This document shows, piece by piece, positions 1 through 64,000 of a stretch of 64,000 nt of DNA. Below the pieces are notes generated by a model. The model was not told the DNA's origin and did no database searches. It worked only from the letters and a program-made list of their open reading frames with translations. Position numbers and translations under genes: made by a program. Source of the stretch: Chitinophagaceae bacterium (GTDB lineage: Bacteria > Bacteroidota > Bacteroidia > Chitinophagales > Chitinophagaceae). Numbering within the stretch: the stretch's first letter is position 1; each line of letters starts with the position of its first letter. The stretch is from NCBI GenBank assembly GCA_019638595.1, contig JAHBTJ010000022.1, forward strand, positions 50,125-114,124. The letters are read 5' to 3'.

Positions 1-410
1 TCAGCCTCTATAGCTTTGAATATTTTATCCAGGAAGCCTTCGCTAACGGTTACGGGCAGTATACCCACGTTTAAAGAATTGCCTTTAAAGATATCTGCAA
101 AAAAGCTGGATACCACGCAGCGGAAACCATAATCATATATTGCCCAGGCAGCATGCTCGCGACTGCTGCCGCTGCCAAAGTTTTTTCCGCCCACCAGGAT
201 CTTACCTGAGTAGATGGGGTTGTTCAGCACAAAATCTTTCTTCGGTGTATCATCACTGTTATATCTCCAGTCGCGGAAAAGATTATCACCAAATCCTTTT
301 CGTTCAGTTGCTTTTAAAAAACGCGCCGGGATAATCTGATCCGTATCCACATTTTCAATCGGCATCGGAACCGCCGTACTTCTTAATACCGTAAATTTAT
401 CGTAAGCCAT
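1..410 (-). CDS. leuD: 3-isopropylmalate dehydratase small subunit (partial)
   Basis: This is the small subunit of isopropylmalate isomerase, which with LeuC converts 2-isopropylmalate to 3-isopropylmalate in leucine synthesis in the cytoplasm. Reading leftward from the ATG at 410, the protein has the family opening with [13 protein letters not shown] at about residues 19-31 and the swivelling-domain signature [14 protein letters not shown] near residues 74-87. The frame stays open to the left edge, so the C-terminal end lies outside the window. The gene follows leuC with a spacer that is almost entirely a heptanucleotide array, so its translation start region is made of that repeat. No terminator or promoter separates it from leuC, and co-transcription is likely. 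Confidence 0.95.
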
Positions 411-487
411 GAAGAAATTTGAGATTTGAAATTTAAGATTTGAGATTTACTAACCGCTGATTGCTGACAACTGATAGCTAATAGCTT
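411..487. repeat. Heptanucleotide array, leuC-leuD spacer
   Basis: The leuC-leuD spacer can be cut into 11 consecutive 7-nt words without a phase break. The first words are of the type TTTGAGA, TTTGAAA and TTTAAGA; the last are ACAACTG, ATAGCTA and ATAGCTT. The array begins at the base next to the leuD start codon and ends five bases before the leuC stop codon. The same word types recur in the arrays at 22.9, 30.0, 31.7, 37.3 and 42.6 kb. Confidence 0.8.
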
Positions 488-492
488 CTTTT

Positions 493-1905
493 CTACGCCT
501 CACTCAACAGTTCCCTCGGGTCCGTTACCACCCCCGTAACTGCTACCGCTGCCGCCACATAAGGGCTGGCGAGCAGGGTGCGTGCTCCGGGGCCCTGGCG
601 GCCTTCAAAGTTCCTGTTGCTGGTGCTTACCGCATATTTGCCGGCGGGGATCTTATCATCATTCATTGCCAGGCAGGCGGAACACCCGGGTTGTCTTAAT
701 TCAAAACCCGCTTCTTTAAGAATATCCAATATGCCTTCCTTCTTTATCTGTTCTTCCACAATATGAGAGCCGGGCACTAACCATGCAGTAATGTTGTCGG
801 CTTTTTTCCTGCCTTTTACTACTTTGGCAAATGCACGAAAATCTTCTATACGTCCATTAGTGCAGCTTCCCAAAAACACATAATCTATTTTTTTACCGAG
901 GAGAGGCTGCCCTTCCTGGAAATCCATATATGCCAAAGATTTTTTGTAAGAAGCCTCACCATCCTTTACTTCGGAAGCTTTAGGAATGGAATGTGTAATG
1001 CCGGTTCCCAACCCGGGATTGGTACCATAAGTGATCTGCGGTTCTATATTCGCCGCGTCAAAAACCAGCTCTTTATCAAACGCTGCGCCATCATCTGTTT
1101 TCAATGTTTTCCAGTAAGCCAGTGCCTTATCCCAGGCTTCACCTTTGGGAGCTTTATCCCTGCCTTTTACATAATTGAACGTAGTTTCATCAGGAGCGAT
1201 CATACCACCACGGGCGCCCATTTCAATGCTCATATTACAAACCGTCATGCGGCCTTCCATGCTCATATTCTCAAATACTTCGCCGGCGTATTCGCAGAAA
1301 TAACCGGTGGCGCCGCTCGCCGTGATCTGTGAGATCATATATAAAGCCACATCCTTGGGCAGTACACCTTTTCCTAATTTACCATTGATGGTAATGCGCA
1401 TTTTCTTTGGCTTGGGTTGCATGATACATTGTGATGCCAGCACCATTTCCACTTCTGAAGTACCAATACCGAAAGCGATACAACCGAAAGCGCCGTGCGT
1501 AGAGGTATGTGAGTCGCCGCAAACTATTGTCATGCCCGGCAGGGTAATACCATTTTCAGGGCCCACCACATGCACAATACCGTTTTTGGGACTGCCCAAT
1601 GCCCAAATGGAAATACCATATTTTTCAGCATTGCTGGAAAGCGCCGCCAACTGCTTTGCAGACAACGGGTCTTTAACCGGCTGGTCCTGGTGGATAGTCG
1701 GGGTATTATGATCTGCCGTAGCAAAAGTGCGCTGCGGGTATAACACCGGGATGTCGCGGCTTTCAATACCGAGAAACGCTACCGGGCTGGTAACTTCATG
1801 AATAAAATGACGGTCAATAAATAACACATCGGGCCCATCAGGAATGCTCCTCACCACATGGGCGTCCCAAACTTTGTCAAACAAGGATGCTGGTAACTGA
1901 CTCAT
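493..1905 (-). CDS. leuC: 3-isopropylmalate dehydratase large subunit
   Basis: This is the catalytic, [4Fe-4S]-binding subunit of isopropylmalate isomerase, a cytoplasmic aconitase-family enzyme of leucine synthesis. The 470-residue product has the usual family length. It shows the active-site segment [14 protein letters not shown], the cluster-binding cysteine in FLGSCTNGR, and the later pair in [11 protein letters not shown]. The frame is open further upstream, but the ATG at 1905 ([18 protein letters not shown]) matches the family N-terminus; the extra 59 codons upstream look like untranslated leader. A promoter core at 2019-2026 and a stem-loop at 1991-2013 lie in that leader. leuD follows directly. 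Confidence 0.97.
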
Positions 1906-1990
1906 TTCGTAATAATTAAAAAATGGATGGCAAAATTCCTGAAATATAGCCAGATAATCGTGTTTTACCTGACTTTTATTTAGGACGAAC

Positions 1991-2013
1991 CGCTTATACA
2001 AACAGTATAAGCG
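1991..2013 (-). promoter_or_regulatory. Stem-loop at the 5' end of the leuC leader
   Basis: CGCTTATAC and GTATAAGCG form a perfect 9-bp stem with a 5-nt loop. It begins about where transcription from the promoter core at 2019-2026 should start, so the leuC mRNA would open with this hairpin about 100 nt before the start codon. There is no T-run after it, so it is not a simple terminator. An mRNA-stabilising or regulatory role is inference. Confidence 0.5.
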
Positions 2014-2018
2014 CAGGA

Positions 2019-2026
2019 CAAAGTTA
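2019..2026 (-). promoter_or_regulatory. Promoter core (-7 element) of leuC
   Basis: The minus strand reads TAACTTTG, an exact match to the Bacteroidota -7 consensus TAnnTTTG. It lies about 115 nt upstream of the leuC ATG. No clear -33 element was identified. Confidence 0.55.
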
Positions 2027-2132
2027 ATGTATTTGAAAATTATCCTATTCGTTCTTTTGCTGAGGGATTCGCCGGGGCACAATTACCTGGCTGTGAAGAC
2101 CCCGTCGGAACGAAACGGCGAGACGAAATACA

Positions 2133-2179
2133 CCTATAAGGTTTGCAGCGCTGCAATGCTGTCCGGCAAACCTTATAGG
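2133..2179. repeat. Dispersed palindromic repeat, copy 1
   Basis: A perfect 14-bp inverted repeat (CCTATAAGGTTTGC and its complement) encloses a 19-nt centre. The same palindrome occurs in the opposite orientation at 55506-55558, where the centre differs at only two positions. Flanking words such as the stretch reading CCTGGCTGTGAAGA near 2080-2097 are also found near the second copy (about 55313-55330). It lies between leuC and the end of the rhamnosidase gene. Confidence 0.8.
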
Positions 2180-2211
2180 TTTTACGGCTTAAGTCGCACC
2201 GGGCTCTTGTT

Positions 2212-4983
2212 TTATGGTGCTGGCGTGGCTTTGCCGGAAAGATGATAAACACCCGATCCCAGCTTCAAATGTGGATCAGTCACCTGCTTTCCATTCAGCC
2301 GGACGCCTTGAGTATATTGAGGGGGTATATACACCGTGGTATTTGTATTGGGCGGGATAGTAAAGCGCCAGTCAAACTGGTCGCCTTCTATTTTCCAGTT
2401 GCTTTCAATAACACCGAATAAAGATTTAAAAGACGTGTTCACGAATGTAAGACCGTTCGCAGGATAAGGCTTTAGAATGATATGTTTGAAGCCGGGTTGC
2501 TCCGGGTCGTAATTAATACCACCCAGTGTTTGATAACACCAGGCTTCAAAATTCCCCGATAATATCTTCTGGCTTTCACCATTCATGCCCGGGCCCGTTG
2601 TATCGGAGTTCCACAGTTCCCAACTGGTAGTGGCGCCCTTTGAAACCATATAGCCCCAACTGGGTAAATCGGTGCGGGTAGCGATCGTATAGGCTACATC
2701 CGGCCGGCCGATACTGGTAAGCACCTGCATCTGCCATTGCATGCCTATCAATCCCACGGAAGTATGCCCTTTGCGGGTTTCCATGATGTCTTTTACCAGG
2801 TTGGCAATTACTTTTTCCTTATGTTCATCCGGAACCAGTCCAAAGGCTAACGGTAAAACGTAAGCGCATTGTGAGCCGCTTTCGTATACACCGGTTGCCT
2901 TATCCAGGAAGCGGTTGTTAAAGGCAATATATATTTTATCTGCCAGCTCCCTGAATTTGGCTTCATCGTTTTGATAACCTACTATTTTGGCGGCCCGCTG
3001 AACGATCCTGCAATTGTTATATAAATAAGCTGTTCCCAGTAATCCCTTGGGTGTTTGTTCTCCCGATCCTCCCATATTAATGGCGTTCACCCAATCGCCG
3101 TAATCACATTTATCGGTTGTATAGTCAGGCTTTAGGTAAGTTTGGGTAGTGAACTCCACAAAGCGTTTCATCATGTTGTAGTTGCTTTGCAGTATCCTTA
3201 TATCCCCGTAAAAGCTGTACATCCAGTCCGGGATAACAGTGGCAACGCTGGGCCACAAAATACCTTTACTGTTAAAGGTCCAATAGGGTGGGAGTATCTC
3301 CTGCAGGCTGCCGTCATCCGCCTGGTGCGCCCTGTAATTATGCAGGAAGTGATCGTAAAAATTCGCCACGTTAAAAGCCCAGCCCTCACTTTCCGAAGTT
3401 TTGGAAGGATGCCCGCTCCATGGCATTCTTTCATCGCGGTCGGGTTCCATGGGCAGGCTCCGGTTCTGCATGCGTGTTCCCCATCGCGCATTCATATAAA
3501 TGCGGTTCAGCAGTTCACTGGAAGAAGCAAATTCCCCTGTTTTTTCAAAATCGGTATGTATCACCAGTCCCTCGAAATTATCTGCACCGGGTGTTCCGGG
3601 AAATCCTTCCACCTGTACCCAGCGGGTAGCATTTCCTTTAAAGCGGGGATGCCATATTTCAACACCTTCTCCTTTAAGTGTGTAGATATCGGTATTTAAC
3701 GCGCTGCGGTCGTTCTGGTATTTTAAGGTACCATCCGGTAAGATGTTAAAGCTCGAATGCATTTTTACTGTGGTTCCCCTGTTTCCCTTCACCTTAAGAC
3801 GAACAGACCCATAAAACGCCTGCCCGAAATCAACCATCCATATGCCCGGCCTGGGTTGCAGTATCTGCCTGGGCTTTAACACTTCGGTTATGCGTATGGG
3901 TTCTACCAGTTGGGCTTCCATTGTACCGCCTGGCGCAGGTAAAATTTCCGCAGGCTTCCATTCGCGGTCATTAAAGCCCGCATTGCTCCACCCGGGCATT
4001 TCCATCCTGGCATCATATTCTTCGCCGTCGTATTCGTTATTGGCCCTTATGGGACCATTGGCCGAGACTTTCCATTGCCCGTCTGTTACAATGCTCTCTT
4101 TTGTACCATCACTGTATTGTATGTGCAGCTGCATCAATGCTCTCGGATAACCGTAATCATGCATAGGTACAGGCACTTTTTTCCGGGGGGCGAAAAAACG
4201 TCCGTTGCCTAATACTATTCCTATTGCATTACCGCCATTCTTAAGCCGGGCGCTCACATCAAAGCAGGAGTACAATACTCTTTTGTTGTAGCCGGAGAGG
4301 GCGGGGCTCATTAGCTGATCGCTGATCAACTGACCATTCATATACATGTCATAAAAACCAACGCCGCATATATATACATAAGCACGCTGTATTTTTTTAC
4401 CGATGTTGAATTCCTTTCGTAACATTCTTGCAGCTAACCGCCGGTGTTCTGTTACCGTATCTTTTATTTCATCATCTCCATTCAAGCCGATCCATTTTGC
4501 TTTCCAGTCGTTCTTATTTAGCAGTCCCATTGTCCACATAGCAGGCTCGCTCCATACTGAGGCTACTTCTTTGCCGCTCTTTGAAGTTGTCCATACTTTT
4601 ACTTTCCAGTAGCAGCGCATTTCAGTTTGTAATGTTTTGGCGGGTTTTCCCTTTCCCGCTTTTCCGAATAATACATGCGTGGAGCTGGCAGACGGTACTT
4701 TTTTAGAATCCCATATATCACCTGTGTTTTTTTCTAGTAACCCGGGAGAAGACGCCACCAGGATATGATAAGCGGTTTGATGAACATCGGTTAAACCGCT
4801 GCTTTCCGGCACTTTGATGATCCATCCGAGAGCGGGATCAGGAATATCTATGCCTAAAGGGTTATGGAGGTACTGACAACGCAATTCGGCAACAGCAGGG
4901 GCCTGGCTTTTTATCTGGGCTACACAAACAGCATTCAGCAATACAAACAGCAACCAGCTTTTACCTGTTTTTTTCAGCTTCAT
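2212..4983 (-). CDS. Secreted alpha-L-rhamnosidase, GH78 family
   Basis: The predicted product (923 residues) is an exported alpha-L-rhamnosidase that would release terminal L-rhamnose from glycosides in the periplasm. It has an N-terminal signal peptide ending near residue 27, then the GH78 opening motif CQYLHNPLGIDIPDPALGW. The central (alpha/alpha)6-barrel carries DRDERMPWSGH, equivalent to the GH78 DxxxRDER..W segment with the catalytic acid, and SWELWNSDTTG towards the C-terminal part. A beta-sandwich domain closes the protein. The ATG at 4983 is chosen over a GTG one codon upstream. A terminator at 5275-5317 separates it from SusC/SusD, so it probably has its own promoter while still belonging to the same utilisation locus. 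Confidence 0.92.
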   Translation of the reverse strand: MKLKKTGKSWLLFVLLNAVCVAQIKSQAPAVAELRCQYLHNPLGIDIPDPALGWIIKVPESSGLTDVHQTAYHILVASSPGLLEKNTGDIWDSKKVPSASSTHVLFGKAGKGKPAKTLQTEMRCYWKVKVWTTSKSGKEVASVWSEPAMWTMGLLNKNDWKAKWIGLNGDDEIKDTVTEHRRLAARMLRKEFNIGKKIQRAYVYICGVGFYDMYMNGQLISDQLMSPALSGYNKRVLYSCFDVSARLKNGGNAIGIVLGNGRFFAPRKKVPVPMHDYGYPRALMQLHIQYSDGTKESIVTDGQWKVSANGPIRANNEYDGEEYDARMEMPGWSNAGFNDREWKPAEILPAPGGTMEAQLVEPIRITEVLKPRQILQPRPGIWMVDFGQAFYGSVRLKVKGNRGTTVKMHSSFNILPDGTLKYQNDRSALNTDIYTLKGEGVEIWHPRFKGNATRWVQVEGFPGTPGADNFEGLVIHTDFEKTGEFASSSELLNRIYMNARWGTRMQNRSLPMEPDRDERMPWSGHPSKTSESEGWAFNVANFYDHFLHNYRAHQADDGSLQEILPPYWTFNSKGILWPSVATVIPDWMYSFYGDIRILQSNYNMMKRFVEFTTQTYLKPDYTTDKCDYGDWVNAINMGGSGEQTPKGLLGTAYLYNNCRIVQRAAKIVGYQNDEAKFRELADKIYIAFNNRFLDKATGVYESGSQCAYVLPLAFGLVPDEHKEKVIANLVKDIMETRKGHTSVGLIGMQWQMQVLTSIGRPDVAYTIATRTDLPSWGYMVSKGATTSWELWNSDTTGPGMNGESQKILSGNFEAWCYQTLGGINYDPEQPGFKHIILKPYPANGLTFVNTSFKSLFGVIESNWKIEGDQFDWRFTIPPNTNTTVYIPPQYTQGVRLNGKQVTDPHLKLGSGVYHLSGKATPAP

Positions 4984-5130
4984 CACAAATTTTAAAATAG
5001 TTTCAAATAAAAAGTAAGCTCAACTGAGTGTATTTACTTTATTGATCCATCGTACTTACACCGCAGGCGCAACCGGTTGTAGTTATTTGTCAACAGCATT
5101 TTCTGCCGTGTCATAGGTACAGCCCCTCAA

Positions 5131-5197
5131 GGGTAGCACCTACGGTGCAAAGATAGCAGAGACTGGTTTTTACAAACGGTCTGCCTCTATGAGGCAG
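5131..5197. repeat. Paired-hairpin intergenic repeat (B1)
   Basis: Two small hairpins, GCACC-tac-GGTGC (5136-5148) and CTGCCTC-tat-GAGGCAG (5181-5197), flank a spacer ending in TACAAACGGT. The same architecture recurs at 55131, 55704, 55881 and 56169. Reading leftward, this copy also contains TATCTTTG (5148-5155), a perfect TAnnTTTG promoter core pointing at the rhamnosidase gene about 165 nt away. The rest of the 4984-5339 spacer holds only this repeat, a G+C-rich inverted repeat near 5252-5270 and the terminator at 5275-5317. Confidence 0.7.
5148..5155 (-). promoter_or_regulatory. Possible rhamnosidase promoter core inside repeat B1
   Basis: TATCTTTG on the minus strand matches TAnnTTTG. 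It is the only exact match noticed upstream of the rhamnosidase gene, and it overlaps the edge of the B1 repeat. The leader would be long, about 155 nt, so this is a tentative call. Confidence 0.3.
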
Positions 5198-5274
5198 TAA
5201 TAGCCGATTTCTTACATCTCTCTTACATTGACGGTAGTGAGGCCTGCCCGGCTGCGCCATTCGGGCGGGTACTG

Positions 5275-5317
5275 TAAAAAAGAAGAACAGGAAATAATAG
5301 GTATATTATCTCCTGTT
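5275..5317 (-). terminator. Terminator after the susC-susD operon
   Basis: In the minus-strand RNA, a 14-bp stem (AACAGGAGATAATA with its complement, one G-U pair) and a 4-nt loop are followed by CTTCTTTTTT. It sits 22 nt downstream of the SusD stop codon. This is a textbook intrinsic terminator and separates SusC/SusD from the rhamnosidase gene. Confidence 0.85.
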
Positions 5318-5339
5318 ACAATCATAGCCCCTGAAAATG

Positions 5340-6890
5340 TTATTCGTACCCGGGATTTTGAGTCAGCTCTTTATTGATCTGAAGCTCTCTTGCGGGGATA
5401 GGATAAATAAATCTGTTCTGGGTAATGTTGAAGGCTGCGGGCAATATCCAGCCGTATATTGCTTTCAAACGATTTCCCTTGGCGGTAATCGTTTCAATAG
5501 CCTTACCGGTGCGGATGAGATCCAGCCAGCGATGATTTTCGTATGCCAGCTCATGCCGCATTTCATTGGCGATGTTTTCTTTGGTAGCGGCGCCAAGGGC
5601 GGGTAATCCGGCCCTGGTACGCACCAGGTTCAGGTAGGGCAATGCTTCCGGTTCTCTGGCCTGCTCTGCCAGGCATTCCGCCAGCAGCAATAACGCTCCC
5701 GAATACCTGAAGATGGGAAAGTTATCGGGTGTGTTAAATGAAACCGAATAAGGCGGATGAAAATATTTTTTTACCATATACCTGTATGCAGTACCGGGTG
5801 CGGGGGTATACCCTACAGGGCTTTTTATTTCAGAAATTGTAAAATCTTCTACCCCGCTTATTGTACCTTCCACTACTGCTACAGATGCGGGAAGCCTTTC
5901 GTCTCCGTCTTCATAAGATTCAACCATTTCATCGGTGGGTACATTCCACCCGCTGAAAATGTTCATACGTCCCCCGTCAAAGCCCATGATCAAAGAGCTG
6001 TTGGTTGCTTTGGGCATAAATACCCAGGCAAACTGGCTTTGCTGACCACTCACCAGGTCCGACATATACTGAACATCGAATATGGATTCCCTGTGATTTT
6101 TATTGGCAGGATCAAACACATCTTCATAATCAGGAAGCAGTGAATAGTTCATATTCGTGATGTCTTTTAATTCCTGCTCTGCTTTCGGATAATCGGGAGA
6201 AGGCTGTGTCATATACACGTAGGCTAATAACATTTTAGCGGCCCCTTTACTTGCCCGTCCTGATTGGGGGAAACTTGTGATCGTTGGCAATAAAGGAATG
6301 GCTGTTGCAAGATCAGCTTTTATTTGTGTGTATATATCATCAACGTTGTTACGGGGCTTAAATGATTCTTCCGAATTCTGGATCTGTTCCAGGTGAAGGG
6401 GTACTCCTCCGTAATGCGTTACCAGGTCAAAATAATAGAATGCTCTCAAAAATGATGACTCACCCATGAGCGTATCTTTTGCACCCTGCGACAGAAAGCT
6501 ATTGTCGGTAAGCTGGTTGAGGATCGTATTCACTCTTGAAATGCCGGAATAATCGGCAGTCCACCGGCTTCCGGGCGAGTTCGGGATAGCGCTTGATTGC
6601 GCATTATCAATAAACTGCGTATACGCTTCCCTATGGGGTTCAAAGCCGCGGTTGGCCTGGTAAATCGTAAAAAATGTGTTATCTGATCTCATCTCGTCCT
6701 CGTAAACACCTACAATAGCCACATCACGTAAAGGCACATACGCGGCGTTCAATGCCTGCATAAACTGGTTACGGTCCTGGAAAAAGGAGGCAGAACTGAG
6801 GGATGTAGGCGGAGTGAGATTTAAAAAGTCCTTACTACAGGAGAAAAGGAAAACCGCCGATATAATTACTAACAATATTTTATACTTCAT
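5340..6890 (-). CDS. SusD/RagB family nutrient-binding lipoprotein
   Basis: This is the surface-exposed lipoprotein partner of the adjacent SusC porin and would capture a glycan or glycoside and pass it to the transporter. The 516-residue protein starts with a lipoprotein signal peptide (LLVIISAVFLFSC, lipidated Cys near residue 18), followed by the tetratricopeptide-rich SusD-like N-terminal half and the RagB/SusD C-terminal region, which ends with the family pattern of Ile-Pro-x-x-Glu then NPGYE. It follows susC by 23 nt and is followed by a strong terminator. The substrate cannot be read from the sequence; neighbouring rhamnosidase and apiosidase-like enzymes suggest a rhamnose-containing plant glycoside. 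Confidence 0.93.
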   Translation of the reverse strand: MKYKILLVIISAVFLFSCSKDFLNLTPPTSLSSASFFQDRNQFMQALNAAYVPLRDVAIVGVYEDEMRSDNTFFTIYQANRGFEPHREAYTQFIDNAQSSAIPNSPGSRWTADYSGISRVNTILNQLTDNSFLSQGAKDTLMGESSFLRAFYYFDLVTHYGGVPLHLEQIQNSEESFKPRNNVDDIYTQIKADLATAIPLLPTITSFPQSGRASKGAAKMLLAYVYMTQPSPDYPKAEQELKDITNMNYSLLPDYEDVFDPANKNHRESIFDVQYMSDLVSGQQSQFAWVFMPKATNSSLIMGFDGGRMNIFSGWNVPTDEMVESYEDGDERLPASVAVVEGTISGVEDFTISEIKSPVGYTPAPGTAYRYMVKKYFHPPYSVSFNTPDNFPIFRYSGALLLLAECLAEQAREPEALPYLNLVRTRAGLPALGAATKENIANEMRHELAYENHRWLDLIRTGKAIETITAKGNRLKAIYGWILPAAFNITQNRFIYPIPARELQINKELTQNPGYE

Positions 6891-6913
6891 ATAATGATAT
6901 TTAAGTGTAGGTT

Positions 6914-9900
6914 TTAGAATTGAACGTTTACACCTAATGTATATACCCTGGCTATGGGGAATGCTGTAAAGTCGCGGCCCAATCTCAAGCCATCCAGCCC
7001 GTTCAGGCTGATCTCAGGGTTCATGCCCGGGTATTTGGTGAACATCAATGGATTTTGAGTGGTAAAATACAGGCGTACGCTTTTAATGGTTGCATTTTCA
7101 TTGAGCGGTACCCGGTAGCCTAATGTAATATTTTTAACAGCCAGGTAAGTACCACTGAATACCTGTCTTGTGGTGAAGTTCCTGAAATCGGCAGTAGTAC
7201 CCGCCCTTGTCCTGGGATAAATGCCGTCACCGGGATTTTCCTCTGATCTCCACCTGTTCGCAACACCTTTCCTAACATTAAATACACCATCCAGGTTCTC
7301 TGTTGACTGGAACGCATCATCCGCAATGTCGTTTCCTACTGAGCCCGAGATCACCACGCTTAAGTCGAAGTTCTTATACTCCAGGTTATTGGTGATGCCA
7401 AAAAGGAAGTCCGGGTTAGGATTGCCGATCCAGGTTCTGTCGTTGGCGTCTATTTTTCCATCCGGTTTTCCGTCAGGACCGCCCAGATCAGCAAACCTTG
7501 CTGTACCCACCATAGAGGTGGAGTTGTGTGGTTGTGTTTCCCATTCCTGCTGTGTCATGTATACACCTGTATTGATATAGCCGTAGAACATACCGATCGG
7601 CATACCAACAGCGGTCCTGTTATCATCCCAGTATTCCTGGTAACCGCCTATAGGCGCGTCATTGGTGCCCAGCTTCTTTACAATATTCCTTGGTATGGAA
7701 ACATTTAAATTGGTTGTCCATGTAAGAGCGCCTGTCAGGTTCCTGGTATCAATGGTAAACTCATGCCCCCAGAAATCAAACCTGCCTATATTGGAAGTAA
7801 TGGTAGAAAAGCCGGATTGAACAGGAATATCTATACCATACAACAATCCGTCTGTTTTTTTATAGTAATAGTCGTATGCAAATGAAATCCTGTTGTTAAG
7901 CAATGTTACGTCTACGCCAATATCGTATCCTGCCGTAGTTTCCCAGGTGAGGTTGGCATTGCCGATACCGTTTAACGCGCTTCCAGATGCCAACTGGTTG
8001 TTGAATACGTAATTAGCCTGGGCAACACCGGCCAGGTAGGTGTAGTTGCCGATATTGTTATTGCCTACCTTACCCCAGCTACCTCTCAACTTTAAAAAAT
8101 TGATTGCCGGGATGCTTTTCATAAAATTCTCATCAGATATTACCCAACCGGCGGAAATGGAAGGAAAGGTACCGTACCTGTTATTGGCGCCAAAGCGTGA
8201 TGAGCCATCACTCCTGAGAGCAGCCGATAAAATGTATTTGCCGTCATAGTTATAATTTACCCTGCCGATATATGACAATACCGAATAGTCTGAAGATCCA
8301 ACATTGCCTATCCTTGTCGCTGCTACGTTCAGCCATTCAATGTAATCTCCCGGGAATTGAGAACCGTTGATGCCGCTGTTCTCAAAAGTTACTTTTTGAG
8401 CAGTGTATCCAACAAATGCTTCTACGTTATGTTTCTGCAATAACTGTTTGGTATAAGTCAGTGTGTTCTCCGTCATCCATGAGGTAAAGCTGCTGGTATT
8501 ATAGCTTGCCGATGCTGATGCGGCGGGCTGCGGGCCTCCCAATATGGTTGAAGGGCGGAACAGCCTGCTGATGGTATTATTCATATTAACGTTGATGCTG
8601 CTTTTAAACTCCAGCCCGTCTATTATTTTATATGCTCCATAAGCATTACCTATCAGTGTAAGCGATTTATTCGGGCTAACCGTTTCCATCAATACCCGGT
8701 AATAATTAGGTGTGGAGAACATGCCGGGAGGTGCAAATCCGATGGGATAAGTTCCATCATCGTTTTTATATTTTAAAGCAGGATCGCTTAAATAGGCTAC
8801 CTGTATAATGTTACGCCCGTTACCCAGGTTAGGGGTGATATTGTCTATCTGGTTTGTAATGCCCGCATTCAATCCAAAGGTTAATTTGTCGCTGGCATAA
8901 AACGTATTATTGCTGGATACAGTAAATCTTTCAGATTTTTGATTGATCATTACCCCATCCTGCTTATTATAGCTCATACCAACAACAGACCTTACATATT
9001 TACCCCCTGAAGAAAGAGACAGGCTATAATTCTGGATCAATGCTTTTCTTAACAGAACATCGAACCAATCGGTTCCTTCAGAAGGATCAATTTGCTCGGG
9101 ATTTTGATATTGCGCGGGAACGCCTCCGGTGTAACTTTCATAACGCGCCGCATCTTCATAATACTCTTTTTTGAATTGCGCAAATTCACGGGCGTCCATC
9201 AGGTCGGGTTTGCCTCGTTTTGAAACGGATTGCAATCCCACATAGCTGGTAAACTGTATGCTGCGCTGTCCTGCTTTTGCCTGTTTGGTGGTGATAAGGA
9301 GCACACCGTTGGCTGCCCGTGAACCATATAGTGAGGAGGCTGCCGCATCTTTTAATACGCTCACGGACTCTATCATATCAGGATCAATGGTATTCAGGCC
9401 GCTTTCAATGGGAAATCCATCTACTACGATCAACGGGTTGTTACCGGCATTGATAGATGCCGCACCGCGTATACGGATGGCCATATTCGCTCCGGGCTGC
9501 CCGGTATTCTGGTTGATTTGAACGCCTGCCAGCCTGCCCTGTAGTTTTTGCCCTACGTTGGTAACAGGCAGATCTTTTAATTCTTTGGCATTGATATTCG
9601 CTATAGCGCCGGTAAGCTCTCTTTTCTTTTGTGTACCATAGCTTACTACCACCACTTCACTCAGGTTTTGTGAAATTGCGCCCAGGCTGATGTTAATGTC
9701 GTTATCGTTGCTTACCGAAACAGTGCGCGGGTTGTAGCCGGTAAAGCTAAAAATAAGTGATGCTCCTTTGGCCGCTTCAATAGTAAAAGCGCCAGCATTG
9801 TTGGTTTTGGTTGCTTTGGATGTACCCTGTACTGTTACAGTAACTCCAACCAAAGGTTTGCCGTCTGCAGAGTCGGCAACGATGCCGGAGATTTTGGATA

Positions 9901-9997
9901 GATCCTGTGAAAAGGAAGCGCTGTAAAAGCCCATAAGCAGAATCAAAAGCATACTACAGCTTTTCCAGGATGGAAATGGCAATCCTCGTTTTTTCAT
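6914..9997 (-). CDS. SusC/RagA family TonB-dependent outer-membrane transporter
   Basis: This is a TonB-dependent beta-barrel importer of 1027 residues that should work with the SusD lipoprotein downstream. After the signal peptide (to about residue 30) comes a carboxypeptidase-regulatory-like domain (about 35-115), the SusC signature around VVVSYGTQKKRELTGAI (about 116-132), a plug domain containing ADSxxSLYGSRAANGV-type sequence (AAASSLYGSRAANGVLL, about residues 218-234), and the 22-strand barrel ending in an aromatic residue (NVQF). There is no N-terminal STN domain, so it is not expected to signal through an anti-sigma factor. It lies 196 nt after the cupin gene, enough room for a separate promoter (candidate core at 10168-10175). 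Confidence 0.95.
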   Translation of the reverse strand: MKKRGLPFPSWKSCSMLLILLMGFYSASFSQDLSKISGIVADSADGKPLVGVTVTVQGTSKATKTNNAGAFTIEAAKGASLIFSFTGYNPRTVSVSNDNDINISLGAISQNLSEVVVVSYGTQKKRELTGAIANINAKELKDLPVTNVGQKLQGRLAGVQINQNTGQPGANMAIRIRGAASINAGNNPLIVVDGFPIESGLNTIDPDMIESVSVLKDAAASSLYGSRAANGVLLITTKQAKAGQRSIQFTSYVGLQSVSKRGKPDLMDAREFAQFKKEYYEDAARYESYTGGVPAQYQNPEQIDPSEGTDWFDVLLRKALIQNYSLSLSSGGKYVRSVVGMSYNKQDGVMINQKSERFTVSSNNTFYASDKLTFGLNAGITNQIDNITPNLGNGRNIIQVAYLSDPALKYKNDDGTYPIGFAPPGMFSTPNYYRVLMETVSPNKSLTLIGNAYGAYKIIDGLEFKSSINVNMNNTISRLFRPSTILGGPQPAASASASYNTSSFTSWMTENTLTYTKQLLQKHNVEAFVGYTAQKVTFENSGINGSQFPGDYIEWLNVAATRIGNVGSSDYSVLSYIGRVNYNYDGKYILSAALRSDGSSRFGANNRYGTFPSISAGWVISDENFMKSIPAINFLKLRGSWGKVGNNNIGNYTYLAGVAQANYVFNNQLASGSALNGIGNANLTWETTAGYDIGVDVTLLNNRISFAYDYYYKKTDGLLYGIDIPVQSGFSTITSNIGRFDFWGHEFTIDTRNLTGALTWTTNLNVSIPRNIVKKLGTNDAPIGGYQEYWDDNRTAVGMPIGMFYGYINTGVYMTQQEWETQPHNSTSMVGTARFADLGGPDGKPDGKIDANDRTWIGNPNPDFLFGITNNLEYKNFDLSVVISGSVGNDIADDAFQSTENLDGVFNVRKGVANRWRSEENPGDGIYPRTRAGTTADFRNFTTRQVFSGTYLAVKNITLGYRVPLNENATIKSVRLYFTTQNPLMFTKYPGMNPEISLNGLDGLRLGRDFTAFPIARVYTLGVNVQF

Positions 9998-10167
9998 AAT
10001 GACTAATTTTTATTTTTAATACAGAAGTGCTGTTTTGGTAGAAGTACAGTTTTTGAGTAATGAAATCTTAACGTGATAAAATTACAGTAGGAGCATATCA
10101 ACTAAAATGGACATCCTGACAATTCATTTATACTTTTTGACTAAACATATATTGGGCAGCATTGAAT

Positions 10168-10175
10168 CAAAAATA
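10168..10175 (-). promoter_or_regulatory. Candidate promoter core upstream of susC
   Basis: TATTTTTG on the minus strand matches TAnnTTTG in the 196-nt gap before susC. The region is A+T-rich, which raises the chance of an accidental match. It would give a leader of about 165 nt. Confidence 0.3.
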
Positions 10176-10193
10176 GCTTGCCGATCAACTGGT

Positions 10194-11009
10194 TTAAAAA
10201 TCTGCTACCTCTGTTCTTACAGGCATGGCTCCGGCATACACCCATATCATATGCATTTCGTTGTGAAAGGGATTGATAAAATAGTGGGGTAGCCCGTGAG
10301 GCTGTAATGCTGTTGACAGATCAGAAAGCGTATACCGGTTTTGCTGCGTTACACAAATGGCTTCGCCCGAAATGATGCAAATAGATTCATCAAATGCATG
10401 CAAATGCGCCGGTAGCCTCCCGTTGGTATAAAAAATTCCCAGCCCGCCACTCATCCCAACGCCTGCAAGCATCGCTTCGTTGAAATAATCAATAAATGCA
10501 GTATGGACGCCGGCATTATAGCGATCCGCTTTGTTAAAGCGTGTAATATATTCCTTGCCGGATTTACCATTTACGTCATCAGGTATGGATATGTATTCAT
10601 CCAATATTTCTTCGCTGATATTTCTTTGCGGCGAAGATACCGGCATGGCAATGTGAAATAGCGCTTTCTCCGTTCCTGAATGATTGATCACTTTGTGCAT
10701 TACATTTTCAGGAATGGTTATATTGTCGTATTGCTTCAGGTGGTACCTGCGGTTTTCAACTTCAACAATGGCATCTCCATTCAGAAGCGTTATAGACTCC
10801 GAATGAGGATGAGTATGCGCCGGCAGCGAACACTTTGCTTCAAACGTAACGATCGCTGTAAATAAATGAACGGCTTTATTGTGCGCGCCTACCTGGGCTT
10901 CACAAATAATACCGGGCGCCAGTTCTATAATAGAGCCGGCTCCTATAGGGGTAATAGTTTCCAGTCTCCCGTCTGCTGAGCCGGAAGGAATCGTCGTATT
11001 GGTAGTCAT
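10194..11009 (-). CDS. Bicupin domain protein
   Basis: This 271-residue cytoplasmic protein has two cupin domains. The first (about 45-125) contains PAHTHPHSESITLLNG and a later His at HKVINHSG; the second (about 170-262) contains LPAHLHAFDESICIISG and LPHYFIN. Both keep the His-x-His...Glu...His pattern of a metal site, so one or both may be catalytic. It overlaps the operon closely: its ATG lies one base after the aldolase stop codon. The family includes sugar isomerases, dioxygenases and decarboxylase-like enzymes, so the reaction cannot be assigned. Given the context it may act on a sugar acid or 2-keto acid intermediate, which is inference only. Confidence 0.75.
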   Translation of the reverse strand: MTTNTTIPSGSADGRLETITPIGAGSIIELAPGIICEAQVGAHNKAVHLFTAIVTFEAKCSLPAHTHPHSESITLLNGDAIVEVENRRYHLKQYDNITIPENVMHKVINHSGTEKALFHIAMPVSSPQRNISEEILDEYISIPDDVNGKSGKEYITRFNKADRYNAGVHTAFIDYFNEAMLAGVGMSGGLGIFYTNGRLPAHLHAFDESICIISGEAICVTQQNRYTLSDLSTALQPHGLPHYFINPFHNEMHMIWVYAGAMPVRTEVADF

Positions 11010-11010
11010 A

Positions 11011-11769
11011 TTATACTTCGAAAAAAGATTTAATTGTTTTTAGAAGAAGCCCTGCGTCGGCTCCGATGGATAACATGCGAAAGCCCTGCTGACGCCTGTG
11101 CTGTACATCTTCTTTGGTTCTTGCCATTACACCGCAATTTTTTCCTGCGGCAATAATTTTATTTTTTATATTATTGATGGTTTCGGCTATACCTTTGCCT
11201 TCCCACTCTCCGGCATATCCTGCAGAAGCGGAGTAATCTGCAGGCCCGAAGAAAATGATCTCGGTATGATCTGCCGCAATAATTTCATCAATATGTTCTC
11301 CGCCTTTTACTGATTCAATCATAGGGATCATCATCAGGTTTTCGTTGGCATCTTTTACATGTTGCGCAAATCCGCTGCCCCATTTGGTAGCCCTTTCGGC
11401 GCCTATGCCGCGTATGCCTGCGGGTGGGTATCTCGCATAGGAGAGTGCCCTGTTCCAATCTGCCGCGCTTTCAATATGCGGAACCACTATACCATCTGCT
11501 CCTATATCCAGCACCCGTTTAATGATCCCTTCATCTATATGCGAAATCCTCACTAATACAACGGTGTTGCTGCGTACGGCGGCTCTTATATGTTCTGTAA
11601 TATTATGCCAGTCCAAATGCCCGTGCTCAGCATCTACTATTATCCAGTCGAGCCCGCAATGCACGGCAATTTCGGTAATGGAGGGCGATTCAAGGGTTAC
11701 CCACAGCCCGTATAGTGTATGATGTTCAGCCAGCTTTTTCCGCATTGATTGCAAAGCCGTTGTTTTCAT
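11011..11769 (-). CDS. HpcH/HpaI family 2-keto-3-deoxy sugar acid aldolase
   Basis: This is a class II (metal-dependent) pyruvate aldolase of 252 residues. Counting from the ATG at 11769, His49 in DAEHGH, Arg74 in LVRIS, Glu152 in PMIESV and Asp178 in GPADYS match the catalytic His, Arg and metal ligands of HpaI (His45, Arg70, Glu149, Asp175 in the E. coli enzyme). The family includes 2-keto-3-deoxy-L-rhamnonate aldolase, which yields pyruvate and L-lactaldehyde. The presence of a rhamnosidase and an AldA-like dehydrogenase in the same locus makes that the favoured substrate, by inference. An in-frame TTG lies two codons upstream but overlaps the preceding gene. Its start is 2 nt after the TIM-barrel gene. 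Confidence 0.85.
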   Translation of the reverse strand: MKTTALQSMRKKLAEHHTLYGLWVTLESPSITEIAVHCGLDWIIVDAEHGHLDWHNITEHIRAAVRSNTVVLVRISHIDEGIIKRVLDIGADGIVVPHIESAADWNRALSYARYPPAGIRGIGAERATKWGSGFAQHVKDANENLMMIPMIESVKGGEHIDEIIAADHTEIIFFGPADYSASAGYAGEWEGKGIAETINNIKNKIIAAGKNCGVMARTKEDVQHRRQQGFRMLSIGADAGLLLKTIKSFFEV

Positions 11770-11771
11770 GC

Positions 11772-12629
11772 TCAATTGCTTTTATTGATACTTTCCAAAA
11801 GAATATCTCTTAGTAAAATTGTTTCACTCAGTGTATCTGCCTGGTTGCATTGCTCCCATTTGATCCATATATATTCCAGTCCTATCCAGCCTGCATAGTT
11901 TCCTGCTTTTAATTGCTGCACTATTTTTTCGTAATCAATGGTATTGTCGGCTACTGATGATTGTAGTTTACCGGGTTGTGCCCCACGTGCATGGAAATGA
12001 TTGGCATACGGGAGCAGTATATCAGCTTCCTGCTGCGAGTAACCATTCCTGATGAAATGAGTATAGTCTAGTGTGATATAAAGCCCGGGCACAGACTTCA
12101 CCAAAGCCACTACCTCTTTTGGATCGGTATACGGAGAACCTACATGCGCCTCTATTGAAAAAGAGAGACTGGTTTTATTTACCTGTTCTACACGCCAACT
12201 CAGCTCTTCATAGCTTCTTTGTACAGAGTCGGTAAGAGATTCAATATCCGGAAATGTCATTCCCGGTAAACAGGTGATATGTTCAGCGTTTGCATATTGC
12301 GCATATTCAATCAGCTTTAAAAACTGTTCCCTCGCGTAATTTCTTTTTTTCGCGTCGGGATGATTGATGGCGAATTTGGCCAGGTCATTATCAAGCTGCA
12401 GATAAATATCAGCGATGGCTAAGCCCCTGTCCGCCGCTTTTTGTTGTAAAAGCTTTGCTTTTTCTTCCAACCGGTCGAATTCTGTTCCAGCCTGTATGTG
12501 CGATCTCCCCGTAAACAATCCAATATCAACGCCTTCACAATCTAGCATGGCAATAAGATCTAATACCTTATCGTGCGGTAAAAGCGGGAAAGTAAAATCA
12601 GCACAGGAAATTTTTATCTTTTTCATCAT
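11772..12629 (-). CDS. Sugar isomerase/epimerase-like TIM barrel protein
   Basis: This protein of about 285 residues belongs to the xylose isomerase-like / AP endonuclease 2 TIM-barrel family. Likely metal ligands are the Glu in FSIEAHVGSPY, the Asp in LDYTHF, the His in HFHARGA and the Glu in GLEYIW. Members isomerise, epimerise, decarboxylate or dehydrate sugars and sugar acids. The ATG at 12629 is favoured because it overlaps the SDR stop codon (ATGA, 4-nt overlap); an adjacent ATG at 12626 is equally possible, and an upstream in-frame ATG at 12647 would overlap SDR further. It lies between the SDR and the pyruvate aldolase, so it could supply the missing sugar-acid step, but the sequence does not show which. 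Confidence 0.8.
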   Translation of the reverse strand: MMKKIKISCADFTFPLLPHDKVLDLIAMLDCEGVDIGLFTGRSHIQAGTEFDRLEEKAKLLQQKAADRGLAIADIYLQLDNDLAKFAINHPDAKKRNYAREQFLKLIEYAQYANAEHITCLPGMTFPDIESLTDSVQRSYEELSWRVEQVNKTSLSFSIEAHVGSPYTDPKEVVALVKSVPGLYITLDYTHFIRNGYSQQEADILLPYANHFHARGAQPGKLQSSVADNTIDYEKIVQQLKAGNYAGWIGLEYIWIKWEQCNQADTLSETILLRDILLESINKSN

Positions 12630-13423
12630 GAAAGTCCTCCATCCCATTCGGCAGTGGCAAGATAGCCGCCATCAATTATTAAACTGGTTCCGGTAATGCC
12701 CGATGCATCATCGCTGCACAGGTAAGCAACACTGCTTGCAATTTCCCGGGGCTGCAAGATCCGTCCTATAGGTACCCGGTGCAAACGTTCGGTAATTTCC
12801 AGCTCACTGCCCGTATGTTGTCTTAACATAGGCGTGTTCGTTATGCCGGGACAAACCGTATTGCACCTGATCCCTTCTGATGCATAGTCTATCGCGATGG
12901 ATTTGGTCAGCATCATTACCGCGCCTTTAGCCGCTATATAGCCGGGGGTTTTTGCCTGTCCCACAAAGCTGCTCACCGACCCGATATTGACAATGCTGCT
13001 GGCGGTATTTTTTTTAAGGTAAGGATAAGCGTATTTAAAGCTGAGGAAGATGGCTTTGAGATTGATATTTAACTGTCTGTCCCATTCTTCCGTGCTGTAT
13101 TCATGAAGGCTCTTCACCATATTGATGGCCCCGTTGTTCACTATAATATGCAGTCCTCCAAAAGCGGCTACAGTATCTGTAATGGATTTTTGTATCAGTG
13201 CTTCTACATTCAGGTCACAAAAAAAAAATACTGCAGCGCCTCCTTTAGATTTTATACATTCTACCGTTTGTTTTCCTTCTTTCTCCTTAATGTCAATAAC
13301 GGCTACATTAGCCCCTTCTTCAGCAAAGAACTCTGCAATACTGCGACCTATTCCCTGTGCAGCGCCACTTACCCAGGCAGTTTTATTAATAAACCTTTTT
13401 TGCATATAATTCTTCTTTAGCAT
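12626..13423 (-). CDS. SDR family NAD(P)-dependent oxidoreductase
   Basis: This is a classical short-chain dehydrogenase of 265 residues. It has the nucleotide-binding GAAQGIG (about 20-26), an acidic residue at the end of beta-2 (VAVIDIK) that favours NAD, VNNGAI near 96, Asn121, a catalytic Ser in NIGSVSS and the YxxxK pair Tyr162/Lys166. In this locus it may oxidise L-rhamnose to the lactone, or act on a 2-keto-3-deoxy acid, both known roles of SDRs in non-phosphorylated deoxysugar pathways. The start at 13423 is used; an in-frame ATG at 13405 is preceded by a purine-rich AAGAAG and is a good alternative. It overlaps the next gene by 4 nt. Confidence 0.88.
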   Translation of the reverse strand: MLKKNYMQKRFINKTAWVSGAAQGIGRSIAEFFAEEGANVAVIDIKEKEGKQTVECIKSKGGAAVFFFCDLNVEALIQKSITDTVAAFGGLHIIVNNGAINMVKSLHEYSTEEWDRQLNINLKAIFLSFKYAYPYLKKNTASSIVNIGSVSSFVGQAKTPGYIAAKGAVMMLTKSIAIDYASEGIRCNTVCPGITNTPMLRQHTGSELEITERLHRVPIGRILQPREIASSVAYLCSDDASGITGTSLIIDGGYLATAEWDGGLS

Positions 13424-13494
13424 GTAGGGTTAAGGATAATAATATCAGGGCTTTTGTTGTAGCTGTTGTTATGGGTTTATTATAATTGTTATTT

Positions 13495-15228
13495 TCAGTT
13501 TTTCGTTAATACCAACACCCAATCCTGTGAAGCAGCAGGCGAAGTAACCATAAATTTCCCGGAATTATCGGTAGTAAGTGTGAGCTCCTTTTCTTTTGTA
13601 ATAGTAACGGGATTAAACCAGAATCCTTTGTATTGCTGACCGGGTGCGGGAAGAGTAATAGTGATGCTTCCCGGGGAAGGGAGGTATGCCAGCGCGGACT
13701 GGCTGTTGGCTGTTACGGCCAGCACCGCTGTATCTTTGGATGACCACTGTGTGATCATTTCCGGCTGAGGTTCAAAGCTGCTCCAGCCGGGAATGGATTC
13801 TATCAGTTTCCTTGCCGCGCCAATTTGTGTGGAACCTGCCAGGTTCATAGCCTCATTCCACGGCGTAATGCCCCAGTTGTTACCGCCCGGTGAATTTCCA
13901 TAGGGTTTATTGATGCCGTTTAACTGCCAGATGCCATTGGCGCCATAAGTATGCCCGGCTAAGCCGCTGTTTACGGTATGTGCCCAAAAGGCTCCACGTG
14001 GCGCTTCAGCAGGCAATGGTTTGGGAATAGCCAGGGCTTCATATCTTGATTCACCGCTCATTACCGGCATTACAGGTTGTGTGCGCCAGCCATCCAATGC
14101 CTGGGCAGCTTGTTTGGCAGGGCCGCTGCCATGACCACTTTGATGCATATCGAAATCAAGAAGGGAAGGATCAGAGAGCGACTCCCTGGCTGTCCTGGAC
14201 GGGTGTGCGGTAAGCGTTCTTTTGAAGGGATCAATTTCTTTTATATAGCGGATCACATTTGTCCACTCATTTTTTTGCCATTCTTTATCAGCCTCTTTTG
14301 TTTTCGACAAATAAAATGGCATGGTTGTTTCACCTGCAGCGCACCATACCACGGGCAGCGCCCCCCATCTTGCAACGAGGTAACGCCAATGTTGCTTCAT
14401 TTTGTCAACGCCCAGCCATGGTAAATGATAGCCCCATGCTCCGACAATGCAGGGAGTAATACCCTGGTCGGCCAGGTACATGATCTTTTTGTCTGCCGCG
14501 TCAAAATAAGAAGGCCTTATACCGGTATAATTCGCTTCCCAGGGAAAGCCGGCTTCATTTTCTCCTCTTTCATCAAAAGCCGGCATATCGGGATAAAGCC
14601 CGGCTACGATCTGAACTACGTTAAATCCTTTTTTGATCCTGTCATCCGCAAGCAGCTTTACATCCTCCGGCCACACCAGTCTTTTTGTTAATCCCATCCA
14701 CCAGGTATCTCCCATCCAGAAAAAAGGAGTGCCGTCACCATAAGCAAAATGCCTTTTATCATCGGCTACCTTTACAGCGCCATGTTGTAATAACAGGTTA
14801 TTGCCTTTATACTTTTTTATTTCAACCCTGCCTTTTATATTATTCAGGCCCTTATCGGAGGCTTTGGAACAAACGGTTATAAAGCTATGAACGCCTTGTA
14901 ACGGTGACGCATACCTGACTTTCCAGGTATTGCCTCCTGCCCAAAAGGCCGGCACTTTCAGTTGTTTGCCTGAAGGATCCGTAAAAACGGCATCCAGCTC
15001 AACTTCATTAAAGGGATCAGTATAGGCAGACGATGCGGTGAAAGATATTTCAACCATTTTATTGGTCTCGGTTTTCACCACAATGTCCTTGCATTCGGCA
15101 ATGGAAGGGGATACCAGCAGCAGCAGGCAGCAGGATACATAGGCCCCGAATCTTGTAAAGGCTAACCGGCGTACCCATGATGCCGGAATGAGGGATAATC
15201 TTGATGTCATAAAAATCGTTTTTGGCAT
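13495..15228 (-). CDS. Exported DUF4038/apiosidase-like glycoside hydrolase
   Basis: This 577-residue exported protein has an N-terminal Ig-like DUF5060 domain (about 48-130), a central apiosidase-like (DUF4038) TIM barrel (about 135-455) and a C-terminal putative collagen-binding-type beta domain (about 475-575). The barrel shows FFWMGDTWW, the likely acid/base Glu in CAAGETTMP and the likely nucleophile Glu in MSGESRYE. The best studied relatives, GH140, cleave apiosyl linkages of rhamnogalacturonan II, but the DUF4038 group is broad, so the linkage is uncertain. A second ATG six codons in (15210) gives a more ordinary signal peptide. It is embedded among cytoplasmic catabolic genes, 26 nt after aldA. 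Confidence 0.82.
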   Translation of the reverse strand: MPKTIFMTSRLSLIPASWVRRLAFTRFGAYVSCCLLLLVSPSIAECKDIVVKTETNKMVEISFTASSAYTDPFNEVELDAVFTDPSGKQLKVPAFWAGGNTWKVRYASPLQGVHSFITVCSKASDKGLNNIKGRVEIKKYKGNNLLLQHGAVKVADDKRHFAYGDGTPFFWMGDTWWMGLTKRLVWPEDVKLLADDRIKKGFNVVQIVAGLYPDMPAFDERGENEAGFPWEANYTGIRPSYFDAADKKIMYLADQGITPCIVGAWGYHLPWLGVDKMKQHWRYLVARWGALPVVWCAAGETTMPFYLSKTKEADKEWQKNEWTNVIRYIKEIDPFKRTLTAHPSRTARESLSDPSLLDFDMHQSGHGSGPAKQAAQALDGWRTQPVMPVMSGESRYEALAIPKPLPAEAPRGAFWAHTVNSGLAGHTYGANGIWQLNGINKPYGNSPGGNNWGITPWNEAMNLAGSTQIGAARKLIESIPGWSSFEPQPEMITQWSSKDTAVLAVTANSQSALAYLPSPGSITITLPAPGQQYKGFWFNPVTITKEKELTLTTDNSGKFMVTSPAASQDWVLVLTKN

Positions 15229-15254
15229 TAATGCAAATCGTTCCTTAAAAATAG

Positions 15255-16721
15255 TTATGCGGTTTGTTGAATATACACCGTTTTAGTTTGTAAATATTCT
15301 TCCAGTCCATGCTTCCCGTCTGCACCGCCTATACCGGATTTCCTCCAGCCGGCATGAAATCCCTGGATCGCCTCAAAATTTTCGCGGTTAAAATATACTT
15401 CACCAAATTTCAGTTCTTTGGTTGCCCGCAGCATTTTATTAATGTCTTTAGTATATACAGACGAGGTAAGCCCGTATTCGCTGTCGTTGGCGAACCGCAG
15501 CGCTTCGTCAAAATCTTTCACTTTCATAACCGGCAGAACAGGGCCAAATACTTCTTTCTGCATAATTTCTGCATCCTGTTTTACATCGGCAAGGATGGTA
15601 GGTTCGTAAAAATAGCCTTTACCAAACGCAGTGGACTTTTTACCTCCCAGTATCAATTTAGCGCCTGCTTCCTTCGCCCTTTCTACCATACCTGCAATCT
15701 TATCCAGTTGCTTCTGGTTGATCTGTGCGCTCATGTCAATATCACTATCAGCAGAGGCGTTCCCTACTTTAACCGCTTTCATGGCGGTTGTCAGCTTTTC
15801 CAAAAATTCATCGTACACGGCTTCTTCCACATATACACGCTCCGCGCAATTACAAACCTGCCCGCTATAAATAACTCTTGACGCCACAATTGCTTTTACG
15901 GCAACATCCATGTCGGCATCGCGGCAAACAATAGCCGGCGCTTTGCCTCCTAACTCCAGGGAGACTTTGGTGATATTTTTAGCGGCTGCGGCCATCACTT
16001 TATGCCCTGAATCTACGCTGCCGGTCAGGCTGATAATACCTACCTGCCTGTTGTTGGTCAATGCTTCGCCGATTTCATTTCCATACCCGCAAACAACATT
16101 CAATACTCCCCTGGGCAGGTTCACTTTGCCCAATAGCCTGGTGAACTCCAGGCAGGTCAACGGCGCTTCTTCACTTACTTTTACCACAATGGTATTGCCT
16201 GTTAACAGGGATGGGGCTACTTTACGCGCCATTACAAAAAAGGGGAAATTCCATGGACAAATGCCCACAGCCACCCCGATCGGTAATTTATGTAAAAATA
16301 TTTGTTCGCCGGGCCGGTCGCTCTGTATGATCTCTCCTTCGTAGGCTCGGGCAAATCCGGCATAGTAGTCGTAGTACTCTGCCGTTACATCAATTTCAAC
16401 CTGTGCAAGCGCTTTTACTTTTGCCTGCTCCCTTGCCAGCGTTTCCGCGAGCATAATGCGGTTTTCCCTGATCACATTCGCCATTGCTTTCAGGTACTTT
16501 GCACGCTCAACAGAGGGCAATAAGCTCCAATTGTGCTGGGCAGCAGCGGCGGCATCTATGGCTATATCAGCTTCTTTTTGCCGGCCTCTTGGCACCCGTG
16601 CTATTACTTCTTCAGTACAGGGATCGAGCACGTCAATATAGTCGCTGGCAGCATCCGAACCATGCAATGAACCATTGATATAATGCTGGTAGGTGGCTGG
16701 CGTTTTAGTATTTGAATTCAT
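15255..16721 (-). CDS. aldA: Lactaldehyde/glycolaldehyde dehydrogenase, AldA-like
   Basis: This NAD-dependent aldehyde dehydrogenase (488 residues) would oxidise L-lactaldehyde to L-lactate, or glycolaldehyde to glycolate. It shows the cofactor segment PWNFPFF, catalytic Glu256 in LELGGK and catalytic Cys290 in SGQVCNCAERVYV. From memory the long C-terminal stretch around NRENFEAIQGFHAGWRKSG and the segment around GQVCNCAERVYV are nearly identical to E. coli AldA, which is a much stronger hint than general ALDH membership. It is the best biochemical clue in the locus that lactaldehyde is an intermediate. It starts 3 nt after the hydroxyacid dehydrogenase gene. Confidence 0.92.
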   Translation of the reverse strand: MNSNTKTPATYQHYINGSLHGSDAASDYIDVLDPCTEEVIARVPRGRQKEADIAIDAAAAAQHNWSLLPSVERAKYLKAMANVIRENRIMLAETLAREQAKVKALAQVEIDVTAEYYDYYAGFARAYEGEIIQSDRPGEQIFLHKLPIGVAVGICPWNFPFFVMARKVAPSLLTGNTIVVKVSEEAPLTCLEFTRLLGKVNLPRGVLNVVCGYGNEIGEALTNNRQVGIISLTGSVDSGHKVMAAAAKNITKVSLELGGKAPAIVCRDADMDVAVKAIVASRVIYSGQVCNCAERVYVEEAVYDEFLEKLTTAMKAVKVGNASADSDIDMSAQINQKQLDKIAGMVERAKEAGAKLILGGKKSTAFGKGYFYEPTILADVKQDAEIMQKEVFGPVLPVMKVKDFDEALRFANDSEYGLTSSVYTKDINKMLRATKELKFGEVYFNRENFEAIQGFHAGWRKSGIGGADGKHGLEEYLQTKTVYIQQTA

Positions 16722-16724
16722 ACG

Positions 16725-17741
16725 CTATTGTTTTATTTTTTCAGCATACCAGTTGTCTGATATGGTTGTATTTAAAATGTGATCCGGGATTTTTCCCTGC
16801 GCTACCTGGGCTACCTGGGTGCAGGCCATATGCCCGATTTCCCTGAATAATTCGTGGGTCCATGCAATGCAGTGAGGCGCCAGCAACACATTATCCATAT
16901 TAAAAAAAGGGTGATCCGGAACTGCCGGTTCATGCTCAAAAACGTCGGTTGCATAGCCGGCGATTTTTTTGTTTAACAGCGCTTTTATCAAAGCTTCTTC
17001 ATGTATAATACCACCTCTTGCCGTATTAATTATATAAGCCGAATCTTTTACAAGCGCCAGCTCTTTTTCGGCGACCAGGTTTTTTGTTTCAGGTGTTAAA
17101 GGGCAGTTGACAGATATAAAATCGGCATGCTGCAAAAGCGTGTGCAGGTCTGTTTTTTTTACTCCCAGCTCCTTTGCTTTTACGTCATCAATATATGGGT
17201 CATACACAAGAGGTGTATTCATTTTAAATGCCTGCAGCATTTGCGTCAACTGGCTGCCAATGCCGCCGAATCCTATTACTCCTATTGTACGGTTGCGCAG
17301 CTCACTACCGGTGTATTGATTTCTTTCCTGCCATTTTCCCTCCCGTACCAGTTTGTCTTTCATTACCAGTTTATGACTCAATGCAAGCATCCATGTTATA
17401 GTTGCTTCTGCCACTGAATAATTAACCGCGCCTTTAGTAATGGTTACAATTATATTTGCTTTGCTGCATGCGTCTACATCAACCATGTCGTATCCCACAC
17501 CAAACCTGCAAATGGCTTTTAAACGCGTTACGCCCTTAAAACTATCTGCCGTATAAGCAGGCGCCAGGGAAATAATAGCGTCATATTGCTCCAATGTAGC
17601 GGCTTGCAGGGGAGACTCCCAATTTTCCAGGAACTCATATTCAAGCCCTTTCACAGCATCCAGGATATCCAATCCCATATCCCTGTATGTTAATGTTCCC
17701 TCCGGCGTTAAAAAGTCTCTTGTCAATCCAACTTTAAACAT
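16725..17741 (-). CDS. D-2-hydroxyacid dehydrogenase family protein
   Basis: This 338-residue NAD(P)-dependent enzyme belongs to the D-isomer 2-hydroxyacid dehydrogenase family. It has the Rossmann motif GVIGFGGIG (about 154-162), the substrate-binding Arg in NTARGG, the Glu in the FEHEPAV segment and the catalytic His in APHCIAW. The family covers glyoxylate, hydroxypyruvate, phosphoglycerate and other substrates, so the precise one is unknown. It is the first gene of the leftward operon, 57 nt downstream of the predicted transcription start, and probably reduces or oxidises a 2-keto/hydroxy acid made in the pathway. Confidence 0.88.
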   Translation of the reverse strand: MFKVGLTRDFLTPEGTLTYRDMGLDILDAVKGLEYEFLENWESPLQAATLEQYDAIISLAPAYTADSFKGVTRLKAICRFGVGYDMVDVDACSKANIIVTITKGAVNYSVAEATITWMLALSHKLVMKDKLVREGKWQERNQYTGSELRNRTIGVIGFGGIGSQLTQMLQAFKMNTPLVYDPYIDDVKAKELGVKKTDLHTLLQHADFISVNCPLTPETKNLVAEKELALVKDSAYIINTARGGIIHEEALIKALLNKKIAGYATDVFEHEPAVPDHPFFNMDNVLLAPHCIAWTHELFREIGHMACTQVAQVAQGKIPDHILNTTISDNWYAEKIKQ

Positions 17742-17768
17742 GCAGCATTCTATTTGTTTTAAGAGTCT

Positions 17769-17861
17769 TGTACAAATCAGAACTGTACTTTTATGTAATG
17801 ATGAACAAATTTATTCAGCAGGTACACTTAAAAAAATGGATAAAATATTTTCTTTTTGTAC
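17769..17861. promoter_or_regulatory. Divergent control region with four GTAC-centred motifs
   Basis: The 166-nt region between the catabolic operon and the AraC gene holds TGTAC at 17769-17773 and 17784-17788, GGTAC at 17821-17825 and TGTAC at 17857-17861. The last three are spaced 37 and 36 nt apart. The leftward promoter core at 17806-17813 lies between the second and third. These are candidate AraC operator half-sites; the assignment is inference from position only. Confidence 0.3.
17806..17813 (-). promoter_or_regulatory. Promoter core of the leftward catabolic operon
   Basis: TAAATTTG on the minus strand matches TAnnTTTG exactly. It would start transcription near 17799 and give a 57-nt leader before the hydroxyacid dehydrogenase gene. 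Confidence 0.5.
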
Positions 17862-17907
17862 CTTTTGATATATTTTGAGCGCAATCTTAGTAAATGCTTT
17901 ATGCCAT

Positions 17908-18792
17908 ATGAACGATTACTGCAAATACATGAGCGGTACGCTCGTAGAAGAAAAATGGGGACTTTATGTGGATACGGCGGGCTTTTCCAAAGTATATCCT
18001 CACCAGCATTATCCTAAAAATTATGAACATCCGTCTTCTCACACTTTTTCCTGGAATAAGGGACGTGTTTTGCGCGGACATCAGTTAATATATGTATCAA
18101 GGGGAGGCGGTGTTTTTGAATCGGAATTTGCAGACCCGATCGAGATCACTGAAGGTACCTGTATGTTCCTGCATGCTGGTGTATGGCATCGTTATAAACC
18201 CGATACCAATTCAGGCTGGGACGAATACTGGATTGGCTTTAACGGTAACTATGCAAATGAGTTGATGAGGAATGATTTTTTTAACGTGAAATATCCTTTC
18301 ATAAAAATTGGGTTGTCTTCTGAGTTGCTCAACCTTTTTCATAAGCTGATTGAAACAGTTCAAACAGCGCCTTCCGGCTATCAGCAAATCAGCGCAGGCA
18401 TTACATTGCAAATATTGGGATACCTGTATTCCGCATCGCTGAGTAATGATACAGACCGGTCACCGATCGGAAGACTGATCGAGAAGGCCAAGTTCCTGCT
18501 GCAGGAATCTTTGGAAAAGCATATTGATCTTGAAAAAATGGCCCGCGAATTACCAATGGGTTATTCTTCTTTCAGGAAAGAATTTAAAAGATTAACAGGC
18601 GAACCGCCTAACCAGTTCGTGCTGAACCTTCGTTTGAACAGGGCTAAATATTTACTTGAAAACTCTACTTTAAGCATTAATGAAATCGCCCAGCAGACAG
18701 GCTTTGAGTCTGTTTATTATTTTTCGAAATTGTTTAAAAAACGCAACGGTAAATCACCCAAATTTTACAGGAACGGGGATGCGGGTTTTTAA
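17908..18792 (+). CDS. AraC family transcriptional regulator
   Basis: This 294-residue regulator has an N-terminal cupin-like effector-binding domain (about 1-170) and a C-terminal AraC DNA-binding domain (about 190-290). The C-terminal half contains two helix-turn-helix units, including SINEIAQQTGFESVYYFSKL and the KRNGKSPKFYR ending. The ATG at 17908 is used because the only in-frame start upstream is a TTG 33 nt earlier with no family support. It is divergently placed from the rhamnoside catabolic operon and is the obvious candidate to induce it in response to the sugar. Confidence 0.93.
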   Translation: MNDYCKYMSGTLVEEKWGLYVDTAGFSKVYPHQHYPKNYEHPSSHTFSWNKGRVLRGHQLIYVSRGGGVFESEFADPIEITEGTCMFLHAGVWHRYKPDTNSGWDEYWIGFNGNYANELMRNDFFNVKYPFIKIGLSSELLNLFHKLIETVQTAPSGYQQISAGITLQILGYLYSASLSNDTDRSPIGRLIEKAKFLLQESLEKHIDLEKMARELPMGYSSFRKEFKRLTGEPPNQFVLNLRLNRAKYLLENSTLSINEIAQQTGFESVYYFSKLFKKRNGKSPKFYRNGDAGF

Positions 18793-18854
18793 TACAAAGC
18801 ATCGGATCGTAAGAAAAACAGGCTTCAGTTGTTACCATATGCAGGCATCCGTTC

Positions 18855-20504
18855 TTACACTTCAAACTGAACCTTTAATTCAAATCCTTTCCCGGGAGAG
18901 GTAATCGTATCAACTTTCCCGTCGTATAATTCTATCCTGTTCCGGATATTTCTTAAGCCGAGTCCAACAGGGCTTTCAGCAGTAAGATCGGCTCCTTTGC
19001 CATCGTCGCTGATATTGAGCAGAACTTTATTGCCGGTTTTGGAAATTTTTACCATTACATTCTCCGCTTCTGAATGTTTAATGATATTGTTGAGCTGTTC
19101 CTGTACGATACGATACAGCATAAGCTTGTGACTATCGGTAAGGCATTCTTCATTAAAATCTTTCATTTCAACCGTAATATTCACATCCTGTACCGGTGCA
19201 ATGGTTTCGGCCAAACTGCACAGGGAATGCTCCAGCCCCAGTTCTGCCAGTAAAGGCGGAGCAAGGTTTTTAGAAAGATTTCTTAATTCCTCAATTACCT
19301 TATCTATGTATTCATTGCTCTTTTTCAACAAGCCTTCGCGTATATTGTCATTGCTGATAGAATGCTCAATATATAATTTTACAACCCCCAGTAGCTGGTT
19401 TACATTGTCATGTAATTCTTCTGCCAGTTTTTTCCGCTCATTCTCCTGTGTATCCAAAACGGTACGGGCAAGCTGCCGGCGGTACATGATTTCTTTTTCC
19501 TCCAGTTCCTTTTGCAGTGTGTGCTGCTCCGTTACATCCTGCATGGAAACAATGATACGAAAGGCCCTTGTCTCACTGTCGCGCATAATCGAAAAGCAAT
19601 CTGAAATAATTTTAGTATTTCCATCCCCGCATATAAACCTGTATTCATTCGTAACGGTGCTGGTATCGCCGGGCTGAAGCGCCTCTTCTAATTTTTTGAG
19701 CACAGCAGCTTTGTCATCGGGGTGTATATTGGCTTTCCACCACTCAAAGCCTTTTTCAAGTTCGCTGTCGGGATATTGCAGCAGTTGCTTAAGATTAGCA
19801 TTGTAATAAAGCTGGCCGGTAAGGATATTCCAGTCCCACAACCCTTCCCTGCTGGATGTGCTGAGAATAGAATAACGGATAAGATTTTCCTGCAGCTTTT
19901 TATCTTCTTCAATTTTGGCTGTTATATCTTCCAGCGACAGGATATAAGTCCGTTTGCCTGAAGGATGCTGAATTTCATTGATCGTTGCATTACAAATCAG
20001 TTTCTGCTCTGTTTTAGAGGTGATGCCAATAAGGTTTTTCATTTTGTTCAGCTTTCCCTGCTTCAGCAGCATGTCCCAGTATGAAAGTTCCACATTGTCT
20101 TCCGGCTTAATGATCAGGCTGTAGTGCTGTCCCCTGATTTCTTCAGGAGCGTAACCTATGATATTGCAAAACGATGTGTTGGCATGCAAAAACCGGCCCT
20201 CGCTGTCAAAGCGTGAAATGCCAAGATATGATTCTGTCAGTATGGTCTCCAATTCCATGTTCTCGAACGCAAGCGCATCCGATTCATTTTTGAACGTTTT
20301 ATTGTTTTTTCGAAGGATGAAATAGATAAACGCGGCGGTAAGTGCTACAAATACCAGGCCTTTAAAAGTTTGCTGGTAGTAATAGAATTTAATATTTGTT
20401 TCGGAAGCCTGCATGAAAAAATAATCAGACACCAGTACCCATATTATAGAAATAAAAGCAAAAAGCAGTATAGCGCGGCTGGCGGATATAGATCGTTCTT
20501 TCAT
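18855..20504 (-). CDS. PAS-domain sensor histidine kinase (HisKA_3 type)
   Basis: This 549-residue membrane sensor kinase has two N-terminal transmembrane helices (about 8-27 and 43-63), two PAS domains (about 85-190 and 205-325, the second with a PAC-like segment), a coiled linker, a HisKA_3 dimerisation domain with the phospho-acceptor His in AEELHDNVNQLLG (near residue 365), and a HATPase_c domain ending with GLGLRNIRNRIELY. The architecture is that of NarX/DegS-type kinases. No response regulator lies beside it in this window. The ATG at 20504 gives a normal membrane start; an in-frame GTG six codons upstream is less likely. It converges with the AraC gene. Confidence 0.92.
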   Translation of the reverse strand: MKERSISASRAILLFAFISIIWVLVSDYFFMQASETNIKFYYYQQTFKGLVFVALTAAFIYFILRKNNKTFKNESDALAFENMELETILTESYLGISRFDSEGRFLHANTSFCNIIGYAPEEIRGQHYSLIIKPEDNVELSYWDMLLKQGKLNKMKNLIGITSKTEQKLICNATINEIQHPSGKRTYILSLEDITAKIEEDKKLQENLIRYSILSTSSREGLWDWNILTGQLYYNANLKQLLQYPDSELEKGFEWWKANIHPDDKAAVLKKLEEALQPGDTSTVTNEYRFICGDGNTKIISDCFSIMRDSETRAFRIIVSMQDVTEQHTLQKELEEKEIMYRRQLARTVLDTQENERKKLAEELHDNVNQLLGVVKLYIEHSISNDNIREGLLKKSNEYIDKVIEELRNLSKNLAPPLLAELGLEHSLCSLAETIAPVQDVNITVEMKDFNEECLTDSHKLMLYRIVQEQLNNIIKHSEAENVMVKISKTGNKVLLNISDDGKGADLTAESPVGLGLRNIRNRIELYDGKVDTITSPGKGFELKVQFEV

Positions 20505-20604
20505 AAAAATGAATTGCTTCACAATATATTATTCGTTTCTATTATGAAAATAAAATTTTTTAAATAAAGATGTCAGTGAAAATGAGTAGTTTACTTAACG
20601 TAAA

Positions 20605-21558
20605 ATGGAGAATCATATTATTGAAACAGATGATGTAATTGGAAAAAAACCTGTAATTGAAGAGCCTGCTGAACGAAAGGATGCTATTGTAAAGGCTGTT
20701 GTCAGCCTGGGGCTTTATATGGGGGTTTACTTTTTTCTTTTCAGGCAAAACCTGCAATGGGTATTGATACTGGTAGCTGTAATGTTACTGCATGAAGCGG
20801 GGCATTTTATAGCTATGAAATTATTGGGGTATAAAGATGTGCGGATGTTCTTTGTTCCATTCCTGGGCGCTTTTGTATCAGGATCGCCCGATACAATATC
20901 TCAAAGGCAACGAACAATTACTTTACTCGCGGGACCGATACCGGGCATTTTTGCGGGTGTTGTATTTTTGATATTGCACTATAGTACAGGCAACAGCCTG
21001 TTTTACCAGTTAAGCCTGATGCTGATATTGCTGAATGCTTTCAACCTGCTGCCGGTTAGTCCGCTCGATGGTGGACAATTGCTTGAAAATCTTTTCTTTT
21101 ATTCCGGCAGGGTGATACAGCAGGGCTTTATCATATTATCGGCCATCCTGCTGTTTTATCTTGCTGTTATTACGCGGAATTATTTTGTACTGCTGATCGT
21201 GTGGCTGCTTGTATTGCGCCTGAGAAATATGAATGCTGTAAATGCAGTACGGAGGTCGTTGGAGAAAGAGGGGATATCTTATCATACAACTTATGAAGAG
21301 CTGAGCGACGAAGCTTATTGTAACATCAGGCAGCAAATGATCTTTCATATAAAAAAGCTGAGAGCGTATGATCCGGATATTATATCGGATGATGAAGGGC
21401 GTGTGATCGGGTGGATGAATAAGATACTTACCGGCCATATAAAGCAGGATATGAGTATCAATGAAAAAATAGCGGTAACGGTTTTATGGATACTGGCATT
21501 GATCGTTCCTGTTTTTCTTTTCCTCGATAAAAAAATGAACCTTCATTCCTGGTTTTGA
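20605..21558 (+). CDS. Site-2 protease (M50) family membrane protein
   Basis: This 317-residue multi-pass protein resembles intramembrane zinc metalloproteases of family M50. His63, Glu64 and His67 form HEAGH in a membrane helix, and Asp155 in LPVSPLDGGQLL is the third ligand motif. About six hydrophobic segments are visible, two of them close to the C-terminus. There is no PDZ domain, and the segment between about 215 and 285 is hydrophilic. Members often act on anti-sigma factors or membrane proteins, but its target cannot be inferred here. It is 100 nt from the divergent histidine kinase and 46 nt ahead of pepT. Confidence 0.85.
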   Translation: MENHIIETDDVIGKKPVIEEPAERKDAIVKAVVSLGLYMGVYFFLFRQNLQWVLILVAVMLLHEAGHFIAMKLLGYKDVRMFFVPFLGAFVSGSPDTISQRQRTITLLAGPIPGIFAGVVFLILHYSTGNSLFYQLSLMLILLNAFNLLPVSPLDGGQLLENLFFYSGRVIQQGFIILSAILLFYLAVITRNYFVLLIVWLLVLRLRNMNAVNAVRRSLEKEGISYHTTYEELSDEAYCNIRQQMIFHIKKLRAYDPDIISDDEGRVIGWMNKILTGHIKQDMSINEKIAVTVLWILALIVPVFLFLDKKMNLHSWF

Positions 21559-21604
21559 CAGGAGCCTCTGGGATAAAATCAATAATTTGCGCCAAACATC
21601 GGTT

Positions 21605-22867
21605 ATGCAGGATTTATACTCATTTACTGTTGCGGAAAGATTTTTGAAGTATGTTCAGATAGATACGCAGTCTGATCCGCAATCAGAAACAATACCCTCA
21701 ACGGCAAAGCAGAAGGATTTGTCTGGCTTATTGGTACAGGAACTTCGTGATATGGGCGTAGTAAACGCGGAGCTCGACGATTTTGGTTATGTATATGCTA
21801 CCATTCCTTCCAACACCTCTAAAAAAGTACCTGTTATTTGTTTTTGCTCGCATGTTGATACTGCTCCCGATTGCAGCGGCACAGGAGTAAAACCTGTAGT
21901 GCATAAAAATTACAACGGCAAGGATATTGTTCTGCCGGATGATGCCGCACAAGTTATTTCTACAACTGATCATCCGTATTTATTAAAAAAATCAGGAGAT
22001 GATATCATTACCGCTTCGGGCACTACTTTGCTTGGCGCAGACGATAAATCGGGGGTTGCAGTGATAATGGATATGGCGAACTATTTTATGCGGAACCCGG
22101 AAGTGAAACACGGCGATATTAAAATACTGTTTACACCAGATGAGGAAATTGGCAGGGGAGTAGATAAGGTAAACCTGGAAAAATTAGGAGCCGATTATGC
22201 ATATACGCTCGATGCGGGAGAGCTGGGCGCTTACGAAGATGAAACATTTTCCGCCGATAGTGTTACTATTACATTTTCAGGCGTCAGCGCTCATCCGGGA
22301 TATGCTAAAAATAAGCTGATCAACGCCTTGAAAATAGCGGCAGCTTTTATGGATGCGCTTCCCGGCAACGGGTTATCGCCCGAAACAACAGAAGGACGGG
22401 AAGGGTTTGTTCATCCTGTATATATAAATGGCATTGCCGAAAAGGTCACCCTTCAGTTTATTATCCGCGATTTTAATACGCGTAAGCTCAGCGAATATGA
22501 ATCGTTGCTGGAGCAAACACTTAACACAACGCTGAAGAAGTTCCCGGGCGCATCGGCTTCTTTTGAGGTAAAGGAACAATACCGCAATATGAAAGAAATA
22601 CTCGACCGGCATCCGCAGGTGAGTGAATATGCCATGCTGGCTATGGAAAGGGCGGGTATTAAGCCTGTGCGCAGCAGCGCGCGCGGAGGCACCGATGGTT
22701 CAAGATTGTCTTTCATGGGATTGCCCTGTCCTAATATTTTTACAGGCGAAATGGCCTTTCATGGCAAGCATGAATATGTAAGCGTGCAGGACATGCAAAA
22801 AAGCGTTGAAACCATTGTTTACCTGGCGCAGATATGGGAGGAGAGGGGTGAGGTTTGGGGTTTGTAG
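21605..22867 (+). CDS. pepT: Peptidase T (tripeptidase)
   Basis: This M20-family cytosolic aminotripeptidase (420 residues) removes the N-terminal residue of tripeptides. It shows the zinc-binding CSHVDTAPD near 82-90, LLGADDKSG with the bridging Asp, the catalytic Glu pair in TPDEEIGRG, and the later SARGGTDGS and MAFHGKHEY. The ATG at 21605 matches the family start (FLKYVQIDTQS shortly after); the upstream TTG in frame is not needed. The last four codons and the stop codon fall inside the heptanucleotide array that starts at 22853, so the C-terminal residues VWGL are repeat-derived. Confidence 0.95.
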   Translation: MQDLYSFTVAERFLKYVQIDTQSDPQSETIPSTAKQKDLSGLLVQELRDMGVVNAELDDFGYVYATIPSNTSKKVPVICFCSHVDTAPDCSGTGVKPVVHKNYNGKDIVLPDDAAQVISTTDHPYLLKKSGDDIITASGTTLLGADDKSGVAVIMDMANYFMRNPEVKHGDIKILFTPDEEIGRGVDKVNLEKLGADYAYTLDAGELGAYEDETFSADSVTITFSGVSAHPGYAKNKLINALKIAAAFMDALPGNGLSPETTEGREGFVHPVYINGIAEKVTLQFIIRDFNTRKLSEYESLLEQTLNTTLKKFPGASASFEVKEQYRNMKEILDRHPQVSEYAMLAMERAGIKPVRSSARGGTDGSRLSFMGLPCPNIFTGEMAFHGKHEYVSVQDMQKSVETIVYLAQIWEERGEVWGL

Positions 22868-23060
22868 TTTATGGTTTCGGGTTTATGGCTATTTGAGATT
22901 TGAAATTTGAGATTTGATGGCTGTTGCAGGTTGGGGGGCAGGTTACAAGTTTCAGGTTGCAAGTTTCGGGTTTGTGGTTTGTGGTGTCGCTCATAGCTCA
23001 CGGCTGATAGCTGACGGCTGAAAGCTGATAGCTCATAACCGACAGCCCATAGCTTAAATC
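22853..23060. repeat. Long heptanucleotide array between pepT and gcvP
   Basis: About 29 words of 7 nt run through this 208-nt stretch with a single phase change near 22937-22941. It passes through successive word types: GTTTGTA/GTTTATG/GTTTCGG, then GAGATTT/GAAATTT, then GTTACAA/GTTTCAG/GTTGCAA, then TGATAGC/TGACGGC/TCATAGC. It starts within the last codons of pepT and ends 13 nt before the gcvP stop codon, so it occupies almost the whole convergent spacer. Confidence 0.85.
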
Positions 23061-23073
23061 AGTAAATCAGCAA

Positions 23074-25986
23074 TCATCTTTCCACTTCCATATAACTTTC
23101 CACCGGTTCGCAGGTGCATACCAGGTTTCTGTCGCCATAGGTATTGTTGACCCTTGAAACGGATGGCCAGAATTTGTTTACCATAGTATAGGGAAGGGGA
23201 AACGCTGCTTCCTGCCGGGTATAGGAATGATCCCACCCGTTCGCGCATACCACCTGCATGGTATGTGGTGCATTTTTAAGGGGATTATCCGTTTTGTCAC
23301 TTTTGCCTTCTTCTATTGCTTTAATTTCTTCGTGAATGCTGATCATGGCATTGCAAAACCGGTCCAGTTCCGCAATATCTTCGCTTTCGGTAGGTTCAAC
23401 CATAATTGTTCCCGGTACGGGAAAGCTTAAAGTGGGAGCGTGAAAGCCATAGTCCATCAGGCGTTTGGCTACATCCTCCGCTTCTATTCCCGCAGTAGCT
23501 TTAAAAGGACGCAGGTCTATAATAAATTCGTGTGCGCAGGTTCCGTTAGATCCCAGGTATAAAATATCGTAATGATCATGAAGGCGGGCGCGCATATAGT
23601 TGGCGTTTAAAATGGCGTATTCCGTAGCGGCTTTCACTCCTTCCGCACCCAGCAGCCTGATATATCCGTAGCTGATCAACAAAATGGAAGCAGAACCATA
23701 AGGGGCCGCACTTACGGCGCCCCTGTGTAGCTGTGTCGTACCGTTGTTTTTTGAATAATCGTTCTTACCTGTAGCTACATGTCCCGGCAGGTAAGGGGCA
23801 AGATGTTTCTTAGCGCAAATGGGGCCCATGCCGGGACCGCCGCCACCATGTGGTATAGCGAAAGTTTTATGCAGGTTTAAATGACAAAGATCCGCACCAA
23901 TGGTTCCCGGCGAAGTAAGACCGCTCTGGGCGTTCATATTAGCGCCGTCCATGTATACCTGCCCGCCGTTTTCGTGAATAATGTTGCAGATATCTTTGAT
24001 GCTTTCTTCAAACACACCGTGCGTGGAAGGATAAGTAACCATGAGCGCCGCCAGCGAATCTTTATATTGTTCGGCCTTTGCTTTCAGGTCGGCTACATCA
24101 ATATGACCTTCTTCATCACTTTTAACCACCACTACTTTTAGTCCTGCCAGTACAGCCGAAGCAGGATTGGTTCCATGCGCGGAAATAGGTATCAGCACTA
24201 TGTTGCGATGACCGTTACCCTGCGCTTTGTGATACCGGCTGATAGTAAGTAATCCTGCATATTCGCCCTGTGCGCCACTGTTAGGTTGCAGGCTGCACGC
24301 ATCGAAACCGGTAATAGCGCACAGGTAATCGCTCAACTGGTTTATAATATGCTGGTAGCCTTTTGTTTGAGCCGCAGGCGCGAACGGATGAATATGCGCG
24401 AATTCCGGCCAGCTCACGGGCATCATTTCGGTAGCCGCGTTCAGCTTCATGGTGCAGCTTCCCAGCGATATCATAGACGTGATCAGCGACAGGTCCTTAT
24501 TTTCCAGGAAGCGGATATAACGCATCATTTCACTTTCGCTGTGATGGGTATTGAATACGCTGTGTGTTAAAAACGCCGATTGCCTTACCGCGAAAGCGGG
24601 GATATTATCTATAACTTCCTCTTCATTAAATACTACCGATACACCGCTTTGCCCCGCGGCCTCTGCAAAAATGTAAAGTATATTCAGCACATCTTCACGC
24701 GAAGTAGTTTCATCCAGACTGATCCCCACATAGTTATCGTTGAAATAGCGAAAGTTGACTTCTCTTGCTTCCGCTATTTCTCTTAATTTATTGCTGTCTT
24801 TTACCTGTATCTTCAGCGTATCAAAATAAAATTCATTTACAACAAGGTAGCCTGCTTCTTCAAGCGCCTCGGCCAGTGTTTTAGTCAGCAGGGTTACCCG
24901 TTGCGCTATTTCTTTTAATTTTTGCGGACCATGATAAACAGCGTACATAGCAGCCATATTAGCAAGGAGCGCCTGCGCCGTGCAAATGTTGGAAGTTGCT
25001 TTTTCGCGTTTGATATGCTGTTCGCGCGTTTGCAATGCCATTCTTAAAGCACGGTTTCCCTGTACATCTATGCTTATGCCGATAATGCGCCCGGGAATGC
25101 CTCTTTTAAATTCATCTTTGGTGGCAAAGAAAGCAGCATGGGGACCGCCAAAGCCCATAGGTATGCCAAACCGCTGCGCCGAACCCACTGCCACATCCGC
25201 TCCCAGCTCTCCGGGAGGGGTGAGCAAGGTGAGCGCCAGCAGATCCGCCGCCATTACAACGTACCCATGTACATTATGCACCTGGTCAATAAAATCCCTG
25301 TAATCTTCTATACTGCCGTTGCAGTTGGGGTATTGTATCAGCGCGCCAAAATACTGCGCATCTATATCAACTTCATTATATTTTCCAAAAACCAGCTCTA
25401 TGCCTATCGGCTCGGCACGGGTAATCAGCACATCTGTTGTTTGCGGAAATACCGATTCATCTACAAAAAATTTAGGTTTTGAAGGCTTGTCTGCTTTGTT
25501 TACATGGTGAAATATCATGGACATGGCTTCCGCGGCAGCGGTTCCTTCGTCCAGCAGCGAGGCATTGCTGAGCGGTAAACCTGTAAGGTCGGCAATGAGC
25601 GTTTGAAAGTTTAATAAGCTTTCAAGGCGTCCTTGCGAAATCTCTGCCTGGTAAGGAGTATACTGGGTATACCAACCCGGGTTCTCAAAAATATTCCGCA
25701 GGATCACCGAAGGGGTAATAGTGCCATAGTATCCCTGTCCTATATAGCTTTTAAACACTTTATTTTGCCTGGCTATTTCCTTCAGCTTGTGAAGGTATTC
25801 ATACTCATTTTGGGGCGAAGGTAACCGGAGCGGGGTTGCCAGCCTGATAGAAGCGGGCACTGTTTTGTCAATCAATGCTCCCAGCGACGATACCCCGATC
25901 GTTTTCAGCATTTCCTTACATTCAACTTCGTTAGGGCCGATATGTCTTGATCTGAATTCGTTAGCCTGCGATTCAAATATGTTCAT
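23074..25986 (-). CDS. gcvP: Glycine dehydrogenase (glycine cleavage system P protein)
   Basis: This 970-residue PLP enzyme decarboxylates glycine and transfers the aminomethyl group to the lipoyl H protein. It is the fused, full-length form with both halves, typical of Bacteroidota. The PLP-binding Lys lies in [20 protein letters not shown] near residue 700. RHIGPNEVE at the N-terminus is the family opening, so the ATG at 25986 is chosen over an upstream in-frame start 54 nt earlier. gcvT and gcvH are not in this window. A promoter core at 26021-26028 precedes it. Confidence 0.97.
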
Positions 25987-26020
25987 ATATTTTGAGGAGT
26001 TACCTGTAAAAAAAGATGCG

Positions 26021-26028
26021 CAAAGGTA
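26021..26028 (-). promoter_or_regulatory. Promoter core of gcvP
   Basis: TACCTTTG on the minus strand matches TAnnTTTG, 35 nt upstream of the gcvP ATG at 25986. Its place downstream of the more distant in-frame start supports the ATG at 25986. Confidence 0.55.
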
Positions 26029-26104
26029 CAACGAAAGCACGACAAGAAAGAATGCCTGTGGATAGTATAGCTAAACTTGTGAATAATGTGCAATGGCGGT
26101 GGGG

Positions 26105-27067
26105 CTATTTTTTCCGCTGATTTATAAGTATATAGGGCGAAAGCTCTCCCGAAAGAGCCCCGGGTTTATCTTCCCTTTTGCCTGCTTCTTCAAGCCGCAT
26201 CTCTTCGCTGGTAAGCCGGCTGCCGTCGTGGCTCCATCCCGGAGGACCAAAAACATAATTCAGCTTTTCTTTCCAGCCTATGTCCTTTCTGTTAATGTCT
26301 TCTGCTATGGCTTTCCATTCATGAAAAACCAGGTTTACGGGTGTATCTTTTTCCAGGGGCTTGGTCAGCCCGTATTTTAAAGGCTGGTATTGCTCTTCCG
26401 GTAACTCTGGCTGGAAAGTCCCGAATATTTTGTCCCATATTATCAGAAACATCCCCATGTTTTTGTCGAGGTATGTAGGATTGGAAGCGTGGTGCACCCG
26501 GTGATGTGAAGGGGTAACGAGGATATATTCCAGCCAACCCATTTTGTGTATCAGCTCCGTATGCACAAAAATACCCCATATTTGAGTGGCTGAGTATATA
26601 AATACAATATCAAGCGGCTTAAAGCCCAGCAAAGCCAGCGGTATAAAATATACAAACCGGTACAGGGGCTGAAATACGGAAGACCTGAACCCAACCGTAA
26701 AATTCATATGTTCCGAGGAATGATGCGTTACATGCACTGCCCAGAAAAAGCGGATCTCGTGGTCGAACCGGTGCAGCCAGTAATAAAGAAAATCTTCAAG
26801 CAGCAGTAAAATGATCCAGTATGCAACAACATGGGTAATGCTGAATAGCCGGTGGTGGTAAAAATACCCAAGTATCACGATGTATACCCCGCGGAACATA
26901 AGGTCAATACCGCCGTTAAGCAGCATGAGGTATAAATTGCGCCCGGTATCTTTCCAACTGTATAGTTTTTTGTGCTGGTAATTGCTCAGCAATACTTCCC
27001 CCAAAATAATTATGATATATAAGGGGGTGCTGAATAATATAAGCAACTGTTCTCTTAAAGATTCCAT
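26105..27067 (-). CDS. Sterol desaturase / fatty acid hydroxylase family protein
   Basis: This 320-residue integral membrane di-iron oxygenase belongs to the fatty acid hydroxylase superfamily. The histidine boxes are HRFDH, HVTHH and HHRVHH, spread among several hydrophobic segments (about 8-28, 45-70, 80-100, 135-160). Members hydroxylate or desaturate sterols, carotenoids, ceramides or alkylglycerols; the substrate is not evident. The ATG at 27067 is preferred to an upstream TTG because the promoter core at 27077-27084 would overlap that TTG. It stands alone, divergent from the YkgJ-like gene. Confidence 0.88.
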   Translation of the reverse strand: MESLREQLLILFSTPLYIIIILGEVLLSNYQHKKLYSWKDTGRNLYLMLLNGGIDLMFRGVYIVILGYFYHHRLFSITHVVAYWIILLLLEDFLYYWLHRFDHEIRFFWAVHVTHHSSEHMNFTVGFRSSVFQPLYRFVYFIPLALLGFKPLDIVFIYSATQIWGIFVHTELIHKMGWLEYILVTPSHHRVHHASNPTYLDKNMGMFLIIWDKIFGTFQPELPEEQYQPLKYGLTKPLEKDTPVNLVFHEWKAIAEDINRKDIGWKEKLNYVFGPPGWSHDGSRLTSEEMRLEEAGKREDKPGALSGELSPYILINQRKK

Positions 27068-27076
27068 AACCGGGTG

Positions 27077-27084
27077 CAAAGATA
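27077..27084 (-). promoter_or_regulatory. Promoter core of the fatty acid hydroxylase gene
   Basis: TATCTTTG on the minus strand matches TAnnTTTG and lies 9 nt from the ATG at 27067, implying a very short or absent leader. Confidence 0.5.
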
Positions 27085-27166
27085 AACATTGAGCAGTGAA
27101 TGTATGTATCTTGCAGCCTTGTTTGTAATATATTAACGCTACCGGGTAGTTTTAAGAATTTGGAAG

Positions 27167-27685
27167 ATGCAGGAGCAGGACAACAATATATCTGCGTTCA
27201 TTTCCGGGCAATGGAAAGATAAGGACTGGAAGAAGAAAGCGGCTTCGCAGCAGAAGGCTTATGCCAGGCTGCTGCAAAAGCCCGACAAAAAGAAAATATT
27301 TAAAATATTGCCTGCCCTGCATGAAGAAGCGTTTTCACAAATAGATTGCCTCCGGTGCGCCGCCTGTTGTAAAAATTATTCTCCCCGGTTTAAAACGCCC
27401 GATATCAAGCGTATCAGCAAACATCTCAAACTTCGCGAAAGCGTATTTATTGATACCTATCTTGAACTGGATAATGAAGGCGACTATGTTGTAAAAAAAT
27501 CACCCTGCCCTTTTCTTGGAGCAAACAACCGGTGCAGCATATACGAAGTTCGCCCGTCCGATTGTGAACGGTTTCCCTATACGGACGAAGATGTACTGAT
27601 CAACCGCCCCCGCATCACCTTAAAGAATTCGAGCTTTTGCCCCGCTGTTTTTTTTGTAATGGAAAGGCTTTTAGAGGCGAAATAA
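27167..27685 (+). CDS. YkgJ-family cysteine cluster protein
   Basis: This 172-residue cytoplasmic protein contains the cysteine cluster of the YkgJ/Fli-B-like (CxxCxxCC) family: CLRCAACC near residues 64-71, CPFLGANNRCSIY near 116-128, and CERFP near 137. These residues are thought to bind iron or zinc, possibly an Fe-S cluster. The function of the family is not established. The N-terminal 55 residues are lysine-rich and probably helical. The next gene, a CPA2 antiporter, has its own promoter core overlapping the end of this gene's spacer. Confidence 0.85.
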   Translation: MQEQDNNISAFISGQWKDKDWKKKAASQQKAYARLLQKPDKKKIFKILPALHEEAFSQIDCLRCAACCKNYSPRFKTPDIKRISKHLKLRESVFIDTYLELDNEGDYVVKKSPCPFLGANNRCSIYEVRPSDCERFPYTDEDVLINRPRITLKNSSFCPAVFFVMERLLEAK

Positions 27686-27686
27686 T

Positions 27687-27694
27687 TAAATTTG
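27687..27694 (+). promoter_or_regulatory. Promoter core of the CPA2 antiporter gene
   Basis: TAAATTTG matches TAnnTTTG two bases after the YkgJ-like stop codon and about 58 nt before the antiporter start. Confidence 0.45.
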
Positions 27695-27752
27695 TAAGAC
27701 TTAGCCTGGATAAGAGTTATAGCAATACCGGCATATTTGAAAAGTTTAGCAT

Positions 27753-29996
27753 ATGGGGCATTTACCAAAATTAATCGCTGATCTGGCGCTCGTGTTGGGA
27801 GCCGGGGCTATCACAACTTTGTTGTTCCGTAGATTAAAGCAGCCGCTTGTATTAGGGTATATCATTGCAGGTTTCCTGGTTGGTCCTCATGTATCGGTTG
27901 TACCCACCGTAATTGACGAAGAAAATATAAAAATACTGGCCGAAATTGGTGTGATTTTCCTGTTGTTCAGCCTGGGGCTCGAATTCAGCTTTAAAAAATT
28001 ATTAAGGGTAGGAGGCGCCGCTTCCATTACCGCCATTGTTGAAATTGGCGCTATACTTATACTGGGCTATATGGTAGGGCGGTGGATGGGTTGGTCGGAT
28101 ATGGATAGTATGTTTCTGGGAGGTTTGCTGGCAAGCTCTTCTACAACCATTATTATTCGCGCTTTTGATGAGTTGGGGGTAAAGCGCCAGCAATTTGCCG
28201 GCATTGTATTTGGCGTGCTGATAGTGGAAGATATAGTAGTGATATTGCTGATGGTTTTATTGTCTACCGTAGCGGTTACCAAACAGTTCGACGGAGCTAC
28301 TCTCATATCTTCCAGCCTGCAACTGTTATTCTTTTTAACCGTTTGGTTCATTACCGGCATATTTTTATTACCCACCTTTTTGCGTAAAGCTAAAAAGCTG
28401 CTCGACGAAGAAACATTGCTGATCCTTTCGATAGGGCTTTGCCTGGGTATGGTAGTGCTTGCCACGCAAATTGGTTTTTCGGCCGAACTGGGCGCCTTTG
28501 TTATGGGCTCTATTCTTGCAGAAACCACTTCGGCCGAAAAAATTGAACATTTGCTTAAACCGGTAAAGGATCTTTTTGGCGCAGTATTCTTTGTTTCGGT
28601 AGGAATGTTGATTGATCCCGCCGCTATGGTAGAGCATAAGTGGGCCATTTTATGGGTTACGCTGCTCACTATTTTTGGTAAAATGGGCAGCACTACTATT
28701 GGCGCGTTGCTATCGGGGCAGCCGCTCAAGCAATCTATACAGGTAGGGATGAGTATGGCGCAGATCGGCGAATTTGCTTTTATAGTGGCAACGTTGGGTA
28801 TAACACTGGGGGTTACCAGCGATTTTCTTTTCCCCGTAGCGGTGGGCGCATCCGCCATTACCACTTTTACCACGCCGTATTTTATAAAAATATCCGAGCC
28901 GGCTTACAATTTTATCAGTCGGCTTTTGCCAGCTACATTCATTAATTCCCTTAACAGGTATTCGTCGGGAGCCCAAAACATACAGGCGGAAAGCGAATGG
29001 AAAATCGTATTAAAATCGTACGCCATCATTGTTATCAGCAATGCTATTATTATAGTGGCGCTGGTAATGCTTTCCTTTACATTCCTGCTGCCTTTTTTAC
29101 GGGAGAAAACAGAAAATGAAGTATTAGGCAAGATAGCAGTGTTGATAGTGACCTTTGCAGCCTGCGCTCCCTTTTTCTGGGCGTTAATGGCAAGAAAGCC
29201 CAATAACTCGGCCTATAAAACTTTATGGCTGGACGCCAAATACAATAAAGGCCCGCTGGTGGTGCTTGAAATATTAAGGGTATTGATAGCCGTGCTGGTA
29301 GTGGGCTTTATGGTAGACCGATTGTATTCCGGGCTTATAGCTTTTGTAGTGGTAACGCCGGTGGCCATTATTGTACTGGTGGTTTTCTCTCAAAAAATAC
29401 AGGGGTTTTACAACCGCATCCACAGCCGGTTCCTGGATAATTTGCATGAGCGGGAAAGAGAAGCTGAAAATGTGAATGGCGATCCCAATGCGGCGCTTTC
29501 GCCCTGGGATGCGCACCTGGCGGATTTTGAAGTGTACCAAAACGCGCCGTTCATTGGTATTCCTTTGCAGGAACTCTCGTGGCGTGAAAAGTATGGTATC
29601 AATATAGCGTTTATTAAAAGAGGGGAGAAGATCATTTACGCCCCCAGCGCCAGGGAAAAGCTGTACCCGATGGATGAACTGGGTATAATTGGTACCGACC
29701 AGCAACTGAAACAGTTTAAGCCGGTAATGGACGCAATAGATGAGCCGCCCGGAACACAGGCGGAAGACACCGATAATATAGCCTTGCAAAAGATAGTGGT
29801 GGATGAGCATACCCTGTTAAAAGGAATGACCATCAGGCAATCAGGCATCAGGGAAAAAACAAGCGGGCTGGTAGTGGGAATAGAAAGAGACGGAAAACGC
29901 ATTTTAAATCCCGATTCGCATACCGTGCTGGAATGGAACGATGTAATATGGATAGTGGGCGACAGGAGAAAGATACAGGAACTGGTGAAAGACTAA
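27753..29996 (+). CDS. CPA2 family monovalent cation:proton antiporter with C-terminal RCK_C domains
   Basis: This 747-residue inner-membrane protein resembles KefB/KefC-type antiporters, exchanging Na+ or K+ for protons. The N-terminal 390 residues carry about 12 membrane segments with conserved LGYIIAGFLVGPH and the FSLGLEFS motif. A second hydrophobic block (about 425-560) adds four or so helices. The cytosolic C-terminal part has two TrkA-C-like ligand-binding domains (about 590-655 and 670-745) but no complete Rossmann TrkA-N domain, unlike classical KefC. Regulation by a nucleotide is therefore uncertain. It is transcribed alone and is followed by a heptanucleotide array. Confidence 0.9.
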   Translation: MGHLPKLIADLALVLGAGAITTLLFRRLKQPLVLGYIIAGFLVGPHVSVVPTVIDEENIKILAEIGVIFLLFSLGLEFSFKKLLRVGGAASITAIVEIGAILILGYMVGRWMGWSDMDSMFLGGLLASSSTTIIIRAFDELGVKRQQFAGIVFGVLIVEDIVVILLMVLLSTVAVTKQFDGATLISSSLQLLFFLTVWFITGIFLLPTFLRKAKKLLDEETLLILSIGLCLGMVVLATQIGFSAELGAFVMGSILAETTSAEKIEHLLKPVKDLFGAVFFVSVGMLIDPAAMVEHKWAILWVTLLTIFGKMGSTTIGALLSGQPLKQSIQVGMSMAQIGEFAFIVATLGITLGVTSDFLFPVAVGASAITTFTTPYFIKISEPAYNFISRLLPATFINSLNRYSSGAQNIQAESEWKIVLKSYAIIVISNAIIIVALVMLSFTFLLPFLREKTENEVLGKIAVLIVTFAACAPFFWALMARKPNNSAYKTLWLDAKYNKGPLVVLEILRVLIAVLVVGFMVDRLYSGLIAFVVVTPVAIIVLVVFSQKIQGFYNRIHSRFLDNLHEREREAENVNGDPNAALSPWDAHLADFEVYQNAPFIGIPLQELSWREKYGINIAFIKRGEKIIYAPSAREKLYPMDELGIIGTDQQLKQFKPVMDAIDEPPGTQAEDTDNIALQKIVVDEHTLLKGMTIRQSGIREKTSGLVVGIERDGKRILNPDSHTVLEWNDVIWIVGDRRKIQELVKD

Positions 29997-30000
29997 AGGG

Positions 30001-30126
30001 GAGATTTCTGATTTAAGCTATGAGCCGTTAGCTATGGGCTATCAGCAATTTATAGTTTATAGTTTATGGTTTGTTGTTTATTGTTGAGCACACTGCAACC
30101 TGTAACAAAGGTATAAGGTATACAGT
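30001..30126. repeat. Heptanucleotide array between antiporter and sulfatase
   Basis: Eighteen consecutive 7-nt words run without a phase break. They include GAGATTT, TAGCTAT, GGGCTAT, then TTATAGT twice, TTATGGT, and CCTGTAA, CAAAGGT, ATAAGGT. The array begins 4 nt after the antiporter stop codon and ends 36 nt before the sulfatase start codon, so any promoter of the sulfatase gene lies in or beside it. Confidence 0.85.
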
Positions 30127-30162
30127 GTTATACCTTTACCGGCAGCTCAAAGAAGAATACAT

Positions 30163-31644
30163 ATGAAATCTGTAAAACATCTTATTCATCTTGTTATTTG
30201 TCTCCTGGTTTCGCCGGTGATACATGCGCAGCAAAAGCCCAATATTATTTACATTCTTGCGGATGATCTGGGCTATGGAGATTTGAGTTGCCTGAATCCT
30301 GGTTCGAAGCTGCATACCGTGAACATAGATAAAATGGCGGCAGAAGGAATGAAGTTTACAGATGCGCATAGCAATTCCGCGGTATGTACGCCTACCCGTT
30401 ATGGCATACTTACCGGCAGGTACGCGTGGCGTACAAAATTGCAAAGCGGTGTGTTGTGGGGATATGATACCATGCTGATAAACAATAACAGGACCACTGT
30501 AGCGTCGTTATTAAAACGCAACGGGTATCGTACCGGCTGTATCGGAAAATGGCATTTAGGGCTTAACTGGCAAAAAGATGCCCGGGGTGCATTTGATTTT
30601 TTTCAGCCCATAGCCAATGGGCCTTTGCAGGTTGGGTTTGATTATTTCTACGGCATACCCGCCTCGCTGGATATGCAGCCCTATTTTTATATAGAAAACA
30701 ACAGGGTTACAGCAACTGTTGCCGACAGCACAGCAGGAAATACCGGCAAGGGATTCTGGCGGGCAGGGCCTGCCGGAAATGATTTCAGGCACGAAGAAGT
30801 GCTGGAAAGGATCACGGATAAGGCGGTAGATTATATCGCAAAAGAAGCGGGATCGGGTAAACCGTTTTTCCTGTATTTCGCGCTTACTTCGCCGCACACA
30901 CCCATACTGCCTTCGCCTCCTTACCAGGGAAAATCAGGCACAAACGCATACGGAGATTTTGTATTGATGACGGATGCAATGGTAGGCAGGATCCTGGATG
31001 CGGTAAAAGCGGCAGGCATTGAGCAAAATACGATCGTTGTTTTTACCAGCGATAATGGCTGTTCTCCCTCTGCAGACTTTACAGAGCTGGCCGCTGCAGG
31101 GCATCAACCCAGCTATATTTATCGCGGGGCAAAAGCCGATATATTTGAAGGCGGACATCGCATACCCTTTATTGTTAGATGGCAAGGCAAGGTAAAGGCA
31201 GGCACACACGCTTCCGCAACTATTTGCCTCACGGATCTTATGGCAACCCTTGCCGATATGCTTCAGCAGCCTTTAAGGGATGATGAAGGTGAAGACAGCT
31301 TCAGCCTGCTGCCTTTGTTATTGCAAAAGAGCGGCTATAAAAGAACGAGCATCATTCATCATTCCATTGACGGAAATTTTTCTATCAGGAAAAACAACTG
31401 GAAACTGGTTTTTGCTCATGGCTCCGGTGGCTGGAGCGCGCCCACCGAAAAAGAAGCAAAAGCGCAAGGCTTACCGGCCCTGCAGTTGTATGATTTGAAA
31501 GCAGACATCAAGGAAACGAACAATGTAGCCGCAGATCATATGCCTGTTGTAAAAGAATTGTCGGCTATTGCTAAAGCTGTTATTCAAAATGGAAGATCAA
31601 CAAAAGGAAAGAAGCAGGAAAATGATGTTGAAATAAGCCAATAG
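30163..31644 (+). CDS. Exported arylsulfatase, S1 family
   Basis: This 493-residue exported sulfatase has a signal peptide ending near HAQ (residue 23). The metal-binding ADDLGYGD (about 33-40) and the sulfatase signature CTPTRYGILTGRY follow; Cys75 is the residue to be converted to formylglycine. Further conserved elements are GKWHLG and FTSDNG. The resemblance is to the arylsulfatase A/N-acetylgalactosamine-6-sulfatase group, but the sulfated substrate cannot be told from sequence. It needs a maturase; a candidate formylglycine-generating enzyme is encoded at 40173-41282. Heptanucleotide arrays lie on both sides. Confidence 0.92.
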   Translation: MKSVKHLIHLVICLLVSPVIHAQQKPNIIYILADDLGYGDLSCLNPGSKLHTVNIDKMAAEGMKFTDAHSNSAVCTPTRYGILTGRYAWRTKLQSGVLWGYDTMLINNNRTTVASLLKRNGYRTGCIGKWHLGLNWQKDARGAFDFFQPIANGPLQVGFDYFYGIPASLDMQPYFYIENNRVTATVADSTAGNTGKGFWRAGPAGNDFRHEEVLERITDKAVDYIAKEAGSGKPFFLYFALTSPHTPILPSPPYQGKSGTNAYGDFVLMTDAMVGRILDAVKAAGIEQNTIVVFTSDNGCSPSADFTELAAAGHQPSYIYRGAKADIFEGGHRIPFIVRWQGKVKAGTHASATICLTDLMATLADMLQQPLRDDEGEDSFSLLPLLLQKSGYKRTSIIHHSIDGNFSIRKNNWKLVFAHGSGGWSAPTEKEAKAQGLPALQLYDLKADIKETNNVAADHMPVVKELSAIAKAVIQNGRSTKGKKQENDVEISQ

Positions 31645-31686
31645 TGTATGGCTGTAAGCTATCGGCTATGAGCTGTCAGCTATCAG
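31645..31686. repeat. Heptanucleotide array after sulfatase
   Basis: Six 7-nt words follow the sulfatase stop codon immediately: TGTATGG, CTGTAAG, CTATCGG, CTATGAG, CTGTCAG and CTATCAG. The array is interrupted by a different dispersed repeat and resumes at 31794. Confidence 0.75.
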
Positions 31687-31692
31687 CCCGTC

Positions 31693-31790
31693 TTGTCATT
31701 CAGAGCGAACAAATAGCTGCCTGGTTAAAGGTGAAACATTTTCGTGAGCGAAGAATCTGCCGGGGGTACCAGGTGTAAGCCGACTGTGCT
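31693..31790. repeat. Dispersed repeat of the GTCATTCAGAGCGAA type
   Basis: The sequence runs from TTGTCATTCAGAGCGAA to GTGAGCGAAGAATCTGC and an A+C-rich tail. This pattern resembles short repeats common in Bacteroidota intergenic regions (from general knowledge). It splits the heptanucleotide array in two, which suggests insertion into it. No open reading frame is present. Confidence 0.4.
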
Positions 31791-31793
31791 GTC

Positions 31794-31898
31794 AACCGTC
31801 ACAATGGAGAATGGATAATGGACAATGAAAATCATCAATTGTCAACCGTCAATCATCAACTGATCGCTCATTGCCCATAGCCGACGGCTGACAGCTAA
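31794..31898. repeat. Heptanucleotide array, MFS 3' end
   Basis: Fifteen in-phase 7-nt words: ACAATGG, AGAATGG and ATAATGG, then CAATTGT, CAACCGT and CAATCAT, then TAGCCGA, CGGCTGA and CAGCTAA. The last word overlaps the stop codon of the MFS transporter gene on the opposite strand (31895-31897). Confidence 0.8.
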
Positions 31899-33148
31899 TA
31901 CTCCAGCTTTCTCAATTCCGGCGCTTTAAACCAGGTGGTTACTGCCACAATGAATGTCATACATCCGCCAAAAACCACCGAGGGTACAACGTTCATCAAT
32001 TTAGCGGTCAACCCGCTTTCAAATTGCCCCAGTTCGTTACTGGAATTTACAAACATGGAGTTTACACTCATCACCCGTCCTTTCATTTCATCGGGTGTGC
32101 GCAATTGCATAATAGTTCCCCTGGTTACCACACTAATGCCATCGAGAATACCGCTCAGCATTAACGCGAAAAACGAAAGGAGAAATGATTGGGACAATGC
32201 GAATATTATGATACAAATGCCAAAGCCACCCACCGCAATGATCAGCCTGCGCCCCTGTTGCCGGCGCATGGGGAAAAAAGTAAGGAGCAGTACGCTGCAA
32301 ATGGCGCCAATATCAGATGCGCCGTTCAGTATGCCAAATCCCTCGGGGCCAACTTTAAGAATGTCGCTTGCATACACGGGAACCATGGCAACAGCGCCTC
32401 CGAAAAATACGGCGAACATATCTAACGAAATGGCGCCTAACAGGTCTTTGGTTTTAAATACAAAATTCAATCCTTCCTTTACGCTTTCCCAGGTTTTCTT
32501 TTCTGTATTACTTGCTATAGGAGGCCTGCTATGAAGCCTGCTGAGCGCTATCAAAGCCAAAAGCATCCCGCTGCAAATGGCAAGCAATGTTCCTGTATTG
32601 CCAACCATGGCTATGCAAAATCCGCCCAGCGCATGCCCGGTAACAGAAGCGGTCAGCCAGGCTCCCTGGTTCCAGGTAGTGGCGTTCTGCAATGTTTTAC
32701 GTGGTACTATAAGCGCCAGCAGCACATTAAAGGTAGGACCGGCAAAGGCCCGGATAATACCGGTGCAGAAAATAACGGAATAAATGGTAACCGCTATCCA
32801 ATGATTGCTGAGCTGTGCCTGCGTATATTTAGTGGAAAGAAGCGTGAGGATGGCAGCCGAACATACATAGAGCGATACGCCCGTAAGCAGCAGCTTTCGT
32901 TTCTCGCTTATGTCAATTACATGCCCTGCATACAAGGCAAGGGTAAGTGCGGGAATTACTTCCGACAAGCCAATGAGCCCGATTGCGAACGGAGCGCTGG
33001 TAAGCTTGTATATCCACCAGCCCACCAGGGTGCTCATCATGCGCAGCGAAAGAATAAATAAAAACCTCCCGGCCAGCAGGTTCCTGAACTCGGGTATTTT
33101 AATGGCTTCAAAAGGTCCGTCTGGCCGCGGGAATGATCGTGCTTTCAT
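31895..33148 (-). CDS. MFS transporter, EntS/MFS_3-like
   Basis: This 417-residue inner-membrane protein has twelve predicted membrane helices and belongs to the major facilitator superfamily branch that contains enterobactin exporter EntS and macrolide exporters. The loop after helix 2 contains AGHVIDISEKRKLL, the family's variant of motif A, and the C-terminal half carries RGTIMQLRTPDEMKGRVMSV-type sequence (TPDEMKGRVMSVNSMF), typical of MFS_3. It is probably an exporter, substrate unknown. Its stop codon lies within the flanking repeat array. The deoxynucleoside kinase gene ends 10 nt upstream on the same strand, so the two may be co-transcribed. Confidence 0.88.
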   Translation of the reverse strand: MKARSFPRPDGPFEAIKIPEFRNLLAGRFLFILSLRMMSTLVGWWIYKLTSAPFAIGLIGLSEVIPALTLALYAGHVIDISEKRKLLLTGVSLYVCSAAILTLLSTKYTQAQLSNHWIAVTIYSVIFCTGIIRAFAGPTFNVLLALIVPRKTLQNATTWNQGAWLTASVTGHALGGFCIAMVGNTGTLLAICSGMLLALIALSRLHSRPPIASNTEKKTWESVKEGLNFVFKTKDLLGAISLDMFAVFFGGAVAMVPVYASDILKVGPEGFGILNGASDIGAICSVLLLTFFPMRRQQGRRLIIAVGGFGICIIIFALSQSFLLSFFALMLSGILDGISVVTRGTIMQLRTPDEMKGRVMSVNSMFVNSSNELGQFESGLTAKLMNVVPSVVFGGCMTFIVAVTTWFKAPELRKLEY

Positions 33149-33158
33149 TTTAACCGCT

Positions 33159-33794
33159 TTAATCGGGCAATGCTACAAAATGTTGCCCTGCTTCATACTC
33201 TTTCTCAAGCGCGTTGATGATGGCTGTAAGGTGCGCTTCATTACCCAGGAAGTCGGCGTTGGACGCATCTACATACAATGTTTTTACATTATGCTGTTTT
33301 ATATAATGAGTATAGGTTTGTTGTATACTGAAAAGATATTCATCCGGGATTGCCTGCTCATATGCCCGGCCACGTTTACGGATATTCGCCTGCAAATTAC
33401 TAACAGGTTTGTGCAGGTAAATAAGCAGGTCCGGCTGTAGCAGTTGCTGGTGTATAATATCGAATAAACGCTGGTACAATAAAAATTCTTCTTCGGGCAG
33501 GTTTACTTTGGCAAACAGTAAACATTTTGTAAAAAGATAGTCGGAAATGGTAATGCTTTGAAACAGGTCTTTGGTATGTACCAGGTCTTTAAGCTGCTTG
33601 TATCTTTCCGCCATAAAAAACAATTCCAGCGGAAACGCGTTTTGCTTCGGGTTTTCGTAAAACTTTGGCAGAAAAGGATTATCGGCAAATTGTTCCAGTA
33701 TAATACGTGCATTGTAGTGTTTTGACAAAAGATGAGCGAGCGTTGTTTTACCGGCGCCGATGTTTCCTTCGATGGTAATGAAATGATAGTTCAT
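33159..33794 (-). CDS. Deoxynucleoside kinase
   Basis: This 211-residue cytosolic enzyme phosphorylates deoxyribonucleosides for nucleotide salvage. It has the P-loop GNIGAGKTT at residues 10-18, the ALEQF-type Glu (ILEQFADNPFL, about 33-43), the ERYKQL segment, and the lid-region arginines in NIRKRGRAYE. It is of the dGK/dAK-like type widespread in Bacteroidota. A promoter core sits 11 nt upstream of the start and a hairpin separates it from folK. Confidence 0.92.
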   Translation of the reverse strand: MNYHFITIEGNIGAGKTTLAHLLSKHYNARIILEQFADNPFLPKFYENPKQNAFPLELFFMAERYKQLKDLVHTKDLFQSITISDYLFTKCLLFAKVNLPEEEFLLYQRLFDIIHQQLLQPDLLIYLHKPVSNLQANIRKRGRAYEQAIPDEYLFSIQQTYTHYIKQHNVKTLYVDASNADFLGNEAHLTAIINALEKEYEAGQHFVALPD

Positions 33795-33804
33795 AAAAAC
33801 AGCC

Positions 33805-33812
33805 CAAACTTA
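33805..33812 (-). promoter_or_regulatory. Promoter core of the deoxynucleoside kinase gene
   Basis: TAAGTTTG on the minus strand matches TAnnTTTG. The leader to the ATG at 33794 would be only a few bases. Confidence 0.45.
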
Positions 33813-33815
33813 AAC

Positions 33816-33843
33816 AACCCTTTTAAAACAAATCAAAAGGGTT
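33816..33843 (-). terminator. Hairpin between folK and the kinase gene
   Basis: AACCCTTTT and AAAAGGGTT form a 9-bp stem with a 10-nt loop just after the folK stop codon. In the minus-strand RNA it is followed by a mixed T-rich stretch rather than a clean T-run, so termination would be partial. Confidence 0.5.
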
Positions 33844-33848
33844 ATGCA

Positions 33849-34334
33849 CTAATTGTCCAGCTTTTCAACTTCCAGCGGATCCGGACACTCTTCCAGCAAT
33901 AATTTAATGCTTTTTTTTAATACGGGATGTATATAACCAGGGGCAATTTCGCCAAGCGGTTCAAGGGCAAACCTTCTTTGTGGCAAAGCGGGGTGTGGAA
34001 TAATTAAGAATGGTTCGTTAATAATAGCATTGTTATAAAATAAAATATCAATATCAATGATCCTTGGTCCATATTTTTCCTGGCGGTGACGACCCATTTT
34101 GGCTTCAATGGCAAGAACTGCATGTAATAATTGCGTTGGGGTTAAAGAGGTTTCGATCAGCAATGCCTGGTTTAAAAAAGCTGCCTGATCCCTTTTTCCC
34201 CAGGCGGCAGTTTCGTATATATGGGAAATTAACAGTTGTTTTCCACACTCTTTTTTTATATGGTTGACCGCATTTTCCAGGTTAGCAAAGCGGTTCCCGG
34301 TATTGCCGCCTATCAGTAAATACGCTTTATTCAT
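33849..34334 (-). CDS. folK: 2-amino-4-hydroxy-6-hydroxymethyldihydropteridine pyrophosphokinase
   Basis: This 161-residue cytosolic enzyme transfers pyrophosphate from ATP to the pterin in folate synthesis. It has the family opening LLIGGNTGNRFANL, YETAAWG, FLNQALLIET, and the signature KYGPRIIDIDILFY with the Mg-binding Asp pair, followed by IPHPALPQRRFALEPL. The length is standard for HPPK. The gene is divergent from sppA with only a short gap. Confidence 0.95.
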   Translation of the reverse strand: MNKAYLLIGGNTGNRFANLENAVNHIKKECGKQLLISHIYETAAWGKRDQAAFLNQALLIETSLTPTQLLHAVLAIEAKMGRHRQEKYGPRIIDIDILFYNNAIINEPFLIIPHPALPQRRFALEPLGEIAPGYIHPVLKKSIKLLLEECPDPLEVEKLDN

Positions 34335-34367
34335 GGATAGTATGTAATTTCCCCGTGCAAATATCTC

Positions 34368-34375
34368 TATTTTTG
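34368..34375 (+). promoter_or_regulatory. Promoter core of sppA
   Basis: TATTTTTG matches TAnnTTTG. It would place the transcription start near 34381, which is upstream of the GTG at 34394 but downstream of the more distant in-frame GTG at 34355; it therefore supports the start at 34394. Confidence 0.5.
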
Positions 34376-34393
34376 TATATTAAATTTTTACAG

Positions 34394-36151
34394 GTGAGGA
34401 GTTTCTTCAAGTTTTTCTTTGCAGCCTTGCTGGCATTGTTCATTTTTACCGCGCTCGGATTTTTAATACTGGTAGGGGTAGCGGGAATGCTTGCCAGCTC
34501 AGAAAAAACAACCGTAGCGTCAAAATCGGTGTTGTATATAGATCTTTCCCGTGGCTTCAGCGACCGGAAATCAGACAATACTTTCGCCCAGCTTACCGGC
34601 GATAATAGTGTTGCCAGCTTACCTTTATATGATGTGATACGGCTGCTTGAGCACGCCGCCTCCGATTCGGCTATACGTGGCATATATATCAAAAGTAATG
34701 ATAACAGCAATGGGTTCGCTGCCAGCGAGGAACTGCGCAATGCATTGCTTGGCTTTAAAAAGAGCAGCAAATTCATTATCGCTTATGGCGATGTGATATC
34801 GCAGAAGGCTTATTATGTTGCCAATGTTGCCGATGAAATTTATTGTAATCCCAAAGGTTCCCTCGACTGGAAAGGTTTTGCTTCGCAACTCTTTTTTGTG
34901 AAAAATACATTGAAGGAACTGCAGATAGAGCCACAGATATTTTATGCCGGCAAGTTTAAAAGCGCTACCGAACCGCTGCGTGAAGAAAAAATGACAGACG
35001 CCAACAGGCTGCAGACCAATATATGGCTGGGCGATCTGTACAGGCATTTTTTGTTGAGTGTGGCTGAAACAAGGGAGATAGATACAGCCCTGTTACACGA
35101 TTACGCCAACAACCTCTCCATACAAACCGCTTCAGACGCGGTTAAGTATAAGCTGCTTGACGGAGTGAAATACGACGACGAGGTAAAGGCGGAGATCAGG
35201 ACAAAGCTTGGAATTGAAAAAGATGCTAAGATCAACTTTGTACAATTGGGTAGTTATGCCGGAGCGGTAACACTGAATAAATACCACAAAGACAAAATAG
35301 CGGTGCTGTACGCAGAAGGTGAGATCGTTTACGGAAAAGGAGAGGAGGGGCAGGTTGGTTCTGATGAATTCAGATCATTGTTTGCTAAGCTCCGTACCGA
35401 TAAAAATGTAAAAGCGGTTGTGCTTCGCATCAATTCTCCCGGGGGCAGCGCGTTAGCGAGCGAAATTATATGGAGGGAAGCCGAACTTACCCGGGAAAAC
35501 GGAAAGCCGGTGGTGGTTTCAATGGGAGATGTAGCGGCCAGCGGCGGTTATTACATAGCCTCGCCTGCCGACAGTATTTTCGCCCAGCCCAATACTATTA
35601 CGGGCTCAATAGGCGTATTTGGCATTATTCCCAACCTGCAAAGCTTTTTTAAAAATAAGCTGGGCATCACTTTCGACGAAGTAAAAACAGCAGACAATGC
35701 CAGCTTTGGCTCTATTGCACGCCCGCTTACCGACATGGAAAAAGTGATCGTTCAACGTGAAATTGATACTATCTACCACGATTTTAAAACCCGCGTTTCC
35801 GATGGCAGGAAAAAAGACATGGATTATGTTGACAGTATTGCGCAGGGAAGGGTATGGACAGGTGAAAGAGCGGTGGAAATAGGGCTGGCGGATAAGCTGG
35901 GAGGGTTAAGCGACGCCATAGCCTGTGCCGCCCGGATGGCGGAGATCACCGGCTACAGCCTGAAGGAATACCCTGAGCCCAAAACGCTGTTAGACATGCT
36001 GAAGAGCAATTATGGAAAAAGCATGAAAACCAAAGCGATCAAAGAAGAACTGGGTGCGGAAGGCTTTAAGTTATTTGAGCAGGTAAAGCGTGTTAGATCA
36101 ATGGTAGGAAGCGTACAGGCAAGATTACCCTATGATATTATAATTGAATAA
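34394..36151 (+). CDS. sppA: Signal peptide peptidase SppA, 67K type
   Basis: This 585-residue inner-membrane serine protease degrades cleaved signal peptides. It is the long, duplicated form with two ClpP-like domains. Lys160 in LDWKGF (N-terminal domain) and Ser383 in DVAASGGYY (C-terminal domain) form the catalytic dyad, as in E. coli SppA. A membrane anchor spans about residues 5-28. The chosen start is the GTG at 34394 (MRSFFKFFFAALLAL), because it gives a clean anchor and lies just after a promoter core; the next in-frame start upstream is a GTG at 34355. Confidence 0.93.
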   Translation: MRSFFKFFFAALLALFIFTALGFLILVGVAGMLASSEKTTVASKSVLYIDLSRGFSDRKSDNTFAQLTGDNSVASLPLYDVIRLLEHAASDSAIRGIYIKSNDNSNGFAASEELRNALLGFKKSSKFIIAYGDVISQKAYYVANVADEIYCNPKGSLDWKGFASQLFFVKNTLKELQIEPQIFYAGKFKSATEPLREEKMTDANRLQTNIWLGDLYRHFLLSVAETREIDTALLHDYANNLSIQTASDAVKYKLLDGVKYDDEVKAEIRTKLGIEKDAKINFVQLGSYAGAVTLNKYHKDKIAVLYAEGEIVYGKGEEGQVGSDEFRSLFAKLRTDKNVKAVVLRINSPGGSALASEIIWREAELTRENGKPVVVSMGDVAASGGYYIASPADSIFAQPNTITGSIGVFGIIPNLQSFFKNKLGITFDEVKTADNASFGSIARPLTDMEKVIVQREIDTIYHDFKTRVSDGRKKDMDYVDSIAQGRVWTGERAVEIGLADKLGGLSDAIACAARMAEITGYSLKEYPEPKTLLDMLKSNYGKSMKTKAIKEELGAEGFKLFEQVKRVRSMVGSVQARLPYDIIIE

Positions 36152-36162
36152 CGCCATTCCTC

Positions 36163-36170
36163 TACCTTTG
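36163..36170 (+). promoter_or_regulatory. Promoter core of the ABC-2 permease gene
   Basis: TACCTTTG matches TAnnTTTG, 11 nt after the sppA stop codon and about 20 nt before the permease start. Confidence 0.5.
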
Positions 36171-36189
36171 CAGCGCAAAAATATATTGC

Positions 36190-37299
36190 ATGTCTAAATC
36201 CTATAGCCAGCTTAAGGCAATGTTCGCTATTACAAAGGCGGGGCTTATATCTATCTTCCGTAGTCCTTCGGCTGTTGCGTTCAGCTTTGCATTTCCATTG
36301 ATCTTTATACTGGTATTTGGCTTTTTGGGAGGGAGCGGGCGTGTTTCACTCAGGGCGGCATTTGCACCAGGTACCGATACCTCTGTTTACCTGTATAAAG
36401 CGATCAGCCATATACCAGGCATCAATATCGTGGACAAACCCGGAACGGAAATCAATGAAGACCTTGTAAAAGGAAGGCTTACCGCTGTTATTTCTATTCA
36501 AAAAAATACGGGGGCCGCATCGCCGGAGTATTTCATCAGGCTAAAAAGCTCCGAAGCCGTAAATCCTCAGAACATTGATGTGCTGCGATCCATACTTAAC
36601 TCCATTGTGAGTAACATTGACAAAAGAAAATTCCTTGATGCACCAACCGTTGCCGAAATCAGTAATGACGTTGAAAAAGTTCCCGGGCGTACATACCGTA
36701 CCATTGATTTTATATTGCCGGGGCAGCTTGGTTTTTCGCTGCTAAGCGCGGGCGTATTTGGAGTAGCCTTTTTATTCTTTAACCTGAGACAGCAACTGGT
36801 ATTAAAACGTTTTTTTGCAACGCCTGTCAGCCGTACGGGCATTGTGCTGGGCGAAGGGCTGAGCCGGGTTATATTCCAGTTGATCACCGCCGTTGTAATA
36901 TTGCTGGTAGGGTATTTCTTTTTTCATTTTACTTTAGTAAATGGCTGGCTAACCTTTTTTGAGCTGTTGGTGCTGAGCTTTATCGGACTGATCGTATTTA
37001 TGGCATTTGGATTTGTTGTGAGCGGCATTGCAAAAAGCGAAAGCACCATACCGCCGCTGGCAAATATTGTAACGTTGCCGCAGTTCCTGCTGGCCGGTAC
37101 CTTTTTCCCGATTGATAATTTTCCCAACTGGTTACAACCTTTTTGCAAAATATTACCGCTTACACATTTGAACGATGCCATGCGGAATGTTGCTTTTGAA
37201 GGCGCTCATTTAACGGATTGCGGTAAACAAATCGCTATCCTTGCGGCATGGTCTGTTGTTGGATATGCGCTGGCGGTAAAAGTGTTCAGGTGGGAATAG
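36190..37299 (+). CDS. ABC-2 type transporter permease
   Basis: This 369-residue inner-membrane protein has the ABC-2 permease layout: one N-terminal helix (about 25-47), a large extracytoplasmic domain (about 50-175), and five further helices in the C-terminal half. PQFLLAGTFFPIDNFP near residue 297 is the characteristic segment before the last helix. Such proteins export drugs, lipids or polysaccharide with a separate ATPase. No ABC ATPase gene is adjacent in this window, so its partner must be encoded elsewhere. It has its own promoter core. Confidence 0.88.
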   Translation: MSKSYSQLKAMFAITKAGLISIFRSPSAVAFSFAFPLIFILVFGFLGGSGRVSLRAAFAPGTDTSVYLYKAISHIPGINIVDKPGTEINEDLVKGRLTAVISIQKNTGAASPEYFIRLKSSEAVNPQNIDVLRSILNSIVSNIDKRKFLDAPTVAEISNDVEKVPGRTYRTIDFILPGQLGFSLLSAGVFGVAFLFFNLRQQLVLKRFFATPVSRTGIVLGEGLSRVIFQLITAVVILLVGYFFFHFTLVNGWLTFFELLVLSFIGLIVFMAFGFVVSGIAKSESTIPPLANIVTLPQFLLAGTFFPIDNFPNWLQPFCKILPLTHLNDAMRNVAFEGAHLTDCGKQIAILAAWSVVGYALAVKVFRWE

Positions 37300-37303
37300 A
37301 AGA

Positions 37304-37408
37304 GGATTTTGGATTTCTGATTGGTTGATTTCAGCTATCAGCTATGGGCTATGAGAAAACAAACTACAAACCCGAAACTATAAACCCGAAACCTGCAACT
37401 TGTAACCT
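37304..37408. repeat. Heptanucleotide array, permease to SRPBCC-like gene
   Basis: Fifteen 7-nt words in unbroken phase: GGATTTT, GGATTTC, then CAGCTAT twice and GGGCTAT, then CAAACTA, CAAACCC, GAAACTA, TAAACCC, then GCAACTT and GTAACCT. It starts 4 nt after the permease stop and ends 6 nt before the next start codon. The stretch CCTGCAACTTGTAACCTG is identical to one in the array at 42601-42733. Confidence 0.87.
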
Positions 37409-37414
37409 GATATT

Positions 37415-37960
37415 ATGCTTCGTTTTTTTAAACAGATACTGATAGCTTTTTTTGTATTTGGACTTATTATTTTCCTTATTTCGTTGTTGTTGCCTTCAGT
37501 TGTGCAGGTTTCGAAATCGGTGCTGGTGAACGTGCCTAAAGACAGTATTACCGCTACTTTATTGCGTATTGAAGACTGGAAAAAATGGAGCCCCTTTTTA
37601 CAGGATAGTGCTCTTCAATATAATATAGTATCAGGATCAAAAGCCAATTGGCAGGCGGCAGATGGTACTGTTAATTCAATAGCATTAAATAAATATGGCA
37701 GTGATAGCATCCTGGCTGTTATACATTCAGGCGATAAAGTTGTTTTCAACAGCGGCTTTACCGTTAAATCGTCTGCCGACAATAAGAATGTGAGTAAGGT
37801 AGAATGGTGGATGATAGAAGAGCTAAAATGGTATCCCTGGGAAAAATTTTACGGGCTTTTTTCCGAGAGCTTCAAGGAAACCTATGTTGAAAACAGCCTT
37901 GAAATGTTCCGGCGCTACGCGGAAGCACGATTTTCCCCACACATGTTATCTCCCGAATAA
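37415..37960 (+). CDS. SRPBCC/polyketide cyclase-like membrane-anchored protein
   Basis: This 181-residue protein has one N-terminal membrane helix (about 7-28) followed by a domain resembling the START/SRPBCC (Bet v 1) fold: the opening VSKSVLVNVPKDSITATLLR and a later WEKFYGLFSESFKETYVE are typical of the Bacteroidota members. These bind hydrophobic ligands, but the function here is unknown. The leader is a heptanucleotide array, so its promoter is not obvious. A terminator-like hairpin follows at 38019. Confidence 0.7.
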   Translation: MLRFFKQILIAFFVFGLIIFLISLLLPSVVQVSKSVLVNVPKDSITATLLRIEDWKKWSPFLQDSALQYNIVSGSKANWQAADGTVNSIALNKYGSDSILAVIHSGDKVVFNSGFTVKSSADNKNVSKVEWWMIEELKWYPWEKFYGLFSESFKETYVENSLEMFRRYAEARFSPHMLSPE

Positions 37961-38018
37961 GAGGAACGTTTTGCCAGGATCGTGCCTTTATATGATATAG
38001 ATACCAGTATTTTCAATA

Positions 38019-38041
38019 CAGTCTACCTGTTTTGTAGACTG
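38019..38041 (+). terminator. Terminator after the SRPBCC-like gene
   Basis: CAGTCTAC and GTAGACTG form an 8-bp stem with a 7-nt loop, followed by an A+T-rich tract (AATATTTTATATTT). It lies about 60 nt after the stop codon. Confidence 0.65.
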
Positions 38042-38620
38042 AATATTTTATATTTACAGCTTTAAAATGGTGAGGATGTATTTAAAATTGCTTGAGCAGT
38101 TGGCCTGCAAACATAGGATATACCAGGGGCGGTGAGCGTACGGGTTGTTTGTAAACCTGAATTATTGAAAGTTACAAAATCATCAACCCCTTGCGCGTCA
38201 TGGCGATACCGCCGCAGTCTTTGCTTCGGCTCGAAACAAATGTAATTGGCGGGAGAAGCCATCCTCGCAGTAGATGAAGCGGTACTCTCCTGACTGCGAG
38301 GACTGCTTCACCACATTGGTAACCTCTCTCTATAAAGCGTTCTACACGTGGTTCGCAGGGGCGGTGCTGAAGTGTTTTGTTTTTGTAACCGGCGTTTGCC
38401 GCATGAAGGGATATATATATAATAATTGTCGCTGGCTGAGTTACCAATTAGGCGGCGCCTCCATCATTGAGCCGTGACAAGTTGCATTTGCTTGTTACAG
38501 CTTTCTGATTTGTAAGTATCCTAAGTCGGCTAAGCGGCGAAGAAGCAATTTAGTTTTATTCTATGATGCCGGGTACCTTGCTCATTGCCTATCTTTACCA
38601 ATAAAGTAATACTTATTATC
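38042..38620. other. Gene-free spacer upstream of sulfatase
   Basis: This 579-nt stretch holds the 109-bp dispersed repeat at 38210-38319. No coding region was accepted in it: short frames are present on both strands but lack family features. The sequence TATCTTTA at 38590-38597 just before the sulfatase start is one base from a TAnnTTTG core. Confidence 0.6.
38210..38319. repeat. 109-bp dispersed repeat, copy 1
   Basis: This stretch matches 55351-55459 in reverse orientation with about eight mismatches by manual comparison, about 93 percent identity. Internal words include TGTAATTGGCGGGAGAAGCC. The unit has local inverted pieces but no terminal repeats of an insertion sequence and no transposase. 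Confidence 0.85.
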
Positions 38621-40162
38621 ATGAACAGATTATTATTCGTATTAACTGGTACATGTTTATTGCTAACATTCTATACTGTGAATGTGGCTGCACAGAACAC
38701 TGCCAGGCGTCCGAATATTGTTTTTATTTTTTCGGATGATCATGCTTATCAGGCGATCAGCGCTTACGGGAACAAGCTGGTGCAAACACCCAATATAGAT
38801 AGGATAGCCAGAGAGGGCGCATTGTTTAAAAATACGTTCATCACCAATTCTATCTGCGGCCCCAGCAGGGCTTGCTTGTTAACAGGAAAGTACAGCCACA
38901 TTAACGGCTATAAATTAAATGAAAGAAAGTTTGATGACAGCCAGCAGGTATTTCCCGAATTGCTGCAGCAGGCCGGCTATCAAACCGCCTGGGTTGGCAA
39001 GCTGCACCTGGGTTCTGTTCCCAAAGGACTGGACTACTGGAATATTTTACCCGGCCAGGGGCATTACTATAATCCTGATTTTATTAAAACCGGTTACGAT
39101 ACCAGCCGCATTACAGGATATGTTACAGATATCATTACCGATTTTTCCATTGACTGGATCAACCAAAGAGATACTTCCAAACCCTTTTTTCTTGTGATCG
39201 GGCAAAAAGCCACACACCGCGAATGGCTGCCGGCACTTGAAGACCTGGGCGCTTACGATGATATTGACTTTCCTGTTCCTTCTACCTTTTATGATGATTA
39301 TAAAGGGCGGTTAGCTGCTCAAAAACAGGATATGACCATTGATAAAACCATGACGTTGGCAATGGATCTGAAGGTGCACGTTAATTATGAAAAGGCCAGG
39401 GATTACAGCAGGATGAATCCCGAACAGAAAAAAATATTTTATGATTATTATGAAAACAAGATCAGTAAAGAATTTGACGAAAAAAAATTGACAGGCGATG
39501 CTTTAGCCCGGTGGAAATACCAGCGTTACCTGAAAGATTATCTTTCTACCGCAAAATCGCTGGACAGGAATATTGGCCGCGTGCTGGATTATCTTGACAA
39601 AAACGGGATGGCTGAAAATACCATTGTGGTATACGCTTCCGACCAGGGATTTTATATGGGGGAACATGGCTGGTTCGACAAACGGTTCATGTATGAAGAA
39701 TCGTTGAGAACAGCATTTGTTATGCGTTATCCGGGAGTGGTTAAGCCGGGTACGGTTATCAGCCAGTTTGCCCTGGGCATAGATTGGGCGCCTACCATAC
39801 TGGATGTAGCGAAGGTAAAGATCCCCGGTGCTATACAGGGTAAGTCGTTATTACCTTTATTAGAAGCCGGGAACAAAAATATTACGTGGCGAAAGAACAT
39901 GTACTATCATTATTATGAATTTCCCGAGCCTCATCATGTATATCCCCATTTTGGTATCCGTACCGAAAAGTATAAGCTGATACGGTTCTATGGCGGTGCT
40001 GATTCGTGGGAGCTGTTTGATTTAGCGAAAGATCCCGGTGAGCTTAACAATATATATGGCGACGAAAAGAATGAAAAAATAGTAGCTGCATTGAAGACCG
40101 ATCTGCGAAAATTGATCGTGGAATATAAAGATGAAGAAGCGTTGCAATTATTGGAGAACTAG
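38621..40162 (+). CDS. Exported sulfatase, S1 family
   Basis: This 513-residue exported sulfatase has a signal peptide ending near AAQ (residue 25), the metal-binding FSDDHAYQA (about 37-45) and the signature CGPSRACLLTGKY with Cys79 as the residue to become formylglycine. GKLHLG and ASDQGFYMGEHGWFDKR are further conserved blocks; the latter is typical of the iduronate-2-sulfatase/N-sulfoglucosamine-like group, though the substrate is not proven. The ATG at 38621 replaces a TTG 36 nt earlier. Ten nt after its stop begins a formylglycine-generating enzyme gene, a natural partner. Confidence 0.93.
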   Translation: MNRLLFVLTGTCLLLTFYTVNVAAQNTARRPNIVFIFSDDHAYQAISAYGNKLVQTPNIDRIAREGALFKNTFITNSICGPSRACLLTGKYSHINGYKLNERKFDDSQQVFPELLQQAGYQTAWVGKLHLGSVPKGLDYWNILPGQGHYYNPDFIKTGYDTSRITGYVTDIITDFSIDWINQRDTSKPFFLVIGQKATHREWLPALEDLGAYDDIDFPVPSTFYDDYKGRLAAQKQDMTIDKTMTLAMDLKVHVNYEKARDYSRMNPEQKKIFYDYYENKISKEFDEKKLTGDALARWKYQRYLKDYLSTAKSLDRNIGRVLDYLDKNGMAENTIVVYASDQGFYMGEHGWFDKRFMYEESLRTAFVMRYPGVVKPGTVISQFALGIDWAPTILDVAKVKIPGAIQGKSLLPLLEAGNKNITWRKNMYYHYYEFPEPHHVYPHFGIRTEKYKLIRFYGGADSWELFDLAKDPGELNNIYGDEKNEKIVAALKTDLRKLIVEYKDEEALQLLEN

Positions 40163-40172
40163 CGTATTTGTT

Positions 40173-41282
40173 ATGAAGAGAAAAAAGAGGTTTATACATA
40201 TAGGAAAGATATCCGTTGTTGTAATGATGGGGGCATTCAGTTGTAACCAGCAGCCAAAGGAAGTTTCTGCAGCGGCTGAAGCCGATAGTCTTGCCAATAA
40301 AGCTGCATGTTGTGTGGCGCCACCTTCCAGGCTGGCAGTGTTTACGCAGGCCGATTCATCTGCCAGTCATGGGAAAGATACGGTTACAATGTTATGGATA
40401 CCCGGGGGCACTTTTCAAATGGGGAGCGAGGATTTCCCCGATGCGATACCGGTACATAAAGTTACAGTTTCAGGCTTTTGGATGGATGAGCATGAAGTAA
40501 CCAACAACCAGTTTGCCGCTTTTGTAAAAGCCACCGGGTATAAAACGGTAGCGGAACGCCCGTTGAATCCTGCGGATTTTCCGGGTGTGCCTGCCGACAA
40601 ATTAGTGCCAGGCTCCGCGGTATTTACACCTCCCGCGCATAAGGTAAGTCTTGATAACCCGTTACAGTGGTGGCAATATGTAAATCATGCCAGTTGGAGC
40701 CATCCCGAAGGTCCTTCCAGCTCTATTGAAAAAAAAGGCAATGAACCCGTGGTTCATGTTAGTTATGAAGATGCGGCTGCCTATGCGAAATGGGCAGGCA
40801 AGCGGTTACCTACCGAAGCGGAATGGGAATTTGCCGCGAGGGGAGGAAAGCAGCACAACCGGTACTACTGGGGCGAAGCATTAAAACCCGGGGGCAAATG
40901 GCCGGCGAATATTTTCCAGGGTAGTTTTCCCGAAGGAAATACCAGCGAAGACGGGTATATGGGAATAGCGCCGGTTAAAAAATTCCCTCCTAACAGCTAT
41001 GGCTTATACGATATGGATGGTAATGTTTGGGAATGGTGCCAGGATTATTACCGTCCCGATTATTATAAAAACAGTCCCTCGCAAAACCCAACAGGCCCGG
41101 CCGATAGCTATGACCCTGATGAGCCGGGCACAGTTAAGCGCGTACAAAGAGGAGGCTCGTTTTTATGCAGCGACCAGTATTGCATTCGTTACCGGGCAGG
41201 CAGCCGTGGCAAGGGAGAAGTTAGCAGCGGCAGCAATAACCTGGGGTTCAGGTGCGTAAAAGATGCCGGCGATAAGCAGTAA
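40173..41282 (+). CDS. Exported formylglycine-generating enzyme (SUMF1-type)
   Basis: This 369-residue protein oxidises the active-site cysteine of sulfatases to formylglycine if it is a true FGE. The mature part (from about residue 70) follows the SUMF1 fold with WIPGGTFQMGS, DEHEVTNNQFAAFV, LPTEAEWEFAARGG, NVWEWC and the core RGGSFLCSDQYCIRYR. Cys332 and Cys337 match the two catalytic, copper-binding cysteines of human FGE (336 and 341), and the NLGFRC ending is kept. Many FGE-fold proteins such as GldK/GldJ lack them. The start at 40173 gives a signal peptide with a possible lipidated Cys24 (AFSC is not an ideal lipobox). An upstream ATG at 40131 overlaps the sulfatase and is less likely. 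Confidence 0.88.
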   Translation: MKRKKRFIHIGKISVVVMMGAFSCNQQPKEVSAAAEADSLANKAACCVAPPSRLAVFTQADSSASHGKDTVTMLWIPGGTFQMGSEDFPDAIPVHKVTVSGFWMDEHEVTNNQFAAFVKATGYKTVAERPLNPADFPGVPADKLVPGSAVFTPPAHKVSLDNPLQWWQYVNHASWSHPEGPSSSIEKKGNEPVVHVSYEDAAAYAKWAGKRLPTEAEWEFAARGGKQHNRYYWGEALKPGGKWPANIFQGSFPEGNTSEDGYMGIAPVKKFPPNSYGLYDMDGNVWEWCQDYYRPDYYKNSPSQNPTGPADSYDPDEPGTVKRVQRGGSFLCSDQYCIRYRAGSRGKGEVSSGSNNLGFRCVKDAGDKQ

Positions 41283-41326
41283 GTGGCAAATAATGCAGTT
41301 ACAGTTTTAAAACGGATCTGCCGTTA

Positions 41327-42133
41327 TTACGCCCGGTTTTCTTTTTCCTGTGAAACTACCATTACCTTAGGATCCTGGTCTTCTGCGCGGATGATTGCAG
41401 CAGCGGGTTTAAGTTGTATCAGCTTTACAGAATGCAGCCCGCGCATTATAAAAAATGTAAGATCAAACTCAAACCATCGCATAGCGAAGTTGGCCTTGTC
41501 TTTAGCATAATGATGATTGTTTTGGAACAGCTCTCCCATCAGCAATATACCCCAGGGAGATGAATTTTTTGAATGGTCGCCGTTATTGTAATTGCTGTAC
41601 CCGTATTTATGACCGCACCAGTTTACAATGGCTCCCTGCACCGGGCCTATAAAAAAGTGGATGGGCAGTAACAGGAACCACCAGGCATTGGGTGCGAAAA
41701 TGATATACACCATTGTATACAGTAAGGCAAATGCCAGGCGTGTAACCATGTGGTGTCCTACCTTGTCAAGTTTTTTCCATACAGGAAGATACTCCGCGGT
41801 AAATTGCGGATCAGGAATATTTTTGCCGGTATTAAAGCTGCTGTATATTTTGGCGGTATGCCACATCATTTGCCAGATGTCTTTAAAAAAATGAGGAGAG
41901 TGAGGATCTTTTTCACTGTCGCTGTAGGTATGGTGCATCCTGTGCATTACGGCATATGCCCGCGGCACCAGGAACGACGAACCCTGCGTTAACCAGGTAA
42001 GGAAATAAATAATTTTTTCACCTCTTTTACTGGTGGTATACATTTGATGAGAGGCAAACCTGTGAAGGAAGAAAGAATGAAAAAAGAGCGATAAAAACCA
42101 ATGCGCTAAGAAAAAGCCTAATATTACGTACAT
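41327..42133 (-). CDS. Acyl-CoA/fatty acid desaturase
   Basis: This 268-residue membrane-bound desaturase introduces a double bond into acyl chains. It carries the three histidine boxes HRFASH (near 23), HRMHH and NNHHYAKD, with about four membrane segments. It is of the delta-9 type by overall layout, but position of desaturation is not shown. The ATG at 42133 (MYVILGFFLAHW) is chosen: a further in-frame start at 42190 would include the predicted promoter core at 42158-42165. The C-terminal end is convergent with the FGE gene. Confidence 0.88.
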   Translation of the reverse strand: MYVILGFFLAHWFLSLFFHSFFLHRFASHQMYTTSKRGEKIIYFLTWLTQGSSFLVPRAYAVMHRMHHTYSDSEKDPHSPHFFKDIWQMMWHTAKIYSSFNTGKNIPDPQFTAEYLPVWKKLDKVGHHMVTRLAFALLYTMVYIIFAPNAWWFLLLPIHFFIGPVQGAIVNWCGHKYGYSNYNNGDHSKNSSPWGILLMGELFQNNHHYAKDKANFAMRWFEFDLTFFIMRGLHSVKLIQLKPAAAIIRAEDQDPKVMVVSQEKENRA

Positions 42134-42157
42134 ACTGATTCGTTCTGATAAAAAACG

Positions 42158-42165
42158 CAAAGATA
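42158..42165 (-). promoter_or_regulatory. Promoter core of the desaturase gene
   Basis: TATCTTTG on the minus strand matches TAnnTTTG, 25 nt upstream of the desaturase ATG at 42133. Confidence 0.5.
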
Positions 42166-42238
42166 CCGCACAATCCTTGTATATCGTCAATTAATAATCG
42201 TTACGGCATTTAGTTTCGCGTAAAATGTTTCTGCCTGT

Positions 42239-42598
42239 TTACATTTTCTTTTCCAGGAACTGTTTCAGCACTACCGCGTTATTATGATCCGGATCTTTTG
42301 CCGCATACAGCAGCGTGATGTGTTTCTGTTTCAGGAGCTCGTTTATAAACCTGTTCACCGCATCCTCGTTGGCTTTTAATTCTGCGGTATAGCGTTTCCT
42401 GAATTCGGGCCACAATTCAACCGTATGGTCAAACCATTTTCTCAATGCTGCGGAGGGAGCAATATCTTTGATCCATTCGTCCAGCGAAGCTTTTTCTTTG
42501 GTGAGTCCCCTGGGCCAGAGCCTGTCCACCAGTACCCTGTAACCATCGGTACTCAGCGGCTCATCGTACACCCTGCGGATGATCATAACAGGTTTCAT
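42239..42598 (-). CDS. DUF488 family protein
   Basis: This 119-residue cytoplasmic protein belongs to DUF488. It shows the family features DRLWPRGLTKEKASLDEW (about 25-42), a WFDH segment near 56, and ITLLYAAKDPDHNNA towards the end. The function of the family is not established. The 5' leader is the heptanucleotide array at 42601-42733, which reaches to within two bases of its start codon. Confidence 0.88.
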   Translation of the reverse strand: MKPVMIIRRVYDEPLSTDGYRVLVDRLWPRGLTKEKASLDEWIKDIAPSAALRKWFDHTVELWPEFRKRYTAELKANEDAVNRFINELLKQKHITLLYAAKDPDHNNAVVLKQFLEKKM

Positions 42599-42600
42599 AC

Positions 42601-42733
42601 GTTTATAGTTTTTGGTTTGAAGTTTTGTGTTTTCTTAACTATAAACTATAAACCCGAAACTACAAACTTCAAATCCGTCACTCCCCTGCAACTTGTAACC
42701 TGTAATCCTGCTGACCGCTGATAGCTGACAGCT
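42601..42733. repeat. Heptanucleotide array, fba to DUF488 spacer (best example)
   Basis: Nineteen 7-nt words run without any phase slip. They show GTTTATA, GTTTTTG, GTTTGAA, GTTTTGT, GTTTTCT; then AAACTAT, AAACCCG, AAACTAC, AAACTTC; then CCTGCAA, CTTGTAA, CCTGTAA; then GACCGCT, GATAGCT, GACAGCT. The first block and the second are partly complementary and could pair. The array fills the spacer between the fba stop (42739) and the DUF488 start (42598). Confidence 0.9.
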
Positions 42734-42738
42734 TCTCA

Positions 42739-43806
42739 CTACGCATTCCGGTTGATACAGTTCAGGTCGTCAAAAGCAATCTCCAGTCTTTTGATGAAAG
42801 ATTCTTCGCCTTTGCGCAACCAAACCCTCGGGTCATAATATTTTTTATTGGGCTTGTCTTCTCCTTCCGGGTTGCCCAGTTGCCCCTGCAGGTAACCTTC
42901 ATTCTTTTTATAATATCCCAGCACACCTTCCCAGAAAGCCCATTGCAGGTCTGTATCAATATTCATTTTGATGGCGCCATAACCAATAGCTTCCCTTATT
43001 TGATGCTGGGGGGATCCGCTACCACCGTGAAATACAAAATAAACCGGTTTGGCTGCGGTTTTTAATTCCTTTTCTATATACAATTGGCTATTGTTCAGTA
43101 TTTCCGGACGAAGTTCCACATTGCCCGGTTTGTAAACACCATGTACATTGCCGAACGCGGCAGCTATAGTAAACAATTTACCAACTTTACTCAATTCCGT
43201 ATAGGCATAGGCAACGTGCTGCGGCTGGGTATACAATTTGTCATTTTCAACATCGCTGTTGTCCACCCCGTCTTCTTCGCCGCCGGTAACGCCCAGCTCA
43301 ATTTCAATACCCATACCCAAAGGCTGCATACGTTTAAAAAATGCAACGGAAGTTTGGATATTCTCTTCAATAGGCTCTTCACTCAGGTCGAGCATGTGAG
43401 AGCTGAAAAGCGGCTGACCCTTTTCTTTGAAATACTGCTCACCCGCGTCAATCAGGCCACTTACCCAGGGCAGCCATTTTTTAGCGGCATGATCGGTATG
43501 TAAAACAACCGGTACGCCATAGTATTTAGCTACATTATGTGTATGCAATGCGCCCGAAACGCCGCCTGAAATGTTAGCCTGTAGATTTTCATTAGGCATT
43601 CCTTTACCGGCAATGAACTGTGCTCCCCCGTTTGAAAACTGAATGATGACAGGGGAATTTACTTTTGCTGCTGTTTCCAGGGTAGCATTGATCGTATCTG
43701 TACCTATAGTATTTACAGCAGGTAATGCAAATTTATTTTCTTTAGCGTCTTTGTACAATGCTTCCAGTTCTTCGCCGAACAGTACGCCTGCTTTATATTT
43801 TTTCAT
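42739..43806 (-). CDS. fbaA: Class II fructose-bisphosphate aldolase
   Basis: This 355-residue zinc enzyme cleaves fructose 1,6-bisphosphate to glyceraldehyde 3-phosphate and dihydroxyacetone phosphate in glycolysis, and the reverse in gluconeogenesis. It is of the class IIA (E. coli FbaA) type, with the zinc ligand and Asp in VVLHTDHAAKKWLPW near 109-123, ELGVTGGEEDGVD near 174, and VFHGGSGS near 260. A promoter core lies about 60 nt upstream. The usual length is about 355-360, so the gene is intact. Confidence 0.96.
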   Translation of the reverse strand: MKKYKAGVLFGEELEALYKDAKENKFALPAVNTIGTDTINATLETAAKVNSPVIIQFSNGGAQFIAGKGMPNENLQANISGGVSGALHTHNVAKYYGVPVVLHTDHAAKKWLPWVSGLIDAGEQYFKEKGQPLFSSHMLDLSEEPIEENIQTSVAFFKRMQPLGMGIEIELGVTGGEEDGVDNSDVENDKLYTQPQHVAYAYTELSKVGKLFTIAAAFGNVHGVYKPGNVELRPEILNNSQLYIEKELKTAAKPVYFVFHGGSGSPQHQIREAIGYGAIKMNIDTDLQWAFWEGVLGYYKKNEGYLQGQLGNPEGEDKPNKKYYDPRVWLRKGEESFIKRLEIAFDDLNCINRNA

Positions 43807-43864
43807 ATTGTGATGTAGTTAGTTTAAGAATGTTACGTGTTAAAAACAACTTTTTTGAGCGCTG

Positions 43865-43872
43865 CAAAGATA
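43865..43872 (-). promoter_or_regulatory. Promoter core of fba
   Basis: TATCTTTG on the minus strand matches TAnnTTTG, about 60 nt upstream of the fba ATG at 43806. Confidence 0.5.
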
Positions 43873-44086
43873 CTACACTTCGCTCTTTTATAAAATTTCT
43901 TCTAAATTCAGTTTCAATACCTGTTTTTTGCTTTATCGTGCTTTTAATTTCATATACCAACCAAACAACATATAATTATCGTATTATTATGAACGTTAAC
44001 TTCGTGTATACGTGAAAAATATTTTGACTTTCAGTCAACATTTTGCACATAATCATTGTCCTATAAAATACATAAACTAAACTGAT

Positions 44087-47000
44087 ATGCTTTTTAGCAA
44101 AAAGGACCGTACAGTTTCATTTGAATTTCTTTGTGCGGTAAAGCAGATGCCCTTTTTACTTACTGCTTTTTTATTATCAGCCGTATTTACAAGCGCGCAT
44201 GCCGGTAATCACCGGTCAACTTATCATGATTATTTCCAGGATTCCGTAAGGGTAAGAGGAAAAGTGACCGATGCGGATGATAAAACACCCCTGCCGGGCG
44301 TATCTGTAGAAAATTTGCGCAGCAACCAGGGCGTTATGACAAATAGTGACGGAGAATTTAGTCTTTACGCGCAGGTAGGCGACCACATTCAATTTACATA
44401 TATAGGAAAGGCGCCCAAAACCATTATATTCAGGGGCGAAACTTTTTTACCTGTTGAATTGCTGAAAAGTGATGGCGCTTTGGCTGAAGTAGTTGTTACC
44501 GGATTTCAGAATCTCGACAGAAAAAAGTTTTCCGGCGCCGCGGCGTCTTTAAAGGCTGCTGATGTTAAGATAGATGGTATTGCCGACGTGAGCCGTATGC
44601 TGGAAGGCAGGGCGGCAGGGGTGTCGGTACAGAATGTATCTGGCGCTTTTGGCGCCGCGCCTAAAATACGCATCAGGGGAGCCACTTCTATCAACGGAGA
44701 TAACAAGCCCCTGTGGGTAGTGGATGGAGTGGTGCTGGAAGATATTGTGAATATATCGAACGACCAGCTTTCCAGCGGAGATCCCACCACTTTGTTAGGT
44801 TCATCAGTTGCCGGTATTAATGTAAACGATATAGAAAGCTTCGACATACTGAAAGACGCGGCAGCCACCGCCTTGTACGGAGCCAGGGCAATGAACGGAG
44901 TGGTGGTGGTAACTACCAAAAAAGGGCGTGCCGGCAGGCAGGTGATCAGCTATACCGGTAATTACAGCACTCAGTTTAAACCCCTGTATACTGATTATAA
45001 TATCATGAACTCCGTAGAGCAGATGTCGGTATTATCCGAGATGGATCGCAAAGGCTGGCTTACTACCAGTATATTATCGGGTGGCGACTATGGCATTTAT
45101 GGCAAATATTTCGACCTCGTTAATACAGTGCTGCCCGATGGAAGCTTTGCATTACCCAATACGGCAGAAGCTAAAAGAGACTATTTGTTACGCTATGCCA
45201 AAGCCAATACCGATTGGTTTGATCTTTTGTTCCGCCAGTCGTTTTTGCAGGAGCATTCATTGAGCATATCTTCGGGTACAGACAGGCTGCAATCATTTTT
45301 CTCCACCAGCTTTTATAACGATAACGGCTGGACGCTGGCGGATAACGTAAAACGCTATACGCTCAACTTCCGGAACAACTATACGCTTTCCGACAGGTTC
45401 ACCGTAGGTTTTCTTACAACGGGTTCCTATCGCCAGCAGGAAGCGCCCGGCACCGTTAACCGGAGCGCAAACCAGGTAGAAGGCGGGTTTGAGAGAGATT
45501 TTGATATCAATCCCTTTAGCTACGCGTTAAATTCGAACAGGGCATTAACGGCATTTGACGAAAACGGGGAACGCGAATATTTTACCAGGAATTTCGCTCC
45601 CTTCAATATTCTCACCGAACTGGAAAATAATAAACTTAAAATCAATGTAATTGACCTGAAGCTGCAGGGAGAGGCCGGGTATAAATTCACTAAAAACCTT
45701 AAATATGAATTTATCGGCGCTATCCGTTATGTGCGTTCTACCCGCGAGCAGGAAGTAACTGAAAACTCTAATATGGCGAATGCGTATCGTGCAGCCGATA
45801 ATGCCGAAATGCGCAGGAATAACAGGTTCCTTTACCAGGATCCTGAAAACCTGGGCGCCGAAAAAATAGTAGTGTTGCCCTATGGCGGGTTTTACAACAG
45901 AACGGAAGACCAGTTGCTCAACTTTGATGTAAGGAACAGTGTAAGTTATACCAATACAGTTGCCGAAAAACATGATATCGGCATCCTGGCAGGGCAACAG
46001 ATCAAGTACGCCGACAGGCAGAATGCTTCCAGTACAGGATATGGTTACCAGTATGAGAATGGCGGCGTGGCTACTCCCGATTTTCAGATACTGAAGCAAA
46101 TGATCGAAAGAAATTTTCCTTATTACGGAATGAGTAAGGACTTTGACAGGTTCGCTGCCTTTTACCTGAATGCCCAATATACTTATGACAACAAGTATAA
46201 TTTTTACGGCACCGTTCGTTACGACGGATCCAACAGGTTGGGAGCGTCGCGCACGGCACGCTGGCTGCCTACCTGGAGCTTTGGCGGCGCCTGGAATATA
46301 GACAGGGAAGATTTTATGCGGGATATTACTGTTGTTGATTTTTTAAAGCTGCGGGCAAGCTACGGATTAACAGCCAGCATGGGACCGGCCACCAATTCCA
46401 ATATTGTGCTGCGCAATATGAATATCCATCGCCCGTATTTGTCGGATGTGGAAACCATTATATACATTTCAAATCTTGCCAATAATGAGCTCACCTGGGA
46501 AAAAAACTATACTACCAACGTGGGTGTAGACGCTTCTTTGTTTGGCAACAAACTTACGGCAAGTATAGACTGGTACCAACGTAAAAGCTTTGACCTGATA
46601 GCATTGATACGGACTTCGGGAATAGGCGGCGAATCTTTAAAAGCAGCCAACTATGCAGACATGGCTTCGCACGGTGTTGAAGTACTGGTAGGAGCCACTC
46701 CTGTACATACCAAAAACTGGAGCTGGAAGACCAATGTAACCTTTGGATACAATACAACCAAAATCACCCATTCGGAATACCTGCCGCGTATTTTTGACCT
46801 GGTAAAGGCAGAAGGCGGTAACCTGAAAGGCTATCCGGTAAACAGCCTCTTTTCTATCCGGTATGCAGGTCTTAATCCGTCTACAGGACTACCCGAGTTC
46901 ATCAATGAAAAAGGAGAACAGTCTTCCGGCGTGTATTTACAATCAGACAGCAGCAGTAATTTAAAGTTTGAAGGGTCGGTAGACCCCAAATTTACCGGCG

Positions 47001-47509
47001 GATGGAACAATACTTTTACATACCGGTCTTTTTCGCTCAACGTTTTTGTAACCTACCAGGCCGGTAATAAAATACGTTTGTACCCGGCATTCAGGAACAG
47101 CTATACCGAACTGGACGCTACTCCCAAAGAGTTCTACGACCGGTGGGTGCTTCCCGGCGACCAGGATGTTACCAATATCCCCTCTATCATGGACTATTAT
47201 CAAAACAACCTGAGTGTAAATGACAATTCAGCCTATCCCTATAATAATTACAATTACTCATCCGAAAGAGTAGCCAAAGGCGATTTTGTGCGATTGAAAT
47301 CAGTATCTCTTACTTACCAGTTGCCCGCGGCCTTCATTCAAAAAAGCGGTTTTATAAAAACAACAGCATTCACGCTGGCAGCTATCAATCCCTGGCTGAT
47401 TTATTCCGACAAAAAATTACAGGGGCAGGACCCTGAGTTCTTTAATGCCGGTGGGGTAGCAATGCCGGTACAAAAACAAATTACACTTTCATTAAAAGCA
47501 GGTTTTTAA
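44087..47509 (+). CDS. SusC/RagA family TonB-dependent outer-membrane transporter
   Basis: This 1140-residue SusC-type transporter has a long N-terminal region with a signal peptide (to about residue 42), a carboxypeptidase-regulatory-like domain (about 57-130), EVVVTGF at about 137-143, a plug with AAATALYGARAMNGVVVVTT, and a barrel ending in GF. It lacks an STN domain. The plug contains the unusual stretch around ISNDQLSSGDPTTLLGS, common in one SusC subclass. It heads the operon with SusD, the zinc metallohydrolase, DUF4302 and collagen-like genes. Its upstream region has TAACTTCG (43997-44004), one base from the promoter consensus. The neighbours suggest peptide or protein uptake rather than a sugar, but this is inference. 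Confidence 0.94.
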   Translation: MLFSKKDRTVSFEFLCAVKQMPFLLTAFLLSAVFTSAHAGNHRSTYHDYFQDSVRVRGKVTDADDKTPLPGVSVENLRSNQGVMTNSDGEFSLYAQVGDHIQFTYIGKAPKTIIFRGETFLPVELLKSDGALAEVVVTGFQNLDRKKFSGAAASLKAADVKIDGIADVSRMLEGRAAGVSVQNVSGAFGAAPKIRIRGATSINGDNKPLWVVDGVVLEDIVNISNDQLSSGDPTTLLGSSVAGINVNDIESFDILKDAAATALYGARAMNGVVVVTTKKGRAGRQVISYTGNYSTQFKPLYTDYNIMNSVEQMSVLSEMDRKGWLTTSILSGGDYGIYGKYFDLVNTVLPDGSFALPNTAEAKRDYLLRYAKANTDWFDLLFRQSFLQEHSLSISSGTDRLQSFFSTSFYNDNGWTLADNVKRYTLNFRNNYTLSDRFTVGFLTTGSYRQQEAPGTVNRSANQVEGGFERDFDINPFSYALNSNRALTAFDENGEREYFTRNFAPFNILTELENNKLKINVIDLKLQGEAGYKFTKNLKYEFIGAIRYVRSTREQEVTENSNMANAYRAADNAEMRRNNRFLYQDPENLGAEKIVVLPYGGFYNRTEDQLLNFDVRNSVSYTNTVAEKHDIGILAGQQIKYADRQNASSTGYGYQYENGGVATPDFQILKQMIERNFPYYGMSKDFDRFAAFYLNAQYTYDNKYNFYGTVRYDGSNRLGASRTARWLPTWSFGGAWNIDREDFMRDITVVDFLKLRASYGLTASMGPATNSNIVLRNMNIHRPYLSDVETIIYISNLANNELTWEKNYTTNVGVDASLFGNKLTASIDWYQRKSFDLIALIRTSGIGGESLKAANYADMASHGVEVLVGATPVHTKNWSWKTNVTFGYNTTKITHSEYLPRIFDLVKAEGGNLKGYPVNSLFSIRYAGLNPSTGLPEFINEKGEQSSGVYLQSDSSSNLKFEGSVDPKFTGGWNNTFTYRSFSLNVFVTYQAGNKIRLYPAFRNSYTELDATPKEFYDRWVLPGDQDVTNIPSIMDYYQNNLSVNDNSAYPYNNYNYSSERVAKGDFVRLKSVSLTYQLPAAFIQKSGFIKTTAFTLAAINPWLIYSDKKLQGQDPEFFNAGGVAMPVQKQITLSLKAGF

Positions 47510-47521
47510 TCGGCAATAAGT

Positions 47522-49009
47522 ATGAAAAAACTATTTATTTTACCAGTAGTGAGTGTTTGCATAGCACTTTCGGGCTGTAAGAAATACCTGGAAAAAGAAC
47601 CAGATAACAGGGCCAGGCTTACAAGTCCTGCCAAAGTATCGCAATTGCTGGCAAGCGCGTATCCCAGTGCCAGTTACCTGGCTTTTTCAGAAACAATGTC
47701 AGATAATGTATCCGATAAAGGAAGCGGAGAAATAGTTGAAACTTTCCGCAATCCTTATTATTTCGAAAATGTTCAAACGCCCCGCCAGGATTCTCCGGAT
47801 TATTTCTGGAACGCCTGCTATGAAGCGATAGCGGCGGCCAACCAGGCGCTGGAAGCCTGCAACAGCGCAGATGATCCTGAGCAATACCGGGTACAAAAAG
47901 GGGAGGCGCTGGTAGCAAGAGCCTATGCTCATTTTATGCTGGCCGTTTTTTATGCGAAACCGTATAATGAATCTACTGCGGCTGCCAGTGCCGGCATACC
48001 CTATGTTACGGAGCCCGAGACCGTGGTGATAAAAAAATATGAGCGTAAAACCGTTGCGTATGTATATGAAATGATAGAGAAAGACCTGCTGGAAGGATTG
48101 CCTTTACTGGATGATGCAGCATATACGGTTCCCCGTTATCATTTTAACAGGGCAGCGGCCAATGCATTTGCCTCCAGGTTTTATTTGCACAAAAAAGATT
48201 ATGCCAAAACCGTTCAGTATGCCACCGCGGCTGTGCCCGACCTGTTGCCCAATCTCCGTGCATGGAATACTACCTATCAAACCTACGGCATCAATAATCT
48301 CCCGGCAGAATATCAAAAAACTTCTGAATCAGCAAATCTTTTGCTGGTTACATGTCCTTCTACGTATACCTATGGTTTACTTAATGCCCGTTCACGATAT
48401 GGTGTTACCCAGTCCAAGATCAATGAAATACTGAATACTTCTATTGAGGTTACGGGTGGTTCCTGGTCTTTTATACGGGGAACCGTGGGCGCACAGGATA
48501 ATGTAGCGATCCCTAAATTTAATTACCTGGATTTTGTAGAAGATTATCCTGGTGCTGACTATGGTCTGCCATATGGCACTCTTTGCCTGTTCAGTACCGA
48601 AGAAGTATTGTTTAACAAAGTGGAAGCCAATGCATACCTGGGCAACACCACCGCTGCCATAGCGGATTTAAATACCTATATGAGCACCCGCATTACAGGA
48701 GCCACGCCGGGTAATTTAGCAGCTAACAGGCGTATTACCGAAACAAGGGTAAGACAACATTATGGCAATGCATATGCCATAAAGGAGGCCTTGATATTAT
48801 ATATACTTGAATTGAAGCGTGCGGAATTTTTGCATGAAGGCATGCGCTGGATGGATATGCTGCGTTATGATATGCCGGTTACCCACGAGTTTGTTGGGCC
48901 TGGTAACGCGCCGGTCGGTTCCATTACTATAGAACCGGATGATAAGCTCAGGCAATTGAAATTACCCGATGGTGTTAAGCTTTCGGGAATAGAAGATCTT
49001 AACAGGTAA
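47522..49009 (+). CDS. SusD/RagB family nutrient-binding lipoprotein
   Basis: This 495-residue SusD-family lipoprotein begins with VVSVCIALSGC (lipidated Cys19) and follows susC by 12 nt, so translation is closely linked. The body shows helical repeats typical of SusD, with NPYYFENV, AANQALEACN and the C-terminal ELKRAEFLHEGMRWMDMLRY block that recurs in RagB/SusD proteins. It should bind the ligand of the paired transporter. No carbohydrate-active enzyme is present in this operon, unlike the rhamnoside locus. Confidence 0.92.
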   Translation: MKKLFILPVVSVCIALSGCKKYLEKEPDNRARLTSPAKVSQLLASAYPSASYLAFSETMSDNVSDKGSGEIVETFRNPYYFENVQTPRQDSPDYFWNACYEAIAAANQALEACNSADDPEQYRVQKGEALVARAYAHFMLAVFYAKPYNESTAAASAGIPYVTEPETVVIKKYERKTVAYVYEMIEKDLLEGLPLLDDAAYTVPRYHFNRAAANAFASRFYLHKKDYAKTVQYATAAVPDLLPNLRAWNTTYQTYGINNLPAEYQKTSESANLLLVTCPSTYTYGLLNARSRYGVTQSKINEILNTSIEVTGGSWSFIRGTVGAQDNVAIPKFNYLDFVEDYPGADYGLPYGTLCLFSTEEVLFNKVEANAYLGNTTAAIADLNTYMSTRITGATPGNLAANRRITETRVRQHYGNAYAIKEALILYILELKRAEFLHEGMRWMDMLRYDMPVTHEFVGPGNAPVGSITIEPDDKLRQLKLPDGVKLSGIEDLNR

Positions 49010-49011
49010 TA

Positions 49012-49947
49012 ATGAATATAATTATGAAAAGATATATCTCGTTTATTTCTTTATTTGTTTTTGCAGGCGTTTTACTTGCATCGTGCAAAAAAGAAAAGAT
49101 CAACCCGGAAGATGCGGAAAACATTCATGACCTGGGTGGCGATACCTGGGTACAGGGTCCAATAGATGACTGGATCAGGGATTCGCTTACCAGCATTTAC
49201 AATATTGACGTAAAGTACAAATGGAACCAGTTTGAAGACCTGGCTGATATAACCGCCATACTGGTACCGCCGAAGGAAGAAATAATCATACCGTTGCTGA
49301 GCAGCCTCAAGAAAGCATGGATTGATACGTATTCGGCGGAAGGAGGAGAGGAGTTCTTTAAAAAGATCGTGCCTAAAAACATGTACATGGTAGGCAGCCC
49401 CGCGTTTAATCCGAACGGATCTGTTAAACAGGGGGTTGCGGAAGGCGGCAGAAAAATTATTGTACTGGATATAAACCGGGTTACAGTAAAGGGCATGCCT
49501 GGTTATACTGCAGGCGATTCTGTATTCTTTAAAAGAATGCTATGGATCATCCAGCACGAGTTCGCACACATTCTGCATATGAATATTATGTATCCCCAGG
49601 ATTTTAAAAATATAAATCCAAGCCTGATCACTTCCAACTGGACAGATTATTCAGATGCGGAAGCTGTTAGAGATGGTTTTGTAAGCAACTATGCCATGAA
49701 CGTATCTGACGATGATTTTGTAGAGACCATTACTTATATGCTGATTGAAGGAAAAGCAGGTTTTGAGCAATTGATCGCTTCCATCCCCGAAGGGGTTACA
49801 GACAGGGGTACCACCCGCGACCAGGCGGTTTTGAGATTAAGAACCAAAGAGTCAATCATAGTGAATTATTACAAGCAGGTATGGAATATAGATTTTTATA
49901 AACTGCAGACCAGGGTACGTGCAGCCGTTACAGCTTTGATAAATTAG
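49012..49947 (+). CDS. Putative zinc metallohydrolase lipoprotein (substrate import-associated)
   Basis: This 311-residue lipoprotein has signal sequence FVFAGVLLASC (Cys25) and a zinc-metallopeptidase motif HEFAH (His182, Glu183, His186). It resembles the family described as substrate import-associated zinc metallohydrolase lipoproteins, which sit beside SusC/SusD genes. The third zinc ligand is probably downstream near SDAEAVRDGF but was not proven. It is 2 nt after the SusD stop. It may process a peptide substrate on the surface or in the periplasm before import, which is inference. Confidence 0.85.
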   Translation: MNIIMKRYISFISLFVFAGVLLASCKKEKINPEDAENIHDLGGDTWVQGPIDDWIRDSLTSIYNIDVKYKWNQFEDLADITAILVPPKEEIIIPLLSSLKKAWIDTYSAEGGEEFFKKIVPKNMYMVGSPAFNPNGSVKQGVAEGGRKIIVLDINRVTVKGMPGYTAGDSVFFKRMLWIIQHEFAHILHMNIMYPQDFKNINPSLITSNWTDYSDAEAVRDGFVSNYAMNVSDDDFVETITYMLIEGKAGFEQLIASIPEGVTDRGTTRDQAVLRLRTKESIIVNYYKQVWNIDFYKLQTRVRAAVTALIN

Positions 49948-49957
49948 AATTTATTGT

Positions 49958-51271
49958 ATGAGAAAATTTTGGATACATACACAGAACATTATAGGGACTA
50001 TTTTTCTGGTATCCCTTGCAATTACATCCTGCAAAAAGGAGAATGATCATTTATTTGATCAATCCCCGGATGAACGCATCAGCCAAAAGCTGGAAGAATA
50101 CCAGCAGGTACTGGCAAGCGCTCCCGACGGCTGGAAGGCCGTTTACACACCAGCGGCAGGCGGAACTTATAATTTTTATTTCCGGTTTAACGCGGAAAAC
50201 AGGGTATTCATGTATTCCGATTTTGACACCGCTACTGCTAACAATGAAAAGGAAAGCAGTTACAGGTTAAAGGCATTGCAACAGCCCGCGCTTATATTTG
50301 ATACCTATTCTTATATACACCTTTTGTCAGACCCCAGGGGCAGTGTAAACGGAGGGCAAAACGGACAGGGTTTACGGGCAGACTTTGAATTTGCTATTAA
50401 TTCGGTAGCGGGAGACAGCATGGTGCTGACCGGGAGGGTGAATGGTACAAAACTTACCTTGTATAAAGCTTCCTCCCAGGATTATGCAGCCTGGCAAAAT
50501 GGAGACTGGGGTGATGCTTTGTCTTTCTTGAATGTTTCGAAGATCCTTGAATATTTCAAAAGGCTTGTAGTGGGGGGAACACAGTATGAAGTGGATGTTG
50601 ATCCTGTATCAAAAACTATTATATTCCGCTGGTTATCCGGATCTAACCTTCAACAGGTTACGACCGGTTTTTCGTTTAATGCGGGAATGCTGGTGCTTGA
50701 TGAACCTGTTGTAAATGGTGCACAAACGATTACAGGATTTACGGATATATCATGGGATCCGAATACAATGACAATGCATCTGAAAGTCAATAATACTCCG
50801 GGTACAATAGCTGGTAATTCCGGTCCGCTGAAAACTGATACGAATGCTCCCCAACGGTGGTGGCAGGAATCGGCAATAGCAGGGTACTGGCAATCACTCT
50901 GGGGATTTCATGTAAACGGAGAAGATGATGCATACGGATTTCTTCAAATGCCAGGCGCTCCCGAAATGGTATTTATAAGCCAATATGGTAACAGTGGCGG
51001 AATAGTATATGATTTACTCGGCTTTTTTGGAGAAACGGTAGGTTTTGGCGCTGGATACAGTCCACCAACGTTTACCGCAGATGGCAGGGTTATTTTTTCC
51101 ATACTGGGTGTTCTGGGAACAGTACCTGATGGCGCTAACCCTGCATTTTCAAATACCGCTCTTACTTTGGCCGATGAAAACGGGTTTTACCTGGTACAAA
51201 AGTCGGAGAAAATTTATGATATGGTAAGTGCGGCTGATTCTAAAGTTTGGATAACCTGGGGCAGACCATAA
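49958..51271 (+). CDS. DUF4302 domain lipoprotein
   Basis: This 437-residue lipoprotein (signal ending LAITSC, Cys25) matches the DUF4302 family in its opening, with DQSPDERISQKLEEYQQVL and GWKAVYTP soon after. DUF4302 proteins are found in SusC/SusD operons of Bacteroidota together with a zinc metallohydrolase, and their function is not known. The rest is a beta-rich body with no catalytic motif that I recognise. It may bind ligand at the cell surface. It begins 10 nt after the metallohydrolase gene and is followed by the collagen-like lipoprotein gene. Confidence 0.82.
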   Translation: MRKFWIHTQNIIGTIFLVSLAITSCKKENDHLFDQSPDERISQKLEEYQQVLASAPDGWKAVYTPAAGGTYNFYFRFNAENRVFMYSDFDTATANNEKESSYRLKALQQPALIFDTYSYIHLLSDPRGSVNGGQNGQGLRADFEFAINSVAGDSMVLTGRVNGTKLTLYKASSQDYAAWQNGDWGDALSFLNVSKILEYFKRLVVGGTQYEVDVDPVSKTIIFRWLSGSNLQQVTTGFSFNAGMLVLDEPVVNGAQTITGFTDISWDPNTMTMHLKVNNTPGTIAGNSGPLKTDTNAPQRWWQESAIAGYWQSLWGFHVNGEDDAYGFLQMPGAPEMVFISQYGNSGGIVYDLLGFFGETVGFGAGYSPPTFTADGRVIFSILGVLGTVPDGANPAFSNTALTLADENGFYLVQKSEKIYDMVSAADSKVWITWGRP

Positions 51272-51355
51272 TGTATTTGCAAAAATCATTTCAGATAACG
51301 CGGTTGTTTCCTATTAATGCTTATTTTTAGAATTATAAACCCAAATAATCACTGT

Positions 51356-51904
51356 ATGAAAAAATGGACGCTGCAATCAGTAGCCGCTTTATTGCTGGCT
51401 ATAGTAATATCTTTTTCTTCCTGCTCGAAAGAAGGACCTTCCGGCCCTGCAGGTGAAACCGGGGCAAAAGGCGATAAAGGAGACAAAGGCGATAAGGGGG
51501 ATGCAGGGAATCCAGGCACAGCCAATGTAATTTATTCTGAATGGCTGGCTGTTACGTTTGATTCAACATTTAATACTTCGAACGAGTTTACTGGTTGCCA
51601 GGCAGTTATTCCTGCAGATAAATTAACTGCAGACATTCTGGATATGGGAGAGATGAAAGTGTATGTAAATGTAAATGATCCGGATGACCCGGTCGTATAT
51701 CCTCTTCCTTACAATGATGGAGCATTGTTTATTGATGTGGTTTTTGCTACCGGGGAGATCTATTTGTTCTCCAATGCAAATTTAACCGGGCTTCCGTTCA
51801 GGTACATCCTCGTTCCAGGCGGCACCGCGGCACGTAAAGCAGGTCCCGCTGTTGATTGGAATGATTACAATGCTGTTAAAAAATACCTGAATCTGAAAGA
51901 CTAA
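51356..51904 (+). CDS. Short collagen-like lipoprotein
   Basis: This 182-residue lipoprotein has signal AIVISFSSC (Cys23) followed by about ten Gly-x-y triplets (GPS, GPA, GET, GAK, three GDK, GDA, GNP, GTA), then a non-collagenous C-terminal domain of about 130 residues ending in NLKD. The triplets could form a short trimeric stalk that holds the C-terminal domain away from the surface. That domain is not recognised. The ATG at 51356 gives a clean signal peptide; an ATG 39 nt earlier is unlikely. It ends the second SusC/SusD cluster and is followed by a strong hairpin. Confidence 0.8.
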   Translation: MKKWTLQSVAALLLAIVISFSSCSKEGPSGPAGETGAKGDKGDKGDKGDAGNPGTANVIYSEWLAVTFDSTFNTSNEFTGCQAVIPADKLTADILDMGEMKVYVNVNDPDDPVVYPLPYNDGALFIDVVFATGEIYLFSNANLTGLPFRYILVPGGTAARKAGPAVDWNDYNAVKKYLNLKD

Positions 51905-51923
51905 AAATAACGGGAAACTTTCC

Positions 51924-51973
51924 AACTGCCTGTAAGAACGTAACGTATATGGCTATGTTTCTTACAGGCAGTT
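51924..51973 (+). terminator. Terminator after the second SusC/SusD cluster
   Basis: A perfect 15-bp inverted repeat (AACTGCCTGTAAGAA and its complement) with a 20-nt loop lies 20 nt after the collagen-like gene. The following sequence is only mildly T-rich. It probably closes the operon. Confidence 0.65.
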
Positions 51974-52050
51974 GTGTTAAAAAGCATATGAATGCACAAT
52001 TTTTGTAATGAGTTTTACGATATTTGCAGTATAAACCCTCAACTTAAACT

Positions 52051-52725
52051 ATGAAAGCTGTTCTGAATTTTGTTTTTGTCTGCTTTTGTTCTTTGATCTT
52101 GTTTTCCTGTCAAAAAGAATTGTCTATTGACACCAGTGTAACGGGAAGCAATAACAACAATAATAATAACAATAGCGATGACGATAATACCTCTATAATC
52201 GGCGAATGGAACTTGCTGGAGATAGATATGGATGTATCTTCTACTGTTGAAACAAGTCTTTCAGGCATAACTCAACAAACAGTCTCTTCGTACAAAACTA
52301 CCACTATACACAATTCCGGTTCACTTGCTTTTACTGCAACTGATATGCAGTCAAAAAACATGCAGTATTCAATTTCCACGGAAATATCTCTCATGAGTTA
52401 TACCGGGGGGCAGCCCGACATGGATGAACCAATGAAAATGCCCTTTGATTTTACTGTGCCGGCAACTAACAGCTCTGCCAAATACAAGCAAATAGGTTCT
52501 GATTCGCTTTATTTTCCGGATGGTAATTTTCTTTTGATGCCTGAAGCTGCAAACGGCATGCCTACAGAAATGTACAGCGAGCCCGGAGGAGTGAAATTTT
52601 CTATTGCTTCCGATACACTTAGTTTTTTGGGTTCAACCTCTCAGTCAAAAACACAAAGCCAGGCGGGCTTCAACGTTTTGATTACAAACAAAGGCAGTAT
52701 TGTTGCTAAATACAAGCGAAAATAA
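52051..52725 (+). CDS. Lipocalin-like hypothetical lipoprotein with Asn-rich linker
   Basis: This 224-residue lipoprotein has signal FCSLILFSC (Cys20), then a linker with a run of eight asparagines and an acidic patch, then a domain starting IIGEWNLLEIDMDV. The GEWNL opening and the all-beta pattern are reminiscent of the lipocalin-like or DUF5004-type lipoproteins of Bacteroidota, but I cannot assign a family securely. It stands between a terminator and the convergent glycosyltransferase pair. Function unknown. Confidence 0.65.
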   Translation: MKAVLNFVFVCFCSLILFSCQKELSIDTSVTGSNNNNNNNNSDDDNTSIIGEWNLLEIDMDVSSTVETSLSGITQQTVSSYKTTTIHNSGSLAFTATDMQSKNMQYSISTEISLMSYTGGQPDMDEPMKMPFDFTVPATNSSAKYKQIGSDSLYFPDGNFLLMPEAANGMPTEMYSEPGGVKFSIASDTLSFLGSTSQSKTQSQAGFNVLITNKGSIVAKYKRK

Positions 52726-52755
52726 TGAGTTCCGCTCTGCGATGCCGGGATTGTA

Positions 52756-53877
52756 TTAAATATGTTTGATCAAAAGCGCCGTGCCGGCTTGATTATTGTA
52801 ATAGCGATCGAGTAGCTGTTGCCTCAGCGTTATTTGTTGATTGGTAAAGGGCTGATGGAATATGTTTTCTATTTGCGCTTGAAATTCCCTTTCATTTTCC
52901 GCCAACACGCAGGCCGGTTTTACTTCTGTTCCCTGCGTCATAAGTGTGTTGGCAATACAGTAACGCCCACAAAAAAGGGCGTGCAATAATTTTAGTTTTA
53001 TACCAGTTGAGCTAAATGAAGGAAGCAGGTTAATATGGGCATCTGTAATCAACCGCTCCATCTGTTTTTCATCCGGGTTTCTTATAAGCTCAATATGCGC
53101 ATAAAAAGCTGCCGCCGCTTCCAGCTTTTGGGACGGGTTCTTACCTGCTATCTTCAGCGGGATATCAAGGCCGGCAAATACTGACTGTATCAGCCACATG
53201 GCTGCCGCCTCGTTTTCATCCACCGATAAATTACCGTGATAGAGGCAGTAATTTCCTGTTCCGGTTTGTGCCGTTACCTTGTTCCAGCCAGTAAACACAG
53301 GAAGGTACTGTACCTGTTTTATGCCGGCTATTTGTTTGCATTTTACCGCATCTTTCTCCGTAACCGTTAGTACTATACTGGCTTTGCTTATAACAGCCGG
53401 CTCATACCTGCTCAACAGCCTGCTTTCATGCCCGTAATATTTTTTTTTCAAAAAACTGTTTGTATTCTTCCACAGTTGCCTGTAATAATCAGCTTCCATG
53501 TTATGTAACCTCAGCAGCACTTTCCTGTCAGGAAATATATTTTTCCAAAGTAGCCAGGTGCAATGCGTTCCTTCCAGCAATATAGGATGCTGGTCGCATT
53601 GAAGGTTCTTCACTAATTCCCGGTCAACGCGCGACCTGACTATGTAAGGCACCCTGAATGATAATGACATGATGCCCCTTTTGCGTTTGTAATAATACAC
53701 ATGCTCGCATAACGATTGTAAGGCAGGCTGCTGCCCCCGTCCATATTCAAAGCAATGCAGTATTATTTTTACACCCTGCTGTTTTAAATATTTCAGTTTC
53801 CAGAAAAGATCAAAAACGCCGCCATAATCCGGTGGGTAAGGCACATCAAGACATACTATATGTAAATGTTTCTCCAA
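52756..53877 (-). CDS. Glycosyltransferase, GT4-like
   Basis: This 373-residue cytoplasmic protein resembles GT-B fold glycosyltransferases of family 4. The N-terminal Rossmann part begins HIVCLDVPYPPDYGG, and the C-terminal part contains LYHGNLSVDENE, LKIAGKNPSQ and FSSTGIKLKLLHAL, which is the place of the nucleotide-sugar binding Glu-rich motif in weak form. The donor and acceptor are not known. No in-frame ATG gives a complete first strand; the TTG at 53877, two bases after the upstream stop codon, is the best start. It is co-transcribed with the next glycosyltransferase. Confidence 0.85.
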   Translation of the reverse strand: MEKHLHIVCLDVPYPPDYGGVFDLFWKLKYLKQQGVKIILHCFEYGRGQQPALQSLCEHVYYYKRKRGIMSLSFRVPYIVRSRVDRELVKNLQCDQHPILLEGTHCTWLLWKNIFPDRKVLLRLHNMEADYYRQLWKNTNSFLKKKYYGHESRLLSRYEPAVISKASIVLTVTEKDAVKCKQIAGIKQVQYLPVFTGWNKVTAQTGTGNYCLYHGNLSVDENEAAAMWLIQSVFAGLDIPLKIAGKNPSQKLEAAAAFYAHIELIRNPDEKQMERLITDAHINLLPSFSSTGIKLKLLHALFCGRYCIANTLMTQGTEVKPACVLAENEREFQAQIENIFHQPFTNQQITLRQQLLDRYYNNQAGTALLIKHI

Positions 53878-53879
53878 AC

Positions 53880-54971
53880 TTAATCCGGTATTTTTTGGTA
53901 AAATGCAACCAGCTTTTTTTCTTCTTCCTGCCAGTTATACAGCTTTCTCGCCTGCCTACAATTATCGGCAAGCCTTTTATACAGGTACTCATCTTCCAAC
54001 AGCCTGTTACAGGCTCCCACAATATTTTGTTCGTCTGTATTTGCTATCAGCACAGCTACTTCATATTCCTTATTGATGCTTTCATATCCGGGGTATTGCA
54101 TGGTAACCTGCGGAATACCGGCCTGTATATAGTCAAAAAACTTATTGGCAAGCGAATAGTATTGATTCAGCCCGGTGTTTTCAACCAGGTTAATGCCTAT
54201 ATAGGCCGTTGCCGTAATGGTCTTCAGTTCCTGTGGCGGAACAGCGGCATGGAGCTTTACTTTGCTCTCCAGGTGGTGGCGGGCGATCAAAGCCTTTGTT
54301 TCCTGCTCAAAATTTCCTTTACCATATAGGTGCAGCTCGGCGTTTACCTGTTTCATGGCAGGGATCAGGTTTTCAAGCCCCCGTGCATGGTTAACCGCAC
54401 CCTGGTATAAAATGATCTTCTTTTGCAGTACCGGAGGAAAAAAAGGATCATTGTTCAAGGGCACATTCCGTATTACTTCAAACCTGCTTCCGTATCTCCT
54501 GTAAAATTCATCTGCGATCTGCTGCGATACAGTATATCCATACTGAAACCGGGGTACAGCAAACCGTTCAACGGCAAGCCAGCATTTTTTAATATAAGGG
54601 CGGCTTACCACCTCTTTCATTTCTGTAAAAAGTTCGTGCGCATCGTATACCCGTTCAATGCCTTTTAATGTCGAGATCAGATAACAGGGCACAATGGTAT
54701 CGAGATCTACCGCACAAACCAAGTCCATCTTTTTAAATAACAAAAAGAAAAAAAGCTTCAGGTTCCATTCCATATACAACAACCATCCGCTGGTGAACCG
54801 GCAGAAAAGCCTGGCTTGTATGAAGGGTTGTTCAGGCAGGGGAGGAGCGCCCCTGTACCGGCGCCCAACCAGCACTACCTTATAGTTATGTTTTGCCAGC
54901 GACCCGCATATCCGTATCATCCGCTGGTCGTATACCAGTTCGCTGATGGCTGTGAAATAAATTGTTTTCAA
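53880..54971 (-). CDS. Glycosyltransferase family protein, GT4-like
   Basis: This 363-residue protein is a GT-B glycosyltransferase, probably of family 4. It opens with IYFTAISELVYDQRM, contains VYDAHELFTEMKEV at about 108-121 and RNVPLNNDPFFPP, and in the second domain ILYQGAVNHARGLENL and YSLANKFFDYIQAG, which carries the usual nucleotide-binding segment. The only plausible start for a complete first beta strand is a TTG at 54971, as in the next gene. The pair may build a surface polysaccharide or glycolipid, but no polymerase or flippase is present nearby. Confidence 0.86.
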   Translation of the reverse strand: MKTIYFTAISELVYDQRMIRICGSLAKHNYKVVLVGRRYRGAPPLPEQPFIQARLFCRFTSGWLLYMEWNLKLFFFLLFKKMDLVCAVDLDTIVPCYLISTLKGIERVYDAHELFTEMKEVVSRPYIKKCWLAVERFAVPRFQYGYTVSQQIADEFYRRYGSRFEVIRNVPLNNDPFFPPVLQKKIILYQGAVNHARGLENLIPAMKQVNAELHLYGKGNFEQETKALIARHHLESKVKLHAAVPPQELKTITATAYIGINLVENTGLNQYYSLANKFFDYIQAGIPQVTMQYPGYESINKEYEVAVLIANTDEQNIVGACNRLLEDEYLYKRLADNCRQARKLYNWQEEEKKLVAFYQKIPD

Positions 54972-55130
54972 AAAGAGGTCCTTGTTCTGTGAATTTCCGG
55001 GAAATTAATGATTCTGCCGGTAACCTGGTGCATTTACCTTCAGTGGGAAGCGTTCAAATTTTTGTTTCAAACGTGAAAGATCCAGTTTTGTTGGCGCCCG
55101 GCACATGTTCTCCATGTCCTGTAAAAGAGG

Positions 55131-55201
55131 GCTGCACCTACGGCGCAGAGGGAGCGAGGTAAAGGTCAGGTAGTTACAAACGGGTTGCACTTACAGTGCA
55201 A
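55131..55201. repeat. Paired-hairpin intergenic repeat (B2)
   Basis: A degenerate hairpin around TGCACCTACGGCGCA is followed by a spacer, TTACAAACGGGT and a second hairpin (TTGCAC-ttaca-GTGCAA). The layout is as in B1 at 5131. Confidence 0.7.
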
Positions 55202-55350
55202 AGGTTGCAGAGGCTGGCTTCAGGTCGCACCGGGGTCTTCATTCAAAGCTGATGCGGGCAGCCATGAGCCCCTGGTGCCTGACTCGCCGGGGTCTCACCC
55301 TTTCACACAGATGCCTGGCTGTGAAGAACTCGTCGGGACGAGAGAGGCTG

Positions 55351-55459
55351 CCAAAGTGGTGAAGCAGTCCTCGCAGTCGGGAGAGTGTCGCTTCATCTAC
55401 TACGAGGATGGCTTCTCCCGCCAATTACATTTGTTTCAAGCCGAAGCAAAGACCGCGGG
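55351..55459. repeat. 109-bp dispersed repeat, copy 2
   Basis: Inverted counterpart of 38210-38319, about eight mismatches in 109 by manual alignment. The conserved core contains GGCTTCTCCCGCCAATTACA. Both copies lie in gene-free spacers. Confidence 0.85.
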
Positions 55460-55505
55460 AGAGAACCTTTCTCACCGAAGGTAAATTTGTTTGGCAGAGC
55501 TAAGC

Positions 55506-55558
55506 AAACCTATAAGGTTTGCCGGGTAGCATTGCAGCGCTGCAAACCTTATAGGTTT
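55506..55558. repeat. Dispersed palindromic repeat, copy 2
   Basis: A perfect 17-bp inverted repeat (AAACCTATAAGGTTTGC and complement) around a 19-nt centre. It is the opposite-orientation counterpart of 2133-2179. Confidence 0.85.
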
Positions 55559-55703
55559 ATCCGCCACAAAAGCCAGGCAGATTTCTCATTCGTTTGATAT
55601 AGATGTACAAAAGTCTGCTACCCGTTTACTCAATATATAATGACAATGAGATGATAGATTGAAAGCAGGCTTTTATTTTGACCAGCTTTTTTTCGTAGAA
55701 TAA

Positions 55704-55774
55704 GGGTAGCGCCTATGGTGCATAATTTAAATATTAATTTGATTTGTCTACAAATGGGTTGTGCCTATGGCACA
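55704..55774. repeat. Paired-hairpin intergenic repeat (B3)
   Basis: Begins GGGTAGCGCCTATGGTGC, then an A+T-rich spacer, TCTACAAATGGGTT and a second hairpin (TGTGCC-tat-GGCACA). Same orientation as B1 and B2. Confidence 0.75.
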
Positions 55775-55880
55775 GAAAAGCAATAGAGCCGGAGGAATAA
55801 GTGAACAGGCAATAATGGAGGTACAGTTACAACATGGGAATCTGAAATTTGTAACCAGCAAGACTGAGAAACTGCATCCT

Positions 55881-55947
55881 GCCGCGTAGCGGTTACCCGT
55901 TTGTAGAAAATGTTAACGTTTTTATTTGCCCCGTATGGGACTACCCT
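55881..55947. repeat. Paired-hairpin intergenic repeat (B4, inverted)
   Basis: Reads from a hairpin CCGC-gta-GCGG through TTACCCGTTTGTAGAAAAT to CCCCGTATGGGACTACCC, the opposite orientation to B1-B3. Confidence 0.75.
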
Positions 55948-56168
55948 TGCATACAACAACAAAATAACGTTCATGTGGTTTAGAGGAATGACATTGCCCT
56001 TAAGAAGGCTGTTTTTACAGCAAACCACTTAATGTCATCCTTATATTTTTCCTGACAACAGGTTGGGTACTCGAAAAGACGGCAACAAGCCGGTGATTTT
56101 GTAACTTCACCATAATTCAAGCGTACAAATAATCCATTCTCTCGCGGGCAAAAATAATCTGTCAGGAT

Positions 56169-56235
56169 GCCTCACAGAGGCTACCCGTTTGTAGAAAATA
56201 ATAACAATAAGGCCTTATGCGCCATAGGCGCTACC
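56169..56235. repeat. Paired-hairpin intergenic repeat (B5, inverted)
   Basis: Hairpin GCCTC-aca-GAGGC, then TACCCGTTTGTAGAAAAT, a spacer and GCGCC-ata-GGCGC followed by TACCC. Same orientation as B4, about 290 nt from it. Confidence 0.75.
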
Positions 56236-56437
56236 CTTTCCGTGTTAAAGCGGGCTGCTGCTATAGGGTAAAAAGCATTGAATAAATAAAGGAAACAGAT
56301 CAACCTGCAGCTAAAAAACACAGGGTATATCCCATGTTTGGCTGCCAAACAGCCTGTTTAATCTGAAATACGTTCCCGAAAATGCCGTTACATCAAAATC
56401 TTTTATTACACTTGTATTATTAAAACTTATACTAAAT

Positions 56438-56953
56438 ATGGAAAACTTTGAAACTACCTCTGTAGCTCCGGCCAAGCCCAAGCGGCCCACCTTTCTTACC
56501 GTATTGTGTATCCTTACATTTATAGGAAGTGGTTTTGGAATTATAAACGGTACCAGCAGTTACCTCACGGCAGATGCCGCTGCGGGCGTAGCACAGGCTG
56601 CTATGGAAGACGCCAGGGAAAAGATCGAGAATGAATCGTCTAACCCTGGCGCTCAAATAGCGGAAAAAATGCTGGCCGGGGCCAGCGATATGTTTACGCC
56701 GGAAAACATCAAAAAGAATGCTTCATTCAGTATAGTAGCATCGGTATTTACGCTAATAGGCGCCATTTTAATGTTTGGTTTGAAGAAGACCGGGTACTGG
56801 AGTTATATACTCGGCACCCTGATCGGCATTGTAGCTCCATTTGTAGTATACGGTGGCGGTAACCTGCTAACGATTTTAACTTCCTCCGGGATAGCTTTTA
56901 TAGGAGTTTTGTTCGTAGTGCTGTATGGACTGAACTTTAAGCACCTGCGTTAG
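56438..56953 (+). CDS. Hypothetical membrane protein
   Basis: This 171-residue protein has a Pro/Lys-rich N-terminus (VAPAKPKRPTFLTVLCILTF), a first membrane helix at about 20-40, a soluble loop (about 45-90) and three further helices near 96-115, 120-140 and 145-164. It resembles small DUF-type membrane proteins common in Bacteroidota, but I cannot name the family. It lies between the repeat island and rpsO. Function unknown. Confidence 0.75.
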   Translation: MENFETTSVAPAKPKRPTFLTVLCILTFIGSGFGIINGTSSYLTADAAAGVAQAAMEDAREKIENESSNPGAQIAEKMLAGASDMFTPENIKKNASFSIVASVFTLIGAILMFGLKKTGYWSYILGTLIGIVAPFVVYGGGNLLTILTSSGIAFIGVLFVVLYGLNFKHLR

Positions 56954-57061
56954 CCCCATTCAAATCAAAGCTGATGTAAGTTGCATTTTCCGGCCGTTTT
57001 TGTAATGACCGGCTCCATTAAGCAAATCCTAAAAAAAATAAGTTTTTTTAGAATGTTTTCC

Positions 57062-57069
57062 TAACTTTG
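57062..57069 (+). promoter_or_regulatory. Promoter core of rpsO
   Basis: TAACTTTG matches TAnnTTTG, about 50 nt before the rpsO start. Confidence 0.6.
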
Positions 57070-57118
57070 CGGCCAAATAAGCAGAATATAACATTCAGGA
57101 TGCATTAAAAAAATTGAG

Positions 57119-57391
57119 ATGCCAACATTATCAGCAGAAAAAAAATCACAAATTTTCACAGACTTCGGTGGCAAAAATACCAATACAGGTTCCATTGAAG
57201 CTCAAATTGCTTTGTTAACAGAGCGTATTTCGCATATTTCACAACATCTTCAGCAGAATAAAAAAGACTTTTCTTCTAACAGGGGGCTGCTACAACTGGT
57301 TGGTGAAAGAAAAAGGTTATTAACTTACCTTAGTAAACATAATTTGCAAGGATACCGCCAGTTAATTGAAAAGCTCGGAATCAGAAAGTAA
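57119..57391 (+). CDS. rpsO: 30S ribosomal protein S15
   Basis: This 90-residue protein is ribosomal protein S15, an early 16S rRNA binder in the platform of the small subunit. It shows the conserved TGSIEAQIALLTERI, HNKDFSSNRGLL-type segment (NKKDFSSNRGLLQLVGERKR) and LLTYLSKHNLQGYRQLIEKLG. The gene has the classical rpsO-pnp order, with a strong hairpin between. A promoter core precedes it. Confidence 0.97.
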   Translation: MPTLSAEKKSQIFTDFGGKNTNTGSIEAQIALLTERISHISQHLQQNKKDFSSNRGLLQLVGERKRLLTYLSKHNLQGYRQLIEKLGIRK

Positions 57392-57407
57392 CTTTTAACT
57401 ATAAGCA

Positions 57408-57437
57408 CTATTCCCAACAGTCAATTGTTGGGAATAG
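57408..57437 (+). terminator. Hairpin between rpsO and pnp
   Basis: CTATTCCCAACA and its complement form a 12-bp perfect stem with a 6-nt loop, followed by a short T-rich stretch (TAGTTTTAT). It may be a terminator or, as in E. coli, a processing site between rpsO and pnp; the sequence does not decide. Confidence 0.7.
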
Positions 57438-57537
57438 TAGTTTTATAGATGCCTATTTATTTAACTACCCGCTTGCAACGCAGTATTTCCATCCTTCCTT
57501 GTATGCTGCGTAATAAGCCAAAAAAATCTATTATTTT

Positions 57538-59715
57538 ATGCTCTCTCAGCCATTAAGCGTATCGTTCAATCTGGGCGGCGACCGGACGATCACCATAGAA
57601 ACAGGAAAATTAGCACGCCAGGCAGACGGCTCCGTTACCGTACGCCAGGGAAATTGTATTATAATGGCTACCGTAGTGGCCAATAAAGAGCCAAAGCCCG
57701 GACAGGAGTTCTTTCCTTTAAGCGTAGACTATATGGAAAAGTTCTCGTCTGCAGGACGCATTCCCGGCTCCTTTTTTAAGCGTGAAGGAAAGCTCAGCGA
57801 TTATGAAGTACTGATCAGCCGTTTGGTAGACAGGGCTTTACGCCCCTTATTTCCTGAAGATTACTATTGTGAGGTTCAGGTAATTATATCACTTATTTCA
57901 AGTGATAGTGAAGTTATGCCCGATGCGCTGGCATGTTTGGCGGCTTCGGCAGCATTGGCTGTTTCAGACGTTCCCATTAAAGAAGTTATATCTGAAGTAC
58001 GCGTTGCCAGGGTAGAAGGCGAATACATTGTAAACCCTTCGCGTACACAGCTTGGCAAAGCCGATATGGACTTTATTATTGGCGCTACCGAAAAGAATTT
58101 AATGATGGTAGAAGGCGAATCGAAAGAGTGCAGCGAAGAAGAATTAGTGCGGGCCCTTGGTATTGCCCACGAAGCCATTAAAATACAGATAAAAGCCCAG
58201 CAGGAGCTAAGAGATAAAAAAGGTATTACGCAAAAACGTGAGTATACCAAACCTGAAGTGAACGAAGCTGTTAAACAAAAGGTATATGAGTTTACCAATG
58301 CCAGGCTGTTGGAAATATCGCGCTCGGGTGTGGCAAAACATGAAAGGAGTGATGCCTATTCAAAATTAAAAGAAGAGCTTGTTGCTACTTTTGGTGAAGA
58401 ACCAGTGGAAGAAGAAGTGAAACTGGCTAAAAAATATTTTGAAGATCTGCTTTGGGAAGTGGTAAGGAATATGATCCTGGATGAAAGAATACGCCTTGAC
58501 GGGCGCAAGCTCGACCAGGTGCGCCCTTTAAGTATGGAAACAGATGTGCTTCCCACTCCTCACGGATCCGCACTGTTTACAAGAGGTGAAACTCAATCAC
58601 TTACAACAGTTACTTTAGGAACTCCTTTAGATGAGCTGCTTGTAGAAAGTGCCGCTAAATCTGATTACACCAAATTCATTCTCCACTATAATTTTCCTCC
58701 GTTCTCTACCGGCGAAATTAAATTTTTACGTGCGCCCGGCAGGAGGGAAGTGGGGCATGGAAACCTTGCGCTGCGTTCGCTGAAGCAAATGATGCCCGGC
58801 AACGATTATCCCTATACAGTTCGCGTGGTAAGCGATATCCTGGAATCAAACGGTTCTTCTTCTATGGCCACTGTTTGTGCCGGTTCGCTGGCGCTTATGG
58901 ATGCCGGCGTTCCTTTTCCCAAACACGTAGGCGGTGTGGCCATGGGGTTAATTACACGCACCTCCGATAATAAGTACGCCATTCTTACCGACATCCTGGG
59001 AGATGAAGATCACCTGGGCGATATGGACTTTAAGGTTACAGGTACAAGAGAAGGCATTTGCGGTGTGCAGATGGATATCAAAATTGACGGGCTGAGCATG
59101 GAAACCATGCGCGAAGCGCTGGAACAGGCCCGTAAAGGCAGGCTCCACATCCTGGATGCCATGTATGAATGTACACCGGCAGCAAGGGAAGATGTGAAAC
59201 CACATGCCCCGAGAATGGAAAAACTCTTTATAGACAAAGAATTTATTGGCGCTGTAATAGGACCCCAGGGTAAAGTGATACAGGAGATCCAGCGTTCTAC
59301 CGGTACTACCATCAATATTGAAGAAATAGGCAATGTAGGCGAAGTGAGCATATTCTCACCTGCCAAAGAAGGATTGGACAAGGCAGTTGCCTGGATTAAA
59401 GGCATTGTAGCTGTTCCATCTGTAGGGGAAGTGTATGAGTCTACGGTAAAAGGAATTAAAGAATTCGGGGCTTTTGTTGAGTTCTTACCTGGCAAACAGG
59501 GATTGCTCCACATCAGCGAAATTAGTTGGAAACGCCTGGAAAGCATGGAAGGTGTATTAAAAGAAGGCGATACCGTAAAAGTAAAGCTGATAGGCGTGGA
59601 TCAGAAAACGGGTAAGTTTAAGCTTAGCCGGAAGGCGCTGATGCCCAAGCCCGACTTCGGACCTCGTCCGCAGCGCCCCCAGCAGGAAGGTAATGCCGAT
59701 CCTAAAACCAACTAG
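57538..59715 (+). CDS. pnp: Polyribonucleotide nucleotidyltransferase (PNPase)
   Basis: This 725-residue enzyme degrades RNA 3' to 5' phosphorolytically. It has two RNase PH domains (about 10-145 and 310-540) joined by an all-helical domain, a KH domain around FIGAVIGPQGKVIQEIQRST with the GxxG loop GPQG (near 580-600), and an S1 domain near 625-700 (IKEFGAFVEFLPGKQGLLHISE). FPPFSTGEIKFLRAPGRREVGHG is a conserved catalytic block in the second PH domain. The Pro-rich C-terminal tail is short. A hairpin follows at 59743. Confidence 0.97.
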   Translation: MLSQPLSVSFNLGGDRTITIETGKLARQADGSVTVRQGNCIIMATVVANKEPKPGQEFFPLSVDYMEKFSSAGRIPGSFFKREGKLSDYEVLISRLVDRALRPLFPEDYYCEVQVIISLISSDSEVMPDALACLAASAALAVSDVPIKEVISEVRVARVEGEYIVNPSRTQLGKADMDFIIGATEKNLMMVEGESKECSEEELVRALGIAHEAIKIQIKAQQELRDKKGITQKREYTKPEVNEAVKQKVYEFTNARLLEISRSGVAKHERSDAYSKLKEELVATFGEEPVEEEVKLAKKYFEDLLWEVVRNMILDERIRLDGRKLDQVRPLSMETDVLPTPHGSALFTRGETQSLTTVTLGTPLDELLVESAAKSDYTKFILHYNFPPFSTGEIKFLRAPGRREVGHGNLALRSLKQMMPGNDYPYTVRVVSDILESNGSSSMATVCAGSLALMDAGVPFPKHVGGVAMGLITRTSDNKYAILTDILGDEDHLGDMDFKVTGTREGICGVQMDIKIDGLSMETMREALEQARKGRLHILDAMYECTPAAREDVKPHAPRMEKLFIDKEFIGAVIGPQGKVIQEIQRSTGTTINIEEIGNVGEVSIFSPAKEGLDKAVAWIKGIVAVPSVGEVYESTVKGIKEFGAFVEFLPGKQGLLHISEISWKRLESMEGVLKEGDTVKVKLIGVDQKTGKFKLSRKALMPKPDFGPRPQRPQQEGNADPKTN

Positions 59716-59742
59716 ATTTTTTAATCTTTATTGCTATAAATC

Positions 59743-59770
59743 AGCTATTCGCTAAGGCGGATAGCTTTTT
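59743..59770 (+). terminator. Terminator after pnp
   Basis: AGCTATTCGC and GCGGATAGCT form a 10-bp stem (one T-G pair) with a 4-nt loop, followed by TTTTAATTTT. It lies about 30 nt after the stop and directly before prmA. Confidence 0.75.
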
Positions 59771-59781
59771 AATTTTATATA

Positions 59782-60612
59782 ATGGATGAAAAATATTTGA
59801 AAATCAGTATTGTATCTGAAAATAAAAATTCAATTGAAATCCTTAATGCACAGATCATCAACCAGTTAGACATAGATGGTATTGAAGAAGAGGAAGGAGG
59901 GATCAACGTTTACATTAAGCAAAGCAGGTTTAACGAAGATAAATTTAAAAATTTAGTTGATATAAACAATGTAAGTTACTATTTATCAGATATTAATAAT
60001 AAAAATTGGAATGAAGAATGGGAAAAAAATTTTGAGCCCGTAGTGGTGGATGATTTTGTATCCATACTCGCAGATTTTCATGAAAAAATACCAGGGGTTG
60101 AATACGAAATTCTGATTACACCTAAAATGAGCTTTGGAACCGGGCATCATGCCACTACGTATATGATGATCAGTATGATGAAACAATACGGGTGTAAATC
60201 GCTGGATGTGGTAGATTTTGGAACCGGCACCGGGGTATTGGCAATACTGGCAGAAAAAATGGGGGCTAAACGGGTTTTGGCCATTGATCATGATGACTGG
60301 AGCATAGAAAACGCATTGGAGAACATTGAAAGAAACCATTGCACGGCCATTGAGCTTGTTAAGTCCGGCCACTTTGCAGCAAACAACAATGCTGACCTTG
60401 TGCTGGCTAATATTAATAAAAATGTGATCACAGACAATTTAAGTGCAATAGCGGCCGGCTTGCAGGAAGGTGGCATTGTAATTTTCAGCGGTATTCTTTC
60501 CGGCGATTTACAGGAAATAGAAAAGCTGGCCGCAGGAAAAAAACTGTTGAAACTGAATACAATGGAGAAAAATAAATGGGTTTGCGCTGCGTTTAAAAAA
60601 GGGCAGATTTAA
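59782..60612 (+). CDS. prmA: Ribosomal protein L11 methyltransferase
   Basis: This 276-residue cytosolic SAM-dependent enzyme methylates ribosomal protein L11. The C-terminal Rossmann fold has the SAM motif VDFGTGTGVLAILAEKMGA (near 144-162), an acidic residue after beta-2 (AIDHDD) and LVLANINKNV near 207-216, typical of PrmA. KMSFGTGHHATT is the PrmA signature just before it. The N-terminal domain is the substrate-binding region. It begins 11 nt after the pnp terminator. Confidence 0.92.
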   Translation: MDEKYLKISIVSENKNSIEILNAQIINQLDIDGIEEEEGGINVYIKQSRFNEDKFKNLVDINNVSYYLSDINNKNWNEEWEKNFEPVVVDDFVSILADFHEKIPGVEYEILITPKMSFGTGHHATTYMMISMMKQYGCKSLDVVDFGTGTGVLAILAEKMGAKRVLAIDHDDWSIENALENIERNHCTAIELVKSGHFAANNNADLVLANINKNVITDNLSAIAAGLQEGGIVIFSGILSGDLQEIEKLAAGKKLLKLNTMEKNKWVCAAFKKGQI

Positions 60613-60635
60613 ACATTTTAATCACCTGAAAAGTT

Positions 60636-60643
60636 TATATTTG
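60636..60643 (+). promoter_or_regulatory. Promoter core of plsY
   Basis: TATATTTG matches TAnnTTTG, about 29 nt before the plsY start. Confidence 0.55.
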
Positions 60644-60671
60644 TAAACCTACACTTCAACCTGTATATAGA

Positions 60672-61325
60672 ATGAATGAATTTATATTAATCATATTGGC
60701 TTACCTTATCGGTTCCATTCCTACTGCGGTTTGGATAAGCGGGTATTTTTTTAATATAGATATTCGTGATTATGGCAGTGGCAACGCAGGAGCTACCAAT
60801 ACTTACAGGGTGCTTGGCACCAAATGGGGTACCATTGTAATGGTATTGGATATGCTGAAAGGATTTGCAGCAGTAAAGCTGGCTTACCTGCTTCCTTTTT
60901 ATGTAGGCGATGAATTTGCAAGAACCAATTTCCAGATAGGTTTGGGATTATGCGCAGTGCTGGGTCATATCTTCCCTATCTGGGCGCAGTTCAGAGGTGG
61001 CAAGGGGGTGGCTACATTATTTGGATTGGTGCTGGCTGTGTCTCCGTGGACGGCTTTATGCTGCGTGGGAGTATTCCTGCTTGTGCTGTATTTAACACGT
61101 TTTGTGTCGTTGAGCTCTATATTGGCGAGCATGGCATTCCCTATTTTTATACTGGTAATTTTTAATGTAGATAATCATGCATACCGCATTTTTGCCGTGG
61201 CGGTAGCTTTGCTTGTTATACTTACACACCAAAAAAACATTACCCGTCTTTTAAAGGGAAGTGAAAGCAAAGCGCCAATCCTGAAATACCGGGATCGTAA
61301 AAAGATCCGGAGGACCCATATATAA
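60672..61325 (+). CDS. plsY: Acyl-phosphate:glycerol-3-phosphate acyltransferase
   Basis: This 217-residue inner-membrane enzyme acylates glycerol-3-phosphate with acyl-phosphate, the first step of phospholipid synthesis in most bacteria. It has the three conserved PlsY motifs: GSIPTAVW (near 14-21) and RDYGSGNAGATNTYRVLG (near 32-49), HIFPIWAQFRGGKGVAT (near 99-115), and a last conserved segment in the C-terminal half. Five membrane segments are visible. It carries an atypical C-terminal basic tail. A hairpin follows at 61340. Confidence 0.95.
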   Translation: MNEFILIILAYLIGSIPTAVWISGYFFNIDIRDYGSGNAGATNTYRVLGTKWGTIVMVLDMLKGFAAVKLAYLLPFYVGDEFARTNFQIGLGLCAVLGHIFPIWAQFRGGKGVATLFGLVLAVSPWTALCCVGVFLLVLYLTRFVSLSSILASMAFPIFILVIFNVDNHAYRIFAVAVALLVILTHQKNITRLLKGSESKAPILKYRDRKKIRRTHI

Positions 61326-61339
61326 ACTCTCTGTTGAGA

Positions 61340-61363
61340 AATACCTGCCGGGTAGCAGGTATT
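61340..61363 (+). terminator. Hairpin after plsY
   Basis: AATACCTGC and GCAGGTATT form a 9-bp perfect stem with a 6-nt loop, 15 nt after the plsY stop. There is no T-run, so it may act weakly. Confidence 0.5.
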
Positions 61364-61415
61364 TACAGACCTCCTGGCACAACAATTGATTTTGCTAACA
61401 TAAACCAAATAATAC

Positions 61416-62225
61416 ATGACCCTCAAGAAAATTCTCCTGGCTACTGTAGTACTGGCAGTAGTATCATGCACTCAGAACGCAATTACAGGGCGCAAGCAGC
61501 TTTCCTTATTGCCCGAAACTGAACTTCAGTCAATGGCAAAAGCTGAATACCAAACCTTTCTTACCCAAAATAAAATAGTTAATACCGCTGTAAGCAAAGA
61601 TGCTGAAATGGTAACAAGGGTAGGGAAGAGGATCGCCGCTGCCATTACCGATTATTATACCAAAGAAGGCAAAGGAGATATATTAAACGGTTATCAGTGG
61701 GAATTTAACCTGGTAGATTCGAAGGAAGTGAATGCATGGTGTATGCCGGGAGGAAAAGTGGTGGTGTATACGGGAATTTTGCCGGTAACGCAAAATGAAG
61801 CAGCACTGGCCGTAGTGATGGGGCACGAAATAGCGCATGCCATTGCCCAGCATGGTAATGAAAGGATGAGCCAGGAAATGCTGGCGCAGGGGTTGGGTAC
61901 GGTAGGCAGCGTGCTTACTTCGGGTAACGCCACGGTGAGCAACATCTTTAATACCATATATGCCCCGGGGGCGCAGATAGGAGTATTGTTACCCAATTCG
62001 CGTAAGCAGGAGCTTGAAGCGGATAAATTCGGGCTGATATTTGCAGCCATGGCGGGCTATAACCCCAACGAAGCAGCTCCTTTCTGGGAAAGAATGTCGA
62101 AGATAGGCGGCGGACAGAAGCCACCCGAGTTTTTGAGCACACACCCGTCGGATGAAACGCGTATTCAAAAAGTGCAGGAATATGCTAAAGATGCGCTTAA
62201 ATATTACCAGCCTATTAAAAAGTAA
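61416..62225 (+). CDS. M48 family metallopeptidase lipoprotein
   Basis: This 269-residue lipoprotein (signal ending VVSC, Cys18) is a zinc peptidase of family M48, similar to the LoiP/BepA-like periplasmic proteases. His137, Glu138 and His141 form HEIAH, and the third ligand Glu lies in QELEADKFG. GRKQLSLLPETEL near the N-terminus and STHPSDETRI near the end are family hallmarks. It probably acts in periplasmic or outer-membrane protein quality control. It is encoded alone. Confidence 0.93.
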   Translation: MTLKKILLATVVLAVVSCTQNAITGRKQLSLLPETELQSMAKAEYQTFLTQNKIVNTAVSKDAEMVTRVGKRIAAAITDYYTKEGKGDILNGYQWEFNLVDSKEVNAWCMPGGKVVVYTGILPVTQNEAALAVVMGHEIAHAIAQHGNERMSQEMLAQGLGTVGSVLTSGNATVSNIFNTIYAPGAQIGVLLPNSRKQELEADKFGLIFAAMAGYNPNEAAPFWERMSKIGGGQKPPEFLSTHPSDETRIQKVQEYAKDALKYYQPIKK

Positions 62226-62319
62226 CTAAATTGTTACCCTAAACAATGGATGTTTTATAAAGTTGCCAATGTTTTTTTGGTTTTTGGTTGCAAAACTTGC
62301 CGGTAAGTGAATATTTTAT

Positions 62320-62327
62320 TAACTTTG
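62320..62327 (+). promoter_or_regulatory. Promoter core of the DUF3052/OmdA-like gene
   Basis: TAACTTTG matches TAnnTTTG, about 37 nt before the start of the 62364 gene. Confidence 0.55.
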
Positions 62328-62363
62328 CAGCTCTTTTTTGCACGTTAAAACCCCCGTTGAAGC

Positions 62364-63026
62364 ATGATGCAGACAATGTTTGAGAAACTTCAACTTTCTG
62401 AAGAAAAGAACCTGCTTATTCAAGGCTTACCATCTTCCATTGAAAAACAATTTGCCAAAATTTCATTCGCTAAAAATGTAACCCCTTTGCTCAGATCAAG
62501 GCGGATTGATTTTGCATTGGTGTTTGCCATCAACCAAAACCAGTTAAATGGTATACTAAAAGAAGTATTGCCAGCGCTGGATGAAGACGGTAAGCTTTGG
62601 GTAGCGTATCCTAAAACTACTTCAAAGATCGTAAGCGATTTGAACCGTGATTGCAGTTGGCAGCTTTTAAATCAAAGCGGCTACGAAAGCGAACACCAGG
62701 TAACCCTCGACCATGTGTGGACCGCTCAACGGTTCATTAAGCCTGAATGCGTTAAAAACGGTCAAACCAGGTTTATCAAGGGGCAGGCGCAAAATGAAAT
62801 TAAAGGAGTTGATGACAAAGCCCGTACTGTAACTCCTTCTGAAGATCTGCAGGCTTTGTTCCAGAAAAATAAAAAAGCCGCCCAGTTTTTTGATAAGCTC
62901 TCTTTTACCAACAAAAAGGAGTATATAAAATGGATTGAAGCTGCAACAGGCAAACAAAGACCGGAACGGTTGGAAGCAGTTATAAAAAAATTGCTGGAGC
63001 AGAAAAAAAATCCTTCCGAAAAATAG
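62364..63026 (+). CDS. DUF3052-like and OmdA-domain cytoplasmic protein
   Basis: This 220-residue protein has two parts. The N-terminal region (about 1-130) resembles DUF3052, with LWVAYPKTTSKIVSDLNRD near 78-96 and VTLDHVWTAQRF near 112. The C-terminal region (about 168-215) resembles the bacteriocin-protection YdeI/OmpD-associated (OmdA) helical domain: FFDKLSFTNKKEYIKWIEAA and RPERLEAVIKKLLEQKK. Both domains are of unknown function. Two adjacent ATGs at 62364 and 62367 are equally possible. It is followed by a weak heptanucleotide array. Confidence 0.8.
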   Translation: MMQTMFEKLQLSEEKNLLIQGLPSSIEKQFAKISFAKNVTPLLRSRRIDFALVFAINQNQLNGILKEVLPALDEDGKLWVAYPKTTSKIVSDLNRDCSWQLLNQSGYESEHQVTLDHVWTAQRFIKPECVKNGQTRFIKGQAQNEIKGVDDKARTVTPSEDLQALFQKNKKAAQFFDKLSFTNKKEYIKWIEAATGKQRPERLEAVIKKLLEQKKNPSEK

Positions 63027-63067
63027 CCGTCAATCTGAACAGGTGTGCCTGCTGCCGGCAAGGCAGT

Positions 63068-63272
63068 ACAACAGCTAAATACATATATTTCACAACCCTA
63101 CGCCTTATACCTTCCACCAAAGACTGATAGCTTATAGCACTACTTTTGCAGTCGTTGGTGTTCGGTACAGCAATGCCGTTGTTGTGTGTTTTCACCAACA
63201 ACAGCTAAGTACATCAGTTTTACAACCTATACCTTATTCCTCATACCTTATACCAGGGCTAACAGCTACAAT
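63068..63272. repeat. Weak heptanucleotide array and direct repeat
   Basis: The 322-nt spacer 63027-63348 has heptad runs such as ACAACCT, ATACCTT, ATTCCTC, ATACCTT and ATACCAG (63224-63258). A unit ACAACAGCTAA..TACAT with a downstream ACAACC...CCTTAT motif occurs twice (63068-63115 and 63199-63250). It is much less regular than the other arrays. The only other feature in the spacer is the terminator at 63288. Confidence 0.5.
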
Positions 63273-63287
63273 CTCATATACAGGGTT

Positions 63288-63325
63288 ATTCAAAATAAAA
63301 GGCTTCCCGTCTTATGCGAGAAGCC
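63288..63325 (-). terminator. Terminator of the right-edge nuclease gene
   Basis: On the minus strand GGCTTCTCG, a 7-nt loop and CGGGAAGCC (one U-G pair) are followed by TTTTATTTTG. This is a strong intrinsic terminator about 25 nt after the stop codon. Confidence 0.85.
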
Positions 63326-63348
63326 TCTTTCCACCACACTTAATATAT

Positions 63349-64000
63349 TTATTTCTTCTTTTTCAGCGAGGCGCGGATCTTTTTTACAAAGCTTACCGGC
63401 ATTTCAGCAATATCAGCTACCTGCTTATCTGAAAGTCCCAGCTTAATGATCAGGTTTTCAATAATATCCCGTTTACCCTTCTCCATTCCTATTTCAAAGG
63501 CTTCTTCCCGCTCTATTTTCTTTATGGCTTCTATAATACCCATGGCAATGGTACCTCCTGTTAATTGTTGAATTTGCGTATCAAATTTACGGTTTATTTC
63601 ATCGTTTCCAATGTAGATAAAATTTTTCAAAAAAAACAGCAGCTTCTCTATCTTTTTATGGCTGAATTTTTTGCTTTGTATCAATGCTTTTGCAACGGTA
63701 AGCCGGTGATTCGCCAGCTCTTCTTCCGGTACTTTACCCTGTAACGATGCTTTCTGCGCTGCCAGCACGATCAGGGCAAACGGATTGTCCATGGCCAGCA
63801 GTTCGGTTTCGGAGTGATCGAAAATGTGATACGCATTGTAGCGGTAGGTAATTTCAGTACCCATAAATGTTTTATGGAATGTATCGGGATGCTGCTGGCG
63901 CCTGTTGCCGGTAAATATTGCCAGGGCAGTTACATCTGCGGCATAGCGGTCATATATACGATACCAATATTGAAACATACGTTTCGGAAAATTCTTTGTG
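63349..64000 (-). CDS. PD-(D/E)XK nuclease family (Rpn/transposase-like) protein (partial)
   Basis: The visible 216 codons read leftward from the right edge and remain open there (TKNFPKRMFQYWYRIYDRY in the first positions), so the N-terminal catalytic PD-(D/E)XK region lies mainly outside the window and the ATG at 63978 is not the true start. The pattern KRMFQYWYRIYDRY and the tail IGMEKGKRDIIENLIIKLG are typical of the large Rpn/PD-(D/E)XK transposase-like family in Bacteroidota. The C-terminal helices (GLSDKQVADIAEMPVSFVKK) look like a small DNA-binding unit. Mobility is not shown. It has its own terminator. Confidence 0.8.
   Translation of the reverse strand, partial: TKNFPKRMFQYWYRIYDRYAADVTALAIFTGNRRQQHPDTFHKTFMGTEITYRYNAYHIFDHSETELLAMDNPFALIVLAAQKASLQGKVPEEELANHRLTVAKALIQSKKFSHKKIEKLLFFLKNFIYIGNDEINRKFDTQIQQLTGGTIAMGIIEAIKKIEREEAFEIGMEKGKRDIIENLIIKLGLSDKQVADIAEMPVSFVKKIRASLKKKK

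Follow-up and report, generated by a model that had tools for sequence, protein, structure and literature searches.

Polarised mosaics of degenerate 7-nt words at gene 3' ends in a Chitinophagaceae bacterium and its relatives

Introduction

What fills the spacer between the fba gene and the DUF488 gene of a Chitinophagaceae bacterium, how does such DNA arise, and does it act on the gene that ends there? The spacer lies in a 64,000-nt stretch of DNA that was analysed as a whole (hereafter the window), and a first-pass annotation, made from the letters alone, had described it as nineteen consecutive heptanucleotides in one shared phase, and had known of no named equivalent in Bacteroidota with words so degenerate. 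Tandem heptamers as such are known. According to excerpts of a survey, they are the most abundant intergenic tandem repeat in prokaryotes of many kinds, nothing points clearly to what they do, and slippage over a 7-nt polymerase contact has been proposed for them (Mori et al. 2018, PMC6344855). The long simple sequence repeats of Mrazek et al. 2007 (as cited in PMC4679880 and PMC4692102) belong to the same general phenomenon; both surveys, in their accessible portions, count repeats and do not describe the strongly degenerate, multi-word and polarised form reported here. TAACTGA and other heptamer repeats have been described in five Bacteroidetes (excerpts of MacGregor 2015, PMC4679880), and with these and the survey of Mori et al. 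(PMC6344855) the proposed novelty for Bacteroidota had to be given up.

Results and discussion

Seven-nucleotide periodicity in blocks joined out of phase

The whole stop-to-start spacer (140 nt; Table 1) showed 74/133 matches at a lag of 7 nt, whereas 2000 dinucleotide shuffles gave a mean of 35.2 (s.d. 5.1) and a maximum of 52. At other lags the counts were 32-48 (lags 1-6, 8 and 9) and 56 (lag 14), and the top 60-nt segment scored 73/120 for lags 7 and 14 together, a value reached by none of 5000 shuffles. Since the spacer stands far above all of its shuffles at lag 7, the 7-nt period that the first-pass annotation saw throughout the spacer is real, and so is the periodicity within each block. 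The single phase is another matter: from one block to the next the RRYY core of the words shifts its place (5, 0, 4 and 2, mod 7), and, because any stretch can be cut into heptamers, the total of 133 nt means little. Furthermore, in 1.26 Mb of the genome a run of one word class adjoins a run of another at 77 junctions, and all seven phases occur among these (14, 4, 12, 12, 16, 10 and 9 cases). One unbroken phase is therefore ruled out; what stands of the earlier description is a degenerate heptamer array that fills the spacer, built from 7-periodic blocks joined out of phase.

The most telling feature, which the earlier description had left out, is the presence of two arms of opposite strand composition. 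The predicted RNA fold of the whole spacer has a z-score of -3.6 on either strand, and in it the A/C-rich arm pairs with the first, GTTTNNN block. The AGCTGTCAGCTATCAGC words begin about 5 nt past the fba stop codon, and identical words follow fba in the sister species (G004). Five other spacers of the window carry strong arrays of similar words (Table 1) and a sixth carries a weaker one. No Rfam family matched the window at gathering scores.

Table 1. Features of the fba-DUF488 spacer and the other strong heptamer arrays, in window coordinates
Feature	Position	Strand	Basis
Entire fba-DUF488 spacer, filled with heptamer blocks	42599..42738	.	lag-7 statistics, sequence, RNA fold
G/T-rich arm of GTTTNNN words, nearest the DUF488 start codon	42601..42635	+	RRYY core in phase 5
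A/C-rich arm of AACNNNA words (AACTATA, AACCCGA, AACTACA, AACTTCA) and AATCCGT	42637..42678	+	phase 0
AACYTGY words; on the fba sense strand GTTACAAGTTGCAG	42683..42710	+	phase 4
AGCTGAY words; on the fba sense strand AGCTGTCAGCTATCAGC	42710..42733	+	phase 2
fba, class II fructose-bisphosphate aldolase; array after its stop codon	42739..43806	-	PF01116
DUF488 gene; array ahead of its start codon	42239..42598	-	PF04343, PF22752 (DUF488-N3i)
Array: ATTTGAR block, then GCTGATA block	414..490	.	
Array in convergent spacer: GTTTNNN, ATTTGAG, GTTGCAG and GCTGATA blocks	22837..23046	.	
Array: RGCTATS, GTTTATA and AACCTGT blocks	30014..30122	.	
Convergent spacer: outer RGCTATS and AGCYSAY blocks, AATGGAY / AAYCRTC words between	31645..31894	.	
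Array: AGCTATC, AACTACA/AACCCGA and AACCTGC blocks	37331..37410	.	

Arrays in the genome, the genus and the phylum

To place the spacer among others, 864 kb of the 7.06-Mb genome were examined (the window, C1 1-400 kb, C2 1-240 kb and C12 1-160 kb), with genes taken from mechanical ORF calls of at least 80 aa, the starts of which are approximate. An array was scored at 54/120 over 60 nt in the spacer census of these 864 kb and at 44/80 over 40 nt in the sister comparison, the polarity and terminator analyses and the held-out sequence, while the tests of position relative to stops and starts, including the held-out ones, and the scoring of second arms at the phylum loci used a separate block rule.

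The comparison of each spacer with its shuffles, which the first-pass annotation had put forward as a check, came out in its favour. Among the 405 spacers of at least 60 bp, 59 had 50 or more bases covered at lag 7, against 3-9 spacers at lags 5, 6, 8, 9, 10, 11 and 13; when spacers of at least 80 bp were scored singly, 54 were positive, versus 2-3 in five shuffles. The array spacers comprised 15/65 convergent, 35/253 co-directional and 9/87 divergent ones. Coverage at lag 7 was 0.34% of coding bases versus 7-17% of spacer bases, depending on spacer type, so that a 7-nt period above chance and near absence from genes, both marks of bacterial intergenic heptamer repeats, are found here together. 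The fba-DUF488 spacer is indeed unlike ordinary spacer DNA and belongs to a subset of spacers with excess lag-7 signal in this genome and its relatives. A further 400 kb (C12 160-360 kb and C49 1-200 kb), fetched once the polarity rule had been set and scored by the 40-nt rule, held arrays in 2/27 convergent, 11/106 co-directional and 3/43 divergent spacers; the preference for convergent spacers suggested by the first counts was dropped.

Over the whole genome, the GCTGATAGCTGAYAGCTGA pattern occurred 218 times with at most two mismatches, and its reversed control not at all. Six array sites with GCTCATAGCTGATAGC lie at a spacing of about 2-3 kb in G000:C6:648-11533 (G000 being the window species), which suggests a tandemly duplicated gene-plus-array module. 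Array load varies widely among species of the one genus, from 0 to 331 matches to one word pattern. One congener, G007 (9 contigs), had two such matches and, in a 60-kb sample, one AT-rich lag-7 region; by these two measures it is almost free of heptamer arrays and may serve as a comparison strain for seeing what stands where arrays would be. In small unbiased samples (20-60 kb per genome), G005 (331 pattern matches) and G007 (2) each contained one lag-7 region. In a set of 80 family fba loci with a total of 906,692 bp, there were 62 lag-7 regions, two of them runs of N (L092 and L140), and the other lags gave 5 (lag 5), 15 (6), 16 (8), 7 (9), 4 (10), 7 (11) and 6 (13); the longest of the lag-7 regions is a 322-nt array of AAGATATGAGAT words (L108:8529-8851). 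In the phylum, a triple of TGAATRG was present in 33 of 198 genomes.

Polarity and position relative to genes

Polarity, defined as a GC skew that is higher in the left than in the right half, was scored in arrays of at least 90 nt. In the first 864 kb, 35 of the 37 arrays ran from G-rich on the left to C-rich on the right, on either strand and with any gene orientation. The same order was found in 11/12 arrays of the held-out 400 kb, in 19/22 of the fetched part of G004 and in 26/28 among 79 other fba loci of the family, whereas spacers without arrays showed no polarity (convergent 13/29, divergent 36/60, co-directional 102/159).

The position of the blocks follows the gene ends. In co-directional spacers, pooled, G-rich blocks lay closer to the stop codon in 66/87 cases and C-rich blocks closer to the start codon in 66/91 (p = 7e-11), which recurred in the held-out sequence (11/12 and 10/15, p = 0.005); in convergent spacers, G-rich blocks were closer to the stop in 26/33 cases and C-rich blocks closer to the far edge in 28/33 (p = 3e-7). 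Divergent spacers gave 11/18 and 10/16, which is not significant, and p = 0.22 with the held-out data added. Followed 5' to 3' from a stop codon into the spacer, the strand is thus the G-rich one, as in the heptamer repeats of Xanthomonas and Nostoc. A first impression from the window that word order is tied to gene direction was not upheld, as the class counts had no clear sense bias.

For the phylum, the position of TGAATRG was scored at 29 of 30 loci, four of them from the family and none from the window species' own genome. Intergenic placement was found in 27/29 loci, and 2/29 lay inside genes. The motif was closer to the left gene in 19 of the 27 (median 17 vs 107 nt, p = 0.008), namely in 13/16 where that edge is a stop and in 6/11 where it is a start, and a second, C-rich arm lay rightward in 6/29 loci and leftward in none. 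In twenty 20-kb stretches around TGAATRG matches from ten phylum genomes, 12 of the 17 arrays of at least 90 nt were G-rich on the left (p = 0.14), including 11/16 outside the family; with an absolute skew difference of at least 0.5 at any length, a cut chosen post hoc, 13 were G-left and one C-left.

Terminators and folding

Intrinsic terminators were called where a stem lay within the 40 nt before a T-run, a rule that misses long hairpins. Behind fba, one of 6 family loci with an array had such a terminator, compared with 53 of 65 without one (p = 0.002, a value that overstates independence because the family loci are mutually related); these 71 usable loci remained from 81 after 10, among them the window's own, had been dropped. 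Lower array thresholds gave 2/10 vs 52/61 and 3/11 vs 51/60, and at a threshold of 42 two of the ten fba-downstream arrays, L094 and L123, looked doubtful by eye. In the window species, terminators were present at 5/51 array 3' ends vs 71/273 other gene 3' ends (p = 0.011). The held-out 400 kb gave 2/15 vs 40/126 (p = 0.23, not significant alone), and the pooled counts were 7/66 vs 111/399 (p = 0.002). As a rule, array 3' ends do not have the short stable hairpin and T-run of intrinsic terminators, long hairpins lying outside this test. The arrays of L090 and L124 consist of two complementary heptamer arms with a T-run behind them and may be long hairpin terminators beyond the 40-nt rule. It should also be noted that a terminator overwritten by an array without functional replacement would yield identical counts.

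Mean folding energy behind stop codons was about equal for arrays (-22.1 kcal/mol, n = 51) and for 80 sampled other gene ends (-21.0 kcal/mol). In a set of 31 arrays, folding was better than in shuffles, with a mean z of about -2. Arms of the same element, in contrast, were less complementary than arms taken from different elements (P = 0.0006 for n = 26 and 0.0036 for n = 40), with P at about 0.02 when arms were trimmed to 50 nt and 0.06-0.12 at 35 nt. A conserved hairpin as the selected feature was rejected on this ground, and one reading of the deficit is avoidance of perfect palindromes. Terminator hairpins themselves were not clearly polarised (40 to 25, p = 0.08; behind fba, 20 to 28); as a source of the polarity they are accordingly not supported, and the polarity of the arrays is left unexplained by a role in termination.

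A proposed boundary element at gene 3' ends

Taken together, the reading that we favour, albeit tentatively, is that the fba-DUF488 spacer is one of a set of fast-evolving boundary elements that sit at the 3' ends of genes and grow through 7-nt slippage and through copying between arrays. Each element strings together short blocks, every one made of degenerate 7-nt words, and reads from G(T)-rich to C(A)-rich in either direction, its G-rich words tending to start a few nucleotides past a stop codon. As their place and the exclusion of terminators suggest, such arrays would take the role of terminator or insulator of transcription wherever one or more genes end, often serving both directions. 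Since many different words are in use, the features that are kept are probably composition, period and polarity and not the sequence. Blocks gain and lose multiples of 7 nt, as the indels described below support, and a 7-nt slippage preference of the replication machinery, which has been put forward in the literature for heptamer repeats in general, would account for the period most simply.

Turnover and the reading as neutral repeats

We also consider it quite possible, and close behind the boundary-element reading, that polymerase slippage in 7-nt steps and copying between arrays spread functionless heptamers through spacers, where they would survive behind stop codons solely because little is lost there and would displace terminators by insertion. 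The near absence from coding sequence and the wide spread of load within the genus given above count in favour of this reading, and much of the turnover data agrees with it as well. Indels longer than 3 nt between the window species and G004 were multiples of 7 in 18/55 cases in array spacers vs 10/81 elsewhere (p = 0.005), so length changes in 7-nt steps. Word similarity fell with distance along the array (0.555, 0.496, 0.423, 0.357 and 0.313 at lags 7 to 35). In addition, 25 of 62 arrays contained an exact 25-mer that recurs in a second array, either on a separate contig or at a distance of more than 5 kb, and four contained such a 36-mer, whereas a word-shuffled control gave a mean of 0.4 for 25-mers and none for 36-mers. 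Long exact segments of this kind (21-36 nt) in distant, unlinked arrays are not expected from slippage within each array and fit copying between arrays, a step that the boundary-element reading would take over from the same data.

What the neutral reading does not predict is the strand-symmetric G-to-C polarity, absent from other spacers, and the constancy of place between the two sister species. Of the 405 spacers, 39 could be matched as colinear, and an array was present in both species in 9, in neither in 30 and in one only in none, despite differing contents. Lengths differed by up to 80% in array spacers, compared with a median of 1.8% in the others. Identity across the nine array pairs, by fifths, was 0.86, 0.63, 0.67, 0.78 and 0.82, against 0.80-0.88 in 20 other spacers. 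In some pairs the two species differ by entire heptamers, and in others interior blocks have been swapped for different words. These data support a pattern in which the place of an array stays while its contents change between close species.

More distant species were compared by eye. At one orthologous spacer, C-rich heptamers of other words stood at the same edge in 4/4 species; at a second, arrays were present in 3/4; and at a third (C1 233055), an array was seen in G008 and none clearly in G002 (1/2). Behind fba, no array was found in the congeners G003, G005, G006 and G007, and G008 has three words, so that the place is common to close species and less so across the genus. At the fba locus itself, G004 lacks the DUF488 gene that the window species has between fba and a fatty acid desaturase gene (window 42191-42738), and its array behind fba runs straight to the desaturase gene, a gene gain or loss at an array edge. 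The G004 spacer that matches window 37299-37414 measures 583 nt vs 115 nt and contains an insert bounded by inverted ends (CCGTCAACTTAA) as well as a tract with an 8-nt period (CCACGGAGCCACAAAGACACGGAG).

Arrays as possible scars of repaired breaks

Polarity is best explained by an account that we nevertheless hold to be improbable, in which DNA ends formed in spacers are trimmed back as far as the adjoining gene, G-rich heptamers are added to their 3' termini, either copied from other arrays or made by slipping synthesis, and the ends are then joined. Extension of 3' ends with G-rich words followed by joining makes the G-rich-to-C-rich order automatic, and head-to-head telomere fusions of eukaryotes have a comparable order. 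It would also fit that arrays abut genes and can fill an entire spacer, that the array interior is less conserved than the edges between the sister species, and that the arms are no more complementary than chance. Against it, divergent spacers should share the anchoring, which is not significant there. Nor do the counts point to an enzyme: the presence of the reverse transcriptase domain PF00078 (RVT_1), found in 7 of 12 genus genomes, does not match the load of the GCTGATA pattern. No copy of the domain turned up in G002, G006, G008 and G009 (46, 42, 58 and 15 pattern matches), and four were found in G007 (two matches). A preference of synteny breakpoints for arrays, finally, is unsupported. 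Although 8 of the 33 listed block ends between the window species and G004 lay within 200 nt of an array (score at least 44) vs 3.3% of random positions, several ends are the two sides of one array, 59 of the 405 spacers carry arrays anyway, and L045 had been picked for being array-rich; the claim that arrays are rearrangement joints was therefore not made.

Word structure and possible repeated protein binding

The words of the genome fall into the classes AACNNNA/GTTTNNN, AACYTGY/GTTRCAR, AATYTYA/ATTTRAR and AGCYSAY/RGCTRTS, and most of the commonest ones consist of an RRYY core and then three free bases. Within arrays, 51% of RRYY sites had another RRYY at +7, vs 6% in a 400-kb background. 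Such a core at 7-nt steps is what would be expected of a repeating site for a filament-forming protein on DNA or RNA, with one word per subunit; ribbon-helix-helix proteins on heptads and Rho or S1 on RNA are examples of repeated binding. This possibility, too, appears slight, a shade below that of break scars, given that the blocks are out of phase and that one genome uses at least four word classes. Other genera use different words (for example CTATTCA, CTACTCA, AGTAAGA and GGCAGTA), which by eye have no RRYY core, so the core is not general and the idea of RRYY-N3 as a universal grammar was given up, true as it is of the window species. Arrays did not consist of near-identical copies of one word; each held several degenerate classes. 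Among the 40 commonest words, five contain a GGG/CCC run and 35 do not, so that the regular GGG(G) runs of the Xanthomonas and Nostoc words are not a feature here, and TAACTGA was not among these 40 in any rotation or on either strand.

Movement by a Y1 (REP-associated) transposase or a reverse transcriptase would suit DNA that is dispersed, intergenic and present in many copies, yet it is very improbable, since matches to the Y1 transposase PF01797 (some of them fragments; 3-10 in 11 of 12 genus genomes and one in the twelfth) do not follow array load as measured by one word pattern (10 vs one GCTGATA match in G001, 9 vs two in G007 and 3 vs 58 in G008), counts that, with those of the reverse transcriptase domain, led to the rejection of both enzymes as the maker, and no array occurs in only one of the two sister species among the 39 spacers. 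REP/BIME palindromes have in common with the heptamer arrays that they are dispersed and extragenic, lie at gene 3' ends and show inverted symmetry. The arrays, however, have no conserved palindrome and no link to Y1 transposase copy number, and their words differ between genera.

Relation to known heptamer repeats

The arrays resemble the TAACTGA repeats of Beggiatoaceae, Cyanobacteria and Bacteroidetes in being intergenic heptamers, in length differences of 7 nt, there between close Cyanothece strains, and in the admixture of other heptamers, there in Microcystis, Gramella and Elizabethkingia (excerpts of PMC4679880). They differ in that the TAACTGA system uses a single word, placed in its main genome mostly immediately upstream of start codons, and the accessible portions of that account discuss neither a polarity of the present kind nor terminators (PMC4679880). 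The intergenic repeats of Xanthomonas (GGGNATC) and Nostoc (GGGGAYT) come closer, with fixed and variable positions in each word and, in Xanthomonas, well over 100 mostly intergenic loci per genome and, in the two strains, 70 and 75 sites that are paired convergently (excerpts of Rehm et al. 2015, PMC4692102). The G-rich Xanthomonas copies lie on the coding strand less than 50 bp behind stop codons and on the non-coding strand upstream of genes, which, by our reading of these passages, is the same G-to-C polarity in other terms (PMC4692102). Those genomes have one G-rich, quadruplex-forming word type each, whereas several classes with few GGG runs make up each array here, and in the excerpted text the orientation is discussed as possible gene regulation and not related to terminators (PMC4692102).

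Heptamer tandem repeats are thus already known and unexplained, while their polarised multi-word form appears to be new, though the Xanthomonas paper (PMC4692102) holds orientation data. In the literature that we searched, from which subscription journals were mostly missing, we found no terminator exclusion, no polarity as a property of arrays, no degenerate multi-word mosaics and no exchange of words at shared places. A bolder conjecture, which we regard as doubtful, is that the arrays of Bacteroidota, Xanthomonas and Nostoc, unrelated as their phyla are, represent one phenomenon defined by geometry and not by sequence, in which G-rich heptamers run 5' to 3' away from the stop and replace intrinsic terminators while the words turn over; whatever makes or keeps them would read period and strand polarity, and they would be either a widespread, sequence-tolerant transcription boundary or a telomere-like sealing of broken spacer ends. 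With polarity at stops, shared places with exchanged contents and terminator exclusion, the heptamer puzzle now yields specific predictions. If the arrays do terminate transcription, many gene ends in these genomes would be an unrecognised kind of boundary; if they do not, the polarity would still call for a directional mutational mechanism.

A hairpin repeat of another kind, CTATAAGGTTTGCAG ... GCAAACCTTATAG, was seen in the window spacer 2083-2211, the G004 counterpart of which is a spacer with a Y1 transposase match (C27:18284-18628). A similar hairpin repeat occurs in G005 (L255, G005:C32:59700-60100) at a place where the window species has a heptamer array.
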